Source of the DNA: a virus
Strand: one strand, 5' to 3'
Virus record (IMG/VR): IMGVR_UViG_3300047370_000004
Span: 1 to 32,268 of that record
Length of the DNA stretch: 32,268 bases
Part shown: piece by piece, positions 1 to 32,268 of the stretch
How positions within the stretch are numbered: the stretch's first letter is position 1
How the letters are laid out: every line of letters starts with the position of its first letter
Program-made: the position numbers and the translations under genes
Notes under the pieces: model-generated
The model's input: the letters and a program-made list of their open reading frames with translations, nothing else
What the model was told of the DNA's origin: nothing
Database searches by the model: none

Positions 1-34
1 GCTGTACGAACTCACTTTCACCTGTTTCCTGCAT
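1..34 (-). CDS. Start of a gene, probably T7 gp4-like primase-helicase (truncated by window edge)
   Basis: Only the first 11 codons are visible, reading MQETGESEFVQ from an ATG at 34. A GGGAG ribosome-binding site lies 8-9 nt upstream. The gene starts just after the terminator that follows endonuclease I. In T7-like phages the gene after SSB and endonuclease I is usually the primase-helicase (with lysozyme sometimes between), and those proteins often begin with a short acidic stretch ending in a phrase like SEF before the zinc-binding domain. The start codon is well supported by the ribosome-binding site. The product is inferred from position and 11 residues only, so it could be another replication protein. 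Confidence 0.45.
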   Translation of the reverse strand, partial: MQETGESEFVQ

Positions 35-50
35 GTTGTGCTCTCCCGTT

Positions 51-84
51 AAAACAAAAAGAGGGCGACCTAAGCCGCCCCCTC
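51..84 (-). terminator. Rho-independent terminator after endonuclease I
   Basis: On the minus strand a GC-rich hairpin (arms GAGGGGGCG and CGCCCTC, loop around GCTTAGGT) is followed by TTTTTGTTTT. It lies between the stop of the endonuclease gene and the start of the next gene. Its 3' arm and T-run are nearly identical to the terminator after the capsid gene at 12204-12279. Confidence 0.85.
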
Positions 85-119
85 GCTCTCTCCTTGGTGT
101 CAAAATACAAATGCCTCTT

Positions 120-554
120 TTATTTAGAGGGGCTTTCGTATTCTGATCCTTTCCTGGCCTCTTCAAGCCAGTCATCAGGTATTAACTTTGACGCATACCT
201 GAAGCCGTGCTTCTCGCAGTACATCGCGTATGTCGTAGGAGATCCCTTGTACAAACGTGCGTTCTGGTTCGAGAAGACAAAGCGGATGTCGATGTCTGGG
301 AACTGTTGTTTGATCAACAGGTGTTTCTGACGGTCTTGGACCGCCCAGATGCCCTTGGTCTCGACAAAGAAAAAGCCCCCTGGTTTAGGGAGCTTAAAGT
401 CAGGCGTGTACTTAGCCTGTCGTGCTGGGACTATGTAAGTGATCTTGTCAGTTTCAAACTGTAGCTTGATCCCTGCCTCGGTGATTTGGTCGCCTACTCG
501 CTTCTCTAGTCCCGACCTGAAGCCAAGCCGATAGGCAGCTTTAGAAGTCCTCAA
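120..554 (-). CDS. T7-type endonuclease I (Holliday junction resolvase)
   Basis: 144-residue protein matching T7 gp3, which cuts branched DNA and, in T7, also helps degrade host DNA. The PD-(D/E)xK catalytic set is intact: E17 in the FRSGLE motif, D52 in YTPDF, and E65 and K67 in FVETKG, at the same spacing as T7 E20, D55, E65 and K67. The C-terminal motif LYKGSPTTYAMYCEKHG is also typical. No ATG fits; the likely start is a TTG at 554 that overlaps the end of the SSB gene by 14 nt, which suggests translational coupling. Length is almost the same as T7 gp3 (149). The family is clear; the exact start is less sure. Confidence 0.93.
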   Translation of the reverse strand: MRTSKAAYRLGFRSGLEKRVGDQITEAGIKLQFETDKITYIVPARQAKYTPDFKLPKPGGFFFVETKGIWAVQDRQKHLLIKQQFPDIDIRFVFSNQNARLYKGSPTTYAMYCEKHGFRYASKLIPDDWLEEARKGSEYESPSK

Positions 555-1083
555 GCTCGTCGTCTAGATCACTGTTAGCAAACTCGCTACCAGACGATCC
601 AACCTCGTAGCCATCGACAGCATCGAAGTCGCCAGCACCATCTCCAGTTCCACCCGAGACTGGGTTGATCACTTGGACAGCTGCTAGGCGTAGACTGATG
701 CCCTTCTTACCGCCAGCGGTGTAGGCATCGATCTGACCTGATGCACGAAGCTCAGTGCCTGAGAACATCTGAGGCACCTGATCAATTGGGATCGGGTTGC
801 CCTTTGCATCGAAGTACTTTGGTTGATACTTCGACTGGATCTTGAAGACATATTCACCAGTCTCGTCATCGACGTCATATGGTGTGTGCACTGTGTCTTT
901 TGCACCAAAGTTCTCACCTTTGACACTGTCGATTAAGTTGGTCATGTGCTTTGCATCGTTAGGCGCAAGACGTAATGACAACTTGTATTTACCTTCAGCG
1001 TCGAAGGCAGTGTCTGGTCGACCAGGCTGAAGCCACGGGTATTGTGCTGTTCCAGCTGGTGATACAAACTTAGCTTTGCTCAT
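541..1083 (-). CDS. Single-stranded DNA-binding protein, T7 gp2.5-like
   Basis: 180-residue protein. It starts with an OB-fold-like segment (FVSPAGTAQYPWL) and ends in a strongly acidic tail, SDLDDELEDF, with a terminal Phe. That tail is the signature of T7 gp2.5, where it contacts the DNA polymerase and primase-helicase. Start ATG 1083 has an AGGAGACT ribosome-binding site. It is the first gene after phage promoter P1 (1137-1153) and overlaps endonuclease I. It is shorter than T7 gp2.5 (232), as in many marine relatives. Role: coats single-stranded DNA during phage replication and recombination. Confidence 0.85.
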   Translation of the reverse strand: MSKAKFVSPAGTAQYPWLQPGRPDTAFDAEGKYKLSLRLAPNDAKHMTNLIDSVKGENFGAKDTVHTPYDVDDETGEYVFKIQSKYQPKYFDAKGNPIPIDQVPQMFSGTELRASGQIDAYTAGGKKGISLRLAAVQVINPVSGGTGDGAGDFDAVDGYEVGSSGSEFANSDLDDELEDF

Positions 1084-1136
1084 GTGTATGAGTCTCCTGT
1101 ATTTGATAGTTTCCTACTGAAGCTCTTGTTGGCTTC

Positions 1137-1153
1137 TATGGGGGTCCCTTAGT
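1137..1153 (-). promoter_or_regulatory. Phage RNA polymerase promoter P1 (before SSB gene)
   Basis: Minus strand ACTAAGGGACCCCCATA followed by GAAGCC. The 17 nt are identical in four places in the window. The ATAG at the 3' end resembles the initiation end of T7 (CACTATAG) and SP6 (CACTATAGAAG) promoters. It lies directly after the RNA polymerase stop codon and about 55 nt before the SSB start. Confidence 0.75.
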
Positions 1154-3613
1154 TCAGCTAAAGCAATATTCGCTGTCTAAGACTGCTCTGACGTCTAGAT
1201 TCCCTTTCTCTGGAACTGGTGCTAAATCCATGTCTGGGTTAGCCAATCGGTTACGACACTCGATCTCAAAGTTGCCTAGGACACAGTTGTCTTCATACAT
1301 GTCGACAATCGCGTGACGAATGTTGTGGTAGAATGCCCAGGTATCTGCGGCGTTAGTCCCAAAGCTGTCGTGGATCATAAAGAAGTCCTCGATGCCCTGG
1401 TCTAGCCCGTGGCAAATTGCCAGCTGCATGTGGGCAGCATCGAGCGAGTGCACGAAGTTAGGCGCAACGCCCGCCCGTGCTTTCCTGGTGTCATACTTAG
1501 GGCCAATCCCATGTAGTGTGACACGGGTCTTGCTCATCAGCTTGGCCTCTCGGTCATACAGGAAGATCTTCACTCGTTTGACATCAGGCTTAGTGTACCT
1601 TTGGATGGCTGGGAAACCACTAGGCGTTGTCCAACGAACTGACCTACCTTCACGTGCTAATGCATCAGCATATGACTGTAAGAAGGCCATACCTTGGGCA
1701 ACACTAGAGATGACCTTCTGCACTGCCTGGTAGTTGAACTTAGCTAGGAACCGTGCGTTGGTCTCTTGCTCTCTATAGTCACCAAACGGATGTTCAACTA
1801 TGGTTCCATAGTTCACGTCTTTCTGTAGCGGCTGCATTAGATCCTCAATGATCTGATCGCCAAACCCACGTTCGATGCTGGAATATCCATAGGTCATTAC
1901 ATTTCGTTTGACGGTAGATCTATTGATGCCAAACTCTAGCCACTTCTGTGCTTCCTCAGATCCATCTTCAGTCAGATCCTGGATCACCTGGTCAGCGACA
2001 GTCTGGTAGACGTCCTGACATTTGTCATCAGGCAGTAGGTTGACCATGTGACCATCCTTAGATGACCGCAGTGCCAGGGCATAGTGCTGTACGCCACTGT
2101 TAGTCCCATCCAGGGAGATCGGAAGGTGACACACTGGGTCATCACTGTAGTAAGCAAAGACAGCTGCCAGAAACTGGAACGGTTTGTCAGCTTGGATCCA
2201 AAGATCTAGAGTTCGACTTGGGTTGTCGTTAACTAAACGTAACCACTCGTCGTTGTCCAAGACCCACTGAATCCTGTCGTCTAGGCTCTTCTTCGAGATC
2301 TTCTGAAAGTCACCTACGTTTGCCAGGTGGATCGCAAGCCATCCTTTGTCTTCATCTGCCACAGGTTTACCCCTGGCAAACTCGAACAGTGATTTCACAT
2401 GGTCATCCCTGTGATAGTTAAAGTGTGACACGGGATACATGCGCCCCCTGAAGTCGAAGTTCCAAGGTAAGTAGAACTGTTCGAACTCAGACATCTTGTA
2501 AGCTGTCTTTAGGTCATTATGCATGACAACCAGATTAGCTACTGACTCACGTCTCTTCACGTGCCACTGCTTTTGGTCACGCTTTAGCTGACGCTGGGTC
2601 TTCTCAGGTAGATTGTCGAATTCGTCAGGTAACTTAGGAAACTCTGGTGGCTCTAGTTCTGGGAACTTACCGAAACGTACCTTTTCACTGACGCAATAGT
2701 CCATGACCTCTAGAACACGCTTGTTGATCCTCAGAGGGGTCGCTTGGAGCGCGTTAAGTGCTTTGACATACAGAGGCTCTGGGTTCTTCTCAAAGTCTCT
2801 GTCAACGGCTCTCCGCTGCTCTGCGGTAGCCTTACGAACCAGAGGTACTAAAGCTGACAACATGTCATCTTGGTAGGCTCCAGAATCAAAGGCGGTCCAA
2901 GGCTTCGGTGGTATGACTAGAGGCCCATACATAGGCTCTGCCCATGATGCATCAAACATACGACGATCCATCAGATTCTTGGCCTCATCAGTCAACGTAA
3001 TGTGCCTATGTGTCTTAAGGTTTTCTTCTGTCGTTGATATCTCGAATATGTCTGTAGCTTCTAAGACTGAAGACAACAGTGGGGATGCCACATGTACCTT
3101 CTTACTACGGCTCCACTTCTCGAACTGAAAGCCAGCTTTAGTAGCTATGATACGCGCGGCTTTCATTCTGTAGCGTTCACTGGAATGATCCTTAGTGACC
3201 TGGGACACCAGTCTCTTGAAGAGGCTACTGTCGTATGTCTTTAGATCGTCGGCCCAGACTTCAAGTTCCAACCTGGATCCTATGGCTGAAAGACACCCAG
3301 CTAAGGTGTAATCTTTAAGTACACTCTCGTAACAACAGTTCAACACTATGTAGGCTAAGGTGTCTGGGTCTTGGTCTACAAGTTCTTCATACCACTCGCT
3401 CTTCTTACCCTTGCCACTATAGAAACGCTCTGCGTCTTTCTCTAGTCGATCCTTGATGTCTTTAGACACCTTAGGTAGGGCCTCGGTGATGATCTGATGT
3501 GGTACTTCGCGTTGGCTGGGGGATAGTTTCTCCTGTCTTCGTTGGTATCTCTTCTGACCCTCTTGGATCATTTGCTGCTCTAGTTCTATCTGTAAGTCAG
3601 TGACTTTTGTCAT
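1154..3613 (-). CDS. Single-subunit DNA-dependent RNA polymerase (T7 gp1 family)
   Basis: 819 residues, slightly shorter than T7 RNA polymerase (883). It transcribes middle and late phage genes from phage promoters. All catalytic motifs are present: the FDFRGRMYPVS motif near the palm, motif A ISLDGTNSGVQH with metal-binding D502 (T7 D537), motif B RSTVKRNVMTYGY with K569 and Y577 (T7 K631 and Y639), and motif C FMIHDSFGT with D749 (T7 D812). It ends SEYCFS, not with the FA of T7 polymerase. It is preceded by its own promoter P2 at 3637-3653 and followed by P1, so it should be autocatalytic. The start ATG 3613 lies about 20 nt from P2, which leaves a very short leader with an AAGTAC/GAAAG-type site rather than a strong ribosome-binding site. 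Confidence 0.98.
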   Translation of the reverse strand: MTKVTDLQIELEQQMIQEGQKRYQRRQEKLSPSQREVPHQIITEALPKVSKDIKDRLEKDAERFYSGKGKKSEWYEELVDQDPDTLAYIVLNCCYESVLKDYTLAGCLSAIGSRLELEVWADDLKTYDSSLFKRLVSQVTKDHSSERYRMKAARIIATKAGFQFEKWSRSKKVHVASPLLSSVLEATDIFEISTTEENLKTHRHITLTDEAKNLMDRRMFDASWAEPMYGPLVIPPKPWTAFDSGAYQDDMLSALVPLVRKATAEQRRAVDRDFEKNPEPLYVKALNALQATPLRINKRVLEVMDYCVSEKVRFGKFPELEPPEFPKLPDEFDNLPEKTQRQLKRDQKQWHVKRRESVANLVVMHNDLKTAYKMSEFEQFYLPWNFDFRGRMYPVSHFNYHRDDHVKSLFEFARGKPVADEDKGWLAIHLANVGDFQKISKKSLDDRIQWVLDNDEWLRLVNDNPSRTLDLWIQADKPFQFLAAVFAYYSDDPVCHLPISLDGTNSGVQHYALALRSSKDGHMVNLLPDDKCQDVYQTVADQVIQDLTEDGSEEAQKWLEFGINRSTVKRNVMTYGYSSIERGFGDQIIEDLMQPLQKDVNYGTIVEHPFGDYREQETNARFLAKFNYQAVQKVISSVAQGMAFLQSYADALAREGRSVRWTTPSGFPAIQRYTKPDVKRVKIFLYDREAKLMSKTRVTLHGIGPKYDTRKARAGVAPNFVHSLDAAHMQLAICHGLDQGIEDFFMIHDSFGTNAADTWAFYHNIRHAIVDMYEDNCVLGNFEIECRNRLANPDMDLAPVPEKGNLDVRAVLDSEYCFS

Positions 3614-3636
3614 TCTGAAAGTACTCCCTTGGCTTC

Positions 3637-3653
3637 TATGGGGGTCCCTTAGT
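3637..3653 (-). promoter_or_regulatory. Phage RNA polymerase promoter P2 (before the polymerase gene)
   Basis: Exact copy of the 17-nt minus-strand element ACTAAGGGACCCCCATA, again followed by GAAGCCAA as in P1. It lies between the integrase stop and the RNA polymerase start, so the polymerase probably activates its own gene. Confidence 0.75.
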
Positions 3654-3701
3654 ACCCTCGCCTGTAAGCCATTGATTTCATTAGCGTTGTCTTTAGAGGC
3701 G

Positions 3702-3721
3702 AAAGGGGCCTATTTGGCCCC
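3702..3721 (-). terminator. Weak terminator-like hairpin at the integrase stop
   Basis: Minus strand GGGGCC-AAATA-GGCCCC followed by TTTC. The integrase stop codon sits in the loop. The T-run is short, so this may attenuate rather than stop transcription from the integrase into the polymerase gene, or may protect the 3' end. Confidence 0.4.
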
Positions 3722-4540
3722 CATCAGCTTGGCTATTTCCAGCCGTGTTTCAGGTGTCTGATGGACATATTTGGCAGTCGTTTGAAGACTACGATGCCCT
3801 AATTGTTGAGCTACGGTAACAGTAGGTAGCTTTAGCCCATTAGCCATGCGTGTTGCCGCAGTGTGACGTAGGATGTGAAAGACAAACTCTTTGTCACCCT
3901 TAGCGATCTGGTAACGCGCTTCGTCCCACACATTGTAAAACTTGCGGTGGCTGTAGTGTTTGCCTGGGTTAAACTCTAGTGCCATCAGGGCAGCAAAGGT
4001 TGACCCAGCGCACACTACGTCACGGTCGTCACCGTTCTTGGTGTCAGTCAGGTGCACGGTGCATAGGTCGCCTTCGACAGTCACGTTGTCTGGAGTGATC
4101 GATAGGATCTCGCCATGACGCATGCCTGTATTCAAGGCTATGGTACACATGTGACGCATCCACCAGTACTTGCCGTCTTTGTAAGACTTCAAGAATGCGT
4201 CTAGTTGTTCGGACTCTTCTTCAGACAGGTAACGTACACGATTCGTTCTCACCTTAGCGAACTTTATCTTGGGTAGTCTGTCGATCTCTTCGAGATCCAG
4301 GGCATGCTTTAGGATCGCACTGATAGCCGCCTTGTAGTGGTTGACTGTGTTCTCGGATAGACCCACGTCCAACAGGTGTAGACTGAAGGCATGGATGTCA
4401 CGGGCTGTGACCTCTGAGATGTCCTTGAAGCCAATACTCTTAAACTCACCAAAGCGGTGCATCTTGGCACGGCTCTCGTCTAAGTGCTTGTCGCGCCAAA
4501 TGTTAGGGCCTTCGGTGTTTACAAAATCAATCAAGTTCAT
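3710..4540 (-). CDS. int: Tyrosine recombinase integrase
   Basis: 276-residue phage integrase. The N-terminal ~95 residues are a helical core-binding (SAM-like) domain, and residues ~100-276 are the catalytic domain. Visible catalytic residues are R141 (TGMRHGE), K168 (TKNG), H222 and R225 (HILRHT), H249 (LGHR) and the nucleophile Y258 (AKYVH). Start ATG 4540 has a GGGAG ribosome-binding site. The usual N-terminal arm-binding domain of lambda-type integrases seems to be absent. It lies about 0.5 kb from the attP candidate at 5052-5112, the normal arrangement, and just upstream of the RNA polymerase gene, as in several marine T7-like phages. It should recombine attP with a host tRNA-Met gene. 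Confidence 0.96.
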   Translation of the reverse strand: MNLIDFVNTEGPNIWRDKHLDESRAKMHRFGEFKSIGFKDISEVTARDIHAFSLHLLDVGLSENTVNHYKAAISAILKHALDLEEIDRLPKIKFAKVRTNRVRYLSEEESEQLDAFLKSYKDGKYWWMRHMCTIALNTGMRHGEILSITPDNVTVEGDLCTVHLTDTKNGDDRDVVCAGSTFAALMALEFNPGKHYSHRKFYNVWDEARYQIAKGDKEFVFHILRHTAATRMANGLKLPTVTVAQQLGHRSLQTTAKYVHQTPETRLEIAKLMGAK

Positions 4541-4556
4541 GTGTTCTTACTCCCAG

Positions 4557-4694
4557 TTAGAACGGTGGCTCTTCGCCAGTGTGTGATGGTTTCCAGGGTA
4601 CGTGATCTCGGTAGTCAGGTGCTTCCCTGGTCGGCTTAGGCAAAGGTGGAAACAGCTGCCTAAGGAAGTCGTCTAGATTGTCATCCGAATACAT
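4557..4694 (-). CDS. Small hypothetical protein, 45 aa
   Basis: Starts at ATG 4694 (MYSDDNLDDFLRQLFPP) and ends in a proline-rich, charged tail (HTGEEPPF). An upstream TTG at 4745 would add 17 residues, but that part lies over the 28-residue membrane ORF in another frame, so the ATG is preferred. There is no strong ribosome-binding site; it overlaps the preceding small ORF by 14 nt and could be translationally coupled. No family recognised. It lies in the integrase transcript, where a small recombination directionality factor might be expected, but nothing in the sequence shows that. Confidence 0.45.
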   Translation of the reverse strand: MYSDDNLDDFLRQLFPPLPKPTREAPDYRDHVPWKPSHTGEEPPF

Positions 4695-4767
4695 GTGCTG
4701 CACCCAGGCCGACGTAGAGCATGACAAACAGTGCCAGGCATCCAATGAGGTCTCCGAGCCAGTTCAT
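4681..4767 (-). CDS. Small membrane protein, 28 aa
   Basis: Short ORF from ATG 4767 to TGA 4681. Its start overlaps the stop of the preceding 77-residue gene in an ATGA arrangement, a common sign of coupled translation. Nearly the whole peptide is one hydrophobic segment (LIGCLALFVMLYVGLGAA). No function can be assigned. The overlap and the composition are the only evidence that it is real. Confidence 0.4.
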   Translation of the reverse strand: MNWLGDLIGCLALFVMLYVGLGAAHVFG

Positions 4768-4997
4768 GCTACCACCTCGTCAGGGTTTAGCTTGCGGTGA
4801 ACGCGAAGTAGTGCTTCGTGGGATCCGTCAGTCTTGACAATCTTGCCATCAGCGGTGGTGTACTCGCCGTACATGTTGTAGTCGTATAGGAATTTGCTGC
4901 GGCAATCTTCAGTGCTATTGCCAGTGTACACGTCTTCCCACTCATGGGTCGCGGGGTCACGTACAAACAGTGTAAATACAGGTGTGATATTAGTCAT
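4764..4997 (-). CDS. Hypothetical protein, 77 aa
   Basis: Starts at ATG 4997 with a clear AAGGAGA ribosome-binding site and ends by overlapping the next small ORF (ATGA). The sequence (TLFVRDPATHEWEDVYTGN) is soluble, acidic and rich in aromatic residues. No family recognised. It is the first gene after attP and promoter P3, so it would lead the integrase transcript and may be an early or lysogeny-related protein; that is inference from position. Confidence 0.7.
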   Translation of the reverse strand: MTNITPVFTLFVRDPATHEWEDVYTGNSTEDCRSKFLYDYNMYGEYTTADGKIVKTDGSHEALLRVHRKLNPDEVVA

Positions 4998-5051
4998 CGA
5001 TCAGTCTCCTTAAAGTTAAGGACTGATGCTGTTCCGATGATATCTGTAAGT

Positions 5052-5112
5052 TGGTAGCGGAGGAGGGACTTGAACCCCCGACACGCGGATTATGATTCCG
5101 CTGCTCTAACCA
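5052..5112 (-). other. attP: Candidate attP core: 3' part of a tRNA-Met(CAU) gene
   Basis: On the minus strand the 61 bp ending at 5052 read as a tRNA from the D-loop to an encoded CCA end: TGGTTAGAGC, anticodon stem GCGGA/TCCGC with loop ATCATAA (anticodon CAT), T arm GGGGG-TTCAAGT-CCCTC, acceptor 3' strand CTCCGCT, then ACCA. The 5' acceptor strand (expected GGCGGAG) and the 5' side of the D stem are missing, so it cannot fold as a full tRNA. This is what a phage attachment site looks like when the phage integrates into a host tRNA gene and restores its 3' end. The integrase gene lies about 0.5 kb away. From memory the sequence matches alphaproteobacterial tRNA-Met. The octamer GATATCTG occurs on both sides (5039-5046 and 5115-5122) and could be part of the integrase sites. 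Confidence 0.8.
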
Positions 5113-5181
5113 CCGATATCTGGACACATCGTCCGTACCCCCTTATGAGTCAACGGATATAACCTTGTCAATAGTTTTCTA

Positions 5182-5198
5182 TATGGGGGTCCCTTAGT
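5182..5198 (-). promoter_or_regulatory. Phage RNA polymerase promoter P3 (before attP/integrase block)
   Basis: Exact copy of minus-strand ACTAAGGGACCCCCATA, here followed by TAGAAAAC. It lies between the late terminator (5205-5264) and attP, and points toward the small ORFs and integrase. Confidence 0.7.
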
Positions 5199-5204
5199 TC
5201 GAGC

Positions 5205-5264
5205 AAAAAACACCGATCCAACTCTGATGCTGGCTAAAAGCCATGCTGATGTCAGACCGATGTT
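5205..5264 (-). terminator. Late-operon terminator after the lysis genes
   Basis: On the minus strand an outer stem AACATCGGTC / GATCGGTGTT pairs at all ten positions (with two G-U pairs), and an inner stem TGGCT-TTT-AGCCA closes it. The hairpin runs into TTTTTT. It sits just after the last small lysis-region ORF and directly before promoter P3, so it separates the late operon from the integrase block. Confidence 0.75.
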
Positions 5265-5281
5265 ATCTAGTGGGCTGTTGA

Positions 5282-5368
5282 TTACCTAAGTTTATAGATG
5301 ACGACAGCCAGCATTCCTATTGTGATCAATTCAGGGATCGACACAGGAAATCCAGCCACGATAGACAT
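5282..5368 (-). CDS. Small membrane protein, 28 aa, last gene of the lysis cassette
   Basis: Runs from ATG 5368 to TAA 5282 with a strong AAGGAAGG ribosome-binding site. It has one hydrophobic segment (ELITIGMLAVVIYKLR) with a short basic C-terminus. It follows the amidase gene by 29 nt and precedes the late terminator. No family recognised. Position and topology suggest a lysis-associated or membrane-acting microprotein, but the function is unknown. Confidence 0.6.
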   Translation of the reverse strand: MSIVAGFPVSIPELITIGMLAVVIYKLR

Positions 5369-5397
5369 AGGATCACCTTCCTTTCTACTGAGGGGAA

Positions 5398-5826
5398 TTA
5401 CTTGAAGTAGTTCGAGACGTTGAACCCAGGACATGCTTTTGGTGCATACTGGTTGTGCCCCGAGACCTTAGTGATCGGGTAGGTGTTCGTCAGATCTGCA
5501 ATGAGTTGCTGCAATGACGCCATCTGCTCGGGCGTGAAGTTCTCACTGAAGCGATCATTGGATGTTGAGCCGAAGCCCCCAAACAAAGCGATCCCGCAAG
5601 TGTTCTTATTACGCCCCTTAGTGTGGGCACCGTTGCGTTCCATAGATCGACCTTTAGTAATCACACCGTCCCTGTCGATAGTGTAGTGGTAGCCGATGTC
5701 GCTCCAGTTACGATCCTCGACGTGCCACCGTCGTAGCTCCGCTGTCTTCTCGGCAGCTGTCTTGTCTTTCCACCAGCCTGGGCGTGTGGCTGTACAGTGG
5801 ATGATGATCTCGTTAACTGGTCGCAT
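5398..5826 (-). CDS. Endolysin: N-acetylmuramoyl-L-alanine amidase (T7 gp3.5-like)
   Basis: 142-residue amidase_2-family enzyme that cuts the bond between muramic acid and L-alanine in peptidoglycan. Zinc ligands H10 (IIIHCTAT), H124 (SGHNQY) and C132 (KACPGF) and catalytic Y46 and K130 match T7 lysozyme H17, H122, C130, Y46 and K128. There is no signal peptide, so release should depend on a holin. Start ATG 5826 has a GGAAGAAG site and overlaps the 35-residue ORF by 14 nt. In T7 the homologue also binds and inhibits RNA polymerase; here the gene is in the late lysis cassette, not beside the polymerase operon. The short N-terminus (start ~7 residues shorter than T7) may alter that second role. 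Confidence 0.95.
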   Translation of the reverse strand: MRPVNEIIIHCTATRPGWWKDKTAAEKTAELRRWHVEDRNWSDIGYHYTIDRDGVITKGRSMERNGAHTKGRNKNTCGIALFGGFGSTSNDRFSENFTPEQMASLQQLIADLTNTYPITKVSGHNQYAPKACPGFNVSNYFK

Positions 5827-5920
5827 TAGGCTTCTTCCTTTTGTAATCCCAGAGGCGGTAGACGTTGACGATGGTGTTGATGCTGACCATCGAAAACAGA
5901 CTGAACCATTGCCAATCCAT
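5813..5920 (-). CDS. Small membrane protein, 35 aa
   Basis: ATG 5920 overlaps the stop of the spanin candidate (TAATG) and the gene ends at TAA 5813, inside the amidase start region. A hydrophobic segment (WFSLFSMVSINTIVNVYRLW) is followed by a basic tail (YKRKK). The tight overlaps on both sides support translation. It could be a lysis accessory protein or holin-like peptide; no family recognised. Confidence 0.55.
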   Translation of the reverse strand: MDWQWFSLFSMVSINTIVNVYRLWDYKRKKPNATS

Positions 5921-6288
5921 TAGGCTTTCCTTCGTAGGCTAGAGAGTGCTGACATGAGGCCCCTGCCCATTTCACCTGGTGAAGGCAGTAGCCATCCCAG
6001 GATCAGCGCAATGATGACCCAGGGTGGTATGTCAGTGTTCTTGATGTTGATGCTTTCGACGTCTCGGGTTTGCACTGTGTCTTCGATCTCAGTGACCTCT
6101 ATGTCGCCGTCTTCTGTTCTTATGTTCGACTGGTCGTTCACCACTTGCTGGTTGGCTTCCTTGGCAAGCTGCGTGCCGACAGCGGTCACAGACGGACCAC
6201 CACCGCCAGGCATAAGCCAGCCAGGGATGCCAGAACAGGATGCAAGGGTGAAACTCAGGACGACCAGGACTAAGGCCCTAATAGTCAT
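5920..6288 (-). CDS. Candidate unimolecular spanin (lipoprotein with C-terminal membrane anchor)
   Basis: 122-residue protein. It has an N-terminal signal with a lipobox, LASC, with the lipidated Cys at residue 18, and a hydrophobic segment near residues 88-104 (PPWVIIALILGWLL). The middle is a charged periplasmic linker. A lipoprotein signal at one end and a membrane segment at the other is the layout of T1 gp11-type u-spanins, which join outer and inner membranes and complete lysis. It lies between the holin candidate and the amidase. The C-terminal hydrophobic segment is on the short side. Start ATG 6288 overlaps the upstream gene by 11 nt. Function is inferred from architecture and position. 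Confidence 0.65.
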   Translation of the reverse strand: MTIRALVLVVLSFTLASCSGIPGWLMPGGGGPSVTAVGTQLAKEANQQVVNDQSNIRTEDGDIEVTEIEDTVQTRDVESINIKNTDIPPWVIIALILGWLLPSPGEMGRGLMSALSSLRRKA

Positions 6289-6526
6289 CCTTTCGAGTTG
6301 CGACAGCTGATGACTTGGTCACCTGGGCTGTCGAGAAGCCAAAGTATGCGCCGACCAGGGCACTGAGGGATCCATACATCATCATGAGTACAGCGTCGGC
6401 CTCAGCCATCCTGGCGGGGTCTATAAGAACTGCAATGGTAGACACAATCATCATACCCAGCGCAGTCCAGGCCATCCGTCGTTTGTTCTTTTGATACGTG
6501 TGTTTGTCAGGGATCATCTCGTTCAT
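6278..6526 (-). CDS. Candidate holin, two membrane segments
   Basis: 82 residues: a basic N-terminus (KNKRRM), hydrophobic segments at about 18-36 and 44-64, and a short charged tail ending TRKDDY. Length and two-helix topology fit class II holins such as T7 gp17.5 or lambdoid S21, which open the inner membrane so the amidase can reach the wall. It overlaps the preceding gene by 4 nt (ATGA) and the spanin candidate by 11 nt. No specific holin family motif is visible, so another membrane protein of the cassette could be the true holin. Confidence 0.6.
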   Translation of the reverse strand: MNEMIPDKHTYQKNKRRMAWTALGMMIVSTIAVLIDPARMAEADAVLMMMYGSLSALVGAYFGFSTAQVTKSSAVATRKDDY

Positions 6527-6966
6527 AGATCGATGTATCCTTTCATTTGTAACCAGAAACCAAAGCCACCGACCACTGCAATAAAGACCAGCAAGACCAC
6601 AGCTATGGTCATCACAAGCTCCCGCTGTTCCTCAGCCTCTATAGCCGCTTGCTTCTCAGCCTCTTTGCGCTGGGCAATGACCTCACGTCTTACCTTGAGT
6701 AGATCTTGGTAGGCACTGAAGCCTTTGGTATTGACAATAAACTCTCGTAGTTCAGCTTCAGCTGTCTTAGCGTTCTGGGCTTGCGTCCAGGTTGCCATTG
6801 CTTCTTCGTTGGCTGAGGAAAACACACTGTTCTTCTTCTTTGCGTGGGCCTTCTTGGCACTGTCAGTGGCATCGAAGAACCCTGCGATCTCTTTAGATAG
6901 GTTGTGCAACTGCTTACCCGCAGCCACTCCAGTCTTTATCGCCGCTAATGCTGTCAGCGGATCCAT
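6523..6966 (-). CDS. Conserved marine-phage protein with coiled coil and C-terminal membrane anchor
   Basis: 147 residues. The N-terminus (MDPLTALAAIKTGVAAGKQL) and the AHAKKKNSVFSSANEEAM motif resemble a protein I recall from many cyanophages and other marine phages, usually left as hypothetical. Residues ~70-115 are charged and probably helical (RREVIAQRKEAEKQAAIEAE), followed by a membrane segment at about 117-137. It lies at the head of the membrane-protein cluster next to the holin candidate. It may be a lysis or virion-assembly factor; the function is not known. Start ATG 6966 has a TAGGAG ribosome-binding site. Confidence 0.7.
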   Translation of the reverse strand: MDPLTALAAIKTGVAAGKQLHNLSKEIAGFFDATDSAKKAHAKKKNSVFSSANEEAMATWTQAQNAKTAEAELREFIVNTKGFSAYQDLLKVRREVIAQRKEAEKQAAIEAEEQRELVMTIAVVLLVFIAVVGGFGFWLQMKGYIDL

Positions 6967-6993
6967 TGATTACTCCTAAGGTGTCTGCTCTCC

Positions 6994-7287
6994 TTAGGGG
7001 TTCTCTGTGTGACTTTCTCTCTGGCGATCCATCATGTATTCGACAGCGTCTCGGATCGCCTTGATGTTCTCGTCGATACGCGCGAGTGATACTTGCTGAG
7101 ACTGTACGACGTCTTCAAGTTCACTGACGGTTATCTCTAGGACCATGATGTTGCGCATGTTTGCCTCGATGTCTGACATCATCATACTGACGGTCCATAC
7201 TATGGCCCCCGCTTGTACGAGGAGACCAAAGATTAGCGTGATTGGCACGGACTTAGACAGGTGCCAGCTGTCCGTATCCACAGCCAT
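6994..7287 (-). CDS. Membrane-anchored coiled-coil protein, 97 aa
   Basis: One membrane segment at about residues 14-37 (VPITLIFGLLVQAGAIVWTVSMMM) would place the rest in the periplasm. It is followed by a long heptad-like region (NMRNIMVLEITVSELEDVV...IDENIKAI). The topology resembles an inner-membrane spanin or a holin-region protein, but the unimolecular spanin candidate nearby makes the first less likely. Start ATG 7287 overlaps the previous gene's stop by one base. No family recognised. Confidence 0.65.
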   Translation of the reverse strand: MAVDTDSWHLSKSVPITLIFGLLVQAGAIVWTVSMMMSDIEANMRNIMVLEITVSELEDVVQSQQVSLARIDENIKAIRDAVEYMMDRQRESHTENP

Positions 7288-7529
7288 TATGACTTCCAGT
7301 AAGTACGACCAGCCGTAATGGTGCTGTTGATGCGCGTCATGTCTTTGCCGCCATCTGTGTACTTGCTATCTAGCACTTCCGCTTCCAAGTGCATGACCAT
7401 GTTGCCGACTTGCTTTTTCTTTTCAGCATCGCCCTCATGTTCCATTTTCATGCCGTTCTGGATGTTTTCAATCTGATCGCACATGTGCAGCAACTTTAGG
7501 TAGTCGCGGTCTAATTCATTTACAGCCAT
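7287..7529 (-). CDS. Hypothetical protein, 80 aa
   Basis: Soluble, charged and probably helical protein (NELDRDYLKLLHMCDQIENI) ending in TAGRTYWKS. It starts directly after the fibre gene stop (TAAG then ATG) with an AAGGAAAC site inside the fibre's last codons, and its stop overlaps the next ATG. This strict packing supports expression. No family recognised; position between the fibre and lysis genes suggests a late protein. Confidence 0.6.
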   Translation of the reverse strand: MAVNELDRDYLKLLHMCDQIENIQNGMKMEHEGDAEKKKQVGNMVMHLEAEVLDSKYTDGGKDMTRINSTITAGRTYWKS

Positions 7530-7530
7530 C

Positions 7531-10500
7531 TTAGTTTCCTTCTAGTGTAGCTATACGCGCCTCTAGCGCATCACATTTAGCCGACAACTCTTGTACGGCC
7601 TTCACAAGAATAGGATACGATCTAACGTAATCCGCTTCTAACTTTTCTGGGTTAGCCCAATTCACCAAGCGTGTGCGTGATGACGATGAGTGATCTAGCT
7701 CAACATCGTGCAACTCTTGCGCAATAAAACCAATGTCTGGCTTTGCACCTAGTGACCCATCGCGGCGGTTCCAAGTGAACTGCACTGGGCGCATATCGTT
7801 GATGAAATCTAGGCCATAAGGAATGTCTGCGATTGCAGTCTTATCGCGTTCATCTGACAAGCTGCTGATTGTCTGCACGTTGCAGCGTAGCGTGGCAATA
7901 TTAGCATTGCCAAGTGTGATTTCGTTTGTTGCAGTTGAGCTTGACGGCATACTTTCAAAACCAAGGCAAACCACATTAGAACCCGTAGTCAGCTCGTTAG
8001 TGGTTACACCGCCTTGGCTCTTACCAGCCAATCGACCGATAAGTACATTATTAGACCCTGACGTGACGGCATTCCCCGCGGCAGAACCCAAACCAACATT
8101 GTCGTCACCTGAAGTCACTGTGCTTAATGAGCTTGCGCCAAGTGACGTGTTTCGTTGCCCTGTGGTTAACTGATCAAGAGCATTACGTCCAATACCAGTA
8201 TTGTAGCCACCTGTCCCACCAGCATAACCAGCTTGATAACCCACAAAAGTGCAGTAATCACCGCCATCCATATCATAGCCAGCTTCTTGGCCTATAAGAA
8301 CGCAATAACTAGAATAATTAGAAGTGTTATAAGATGCACCAGCTAAGTATCCTATAGAAATACTGCTTGTGCCAGTTGCGTCTGCATTACCACCGATTGC
8401 AATACTTTCACTAAAAATCGCTTGTGTATTATACCCAACAGTAACTGCGTAATCACCAGAATACATAAGAGAATTGGAGGCATATCCTACGGCCACATTA
8501 TAATATGGGCTGCTTGTCGAGGCACGTCCCAAAGCATCATACCCTACAGCAGTGCTTCTATAGTGATTACCATCTGACATAGACAGCGCACCGACTGCTG
8601 TTGATGTATCACCAGAATTATCATTACCAGCAGCATATCCAATCGCTACTTGGTAGTCTTTTGATGAACTATCAAGGTTCCCAGCAAGTGCGCCAACGTA
8701 AGTGCCACCAGTTAGAAAGTCGCCGCCGCCACTCCAATACCCAACAGAAGTTGTGTAGCTGTCTGTTGTATTATCACGCATTGCAGCGTTTCCGACTGCT
8801 GTGTTGTAAGCCCCTGTCGTTAAATCGCGTCCAGCAATTCGTCCCATTGCCGTATTAGATGATCCAGTCGTAGCATTAACTAGAGCGTCAGAGCCAAATG
8901 CTGCACTACTATTACTTGTATATGCAGCTAATGCATTATAACCGACTGCTGTATTGCTACCACTACCAGCAGCAGATGATAAAGCATTACTACCTATTGC
9001 CACCATTGTAGTGGCTGCTGTTACAGACGATAATGTATTGTTGCCAATGGCAATGTTATCTGAAGCAGGATCATCAGGCCACGCGCTTTGCCAAAGCATC
9101 GCCGTGCCAGTTTGGTCAGGCAGTGTGATAGTTTGGTCTGACGTTGCATCCGTCGTAAAACTTGTTGATGAACCATCTTCGCCGATTTGAAGTTTGCCAG
9201 CATCAATCTTTGTTTTATCGTAATGAAAGGATGCTGATGTAAAAGTACCTGTTGAACCACCAACTGGGACAGCACCCGCAATTTCAACTTGCATCTCAAT
9301 GTGACCATGACGGCTTGCGGATAAATCAAAGCTGTCTATATATGAAGCTATGCCCGTGTAAGGTGCTTGGAGTCCCGCACCTGCGCTGTCTGTTCCATAA
9401 AAACGTAATCTTCCAATTTCATCATCAACGGCAGGGCTATCGCTGTTTTTCCACAATATACAATGAACACCTGACACACCATCATTGTTTGATTTAATAT
9501 AAAAATCAGAAGATGCAAAAGAGCTATTTAACGTATCTTCAAAAGTTATATCATCTTGGAAATTGATCGTTTGGCTGTCACCTAGATCACTTAAAAGCAA
9601 TGTGCCTGTTCTGTCAGGTAGCGTAATGGTGCGGTCTGCGGTAGGGTCAGTTGCTTGTAGGTTTGTATAGAATGTCCCTGCCGCGTTCTGATATGAAAAC
9701 GGCAAGCCGTTAGCAACTAGAATACCATATTGATCTACTGTAAGACGATTTGAGCCATCAGTGTATATTTCAACACTATCTGGGCCACCGTCTTCACCAG
9801 TTATATAGGCACTTCCGTTAGACCCAAAGATTAGCTTGTCGCCACTTGCTACCGACACATCACCGTTTACGTCAAGAGCGGTTGCTGGCGAAGTCGTCCC
9901 AATCCCCAAGCGTTCCGCACTCGCATCCCAGAAGAACTTGGCGTTTCCAGAAGTGTCGTAGAAGCTGATGTCGCCAGAGTTGTGGCTTATAGAAAGGCGT
10001 GTTGTGTTTGAATTGTTTGCATCATTTGATGTTTGAACAAATAAACTACCCGCATTGCTTCTAAATCGAGTGTTTACATCTGTGGTATCTGTTTCGACTA
10101 AACGGATAGAGGGCGTTGTACTCTCTACATTCAGCGCGTCAGCCGTGACAGTGCCAGTTACGTCAACACCGCCACTAAAAGTCCCGCCACTGACGTCCAT
10201 CTTTGTGCTTAGATCAACGGATGACCACTGATAGTCCGTACCGTTCCACTCTAGGTATTGACCATTTGATGCACCAGAAGTGTTCAGGTGGGTGTCAACA
10301 AGAGGGTCTACATTGGCTGCATCAGTGACATCTGCGTTAGCCTCCACACCATCTAACTTTGACTTGTCAGAGGATGACATTAGACCATCAGCAGAGGTCG
10401 TCGCTACCGTAGTAATACCAGATGTGACCCAATCAGTACCATCGTAAACTAGAAGTTCGTTATCGGTTGTGTTGAAGTAGAGGTCGCCCTCGTTCACAGC

Positions 10501-10992
10501 GTCACCATTGGCATCGACAGTAGGGTCCGATGCTAAGGCACCAAGGTAAACACCCTCGAAGTCCGCCAGTGCAGCTTCAGCTGCGGCCTGTGCTGCTTCT
10601 GCGCCTGTCTTCGCACTAGCTGCGTCATCAGCATCTGTGGATGCGGCAGATGCCGAGGCAGCCGATGCGGATGCACTTGTTGAAGCTGAAGATGCAGAAG
10701 TCGAAGCTGCGGATGCACTGGTTGAGGATGCGGATGCACTCGCTGCCGCTTCATTTGCTTTTGTACTCGCAGTGTCGGCACTGTCGGACGCCTCAGATGC
10801 TTTAGTCGTCGCTGTCGCAACTCCAGTTGTTACTGAAGCAGCTGCGGTTTCAGCGTTAGTTTCAGCTGTCTCTGCGGCTGTTTGAGCTTCTTGGGCTGCA
10901 TCACGGGCTGCTTCGGCTGCGTTCTTTGCGCCCTCGATAGCGTCCTGTTCGTTATTAGTTAAACCAGATCCCGAGTAGAATGATGACGACAT
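7531..10992 (-). CDS. Long tail fibre with YadA-like repeats and S74 self-cleaving chaperone
   Basis: 1153 residues. Residues ~20-145 form an Ala/Ser-rich coiled-coil stalk. Residues ~150-250 include the LYFNTTDNELLVYDGTDWV and AATNADV-type fibre motifs. Residues ~260-620 hold beta-structured segments with repeated TITLPDxTGT phrases. Residues ~645-1000 hold many ~14-residue repeats of the type NTAVGYNAL, as in YadA-head/Hep_Hag left-handed rolls. The C-terminal ~110 residues are a peptidase S74 intramolecular chaperone beginning LSDERDK, ending with a coiled coil. The chaperone trimerises the fibre and is then cut off. It lacks a T7 gp17-type N-terminus that I can see. By eye the repeat region is more A+T rich than its neighbours, which suggests domain exchange. 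Start ATG 10992 has a CGGAGA site. Role: receptor binding. Confidence 0.9.
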   Translation of the reverse strand: MSSSFYSGSGLTNNEQDAIEGAKNAAEAARDAAQEAQTAAETAETNAETAAASVTTGVATATTKASEASDSADTASTKANEAAASASASSTSASAASTSASSASTSASASAASASAASTDADDAASAKTGAEAAQAAAEAALADFEGVYLGALASDPTVDANGDAVNEGDLYFNTTDNELLVYDGTDWVTSGITTVATTSADGLMSSSDKSKLDGVEANADVTDAANVDPLVDTHLNTSGASNGQYLEWNGTDYQWSSVDLSTKMDVSGGTFSGGVDVTGTVTADALNVESTTPSIRLVETDTTDVNTRFRSNAGSLFVQTSNDANNSNTTRLSISHNSGDISFYDTSGNAKFFWDASAERLGIGTTSPATALDVNGDVSVASGDKLIFGSNGSAYITGEDGGPDSVEIYTDGSNRLTVDQYGILVANGLPFSYQNAAGTFYTNLQATDPTADRTITLPDRTGTLLLSDLGDSQTINFQDDITFEDTLNSSFASSDFYIKSNNDGVSGVHCILWKNSDSPAVDDEIGRLRFYGTDSAGAGLQAPYTGIASYIDSFDLSASRHGHIEMQVEIAGAVPVGGSTGTFTSASFHYDKTKIDAGKLQIGEDGSSTSFTTDATSDQTITLPDQTGTAMLWQSAWPDDPASDNIAIGNNTLSSVTAATTMVAIGSNALSSAAGSGSNTAVGYNALAAYTSNSSAAFGSDALVNATTGSSNTAMGRIAGRDLTTGAYNTAVGNAAMRDNTTDSYTTSVGYWSGGGDFLTGGTYVGALAGNLDSSSKDYQVAIGYAAGNDNSGDTSTAVGALSMSDGNHYRSTAVGYDALGRASTSSPYYNVAVGYASNSLMYSGDYAVTVGYNTQAIFSESIAIGGNADATGTSSISIGYLAGASYNTSNYSSYCVLIGQEAGYDMDGGDYCTFVGYQAGYAGGTGGYNTGIGRNALDQLTTGQRNTSLGASSLSTVTSGDDNVGLGSAAGNAVTSGSNNVLIGRLAGKSQGGVTTNELTTGSNVVCLGFESMPSSSTATNEITLGNANIATLRCNVQTISSLSDERDKTAIADIPYGLDFINDMRPVQFTWNRRDGSLGAKPDIGFIAQELHDVELDHSSSSRTRLVNWANPEKLEADYVRSYPILVKAVQELSAKCDALEARIATLEGN

Positions 10993-11005
10993 ATGGTGTC
11001 TCCGA

Positions 11006-11617
11006 TCAATAGTCTTCGTAAGTCGTGTGCGCTTGCATTACCTGGACTGTGCCCGAAGTCTCTGCGTCGTTTGCTTGCTGTTGAATCTCTGAGATGCCTT
11101 GGACAAACTTACCTTCAAACAGCTGACCTCGTTCATCTAGGAAGTAGTCTGCGGCATAAGACAAAGCACCGTAGACGATCATGTCTGACGCAATAAGTGC
11201 CAGGTCGTTCTGGTCTGTGTCAGATGTCATCGCAGGGAAACTTGCGTAGTAGTTCATGGTGACCGTACCTGTGGTTGGGTACGGGTAGATCTTTAGTGTT
11301 CCAGCCTCGCGGGTGAAGTACTTTGGAGTACCTGTCTCACCGCCCTGCGTAATCTCTATGAACTTAGCGAGAGACACACGGATCAGGTTCGTGGACCCGT
11401 GATAAAGACCAGTGATCTCAAGGAAGTCATTGGGTATCGTTAAGAACGTCGTCGTGGCTGCAATCGTATAATCAATGGACTTCTCCATCGGTGGAATGCG
11501 TAGGACACGTTCAGATCTAGTGATCGCCTGGTCAATAAAGGTGTCAGCCAGGGCGTCATCACAGTCCGTGCGATTTAGTAGGGCCTTAAAGTGCGCCCTG
11601 ATTTGACCTTTGTTCAT
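11006..11617 (-). CDS. Head-tail adaptor protein
   Basis: 203 residues. The N-terminus (DTFIDQAITRSERVLRIPPME) and the middle (FLTIPNDFLEITGLYH, KYFTREAGTLKIYPYP, YYASFPAM) match the phage adaptor/gatekeeper family found next to portal and capsid genes in podoviruses, comparable in role to T7 gp11. It binds below the portal and starts tail assembly. The gene lies between small capsid-linked ORFs and the long fibre. Start ATG 11617 has an AAGAGAT site. Confidence 0.8.
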   Translation of the reverse strand: MNKGQIRAHFKALLNRTDCDDALADTFIDQAITRSERVLRIPPMEKSIDYTIAATTTFLTIPNDFLEITGLYHGSTNLIRVSLAKFIEITQGGETGTPKYFTREAGTLKIYPYPTTGTVTMNYYASFPAMTSDTDQNDLALIASDMIVYGALSYAADYFLDERGQLFEGKFVQGISEIQQQANDAETSGTVQVMQAHTTYEDY

Positions 11618-11620
11618 TTG

Positions 11621-11770
11621 TTATCTCTTCTTCGCTGTCTTTGCTGCTTTACGGAATGCGGCATCTGTAGGCGCACCCTTGGCACCCTTCTTGCGCATCT
11701 TCTCGCCACTACCAGCGGCTATGCGTTTCCGCTTGTTTTGGATGTTCTTGTAGAGTCCAGCTTTTGCCAT
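11621..11770 (-). CDS. Small basic protein, 49 aa
   Basis: ATG 11770 to TAA 11621, sequence beginning MAKAGLYKNIQNKRKRIAAG and continuing with Lys/Arg/Ala-rich residues. Proteins with this opening and a SGEKMR motif recur in marine podoviruses beside the adaptor gene. The composition suggests nucleic acid binding or packing in the virion, but no function is established here. It follows the Cys-rich small ORF by one base. Confidence 0.7.
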   Translation of the reverse strand: MAKAGLYKNIQNKRKRIAAGSGEKMRKKGAKGAPTDAAFRKAAKTAKKR

Positions 11771-11771
11771 G

Positions 11772-11870
11772 TTACTTGCCTTTACCCTTCTGACACTCAC
11801 CAGCTAAACGGCATGTGCCTGGTGTTTTGCATCCTGGGCAGGGGCTAAATTTACCTTTGTCGCTATACAT
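11772..11870 (-). CDS. Cys-rich microprotein, 32 aa (zinc-ribbon-like)
   Basis: ATG 11870 to TAA 11772. Four cysteines in CPGC...CRLAGEC (pattern C-X2-C-X5-C-X5-C) suggest a small metal-binding knuckle. It sits one base before the 49-residue basic protein. Similar tiny Cys-rich ORFs in front of that basic protein are, as I recall, found in other marine podoviruses. The function is unknown. Confidence 0.6.
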   Translation of the reverse strand: MYSDKGKFSPCPGCKTPGTCRLAGECQKGKGK

Positions 11871-11873
11871 AAG

Positions 11874-12188
11874 TCAGATCCTTTTCTCAGTTGCCATGAA
11901 GCCATCCAGGTTCTGATCTCTGAGACGTTTGACAATCTCAGGGCCTGTAGCTTCCCATATGTTGAAACCCTCGCGGAGCCACTGCTCAACGACGACGGTT
12001 GGTATCGAGGCCACGCGCATGAACTCACTCTCACGCTGGTCCTTGGATGCATTCCGACTGTCTTTAAGATCGTCTAGGAATGCTTGTGATATCTCTTGTG
12101 TGTGCTTGCGGACAACGTCATCGCCTTGCTGGATGAAGTCCGTATTGACGCCTAATAGGTCGACGCCTGGTTTCTTGGTGTTATCCAT
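11874..12188 (-). CDS. Conserved hypothetical late protein, 104 aa
   Basis: Soluble, mostly helical protein. The phrase RVASIPTVVVEQWLREGFNIW is a motif I recognise from proteins found downstream of capsid genes in marine podoviruses, without known function. Start ATG 12188 has an AAGGGGAA site and comes directly after the capsid terminator. Its expression would depend on read-through of that terminator or on an unseen promoter. Confidence 0.7.
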   Translation of the reverse strand: MDNTKKPGVDLLGVNTDFIQQGDDVVRKHTQEISQAFLDDLKDSRNASKDQRESEFMRVASIPTVVVEQWLREGFNIWEATGPEIVKRLRDQNLDGFMATEKRI

Positions 12189-12203
12189 GGGTTCCCCTTA
12201 ATG

Positions 12204-12279
12204 AAAACAAAAAGAGGGCCACCCAAGTCGTCCAGGGTAAGGAGAGCGGAAAACCCCAGGGACGACAAGGATGACCCTC
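12204..12279 (-). terminator. Strong terminator after the major capsid gene
   Basis: On the minus strand a ~20-bp stem (GAGGGTCATCCTTGTCGTCC with GGACGACTTGGGTGGCCCTC, few mismatches) is followed by TTTTTGTTTT. It is placed like T7 T-phi after gene 10 and would lower expression of later genes relative to capsid. A second GC-rich hairpin (around 12287-12313) lies just before it. Confidence 0.85.
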
Positions 12280-12332
12280 ATCTGTGCCCTAGGCCCCGTG
12301 GGGGGACCCAGGTATGTCGTGTGTGTTAGATC

Positions 12333-13458
12333 TTATGAAAGACCAGTGATCATACCACCGTCAGCATAGTTCATATGCTTCAATGAGTATTCGCCGACGA
12401 TAAAGTGACGATCAGAGTCACCATTCTTCGACAATAGTGTACGTGAGAACGGACGTAGTACACATGAACGCCACATTGACGGATCAATTAGGAATGCGTG
12501 TGTAGTCAACTGGTGGCGGTTTAGGACCACTTTGTATTCGCCGTATGGGGACACGTACAGGTCAATCACGTTGACCAAGTTGCGACCCTGTTGGATCTCA
12601 CGGTTACGACCAGACGCCGCTGCAAAGTCAGCAACGATCTGAGCATCCGCTGGTTTGATCATTAGAACTGATGGATCAGAACCGTTGTTGAAGCAGTCTT
12701 CACCAAGCTCTAGGACTTTCGCCTCTGTTAGAGCGTCAGTTGCGTTGGCACCAGCGTCGACAGATGTTGAGATCTGTTGTGTCGCTGAGTCCATCTCACG
12801 CGCTACTGAGCTTGAGCCAGTTGCTTTAGCGTTGTCGACACCAACATAAGCACGTTCTAGGTCGCGCTTAATTTCTTTTAGTGCCTTACCAAGTTGGTCA
12901 TTAATGTTCGCCTAAGGTCGTTAATCTTAGACCGCCCGAGGGCTGCTTATGCTTTCACATAAGATCAGACTATGTCATGTCAGTTAGTAACTGACCGATG
13001 CGCTTCCACTCACTTGAGTGTACTTCCTTGCGGAATAGTCGTTGCACGTTCCTCTTGCGAGGCTTCGCTCAAAGTTACCATATCTTTCGACTTAGGCTTC
13101 CTTTGAATTCACATCGTTTATACTACGCTACCATTCTTAACGCAGTTTCTTTCGCTCTACCATAAGTTGCAATCGCATCAGCTGTTGCACTGACTTGAAA
13201 CGCCTTATGTAGTATCTGCGTGTTCTGGGTACGCTCTACAGCATCTGTAAGAGTTGCCATAGTTGCGTCTGCCCCTTCCACCTGTGCGTTGTTCGCAGCG
13301 GCTGCAAGTGAGTCTTCTAACCAACTGAAAGTACGAGCAGAAACCTTTTCTGAGCGCATCATTGTGAACATAGGCGTATCTGTGGGCGTTATATCCGAAA
13401 TGATATCTGATACGTCTTCTTTCTTACCGACCTGGTCGTAAGTAGTATATGTAGCCAT
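12333..13458 (-). CDS. Major capsid protein, gene split by a group I intron (join 13458-13140, 12898-12333)
   Basis: Spliced product is 294 residues: 106 codons plus one base from exon 1, and two bases plus 188 codons (with stop) from exon 2. The opening MATYTTYDQVGKKEDVSDII and the VEGADAT motif match the DUF5309/SU10-type HK97-fold capsid family. Joining at the predicted sites gives RAKETA-Y-QLGKALKEIKRD, where the junction codon T|AC makes Tyr; KETAYQ is the expected family wording. Exon 2 then continues through DLERAYVGVDNAKATGSS to MITGLS without a stop. Without splicing, exon 1 reads into a TAG at 13123 and exon 2 has no start before 12794. Start ATG 13458 has an AGAAGGATG site. It builds the capsid shell on the scaffold encoded just upstream. 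Confidence 0.92.
12899..13139 (-). ncRNA. Group I intron (group IA type) in the major capsid gene, no homing endonuclease
   Basis: 241 nt. P1: exon ACUGCGU (13146-13140) pairs with guide GCGUAGU (13128-13122), with a U-G pair at the 5' splice site. P10: exon 2 ACCA pairs with UGGU (13133-13130). P3: CGAUGUG (13116-13110) with CGCAUCG (13002-12996). The P/Q region AAGGAAGCCUAAG...UGAGCGAAGCC is present, and P6 is CCUC-GCAA-GAGG. P7: GACUA (13040-13036) with UAGUC (12972-12968). P7.1 UUCC-GCAA-GGAA and P7.2 CACUC-AAGU-GAGUG indicate subgroup IA. P8 is GUCAGUU-ACU-AACUGAC. P9 is CUUAUGU-GAAA-GCAUAAG. The last base is G (12899). It contains no ORF of useful size, so it is not mobile by itself. 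Confidence 0.92.
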
Positions 13459-13490
13459 TTTGGTTACATCCTTCTATTTAGAGTTGAGTG

Positions 13491-14561
13491 CTATCGCTCC
13501 CAGCGTGACATCAGAGCATCAGCAATATCCTCTAGGTCACCAGCGCGGCTTGTGTTTGACCGTAAGCGATTTTGGGCATCACGTTGACGCTGGACACGGA
13601 TGTCGGCGTCACCCTTAGGTGCCTTCTTCGTCTTCAGTACTTTGCGGGTGCCTTCTTTCGTCTTGATCACTTTGGCCTTCGCTTTCTTTGTTTCCGCTGT
13701 GGCCTTTGTCTGATCATAAAGACGTGCCTTGTTGAGGATCATGATGACCGTAGGGTCAACATATTGATCTACTTGTTCCTGAGGTAACCCCTGGTTGACT
13801 GCGTATGAACGGATGTTGTTGTATAGTTCATCACCCCAGTCGGGCAGTTGTTCTGACAGGACCTTCACGCAGTTCTGGGCAGCCTCTTGCACTTGCTTTT
13901 GTTGTTGTGCCTGGGCGTCCTGGTAGAATGCGTTAGCTTCCTCTTGTAGGAACTTAAAATCTTTCTCGGCTTCCTGGGCTTCACGACGTAATGCAGCGAA
14001 ATCCTCAGTGGACATCTGTCGACTTGCGACCAGCATGTCTACCTCGGCATATGGCTTCATACGCGCTTCAGCACGTTCCAGTAGCTTTCGATAGCTGATG
14101 TCTGCCTTAGCCAAAGCCTCTTCGGCTTCTTTACGCTTGGCAGCTGTTTCTTGAGACTTACGTGTTAACGACGCCTCTTGACCATATAGTCGCTTTAGAT
14201 CCTTCAGGGATGCCTGTTTGGCTTCACCGTCGACTTGTATTTCAACCAGAGTATCGTCAGACAACTCAACTTCCGTTTCATCATCTTCTTCATCTGTCTC
14301 TGGTTCATCCTCGTCTTCAGTGTCATCCGTGTCAGGGTCCTCTTCGGTATCTTCTACTTCTTCAAGGTCTTCATCATCGTCATAGGTATCTGACGTCTCT
14401 TCGTCTGTCTCGCCGACATTTGAGTCGTCAGTCGCCTCTAGCTCCTCGTTCTCTTCAGATAGGTTCTCACCGTCTGACCAACGATCTAGAATGGCTTCGG
14501 AGGCATCAAACATGTCGTCTAATGCCCGTGGTTGAGTAGCGTTGTCTTGGACGTTATCCAT
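13491..14561 (-). CDS. Capsid scaffolding protein
   Basis: 356 residues. The first ~110 are extremely acidic (runs of D and E, such as DDDEDLEEVEDTEEDPDTDD), then a long helical charged region (residues ~130-240, EALAKADISYRKLLERAEARM), and a very basic C-terminus (KAKAKVIKTKEGTRKVLKTKK). The acidic/helical/basic layout and the position between portal and capsid are those of podovirus scaffolds such as T7 gp9, which guide capsid assembly and leave before DNA fills the head. The basic C-terminus probably binds the capsid protein. Start ATG 14561 has an AAGGA site. Confidence 0.85.
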   Translation of the reverse strand: MDNVQDNATQPRALDDMFDASEAILDRWSDGENLSEENEELEATDDSNVGETDEETSDTYDDDEDLEEVEDTEEDPDTDDTEDEDEPETDEEDDETEVELSDDTLVEIQVDGEAKQASLKDLKRLYGQEASLTRKSQETAAKRKEAEEALAKADISYRKLLERAEARMKPYAEVDMLVASRQMSTEDFAALRREAQEAEKDFKFLQEEANAFYQDAQAQQQKQVQEAAQNCVKVLSEQLPDWGDELYNNIRSYAVNQGLPQEQVDQYVDPTVIMILNKARLYDQTKATAETKKAKAKVIKTKEGTRKVLKTKKAPKGDADIRVQRQRDAQNRLRSNTSRAGDLEDIADALMSRWER

Positions 14562-14566
14562 GGTCC

Positions 14567-14827
14567 TTAGGCTTCCTCTTCGCTATTGTCGCGCTTTGTC
14601 AGCACTTCGTCGCGGATTGCGACTTGTTGCTTCAGGGTGTTCACCACGTCGACTAGGGCGCGATAGTGGTAATAAGTGATCGAGCGTTCTTTGTTCTCTT
14701 CTGGTTTTGAGTTCACAAAGTTCTGGAATGTCTGTTCCACTAGCTTGTTGACCACATTGTTAAAGGCTGGGGACTTGAGTAATACCTCTGCGTCCTCACC
14801 GTGCTGAATGAGTTCTTCTTCAGTCAT
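14567..14827 (-). CDS. Conserved hypothetical protein between portal and scaffold, 86 aa
   Basis: Soluble helical protein with a recognisable wording (LLKSPAFNNVVNKLVEQTFQ) that I recall from small proteins next to portal genes in marine phages. It carries a Tyr-rich stretch (SITYYHYRALVDVV) and an acidic end. It lies 6 nt before the scaffold gene. It may be a minor head protein; nothing in the sequence shows the function. Confidence 0.65.
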   Translation of the reverse strand: MTEEELIQHGEDAEVLLKSPAFNNVVNKLVEQTFQNFVNSKPEENKERSITYYHYRALVDVVNTLKQQVAIRDEVLTKRDNSEEEA

Positions 14828-14870
14828 GCTGCTCTCTTTGGTTGGTTGGGGGCCTGGGAGACCCTAAGGT

Positions 14871-16910
14871 CTACCCAGTTGGTGAAGCGATTGCGCGGAC
14901 GTCGTCTGCGGTTCTCGCAATCTCTAGTTCGGCTTTGTCGACAAACTGTTTGTGTTCCAGTTGTGCCTCTTTCAGATCCATACTGTCTGACTGAATTGCA
15001 AAGCCTTGTTGTGCTTTCATTTGCTCCAGCTGTAGTTTCATCTGGGCAACTTGTGCATCCATCTGTGCCTTCATCTCGGCAACCGCTGTCTGACGCTCTT
15101 GAAGCTCCATTTGCTTCTGTTGCATCTGCATTGCCATCTCTTGCATTGGATCTGGCTGTTCTGGTGGTTGCTCTTGTGGGGCTGTCAGATAGTCTTTGAC
15201 GTTCTTGATGCCGTTCTGCTCCATGACGTGTGTCATGAGGTTGTACTGGTTCTCAGGTGTATACATCGTTGACAATGTTGGGTCCTGAGACATCAGGCCG
15301 TGTAGCACCAGGTACTTCTGTGCTTCAGCTTCCTGTTCACCGTAGCCTAGGTGCATCTCGACAGTGACATCACGTTTAGATCCCCAGTCACCTGGGTTGA
15401 CCGCCACGTAATCACCAGCGATCTCCACGATCTTGGCTTGTGGTTCGTTCTCGACGACCAGCTGGTAGATTAGCTGATACAGAGGTTTCAAGAAGTTGTT
15501 CGCAAAGTTACGTGCAATGATCTTCTGACGTTGCTGTGACATAGTCGCCAGCTGTTCAACCATAGCAGCTGAGTTCTGCTTACTGATGGCATCCTTGTTG
15601 AGACCCTGGGATAGACGTGAGACGCCTGTAGTGTCCTCTTTGTCTTCGTCCAGCATCTGGATCGTCTGGAAGATAAACGGGTTCAACGGTGCTTGTACCA
15701 TCGGACTGATGGCGTCTGGGCGTGACACGTTGACGATACCACCGACACGGTTGTCGATCAGTTCACGTGGGTTCGTTAGACCGCCCTTGACCACAGTGTA
15801 ACGTGGGTTGTTCGTGATCATCGCGTGATCCAGGATCGAGCGTGTCAGAACTGTACGTGCAGTCTGGATAGGGACAACCTTGGACCCGAAATTGGAACCA
15901 AAGAACGAGTGTGGGATCGGTAGTGGTACAAAGGCACAAAACGGTTTGTATGTGCACTGCTCTTTGTGCAGCACGACGTTCCCAGCTTTGATTACTTTGT
16001 ACGTCTCAGCGATCCCAGAGCCATCGAGATCGATGTCGATATAAAGCTCATAAACAGTGATACTTCTAACTTGATCCTGGAAACCTTTAGCGTTGAAGCC
16101 ACGGTCTTGACCAATCTCTTCGTGACGTGCCAGGACCTCTGGATCGGTTTCCATTTCGACGTCTTCGTGATCGCCGATTTTAGCAATGAGCTTTTCGTCA
16201 TATCCAGCCTCTCGTAGTTCTGAGATCGTCATTGTCGTACGATGACCCAGGAAACCAACGTCGTCTAAAGACTTGGCTTGTGGTTCGATGACAAACTGTT
16301 CAGGCGCAATTGCCTCGATGACCACCTGGCTGGTGTCCTGGAAGACACGTAGGTCACCAGAGTATAGACCAAGCTCGTCTTGCTCGACTTCCTCGATTTC
16401 TACGTTGTCCTGGGCAACAATAGCGTCAAACTCTTCCTCAGTTAGATCCTGGATTGGCTCTAGGTAGCTGTCCTCACGCTCGTCCCAGTAGACTTTACAT
16501 AGACCAGCACGTGCAATGAGACCGTCGTGGATGACAGACTGCATAACCTCGAACAGGTTGTTCTGACGGTTTGCCACGTAGTCACAATAGGCTGTAGCGA
16601 TCTCAGCGATACGCACGTCCTCTCCAGTCTGCGCAGCGAAACGCACGGTCTTGTAGCCTGTGCTGAATGTCTCTAGCAGTGCAGCCTTCATGCTTTCGAC
16701 GGCATCATAGACATCCATAGAGACATACTTGGAGTTACCGTCGTGCGCTGGGCGTGGGAGCGTAGCGTTGTAAAAGTCGATTACCTTACGGCGTTCCCGA
16801 CTGATCTGACTGTCGTAATACCCGATAGACCTACGGATGTTATCATCGAGGATCGTGACGAGTTTATCGTCGTCCACCGCTTTGTAGTCTTTTTTATCCA
16901 TAGTGATCAT
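14871..16910 (-). CDS. Portal protein
   Basis: 679 residues. It forms the dodecameric ring through which DNA enters the head. The N-terminal part has the usual opening (SIGYYDSQISRERRKVIDFYNATLPRP), the central part has FVPLPIPHSFFGSN and the RTVLTRSILDHA stretch of the portal stem, and GVSRLSQGLNKDAI is another portal motif. The last ~100 residues are Gln/Met-rich and coiled coil (MQQKQMELQERQTAVAEMK). Start ATG 16910 overlaps the large terminase stop (ATGA); a second Met three codons later is possible. It lies directly after the terminase, as expected for the motor assembly. Confidence 0.93.
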   Translation of the reverse strand: MITMDKKDYKAVDDDKLVTILDDNIRRSIGYYDSQISRERRKVIDFYNATLPRPAHDGNSKYVSMDVYDAVESMKAALLETFSTGYKTVRFAAQTGEDVRIAEIATAYCDYVANRQNNLFEVMQSVIHDGLIARAGLCKVYWDEREDSYLEPIQDLTEEEFDAIVAQDNVEIEEVEQDELGLYSGDLRVFQDTSQVVIEAIAPEQFVIEPQAKSLDDVGFLGHRTTMTISELREAGYDEKLIAKIGDHEDVEMETDPEVLARHEEIGQDRGFNAKGFQDQVRSITVYELYIDIDLDGSGIAETYKVIKAGNVVLHKEQCTYKPFCAFVPLPIPHSFFGSNFGSKVVPIQTARTVLTRSILDHAMITNNPRYTVVKGGLTNPRELIDNRVGGIVNVSRPDAISPMVQAPLNPFIFQTIQMLDEDKEDTTGVSRLSQGLNKDAISKQNSAAMVEQLATMSQQRQKIIARNFANNFLKPLYQLIYQLVVENEPQAKIVEIAGDYVAVNPGDWGSKRDVTVEMHLGYGEQEAEAQKYLVLHGLMSQDPTLSTMYTPENQYNLMTHVMEQNGIKNVKDYLTAPQEQPPEQPDPMQEMAMQMQQKQMELQERQTAVAEMKAQMDAQVAQMKLQLEQMKAQQGFAIQSDSMDLKEAQLEHKQFVDKAELEIARTADDVRAIASPTG

Positions 16911-18514
16911 ACCATTTCAATGTAATAGTCATCTGCACTCTCTATCGGCTCCCAGGCACCTTCGTGCACGTGATTGGCTAATGCCAACGACATGACACAG
17001 TCGTCGTAGCATCCTGGTTCAGCTTCCATAGATCCGCTCTCAGTCACGACATATGTGAGCATTTCGCGGATCGTTGTTTTGTCATTGAGTTCTATCTCGT
17101 TCTCACGGACAGACGCTCGTAGCTCGTCAATGATTAGAGGCTTGGTTTTTGCTGTCGTACTAAAGCCCAACTTGATGGTTTCTTTGTCCGTCAGCTTGTC
17201 GACCTGAACCTCAGTAAAGAAGTTCGGGTAGGCCATGTCTTTAGCCAGCCTGGTGCACGTCAAAAGGCCGTGACCGTTGTTTTCAACAATAATGTATGCA
17301 TCGTTGAAGAAGGTACCTAGGTGATACAACACAGTTGCGTAGTAGTCTGGGTGCACATGGCCTCTCCAGGTTGCCACTTGGCGTTTCTTACTGTCGAGGA
17401 CCTGGGCAACACTGTAGTCACCACCTCGGACGCCCATAGCGACGTCGGCACCGATGACATACTGCTCACCAGGGTCATGACGACGGTACATCGTCAGTTC
17501 GCCTCGGACGTTGTTCAGCCAGTCTTCACCCTCTAGTGCTAGACGCTCTTGTACGTCCTCTGTAGTGCCCATAGACTCTTGCAGCTGCTCTGGGTTAAAC
17601 ACGGGTCTACCTGTCGTCAGGAAGGCTTCCTCAGGCTCTGAGGGGTACTCCTGTTTGAACAGGTCGAGACCATTCTGTGCAACCTTGCGACGACGGAACA
17701 TAAGCTGCTCGTCATCTAGGTCATACTTGGACGCAAGCTCTTCTTCGTCGGGTGTGCGCTCGAAGTTTTCTGGGACCGTCTCTCGATACTCTGGGTCTGC
17801 AAACCAAGGGATGAACACAGGCACGTAACCGTTGGTTCCCTCGACTGCGCCCTTCCAGAGATCATAGAAGATCCCGCTGACACCATTGGCTGTGCTCTCG
17901 ACAAATATAGCAGTTCCTGGCGCATTGGGGACAGCTTGGGTCAGCGAGTTCCAGTTGTCGGCAGCGGTGGTCTTAGACCAGAACGCAAGCTCCGACGCAT
18001 GAACGTGTGTCAGGGTCTCACCCCGACCAATAGCTTCACCGCCAGCTGTCGCAACGACATAACTTGAGTCTAGGACGTCAAACGACAGTTCGCGGCGGGA
18101 TGAATACTTAGTGTGTGGCTTCAGGATCTCAGGGCAGTTCTCATGATACCTTTTGGTCATGTCAAACAATGCGCGCGTAGAGTCACTGTGGTGGGTAATC
18201 ACTAGTGCCTTCGCAGCTTTGCGCTGGGAGACACTGAAGTATAGGTAGCCGCCAACGTAGGTCGATAGACCTTGCTGACGCGCCTTCAGAATGATCACTC
18301 GGACTTTGCCTTCTGTCTCTAGTTGCTTAGTGACAGCGTCGTTGAGGATCTCCTGGGCTGGTTTCAATCTGAGGGGCGCAATGTCACCTGACTTGGTGCG
18401 GATCTTTAGTGCGCCATTCGCGTAGAAGCTGAAGTCAGTATACAGTCGCTTACGGACCTCAGCCAGCTGCTCCTTGGTAGCCATCTTCGGCTTAGTCTGC
18501 TTCGTCACCGTCAT
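16907..18514 (-). CDS. terL: Terminase large subunit
   Basis: 535 residues. ATPase part: Walker A-like KARQQGLST (78-86), a Walker B region ending in E175 (HVHASELAFW), and a coupling motif near VESTANG. Nuclease part: D357 (VIGADVAMG), E411 (IIVENNGHG) and an Asp in YDDCVMSLALA near the C-terminus, the typical RNase H-fold acidic residues. It packages DNA into the prohead and cuts the concatemer. It overlaps the small terminase by 23 nt at 5' and the portal by 4 nt at 3'. Neither ATG 18514 nor the next in-frame ATG at 18484 has a clear ribosome-binding site, so coupled translation from the small terminase is likely. Confidence 0.95.
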   Translation of the reverse strand: MTVTKQTKPKMATKEQLAEVRKRLYTDFSFYANGALKIRTKSGDIAPLRLKPAQEILNDAVTKQLETEGKVRVIILKARQQGLSTYVGGYLYFSVSQRKAAKALVITHHSDSTRALFDMTKRYHENCPEILKPHTKYSSRRELSFDVLDSSYVVATAGGEAIGRGETLTHVHASELAFWSKTTAADNWNSLTQAVPNAPGTAIFVESTANGVSGIFYDLWKGAVEGTNGYVPVFIPWFADPEYRETVPENFERTPDEEELASKYDLDDEQLMFRRRKVAQNGLDLFKQEYPSEPEEAFLTTGRPVFNPEQLQESMGTTEDVQERLALEGEDWLNNVRGELTMYRRHDPGEQYVIGADVAMGVRGGDYSVAQVLDSKKRQVATWRGHVHPDYYATVLYHLGTFFNDAYIIVENNGHGLLTCTRLAKDMAYPNFFTEVQVDKLTDKETIKLGFSTTAKTKPLIIDELRASVRENEIELNDKTTIREMLTYVVTESGSMEAEPGCYDDCVMSLALANHVHEGAWEPIESADDYYIEMV

Positions 18515-18980
18515 TGGTATCTAGCAGTGAGCTTAGGAACTCCTCAGCTTTACCGACAGTGATCTCAGACTTGGCGACAGGTTTGACCTTGGTGAAGTCC
18601 AGGATCAATTTGGCTGCTTGAAGACGATCACGGTTGTGTACTGGTGTACGCATGATCTCCACTGCGGTTTCGAGTGCTTCCTCTGCGCGTAGGTCTTCGA
18701 TGTCATACTCTTTCTTCATGATACTTACCGCCCTTTTGGCGTCCTCTTTAGCCTTGTCGACGATAGGCTTGATGGTTTCCTTACTGTAACCGTCGGGAAC
18801 GTTTAGCGGTCGACCGCCCTTGTTCTTTCGGTTCTTCAGCATTTCTCGGAACTTTGCCCGACCCTCGGGTGTCTGATGCTGTAGTGCCAGCGGGTTCTTT
18901 GACGCTGGTCTTGCTCGACCTGGCATTACCTTTGGCTTTGCTGGTTTCTTCTTTCGAGGCTCGTTTGGCTTGTGGCCCAT
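18492..18980 (-). CDS. terS: Probable terminase small subunit
   Basis: 162 residues. A basic N-terminus (EPRKKKPAKPKVMPGRARP) and a KNKGGRP-type motif are followed by a helical C-terminal half (AEEALETAVEIMRTPVHNRDRLQAAKLILDF) ending in an acidic tail. Position just upstream of the large terminase, with overlap, and this composition fit the DNA-recognition subunit. Start ATG 18980 has a GGAGACGAC site. The first 200 nt are shared with another frame that belongs to the upstream gene. The assignment is by position and features, not by a clear motif. Confidence 0.7.
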   Translation of the reverse strand: MGHKPNEPRKKKPAKPKVMPGRARPASKNPLALQHQTPEGRAKFREMLKNRKNKGGRPLNVPDGYSKETIKPIVDKAKEDAKRAVSIMKKEYDIEDLRAEEALETAVEIMRTPVHNRDRLQAAKLILDFTKVKPVAKSEITVGKAEEFLSSLLDTNDGDEAD

Positions 18981-19170
18981 CTGTCGTCTCCACTAGGTTG
19001 TTTATGATAGACAGTGTCTCTGGACATTGTTTGCAGAACACTGGTGCGGGGATTGCCTGGGCGACCTCACGCAACACAGTGTCCTGTTGTGCTTTGGTTA
19101 GGAGCTTTGATGACTTGACGACATCAATAGCCTCTAGGATTGGAACCAGGTCCAATGCAGTCTTTAACAT
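18781..19170 (-). CDS. Hypothetical protein overlapping the small terminase, 129 aa
   Basis: Starts at ATG 19170 with an excellent AAGGAGAGCGAA ribosome-binding site. The first ~63 residues look like a normal protein (DLVPILEAIDVVKSSKLLTKAQQDT...) with a CKQC motif. The rest, from about residue 64, lies in another frame over the start of the small terminase gene and is a low-complexity basic tail (RASKEETSKAKGNARSSK). The N-terminal part is the better supported one. No family recognised. Confidence 0.6.
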   Translation of the reverse strand: MLKTALDLVPILEAIDVVKSSKLLTKAQQDTVLREVAQAIPAPVFCKQCPETLSIINNLVETTDGPQAKRASKEETSKAKGNARSSKTSVKEPAGTTASDTRGSGKVPRNAEEPKEQGRSTAKRSRRLQ

Positions 19171-19189
19171 TTCGCTCTCCTTGGGGGTC

Positions 19190-22100
19190 TTAGGCTTGTG
19201 ACAACATGCCTGGTGCCATTGGTGCGTTTAGTGCGCCTGGTGGCATCTGTTGTTGCCTACGTTCTTCATCGTCATCCATAGCCATTTCCAGGGCAACTAA
19301 TGCTGCCATGACAACCGCTAGTGGATGTGCATAGAACTGGATGACCTTGTTGTCAGCCTTACGGAACTCTTGCTGGATCATCTTAGATGTCACAGGCATT
19401 AGCTTCTTGGCTAACTTTGGGTTGATTAGGTAAACCCAGACAGGATCCACAGCAAACTCCGCAGCCATACGAGTGTAGTCTTTGTATGTTTGCTTTGTTT
19501 TTGGTGTAAGACCCGATGTCATTACCTGACGAATAAACCTTACGGCTCTTCGCTCATTTGGGTTTTTAGGTGAATACGCCTCGACGTTCTCCTGTAAATC
19601 AACGATTTCTGCATATGCCTTCTTCTGCGTGGGGGACATCTGTTCCCAATCCGCATCCAGTAGTGGCTTAATTGCACTGTCGGTAAACGATCCTGGTGGC
19701 GTAAAGTCAGAACGACCTACAATACCAGTGCCTGGTTTAGACGACTGCTTTCTGTTGATAAAGTAAGAGTATACCTCTTGTTCACCCTTACCATCTAGTG
19801 GGCCTAAGGTGATCGCATGAGAGATCTCATGTAGAAGGGTGGTCAGTGCTTCAATGTCAGTGACATAGGTACCGTCACCCTTGTCCGCACCAGGTTTCAT
19901 TGCCCAGATTGTACCCTCGGTGCCCTTGCCCTGTTTCTTAGGTCCTTTACGTTGGAACATCCCACGGGCATCACCAATTTTAGCTGGGTCTTGGCCTGTG
20001 TCCAACTTAAGCAAGGTGTTAAGCTCGTTTTGGGACATAGCCAGTCTAACGACGACACCTAGTTTCTTCGCAAACTCGACAGCGTCATTGAAGTTACTGA
20101 TGCCATCTTCAAGTTCGCCACCCTTCAGTCCAATTTGGAACTGAGGACGAATAAGCTCAACGACAGCCTGTTTGTATTGGGCTGGTGTTACTTGGGGCTT
20201 TTCAGCGGGAATGACATCGGGTCTGGGTCCGTCAGGATTGGCTCCTGGGCTGGTATCACGGAGGATTGGCTCTGTAGGGCCTTCCTGGCTTGGGCCATCT
20301 CCACTAGGCCCTCGATAAAGTCCTTCATCGACTCCTTGGGGACTTGGCTGATTATTGACGGCTCCGTCTCCGTCTGCATCGGGGAGTGCTTCTTGGATTT
20401 GGTCATTTGTTATTCCTTCGGCTTCAGCCAACATGATTGCAGCATCTAGATAATCATTATCTGCGCCTCTTCCAGGGGCAACACCCAAATGCCTAAACAA
20501 TTGTTTCTCAGGGTACCACATAAGTGCCTGAAAGTCAGCCGTCTCGATGTTGTATCCAAGATCACGTAGTTTAGCGATTGCAGCCTTTGTAACATCACGC
20601 ATATAAGAGCGTTCATTTGGCCCTTTAGGCTGTGCTTGTAGTTGCGGCTTTAGATTTTTAACATGTGTGCCAGTCTTCTTAAAGAAGTTTGGCTTTTGGT
20701 GGTTCACACCGTTGTCGATCTTATACTGCTTGTAGAACTTCTGATACTTTTTCTCTACATTAGTCACAAAATCGTCAAACAATGCTGGATCTTTATTGAT
20801 CTCACGTTTACCGACGCCCATTTCTTTTAGCGTCTGGTTGATCATCTTCTGCTCAAGTTTACCTGAGCCTTTCATAGCATCCCTGACGTTAACACGACCT
20901 TTGTCAAGATCTGGGTCTGCTACAAACGGACGACCGACCAAGCGGTTCCACATGCGCATCCACCAGATGTCCATCGTTAGTGGATCATAGTTGCCACGGA
21001 TGTTCTGGTAGAAGCCCTGACCAATCTTTGGGCCGATGACGTAAGAGCCTTTGACCTCAGCGTTTGCACCCTCAGACGATGGTACCTTGATTTCGGTTCC
21101 ATACTGCTCGTTAAAACGTGCAATGTAATCATTAAGCTCATTAACAGTGAAGTCACTATCTAAGAAGTCCTGGATTGGCATGTTAGTGCCTGACGCCTGA
21201 TATGCATTGAAGAAGTCAAATGCTTCAACCATAGATGCATTACGTTCGCCACCTTTCTTCCAGGTTGACACAGGCATTGTACCGTTGTCCATAAAGTGAC
21301 GGAAAACCTCTAGAGCATACTGGAAGTTATCCGCAACGGCCTGACCGTTAGACGTAACAGCTAGTGCAAAGTCAAATGCAGCTTCTGCATCAGGTGACTG
21401 GGTGACACGTGGGTCCACAAGAGACACCACACGCTTCGCGGCTTTCAACTTACGGTCATACCATCCGATGGCGTTAGCATCACTCTGTAGAGCGTTTGCA
21501 GCTTCTGTCGCCATGTAGGTCGAGATGATGTCGACGTTCTCAGGTGTGTACTCAAACGGTTCATCACGGCCTGTTGCTGCCTTCCACTTCTCGTACATGT
21601 AGTCAGCTGCTTCAACCAATGTGCGCTTTTGTTTAGGCTTGTATGTGCCTTCACGCATCTTCTGAATATCAGCTTCGCTTGGGGACGAGTTCAAACGTGT
21701 GATATCAATCTCGTTCTCTGGTATCTGTAGTGGATTGACGTAGGACTGCAATGCTGGGTCCTGAGGTACAGAAGGATCACTTGTAGGATCTACGTCAGGC
21801 AACATTGGTTCGTCTGGAGACACACGTGACGCCTGTTGACGTGTCACACGGTCCACATACGGCTGTATGTAAGCATCAATAGCTTCCTGGGGTACACCAG
21901 CCTCTTCTAGCTTCTGCACTTGTTCCTGTGCGGCTGCTACTGGGTCTGAGCCTAGGTTGTTCGCTAGAACATCCAGAGATGTAATCAGACGTCCCTTCTG
22001 TACACGGTTCAGATCTGGATCTGTAGTAACACCCTCGACCAACTCAGCGTTCATTGCCTTGTTAGCCTCGATGCCACGATTGTAGTTCTCTTGGGTTGTG

Positions 22101-24352
22101 AACTGTGGTCCAAACTGCGGTGCCTGGGACATGACATCAGGTGTCGGTGTGTCCTGGGCGGGTGTTTGGTCAATCTTTGGTATATTGACGCCACCGCGCT
22201 GGGCTAAAAGTTGGTCTGGGGCCGCTGCACGTTTTACTACGGTGTCTGGGGTGTTCAAATGCTGGTTAATGACAGGGATAATGTCATTTAGGTTACGGAT
22301 CTTGTTAGTGCCGCCGTCCAAGTTCTTGCGAATGTCACCAAATACGTCTTCGAGGGCCTTAACATCGGGGAATGCGGCCTCGATCTCGGTCATAGCAGCC
22401 TTTAGGCCATCACGATCTAAGCCAGTTCCTGACAAAATGGTGCCAACTGGGCTATTGTCCTTGTCGACTTGAGGTAATCCACCAAGTTCAGCTGCTCGGG
22501 CGTCGTCTTGTTCTTTCTTTAGACGCTCTGCGGCAATTAAGGACGGACCAACGGGGTCTGGTAGTGTCTCTTTGTTTTCAAACTTGTTTACAAAGCGGTT
22601 AACTGCGGATCTGCGCCCTGTGACTGCGTCAATAGCACGTCCAGCACCTACTGCACCAAACTGATAGGGTAGTGAGCCGCCCATAGTGGCGATAGCAACG
22701 CCCTTGTTTGCCATACCTGAGATGACTTTAGAGGGATCATAGGTCCCATCTTCACGTGTAAATGGATTGAACGTGTCAGTGAACTGACTGATGCCGCCCT
22801 TTGTGCCATTCTTGAAGAGATCTGTAAGCTGATTGCCTTCGCGCATCAAATTGGCAATCTGTTGTGCCTCTACCGTTGGCGGTAGTAGACGCATGATTGC
22901 ATCGAAGTTCTCTTGCGTGACCTTAGATTTGACTTTGTTCTTGGACTGTCGGACTGCAACCTGTGCAGCTGCGTAGTCGTCAATGAGTTGGTCTAGTGTC
23001 GCAGCCTGTTTTGGGTTCAAGTACTTCTTGACGGCAGGGTTAGCGACAATCTCTTTGATCTGACCGCTGATTTGCTCGTGTGTTGCCTCTAGTGCTTGTT
23101 TTGCATCACCGTTGCTTCCGACGTCTTTTAGATTGTAGCCATCTTGTTCCGCAATGGATCTTATGCGCTGGGCAAGAGATGCTGCGGCTTGTGACTCTGT
23201 GTCTGACAGGTTGGCGGGATCAACAAGTTTACCGTCTTTGTTAAACAAGGTTCGTGAAACTGTAGCCTCACCAACTGTACTACCTGCACCAGCCAAACCT
23301 TCAATGATAGTATCTTTTGCGCTGAACTGGTCGCCGACTGCCTTAGTTGCGAGAGCTTCGCCAGACGCCTCTGACCCACCCTGGGCGACAGCCTGGCGTT
23401 TGAGAGACTTACGGATGATCTGTTGTGCTACGAGTCCCTGACCAGCGAAGTCGGCTGCGGCGACAACAAGACCTCGGGTCAAGCCCCGCTCGTTTGCTTT
23501 ATCCATTAGATCTTTATTAGCAAACAGCTTCTTTGTTGCTTCAGGATCTGACAGGTCAATACCGTTCTCACTTAGAAAGCTGTTGACCTCGTTAGCATAC
23601 TCACGACCAAGACCGCCAAGTGACATGACAGCTGCACCCGCGACTGGGTTACCTGTCACAGTTGTAGTAGCTGCACCAGCGGCAATCTGCGGTACTGACT
23701 CAGCGATGGTCTCACCCATGAATGCCATGAAACCAAGCGGGTCATCGGTTACTGTGCCAAGCCACCCCATAAAGCTGTCTGGAGCTTCAGCAAGAGACTG
23801 AGCATATGCATCGGCTGTAGGTGAACGCTCGAAGCTGTCTGCAAGTTTAAACAGACGACCAGCTGTTTCTGAGTTTGCACTCAAACGCTTCAAGTATTCA
23901 GATGGGTTCTGCGCTGCGTCTTCACGGTTTTCTAGACGCTTATCTACGACTTGCTGATAATTAACATTAGCCTGGGGAGACACACCATATTGTTGCATCA
24001 TTGAGTTGACCTGTTTTGGATCACTCATGTTTGATGCACGACTTGCAAATGCTTGGTTGGGTACACCAGCACGTAGTGCCTCGTCGTAACGAATTGCCTC
24101 AGGGCTTCTGTTGACGTCGGTAAGTGCGCGGAGATCAGCAGTTGCTAATGCAGTTGGTAGTGTCGCTGCTGTCTGGACTGCGCCGCGTTGGATTGCACGA
24201 CCAACACCAGTGCCCTCTGGGTTAGCTGGGGTCGCTGGGGCCACAGGGGCTGCACCTAACTTCTTTTTAAGAGCAGCTAGAGCACCTTCCCGTGTAGCTC
24301 CAGTGACCTTGTATTTCTTGCCGTCTGGAGCCGTAATAAGGAACTCAGCCAT
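19190..24352 (-). CDS. Giant internal virion protein with HExxH motif
   Basis: 1720 residues from ATG 24352 (MAEFLITAPDGKKYKVTGAT), which has an AGGATAAG site and follows the previous stop by 10 nt; an in-frame ATG at 24412 would overlap that gene. Size and position match the ejection proteins of podoviruses (T7 gp16-like role: travels with DNA into the cell envelope). Residues ~195-275 carry small-residue-rich hydrophobic stretches (QIAAGAATTTVTGNPVAGAA). Near residue 1508 it has LLHEISHAI, an HExxH zinc-protease signature, with E1632 (RMAAEFAVDP) as possible third ligand. A phrase NIETADFQALMWYPEKQL is shared with other large phage virion proteins. No lysozyme or transglycosylase motif was found. 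Role and enzymatic activity are inferred. Confidence 0.8.
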   Translation of the reverse strand: MAEFLITAPDGKKYKVTGATREGALAALKKKLGAAPVAPATPANPEGTGVGRAIQRGAVQTAATLPTALATADLRALTDVNRSPEAIRYDEALRAGVPNQAFASRASNMSDPKQVNSMMQQYGVSPQANVNYQQVVDKRLENREDAAQNPSEYLKRLSANSETAGRLFKLADSFERSPTADAYAQSLAEAPDSFMGWLGTVTDDPLGFMAFMGETIAESVPQIAAGAATTTVTGNPVAGAAVMSLGGLGREYANEVNSFLSENGIDLSDPEATKKLFANKDLMDKANERGLTRGLVVAAADFAGQGLVAQQIIRKSLKRQAVAQGGSEASGEALATKAVGDQFSAKDTIIEGLAGAGSTVGEATVSRTLFNKDGKLVDPANLSDTESQAAASLAQRIRSIAEQDGYNLKDVGSNGDAKQALEATHEQISGQIKEIVANPAVKKYLNPKQAATLDQLIDDYAAAQVAVRQSKNKVKSKVTQENFDAIMRLLPPTVEAQQIANLMREGNQLTDLFKNGTKGGISQFTDTFNPFTREDGTYDPSKVISGMANKGVAIATMGGSLPYQFGAVGAGRAIDAVTGRRSAVNRFVNKFENKETLPDPVGPSLIAAERLKKEQDDARAAELGGLPQVDKDNSPVGTILSGTGLDRDGLKAAMTEIEAAFPDVKALEDVFGDIRKNLDGGTNKIRNLNDIIPVINQHLNTPDTVVKRAAAPDQLLAQRGGVNIPKIDQTPAQDTPTPDVMSQAPQFGPQFTTQENYNRGIEANKAMNAELVEGVTTDPDLNRVQKGRLITSLDVLANNLGSDPVAAAQEQVQKLEEAGVPQEAIDAYIQPYVDRVTRQQASRVSPDEPMLPDVDPTSDPSVPQDPALQSYVNPLQIPENEIDITRLNSSPSEADIQKMREGTYKPKQKRTLVEAADYMYEKWKAATGRDEPFEYTPENVDIISTYMATEAANALQSDANAIGWYDRKLKAAKRVVSLVDPRVTQSPDAEAAFDFALAVTSNGQAVADNFQYALEVFRHFMDNGTMPVSTWKKGGERNASMVEAFDFFNAYQASGTNMPIQDFLDSDFTVNELNDYIARFNEQYGTEIKVPSSEGANAEVKGSYVIGPKIGQGFYQNIRGNYDPLTMDIWWMRMWNRLVGRPFVADPDLDKGRVNVRDAMKGSGKLEQKMINQTLKEMGVGKREINKDPALFDDFVTNVEKKYQKFYKQYKIDNGVNHQKPNFFKKTGTHVKNLKPQLQAQPKGPNERSYMRDVTKAAIAKLRDLGYNIETADFQALMWYPEKQLFRHLGVAPGRGADNDYLDAAIMLAEAEGITNDQIQEALPDADGDGAVNNQPSPQGVDEGLYRGPSGDGPSQEGPTEPILRDTSPGANPDGPRPDVIPAEKPQVTPAQYKQAVVELIRPQFQIGLKGGELEDGISNFNDAVEFAKKLGVVVRLAMSQNELNTLLKLDTGQDPAKIGDARGMFQRKGPKKQGKGTEGTIWAMKPGADKGDGTYVTDIEALTTLLHEISHAITLGPLDGKGEQEVYSYFINRKQSSKPGTGIVGRSDFTPPGSFTDSAIKPLLDADWEQMSPTQKKAYAEIVDLQENVEAYSPKNPNERRAVRFIRQVMTSGLTPKTKQTYKDYTRMAAEFAVDPVWVYLINPKLAKKLMPVTSKMIQQEFRKADNKVIQFYAHPLAVVMAALVALEMAMDDDEERRQQQMPPGALNAPMAPGMLSQA

Positions 24353-24362
24353 ATGTCTTATC

Positions 24363-25184
24363 CTAGTTATTCGTCGTGGATGGTACTTCCTCGATGGTGT
24401 ACCCATCGTCATCAGGGGCCGTCGTATTGTTTGACGGCGTTATGCCCTGCTGCTTGGCAGCTTCGTCGGTGATGCCATTCTGTTGTAGCTGCTTAAGAAT
24501 CTCTAGCTGAGGTTCCAACCAAGAAATCCAAACTTGCTCATCATCTGTCAGCTTAGGAACAGGTGTCTGGAACAAAGCCATCTCTCGATCCGTGATCGCA
24601 CCCTTGGTTTGTGCTGTGTATGCCAGGGTCGCGTTGACCTGGAGTTCTGACAAAATCAAACGCTTGGCTGCTCTTTTTGGGTCACCGAATCCTGATCGAT
24701 CTAGTGCATTCTGAGCACGACCAGCAATTGGCCCTGTTAGGTTAGGGTCATTCCGTAGATCAGTGAGTAGACCTTCGAGACGTGCGATCTCAGTGTCATC
24801 TGCCTTCTCAGGCTCGTCTTCTTGCTTTGGAGCGTTCATCTTACGCATCAGATCCTGACGACGCTGGTCTTCCAGCATACGTTCCTCTTCGATCCGCATA
24901 CGCTCCATGTCAGCCTGGCGGTTGTAGTCCTGGATCTGACCATATTGGTTGAGCATACTACCGTAGACAGCGTTGCCACCACCGTTGGCAGATTGACCAA
25001 GACCAGCACCACCAATGCGCATCATGGCCTCACCTAGGCCAATACGGTTGTCAGGTATCTGTGGCATACGATTGGAGCCACGCGCGTTACCTGTGGCACC
25101 AGCTAGGACGGGCTTTTGGCCCATCATCATTTGAGGGTTCTGTGAGAGAACGCCGTTCTGTTGTGGGAACATGAAGTTAAACAT
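24363..25184 (-). CDS. Probable internal virion protein, 273 aa
   Basis: Start ATG 25184 has a strong GGAGGT site. The N-terminal half is Gly/Asn/Met-rich and the middle (residues ~85-115) is a charged coiled coil (ADMERMRIEEERMLEDQRRQ). The C-terminal half is helical (GPIAGRAQNALDRSG, LTDDEQVWISWLEPQLEIL), followed by an acidic tail. It lies between two other virion proteins in an order similar to T7 gp14-gp15-gp16, so an ejection-apparatus role is likely. I cannot match a named family. Confidence 0.6.
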   Translation of the reverse strand: MFNFMFPQQNGVLSQNPQMMMGQKPVLAGATGNARGSNRMPQIPDNRIGLGEAMMRIGGAGLGQSANGGGNAVYGSMLNQYGQIQDYNRQADMERMRIEEERMLEDQRRQDLMRKMNAPKQEDEPEKADDTEIARLEGLLTDLRNDPNLTGPIAGRAQNALDRSGFGDPKRAAKRLILSELQVNATLAYTAQTKGAITDREMALFQTPVPKLTDDEQVWISWLEPQLEILKQLQQNGITDEAAKQQGITPSNNTTAPDDDGYTIEEVPSTTNN

Positions 25185-25190
25185 CTGCTA

Positions 25191-26630
25191 TTACCTCCAT
25201 GTCATGCCAGGTTGCATTGGGCCTTGTTGCTGACCGTAGATCATGTTCTGGAAACCATTAGATATCTGTGGCCCGTATTGAGTCCCAAACCCAAACCCGC
25301 TGTTCATACCAGCAAAGGTTTCAGCGGCAGGGTTAACTGTGTTTGCCTGATAGCTACCTGATCCTGGAGATCCACCAGATAGGAAGCCACCGTAGTCTTT
25401 ACCGAGGTTGTAGTTGTAGCCAGTCAGGTAGTCGAACTGGGAGCGGTCAGCGTCAAGTTGACCCTGGTCCCAAGTGTTCTGATTGTTACCCGCGCCCAGC
25501 GCAGTGTTTGCACCCGAGATCGCTGTGTTGTTACCCTGGTTCATCATGTTCATGCCAGTGTTCGTCGCGGTGTTTAGCATGTTGTTTGCCACACCAGCGT
25601 TTGACAACATAGATCCAGCTGACGTCATGGTGTTGTTACCAGCTGTCAGGGCAGTGCCAGCGTTACCATAGGCAGTCCCCATGTTGTTCGTCATGTTACC
25701 TTGGTTGACGTAGGTGTTTGCTGCGTCACCAAAGAATGCACCAGTGTTGTTCATGTTGTTAGCCATGTTGACTGTACCAGTCATGCCCTGGTCGAACTGG
25801 CTGTTCTGTTGGGTCAGGCTTGCGTCACGTAGGTCATTGTAGACGTCAGATCTTACGTCGGCTAGGCGGTCATCATATGCACGATTAGCCAATGCATCAG
25901 CAACACCAGCGCGACTGGAGTTGACGTTACCTGAACCTGATGCAGACTTGTTGATTCCCGGGATTGTCTGTTCTGTCAGTGTGCGCTTGTCGTCACGCAT
26001 CATGGCGTCAACAATCGGGTTCATGTTGTCCATGGCATACTGAGACGCAGTACCCATGCGGTCATCGTTGAGTGCCTTGTCAGCCAATGTGCCAAAGCGA
26101 TCTGTGACGCCCTGACTGTTCGCTGCTAGGTCATCAAAGTTGGACTTGTATGTGCCTATGCCATCACGAATGTTGCTGTAGTCATTCGCCAGGTTCATCT
26201 GGTTGTTAGCTAAAGAATCAAACTGACCGACACGGTTCTGGAAGTCACCAGACATACCTGTGAACTGGTTGTACAAGCTGTTTGCGTTGTTACCAAAGTT
26301 CGCACCTGGGGCAGCGTAGTTGACGCCGTCTTGATACATACCGTTACCACGGTCGACCAGGTTGTTACCTAGGTTGTACAGCTGGTTGTTTGCACCAGTC
26401 TGCATTGTGTTAGGACCAGCGTAGAAAGAACCCTGGTAGGGACCTTTAGCGATCATGTCGTTGTAGTAACCAGAGACGTTTCCTAGGTTGCCCTCGATGT
26501 AAGGCATCGCTGCGTTCAGATACTGGTTGTTCTGCTCGTTAGCTTTATTGATGGCTTTCGATTGCTTATTAGCAGCGTTGTTTGCCATTATACCGCCTAC
26601 GACAGTTGATCCTATAACGATCCATGCCAT
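25191..26630 (-). CDS. Probable internal virion protein, Asn-rich with N-terminal membrane segment
   Basis: 479 residues from ATG 26630 (MAWIVIGSTVVGGIMANNAA), chosen because it has an AAAGGAAAA site and follows the preceding stop by one base; an upstream in-frame ATG at 26660 would overlap that gene. The N-terminus is a short hydrophobic segment, followed by a helical stretch and then a very long Asn/Gly/Ala-rich region with repeated phrases like NNMNNTGA, NMTNNMGTA and GNNTMTSAG. It matches the composition of podovirus DNA ejection proteins (T7 gp14, P22 gp7/gp20 roles). Function by composition and position. Confidence 0.65.
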   Translation of the reverse strand: MAWIVIGSTVVGGIMANNAANKQSKAINKANEQNNQYLNAAMPYIEGNLGNVSGYYNDMIAKGPYQGSFYAGPNTMQTGANNQLYNLGNNLVDRGNGMYQDGVNYAAPGANFGNNANSLYNQFTGMSGDFQNRVGQFDSLANNQMNLANDYSNIRDGIGTYKSNFDDLAANSQGVTDRFGTLADKALNDDRMGTASQYAMDNMNPIVDAMMRDDKRTLTEQTIPGINKSASGSGNVNSSRAGVADALANRAYDDRLADVRSDVYNDLRDASLTQQNSQFDQGMTGTVNMANNMNNTGAFFGDAANTYVNQGNMTNNMGTAYGNAGTALTAGNNTMTSAGSMLSNAGVANNMLNTATNTGMNMMNQGNNTAISGANTALGAGNNQNTWDQGQLDADRSQFDYLTGYNYNLGKDYGGFLSGGSPGSGSYQANTVNPAAETFAGMNSGFGFGTQYGPQISNGFQNMIYGQQQGPMQPGMTWR

Positions 26631-26631
26631 A

Positions 26632-27153
26632 TTAGTTTTCCTTTGTGGTATCCTGATCAAGGTTCTCTAAGAACTGATTGAGCTTGGTTAAGTCAGGCTC
26701 TTCTAAGCCCATCGCCTTGTATGTTGGGCTTATGACTTCCTCTTCGACCTTGTCTAAGTCTTCTTCTTCAGTCTCTTTCGTCAGGTGGACTGTTGTGAGT
26801 ATTGTGTCTTCCTCAATGTAAAACACACGCTTTACGCCAGCTGGCGACACAAATGTCAGGGGACCCTTGAGACGCTGCTTGCCACCATTCTCTGAGACAA
26901 CAAGGATGGTACCTTTCATCAAGAATGTCAGATGGGCCTTCTTGTGTAATTTACCGACGACGACCATGCCCTTTGGCATGAACAACTGACGTGCATAGGT
27001 TGAACATCCATAGTCATCGTCAAGTGGTGTAAAGAAGTGCTGAAGTTCAGTGTCATCACTGTTGTCTTCAATCTCACCATTTTCTGCGCCATGTATCATT
27101 AACGCCTGTAGCGTCATGATTGACGTGCGTATCTGTAGATCTTGTTTCATCAT
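26632..27153 (-). CDS. Cupin-fold protein in the structural operon
   Basis: 173 residues. Residues ~50-125 (YARQLFMPKGMVVVGKLHKKAHLTFLMKG... then PLTFVSPAGVKRVFYIEEDTILTTVH) have the alternating short strands and the conserved His/Gly positions of a cupin barrel. Similar phage cupin proteins occur among virion genes with no known role. The C-terminus is acidic and probably helical. The start ATG 27153 (or the next Met) has no visible ribosome-binding site, unlike its neighbours. A single-domain cupin could bind a metal or a small ligand, but here it may act only as a structural module. Confidence 0.75.
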   Translation of the reverse strand: MMKQDLQIRTSIMTLQALMIHGAENGEIEDNSDDTELQHFFTPLDDDYGCSTYARQLFMPKGMVVVGKLHKKAHLTFLMKGTILVVSENGGKQRLKGPLTFVSPAGVKRVFYIEEDTILTTVHLTKETEEEDLDKVEEEVISPTYKAMGLEEPDLTKLNQFLENLDQDTTKEN

Positions 27154-27159
27154 ATATTA

Positions 27160-27513
27160 CTATGGGTTAGGCGGGGTGTAGTCCGCAGGGAACGTAGTCT
27201 CTCCAGCCACAGACAAATCGTCGTAACTCTGAGGGAAGAAAGACGTCCAGGCTGTCCCATCGTATACAACCAAACCTGTGTACCCATTCCCTAGTGGATT
27301 CCAGGGTGACAAGGCATAACGCACCATGCCCTTCTTGGGTTTATCTGGTGCATTATCGGCGACCTGGATGGTACCCTGGATGATACTGTTGATCGCATTC
27401 TCGATAGCTTGGAACTCTTGTCCTATGTAGAGACGAAAGCTCTCATCTAGGTTGGGGGTTGGACGTCTGACATACGTCGTGATGGTGACATCAGTTACTG
27501 AGTTCGTCGCCAT
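27160..27513 (-). CDS. Small virion-associated protein, 117 aa
   Basis: Start ATG 27513 has a GGGAGACGG site. The motif RLYIGQEFQAIENAINSI and the LVVYDGTAWTSFFP phrase are like those in small fibre- or tail-linked proteins of marine podoviruses. The C-terminus is Pro-rich. It sits directly after the nozzle-like gene. It could be a tail-fibre connector; not proven. Confidence 0.6.
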   Translation of the reverse strand: MATNSVTDVTITTYVRRPTPNLDESFRLYIGQEFQAIENAINSIIQGTIQVADNAPDKPKKGMVRYALSPWNPLGNGYTGLVVYDGTAWTSFFPQSYDDLSVAGETTFPADYTPPNP

Positions 27514-27515
27514 TG

Positions 27516-29129
27516 TTACCGTCTCCCAGTTGCTATGATATCAAAGTCAAAACCAGAGATCGTGAAGTCTTTATTGTCTGGGGTTTCAATCTTATAGCTG
27601 AGGTAGCGACCTGAGGATCTAGAGTCGACCTTGTAGTCAGCCGCCATATCCAGAGACACAGATGTCTCGTAGCTTGGGGCCTGGGTCGGTAGATTGGCTG
27701 CGCCCATAGACACATTGAACGTCTTGTTGGATGACACAGTGTTAAACTGAGGGACCATCTTACGGATGTTCTTGTAGCCAGTCAGGGGTAGCTGGGCTTC
27801 CGAGTCCAGGTCAATACCCACGCGCTCTAGCTTGATTGGCTTGATGCCATCTGTATACAAAGCACCACCCAGTGTAGACCCCTCGTCGATACCATCGAGG
27901 CCGAGGATACGGCTTGTCGATAGACCGTCGCTTGACGACGCCTGTGACAGCATAAGGACATTACGGTTAAAACCAGCGTCCTGGGTTGCATAAGTCGAAC
28001 CAGCGGTGTCGTAGGTAGCCGATGTTGTACTATAAGACTCCACAGTGTCGACGTTAGCCGTAGACGCAGAGTAGATATTAGGGAGATCTAGGAAGGACCA
28101 GGTGTTGCTGGCGTAGTTGAAGACAGCTGCTCGGTTACACCCGTCGCCATTGGTGAACTCAGCCATGTCGTCGCTACTCTTGTAGCAGAAGTAGATCTCT
28201 TCACGCGCTGGGTCATACTGAACAAAGCAGCGATCTAGGGCACCCGTGTCGATACCTGAGAAGATGTAGTCTTTCACGCGACCATCGCAGATACTCTGTG
28301 TGCTGACACCATCTGTCATGTAGATGTCGTCCTGGTCAAAGACGTAGTGTCGACCCTGGACCTCTGCAATGCAGTTCTGGTTGATGACACCTACGTCACT
28401 GAACAGTTTCCGAAAGTTGAATATGAACGTGCCACCTACGAACTCCATGAGCCATACCTGGTCACTAGAGTAGATCAGGAAGTTAGAGCCTAGGGTTGCA
28501 CCATCGATGATCGGGGTTGTCATCTGTGCTAGGTCGTTGAACCCAGCCGACTTGGTTGTGTCAGTTTCGTCCCAACTAGAGGGGGCATTGTTAGCTAAGG
28601 CAATGTCACTAAAGCGGACACGGGTCGGAAAGCTGGCACCACCCTCGTCCATGTTCATAGCAATCAAGAAGTCGCCATAGGATCTGAGAGACTCACAGGT
28701 GTATGTCGAAGGCCAGTTCACCAGCTGTGCATAGTTGTTCATCGCTGGTGTTCTGTAGAGGGGCCTGGTGTCCTCTCGGTTCAAGTACTGGACGTTTGCC
28801 AGGGACGTCGCGGTGACCTGGGCTGCGCTAGAGCTTTGGGAACTATTGTAGTTTAAGCTGAAGGCACCGTTAGCAAACTCATAGACATCAAAACCGTCTG
28901 TGACCACCACAACTGTGTCATAGCCATTGGCATTGTAGATACCCTTGATGAACACAGGTGGGTGGTTGATAGGCCCATGAACATCTCGGAACCCAGGGGA
29001 TCTGCGGATGTTACCCTGGTCGAACCTAACGTTCTTGGCTCGAGTAAACGCATTGATCGGTAGGTTGAATGGGTCGACATCAGTGATTACGCCTACGGAA
29101 CCTAGGTCGCGGATCGGTAGGTTTGGCAT
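27516..29129 (-). CDS. Tail nozzle/stabilisation protein (T7 gp12 / P22 gp10 role)
   Basis: 537 residues. The opening LPIRDLGSVGVITDVDPFNLPINAFTRAKNVRFDQGNI is typical of podovirus tail tube/nozzle proteins, and the rest is mostly short beta strands with repeated aromatic phrases (SNFLIYSSDQVWLMEF, REEIYFCYKSSD, NTWSFLDLP), consistent with a beta-propeller. It would form the tube below the adaptor and close the head after packaging. Start ATG 29129 has an AGAGGACC site. The family-level role is reasonably secure; the exact homologue is not. Confidence 0.75.
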   Translation of the reverse strand: MPNLPIRDLGSVGVITDVDPFNLPINAFTRAKNVRFDQGNIRRSPGFRDVHGPINHPPVFIKGIYNANGYDTVVVVTDGFDVYEFANGAFSLNYNSSQSSSAAQVTATSLANVQYLNREDTRPLYRTPAMNNYAQLVNWPSTYTCESLRSYGDFLIAMNMDEGGASFPTRVRFSDIALANNAPSSWDETDTTKSAGFNDLAQMTTPIIDGATLGSNFLIYSSDQVWLMEFVGGTFIFNFRKLFSDVGVINQNCIAEVQGRHYVFDQDDIYMTDGVSTQSICDGRVKDYIFSGIDTGALDRCFVQYDPAREEIYFCYKSSDDMAEFTNGDGCNRAAVFNYASNTWSFLDLPNIYSASTANVDTVESYSTTSATYDTAGSTYATQDAGFNRNVLMLSQASSSDGLSTSRILGLDGIDEGSTLGGALYTDGIKPIKLERVGIDLDSEAQLPLTGYKNIRKMVPQFNTVSSNKTFNVSMGAANLPTQAPSYETSVSLDMAADYKVDSRSSGRYLSYKIETPDNKDFTISGFDFDIIATGRR

Positions 29130-29150
29130 GGACTGAGGTCCTCTATGTTC

Positions 29151-29579
29151 TTAGAGACAAGCTGGGGGCGTAGGCCAGGAGACTGTAGATGGGAACCCAG
29201 ACTGACTAGGGACATCTAATAGTGCAAGGCGGTAGGCCGAGACGTCAGCTTGCTCTTGTGAGCTTAGGTCGGCCCAGCGTAGTGGGTTGCTGACAACAGG
29301 GTCAACTTCAGACACTAGGCGTCTGTCGCGCTCTTCTCTGATGTTAACGGCAGAGGCTGCATCTAGTTCTTCCTGGGTGGGGGCCACGTAGGCACTGTAG
29401 TCTGAACCAATGAGGGCTACTAGGGCCGTGTTGTCTATAGTCATGTCAGTGTCAGATGGATCTAAGGTGTAAGGGATCCAACCGTAGGACGGGTGGTTGA
29501 TCTCTAGGTCGAACTTTGTGTTCTCTACGTTCAGTGAACTGGCGTTCCGACATTCTGTAATGGCTACTGTAGTTGTCAT
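29151..29579 (-). CDS. Tail fibre assembly chaperone-like protein
   Basis: 142 residues. The C-terminal half, INIREERDRRLVSEVDPVVS...RLALLDVPSQSGFPSTVSWPT, is the signature of the phage tail assembly chaperone family (Phage_tail_APC type), usually encoded directly after a tail fibre gene. The N-terminal half is a small beta domain. It lies right after the 358-residue fibre gene (one base between them), which fits a chaperone for that fibre. Start ATG 29579 has a GAGGA site. Confidence 0.75.
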   Translation of the reverse strand: MTTTVAITECRNASSLNVENTKFDLEINHPSYGWIPYTLDPSDTDMTIDNTALVALIGSDYSAYVAPTQEELDAASAVNIREERDRRLVSEVDPVVSNPLRWADLSSQEQADVSAYRLALLDVPSQSGFPSTVSWPTPPACL

Positions 29580-29580
29580 C

Positions 29581-30657
29581 TTATGAGATCCTCACAAATA
29601 GTGTTGATGGAATTCTGCTTGACGACTGATCTGCATTACCCATAGCTCTCCAGGTCCCTGCTGGCGAATTAGATCCACGGTCCATAGCCGTGTTATCGTT
29701 GAAGTCAGATGTCGAGAGAAAACCCGCAGACTTCAAAGTTGATCCAAGGTAGGTTGAACCGCCAGAGATAGTACCCGCTGACGACTTCGCCAGGAATGCG
29801 TAGGTGCCTACGTCACCAAAGCTCGTAGATAAACCTGAGACACTTCCAGTCGCTATAGCCGTAATGTGACCATTGCTGTCTACAGTGATGTCCTGGATGA
29901 AGGTGTTACCACTGTTGCTACTACTGGAGGCTGCACTGATGTTTGGGTGGGCCGTCAGAGCACCCAGGCCAGCCGCAGTGGGGGGACTGTAGGTGAAGAC
30001 ACCTGTACTGTTGTTATAGCTTAGGCCACCGTTGCCACTGGCGGTACCCTCGGCTCCCACTGACAGATCACTCAAGGCGATACCACCAGCTGCCGAGGCT
30101 GGCATAGTGACAGTCTTGGTACGGACACCCGTGATGTGACCAGAGCTGTCTGAGGTGATTTGGTCGATAGCCGTGAACGTATTGCCAGCTGCGGGGGCCG
30201 CAGTGGACGTGGTGTTAGTACGACTGACCGCATCGTGGTTGATCGTTAGGGTGCTTTGGCTAGTCTGGTTCGTCGTGAATGACCCGCCGCCACCCAATAG
30301 TGTCCCAGCCTGTATGGTGACCTGGGTGTCATTGGCTGCACCAGAGGCTGCGTTGATGGTGTTTATCTGTGTCTGGATGTCACTGGTGACACCATCGAGG
30401 TACTGGAGTTCTGTAGCTGTGACACCAGCCGCTGCGGCTCCTGACAAGATGTTCAGGTCGGCGGTGTTGCCTGTGTAGCCATCTAAGGTTGATAACTCAC
30501 TGTGGTCTGCGGTGATTGCACCAGCCACGTTGGGTAAGGTCGCAAGTAGCGTGCTCTTGATGAGACGTAGGTGGTCATCAGCCTGACCTAGGCCATCGGT
30601 GGACGCAGGGTTACTTGCGTTCAGACTATTGATGTAGGTTCCTGACTCTAGGGCCAT
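29581..30657 (-). CDS. Short tail fibre protein
   Basis: 358 residues. The opening (MALESGTYINSLNASNPASTDG, then QADDHLRLIKSTLLATLPNV) is a common start for fibres of marine phages. The middle has fibre repeats (VTATELQYLDGVTSDIQTQI) and beta-rich segments with SSGHITGVRT and DSNGHITAIAT phrases. It ends in a compact domain (TWRAMGNADQSSSRIPSTLFVRIS) and carries no chaperone domain. It is the first sure gene after promoter P4 and has its own chaperone-like gene behind it. The phage therefore encodes two different fibres. Start ATG 30657 has an AGGAG site. Confidence 0.85.
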   Translation of the reverse strand: MALESGTYINSLNASNPASTDGLGQADDHLRLIKSTLLATLPNVAGAITADHSELSTLDGYTGNTADLNILSGAAAAGVTATELQYLDGVTSDIQTQINTINAASGAANDTQVTIQAGTLLGGGGSFTTNQTSQSTLTINHDAVSRTNTTSTAAPAAGNTFTAIDQITSDSSGHITGVRTKTVTMPASAAGGIALSDLSVGAEGTASGNGGLSYNNSTGVFTYSPPTAAGLGALTAHPNISAASSSSNSGNTFIQDITVDSNGHITAIATGSVSGLSTSFGDVGTYAFLAKSSAGTISGGSTYLGSTLKSAGFLSTSDFNDNTAMDRGSNSPAGTWRAMGNADQSSSRIPSTLFVRIS

Positions 30658-30757
30658 GACGGGGACTCCTGGGGGGTTCGTTGGGGGACTAGGGTCCCTC
30701 TTTTGTTGGCTTTAGCCATACTGTTGTGGGGCGGGGGTTCTGCTTCAAGAGGTCTGA

Positions 30758-30775
30758 CAACAACAACAACAACAA
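30758..30775. repeat. (CAA)6 trinucleotide repeat
   Basis: Six perfect CAA units on the plus strand (TTG on the transcribed strand), about 100 nt upstream of the fibre start and outside any gene. It may be a slippage-prone leader element or a translation-neutral spacer. Confidence 0.9.
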
Positions 30776-31057
30776 GCACAACCTTTAACGGTCTTTTGAA
30801 ATCGATTGATTGATTGGACCACTGGGGGGCCGAATGACTGACTATGGTACCAGAATCCTGGTGGATCTGAGGTCGACCAAGGTCAACTCATTGATTTCAT
30901 TGTTTATCTATAGTCATCGGATACACTATCCGTTGACCTTTCGGGTCTGATGTGAGCGTATCGTAGTCTGTGGTTCGGGTGTCGGACATTAGGCGATTCT
31001 TGTCTGGACGACCCTTGTTTCTTTTAAGTACAAATCGGGACCTATAGTCACACTGGT

Positions 31058-31079
31058 GTTAGACCTGAGTTAGACCTGA
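31058..31079. repeat. Tandem 11-bp repeat GTTAGACCTGA x2
   Basis: Two perfect adjacent copies of GTTAGACCTGA and the first four bases of a third. The ACCTGAG core recurs at 31431-31437 in the structured RNA. Confidence 0.85.
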
Positions 31080-31157
31080 GTTATCCCCAGTCTGACCACT
31101 GCATCCTGATCACTAGTATGACCATAGATGACAACCAGACACATAGGACAACTGATG

Positions 31158-31361
31158 TCACCTCAGGTTCTCACTGTAGTAATCATACAGATCCTGGAGT
31201 GCTGATGTACCACTTGAGTGATCATGAGACTTGGTCTCTGACACAGGATCTTCGGTCAGCTGTGGTGGACTAATGTTGATGTCATGAATTGACACACTCC
31301 ATGCCCAATCACTTCCAGCCTGACCCAAGCCAGACATCAGTCTCTGTGTCACTGTAAGCAT
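31158..31361 (-). CDS. Doubtful small ORF, 67 aa
   Basis: ORF from ATG 31361 located about 20 nt after the predicted structured RNA and downstream of P4. It begins MLTVTQRLMSGLGQAG and ends SALQDLYDYYSENLR. No strong ribosome-binding site (only GAGAGAGAAC about 10-15 nt upstream) and no family match. The plausible C-terminus is the only hint that it is coding. It may be a leader peptide or chance. Confidence 0.3.
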   Translation of the reverse strand: MLTVTQRLMSGLGQAGSDWAWSVSIHDINISPPQLTEDPVSETKSHDHSSGTSALQDLYDYYSENLR

Positions 31362-31384
31362 GTCTCATGTTCTCTCTCATAAAG

Positions 31385-31487
31385 TACATCACAGGTACCG
31401 ATCCTGTGTTGGCATAAGCCAACTGTGTGGACCTGAGTGGCTGGGAGTAGGCCAAGGTCACACTCTAGTTCGGTTACCTGTGATGTA
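31385..31487 (-). ncRNA. Predicted structured leader RNA (three-way junction)
   Basis: Closing stem: TACATCACAGGTA/CCG (31385-31400) pairs with CGG-T-TACCTGTGATGTA (31471-31487), 16 bp with one bulge. Inside are two hairpins: GTTGGC-ATAA-GCCAAC (31408-31423, perfect), and a longer arm in which GTGTGGACCT pairs with AGGTCACAC (about 31425-31463, one bulge) with an inner TGGC...GCCA stem. It lies about 75 nt downstream of the P4 start point, before any coding region. I do not recognise it as a known RNA family. The structure is by hand-pairing only. Confidence 0.6.
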
Positions 31488-31561
31488 AGGACTGACAGGA
31501 CGTCGGGAGTTACGCTATCAGTCTATAGTTCTAAGGATGTCAGCACAGGTCCCTTCCTTCG

Positions 31562-31578
31562 TATGGGGGTCCCTTAGT
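31562..31578 (-). promoter_or_regulatory. Phage RNA polymerase promoter P4 (late operon)
   Basis: Exact copy of minus-strand ACTAAGGGACCCCCATA, here followed by CGAAGG. It lies upstream of the structured leader and the complete structural gene block, about 0.9 kb before the first fibre gene. Confidence 0.75.
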
Positions 31579-31721
31579 ACTGACGTAGGGTAAACCTGTG
31601 TATCCTATGTATATGGGTGGACACTTTATGTGGTCTAAAGAGTGAACCTACAGTGCCCAAATAGTGAACATGATGTCTAAGCTATTGCCATGGACACATG
31701 ACCTACCATATGGACACTGTA

Positions 31722-31739
31722 GTTACTTCGCGAAGTGAC
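31722..31739. repeat. Palindrome GTTACTTCGCGAAGTGAC
   Basis: Eighteen-base dyad with TTCGCGAA centre and one G-T pair in the arms. It lies between the hairpin after the reductase gene and promoter P4. It could be an operator or part of the transcript's 3' structure. Confidence 0.7.
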
Positions 31740-31743
31740 TAAA

Positions 31744-31792
31744 GAAGCCAGGAGTGCTGACCATACTTACACAATTGGTCACCCCTGGCTTC
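31744..31792 (-). terminator. Hairpin after the ribonucleotide reductase gene
   Basis: Outer arms GAAGCCAGG and CCTGGCTTC are perfect, inner arms TGACCA and TGGTCA are perfect, with a small internal loop between them and a 12-nt end loop. On the minus strand it is followed only by TTT, so it is a weak terminator or an RNase-resistant 3' end. Confidence 0.5.
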
Positions 31793-31808
31793 GTCATTAG
31801 TACAACAC

Positions 31809-31827
31809 AAGTATCATAGTGATACTT
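31809..31827. promoter_or_regulatory. Perfect 19-bp dyad, possible operator
   Basis: AAGTATCA-TAG-TGATACTT, perfect 8-bp arms around a 3-bp centre, 15 bp after the reductase stop. It has the size and symmetry of a dimeric repressor site, but no repressor gene is visible in the window. Confidence 0.5.
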
Positions 31828-31841
31828 CGAGTCAATAGGTG

Positions 31842-32268
31842 TCACTCACACTGCTTCTTACCTGTCAGTGGATCGTAGTAGCAAGCACCGCCGACCTCAG
31901 ATGCATCATCCTCAGTCACTACCTGTGATGTCTCAGGTGCATCCTCTGGTGCTACGTCCTCTGATGTAGCAGCGTTCAGAATACCGTAACGCTTACCAGA
32001 TGCACGGAACGTCGTGCACCCTGATGCACCACCGTCGTATGCATCCATGTAGACCTTCTTAAAGTCTTCCCAGGATACATCGTCACCGACGTTGCATGTC
32101 TTACTACAGGCACTGTCGACATACTCACTAGCCACGTTCAGCACCTTCACATGGTCAAACACTGACAGTTCGTTAGCTGTCTTGCCCTTGATGCCCCACT
32201 CACGGAACGCATAGTCTTCCACACGCTCTTCACGTGGCCCGTCAAAGGTCTGGATCGTGCGGTCATAG
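31842..32268 (-). CDS. nrdJ: Class II (adenosylcobalamin-dependent) ribonucleotide reductase, C-terminal part
   Basis: The frame stays open to the window edge, so the 5' part is missing; 141 codons are visible. The segment YDRTIQTFDGPREERVEDYAF, then SVFDHVKVLNVASEYVDSACSKTCNVG and DAYDGGASGCTTFRASGKRYGIL, is characteristic of B12-dependent reductases. The last residues ACYYDPLTGKKQCE carry the Cys pair that re-reduces the active site. The enzyme converts ribonucleotides to deoxyribonucleotides for phage replication without oxygen and depends on host or environmental B12. An internal GTG at 32222 is not the real start. Such genes are common in marine podoviruses of Roseobacter-group hosts and cyanobacteria. 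Confidence 0.93.
   Translation of the reverse strand, partial: YDRTIQTFDGPREERVEDYAFREWGIKGKTANELSVFDHVKVLNVASEYVDSACSKTCNVGDDVSWEDFKKVYMDAYDGGASGCTTFRASGKRYGILNAATSEDVAPEDAPETSQVVTEDDASEVGGACYYDPLTGKKQCE

Follow-up and report, generated by a model that had tools for sequence, protein, structure and literature searches.

A compact group I intron without an endonuclease gene, predicted to splice, in the SU10-type major capsid gene of a virus record

The major capsid gene of a 32-kb virus record very probably carries a compact, endonuclease-less group I intron that belongs to a horizontally moving pool with many insertion sites in SU10-type capsid genes; we infer its splicing from the structure. 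The record was analysed over its whole length of 32,268 nucleotides (the window) and contains T7-type RNA polymerase, portal, terminase, scaffold and integrase genes. The intron was located on the minus strand at 13139-12899 (241 nt), between the two exons of a capsid gene that looks broken and is almost certainly working. A preliminary description of this DNA had reported this one intron; beyond it, the window intron was found to occupy one of about twelve sites in the capsid gene, and single alleles among the matches listed held as many as four introns.

The interrupted capsid gene and its intron

When the two exons were joined, the capsid protein comprised 294 aa and matched SU10_MCP (PF17236) with 267.8 bits over profile positions 2-291 of 292; the unspliced ORF pieces scored 97 and 119 bits separately. 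The preliminary description had assigned the protein to DUF5309, which is the same family under a name that Pfam has since replaced by SU10_MCP. The spliced protein also resembled the solved SU10 capsid protein at the level of sequence similarity (PDB 7z45, E 6.8e-38). The predicted spliced junction reads ACTGCGT + ACCAACTTGG (in its longer form, GAAACTGCGT-ACCAACTTGG). Codon 107 became TAC after joining, restoring the Tyr in KETAYQ as had been expected, and the same reading was present in intron-free relatives. Intron-free alleles, which had been suggested as something to look for in related phages, were observed in contigs L002-L006, where the capsid gene had no insert and the protein identity was 97-98%. 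Intron-free alleles with an identical exon target were found in L003 and L004 (codon 107), L005 (codon 19) and also L045.

Elsewhere in the window, a tyrosine integrase gene (3710-4540) adjoins the T7-type RNA polymerase gene, and the presence of the integrase suggests that the phage may be temperate. No tRNA gene was found in the window. Within the structural region, positions 19190-24412 encode a 1740-aa protein; a metalloprotease-like motif, LLHEISHAI, lies close to its C terminus. Among GTDB contigs, only four capsid relatives were retrieved, so no firm host could be assigned.

The Rfam search of the window returned RF00028 (Intron_gpI) at 13149-12946 over the full model length, with 68.5 bits and an E value of 1.4e-15 (gathering cut-off, 50 bits), bearing out the group I intron that had been proposed to interrupt the capsid gene at 12899-13139. 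This was the sole Rfam match in the window, and no second group I intron was detected in the record. The features of the gene and the intron are as follows.

13140-13458, minus strand: major capsid gene exon 1 (codons 1-106 and the first base of Tyr107), from the translation; SU10_MCP 97 bits
12333-12898, minus strand: major capsid gene exon 2 (remainder of Tyr107 to codon 294, and stop); SU10_MCP 119 bits on the ORF part
12899-13139, minus strand: predicted group I intron with IA-like anatomy and no endonuclease ORF; RF00028 68.5 bits, model R1 227 bits (score of a training member), fold z -4.16
13140-13146, minus strand: P1 exon side ACUGCGU, with the 5' splice site after U
13122-13128, minus strand: P1 internal guide GCGUAGU, G pairing with the splice-site U
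13130-13133, minus strand: P10 intron side UGGU
12895-12898, minus strand: P10 3' exon side ACCA
13110-13116, minus strand: P3 5' strand, from the 12-intron alignment
12996-13002, minus strand: P3 3' strand, from the 12-intron alignment
13069-13106, minus strand: P4-P5, from the 12-intron alignment
13046-13068, minus strand: P6-P6a, from the 12-intron alignment
13035-13040, minus strand: P7 5' strand GACUAU (guanosine-binding helix), from the 12-intron alignment
12968-12973, minus strand: P7 3' strand AUAGUC, from the 12-intron alignment
13007-13034, minus strand: P7.1 and P7.2, from the 12-intron alignment, with a compensatory pair relative to L262 in P7.2
12979-12995, minus strand: P8, from the 12-intron alignment
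12912-12963, minus strand: P9, P9.1 and P9.2, from the 12-intron alignment
12899, minus strand: intron terminal G, from the sequence

The set of helices was complete (P1, P3, P4, P5, P6, P6a, P7, P7.1, P7.2, P8, P9, P9.1, P9.2 and P10); every helix named in the preliminary description was among them, as were P9.1 and P9.2 in addition. The 5' splice site carried a U:G pair and the last intron base was G, again as described. The minimum-energy fold had a z of -4.16, none of 200 shuffles being equally stable, and it recovered P1, P3-P6a and P7.1-P9.2; P7 was missing because it is a pseudoknot, which is beyond the folding program. The covariance model R1 gave the window intron 227 bits, which is the score of one of the 12 introns from which the model was built. 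When the introns of 12 relatives were aligned, standard pairs made up 96.8% of the pair cells (less than 42% were paired in slid controls), and two-sided changes were observed in 30 of the 54 pairs, a number that none of 500 shuffles matched. P7.1 and P7.2, the extra stems between P7 and P3, both covaried. The subgroup is IA-like as assigned from these two stems, Rfam offering a single group I model; this agrees with the IA anatomy without endonuclease that had been read from the sequence, the intron being 241 nt long. The intron of L262 had 5 differences from the window intron in 241 bases, three of them in loops and two that together swap U-A for C-G in P7.2. P10 changed jointly with the exon at codon 222 (UAGCC/GGCUA vs UAGUC/GACUA) and at codon 19 (CAUUUC/GAAAUG, CAUUAC/GUAAUG and UAUCAC/GUGAUG). 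The covariation, the compensatory pair of L262 and the upkeep of P10 are signs of a working ribozyme, for which splicing is predicted.

In the proposed mechanism, the intron RNA would fold on the late transcript, and in P1 the guide GCGUAGU would receive the exon end, ACUGCGU. Guanosine bound in P7 would cut after the U, the freed exon would attack past the terminal G with P10 aligning the 3' exon, and the joined message would encode the full 294-aa capsid protein. The unspliced message would terminate after 111 codons, ahead of the ribozyme core.

Introns at other sites and in other capsid families

Ten of the first 80 relatives listed carried an insert; codons 7, 19 and 222 were the positions used, and codon 107 was not among them. 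Introns were placed by an intron-core pattern scan, a codon-107 junction scan, our own covariance model and a splice-site search that required U before the intron, G at its end, P1 pairing and capsid homology. At least 76 compact introns of 235-312 nt were placed in at least 50 related contigs, a set that includes near duplicates (e.g., L123/L177/L309 and L108/L144). About twelve intron sites were occupied among the matches listed, at codons 7, 19, 23, ~26, 51, ~56-60, ~84-87, 107, 116, 222 and 225; apart from codons 7, 19, 51, 107, 116, 222 and 225, these positions carry an uncertainty of a few codons, with approximate placements near codons 26, 56-60, 84 and 87. One intron was present in 33 of the 50 contigs, two in 10, three in 5 and four in 2. 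Four compact introns were found in the capsid genes of L083 (1-1809; codons 19, 51, 116 and 225) and L311 (3434-5338; codons 19, 51, 107 and 222). An automatic placement of one L311 intron at codon 22 was rejected, its sequence (TCGGACAT, then T) being that of the codon-19 site. A more distant SU10-type gene, in L096, had four core matches. All 37 introns searched with Rfam in 28 records were above the cut-off, with no further group I intron in those records, as were the introns in ten further loci, including all four of L311. A near-identical intron was present at the site of the window intron in the independent contigs L262, L250 and L317. A GC-rich contig (L138, 2677-5467) also had a tight group of four core matches to this intron family.

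The preliminary description had anticipated that such an intron would hide the capsid from ORF-based annotation, and phage C72C1 (OQ984150.1; complete 34.9-kb genome), whose capsid gene (8530-9731) carries a compact intron, provides an instance. Its public annotation splits the gene into two CDS, both named 'major head protein', and places spurious ORFs between them; the gap between the two is the compact intron.

No endonuclease gene was found inside the placed introns, and their length of 235-312 nt leaves no space for one. HNH_3, HNH, GIY-YIG, T5orf172 and LAGLIDADG_1 were searched for in 22-28 intron-bearing records without a match; these records were mostly fragments but took in 31-40 kb contigs and the complete C72C1 genome. 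The HNH search detected its target in L324, L348, L354 and L189, showing that it works on such fragments and that its negative result is meaningful for the HNH family. When a different core motif was used, the scan reached distant SU10-type genes. In L324 (3184-4260), an intron after codon 18 of the SU10-type capsid gene holds a 215-aa HNH gene and lies 2 nt from the codon-19 site. Endonuclease-bearing introns of the SU10-type gene exist, and they could supply cutting in trans or resemble the ancestors of the compact forms.

In the first pattern scan, about 72 of the 120 contigs listed had the intron in a capsid gene, 37 of these being SU10-type by tblastn (counts among the matches listed). 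The remaining capsid cases fell in PHROG families 3437, 283, 1357, 334, 267, 14242, 10, 371/4523 and 247, as called by searching representatives against PHROGs and cluster mates by BLAST, so that related introns were present in capsid genes of at least nine PHROG families besides the SU10-type. Other listed introns were in DNA polymerase, RNA polymerase and ribonucleotide reductase genes. Since the scan pattern was derived from SU10 introns and covers the matches listed, the capsid share is no estimate for all phage introns. A second scan, made with another motif, again matched several capsid families. The non-SU10 capsid families are out of reach for homing to a homologous site. We suggest, tentatively, that a compact endonuclease-free group I intron lineage may have specialised on phage capsid genes, taking in about twelve SU10-type sites, with as many as four used in one gene, as well as capsid genes of at least nine further PHROG families, perhaps through the most abundant message for RNA-level insertion or the most frequent exchange in mixed infections.

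Horizontal movement and rival explanations

Judged from the sequences, the capsid intron pool occupies about twelve positions in relatives, and its members have reached identical positions in diverged phages by horizontal movement. For the codon-222 site, L115 and L158 had introns that were 93% identical and capsid exons that were 63% identical; at codon 59, the corresponding values for L168 and L137 were 98.5 and 87%. Same-site introns were thus far more alike than the surrounding capsid genes, indicating that the introns move between phages. The intron tree clustered by insertion site (14 changes, compared with a mean of 23 in shuffles), and the window intron was 77-80% identical to the codon-222 introns, indicating mostly same-site spread and occasionally a new site. 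The preliminary description had considered the intron old or trans-mobilised. This reading gained partial support from the horizontal spread and from the five endonuclease families not found in the intron-bearing records.

Exon differences within 12 nt of the junction numbered 24 between intron-bearing and sister alleles compared with 9.3 expected (P 0.005 by random placement), a small signal drawn from nine pairs. Near codons 107, 222 and 225, intron-free pairs had no excess and their differences were below average, showing that the flank excess at these sites is linked to the intron's presence. For codons 19, 51 and 116, the excess was also present in intron-free pairs, and two intron-bearing/intron-free pairs at codon 19 had no flank difference at all. 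When the final 430 nt of L063 and the window were compared, they were near-identical apart from one base and the three bases right after the codon-222 intron of L063 (GTG TCC to GTT AGC); long co-conversion tracts were not seen in this comparison, only about 10 nt. Short altered tracts would be expected if DNA repair copied the intron with little co-conversion, or if P1/P10 pairing were under selection, and the junction-flank signal could reflect the latter rather than co-conversion. Movement would occur mostly by DNA recombination that takes a few exon bases with it, set off by a trans-acting endonuclease or, in mixed infections, by ordinary recombination.

That the exons are separate ORFs would also be expected of a dead insert in a defective genome or a misassembled contig; the capsid would then come as two polypeptides or be absent. 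We consider this very improbable, because the exons are open and the protein nearly unchanged, compensatory change maintains the ribozyme structure even between 98%-identical introns, and the intron recurs nearly unchanged at its site in three independent contigs. A working intron might have been retained because it regulates capsid production, by delaying or tuning it. The capsid gene is usually the most expressed late gene; the intron sits in it, and in-frame stops fall no more than 40 nt from every placed 5' splice site. However, this stop signal is weak because other frames also hold early stops, and the premature stop before the core was set aside as a selected feature for the same reason. 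Close relatives lack the intron, and its position and number vary freely, which is a better fit to a tolerated mobile element; regulation is an improbable reason for its retention.

As to how the intron spreads, a free-standing endonuclease of the same or a co-infecting phage may cut intron-free alleles at the intron site, with repair copying the intron and short flanks, and we rate this route at not quite an even chance. Such collaborative homing has been described for phages with ORF-less introns (PMC3984707, PMC10448857), and it would agree with the same-site spread among diverged phages, the short altered exon tracts at junctions and the HNH-bearing intron near codon 18/19 in L324. However, the five endonuclease families were unmatched even in the long contigs and C72C1, and about twelve sites would demand several endonucleases. 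The many sites, the absent endonuclease and the preference for the most abundant late message would all be accounted for if the excised intron entered the abundant capsid mRNA at any 5-7 base match, followed by reverse transcription and recombination; reverse splicing is one proposed path to new sites (PMC3984707). Guides rewritten for about twelve sites of a single gene, the many unrelated families whose capsid genes are affected, and related introns at different sites in the intron tree (e.g., codons 26 and 59 in L137) point in the same direction. A reverse transcriptase would be required, and insertion at the RNA level would keep the exons intact, yet the change of GTG TCC to GTT AGC in L063 is hard to reach by single silent steps. 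Same-site clustering of the introns favours homing to known sites for most events, and reverse splicing appears unlikely overall.

Precedents and significance

Capsid introns and compact multi-intron phage genes are already known, the precedents being LittleE and the Jug phages (PMC3706429, PMC12363816). In mycobacteriophage LittleE, an intron that is probably group I interrupts the major capsid gene, and its splicing was proved by RT-PCR and protein sequencing (PMC3706429). The two cases share the major capsid gene, the U before the intron, the G at its end and the intron-free relatives. However, the LittleE intron is 819 bp long, carries a putative homing endonuclease and occupies one site in an unrelated capsid family, whereas the introns predicted to splice here are represented by one of 241 nt, lack an endonuclease and occupy about twelve sites in one capsid family. 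The compact group I introns of Jug phages measure about 206 nt, one gene can hold several of them, and their splicing was seen in metatranscriptomes (PMC12363816). Short introns and several per gene are common to both systems, but Jug phages are huge, and each genome has about 18 introns, distributed over terL, nrdD, polymerase and other genes, along with many endonuclease genes; here the genomes are small, introns were found only in the capsid gene and the tested endonuclease families were not found.

In ICP1, RNA-proved introns are present in the tape-measure and terminase genes, three of them in one structural gene (PMC10448857). As in the capsid genes studied here, a single structural gene holds several introns, and intron content varies while the exons hardly change; the ICP1 introns differ in encoding HNH endonucleases and in lying in a tail gene. 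Bastillevirinae likewise have multiple introns per phage gene, with two or three group I introns in one gene and splicing observed in vitro and in vivo (PMC11878797). These introns have a mean of 802 bases and are found in polymerase, terminase, thymidylate synthase and ribonucleotide reductase genes, and PMC11878797 never mentions capsid. No such pattern was described in the literature on group I introns with SU10-type capsids or on marine capsid introns, in a search that covered mainly openly accessible papers. Neither the intron density nor the apparent capsid preference was encountered in this literature.

Specialists would be surprised that a single capsid gene can hold four compact introns, that about twelve sites are used and that such introns recur in unrelated capsid families. 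Capsid genes serve as markers and signs of completeness for metagenome phages. An allele with one to four short introns appears broken or missing to gene callers, and the annotation of C72C1 has already been split in this way. Further, intron-plus and intron-minus alleles, many sites and very close relatives are at hand, offering a natural experiment on the movement of endonuclease-free introns.
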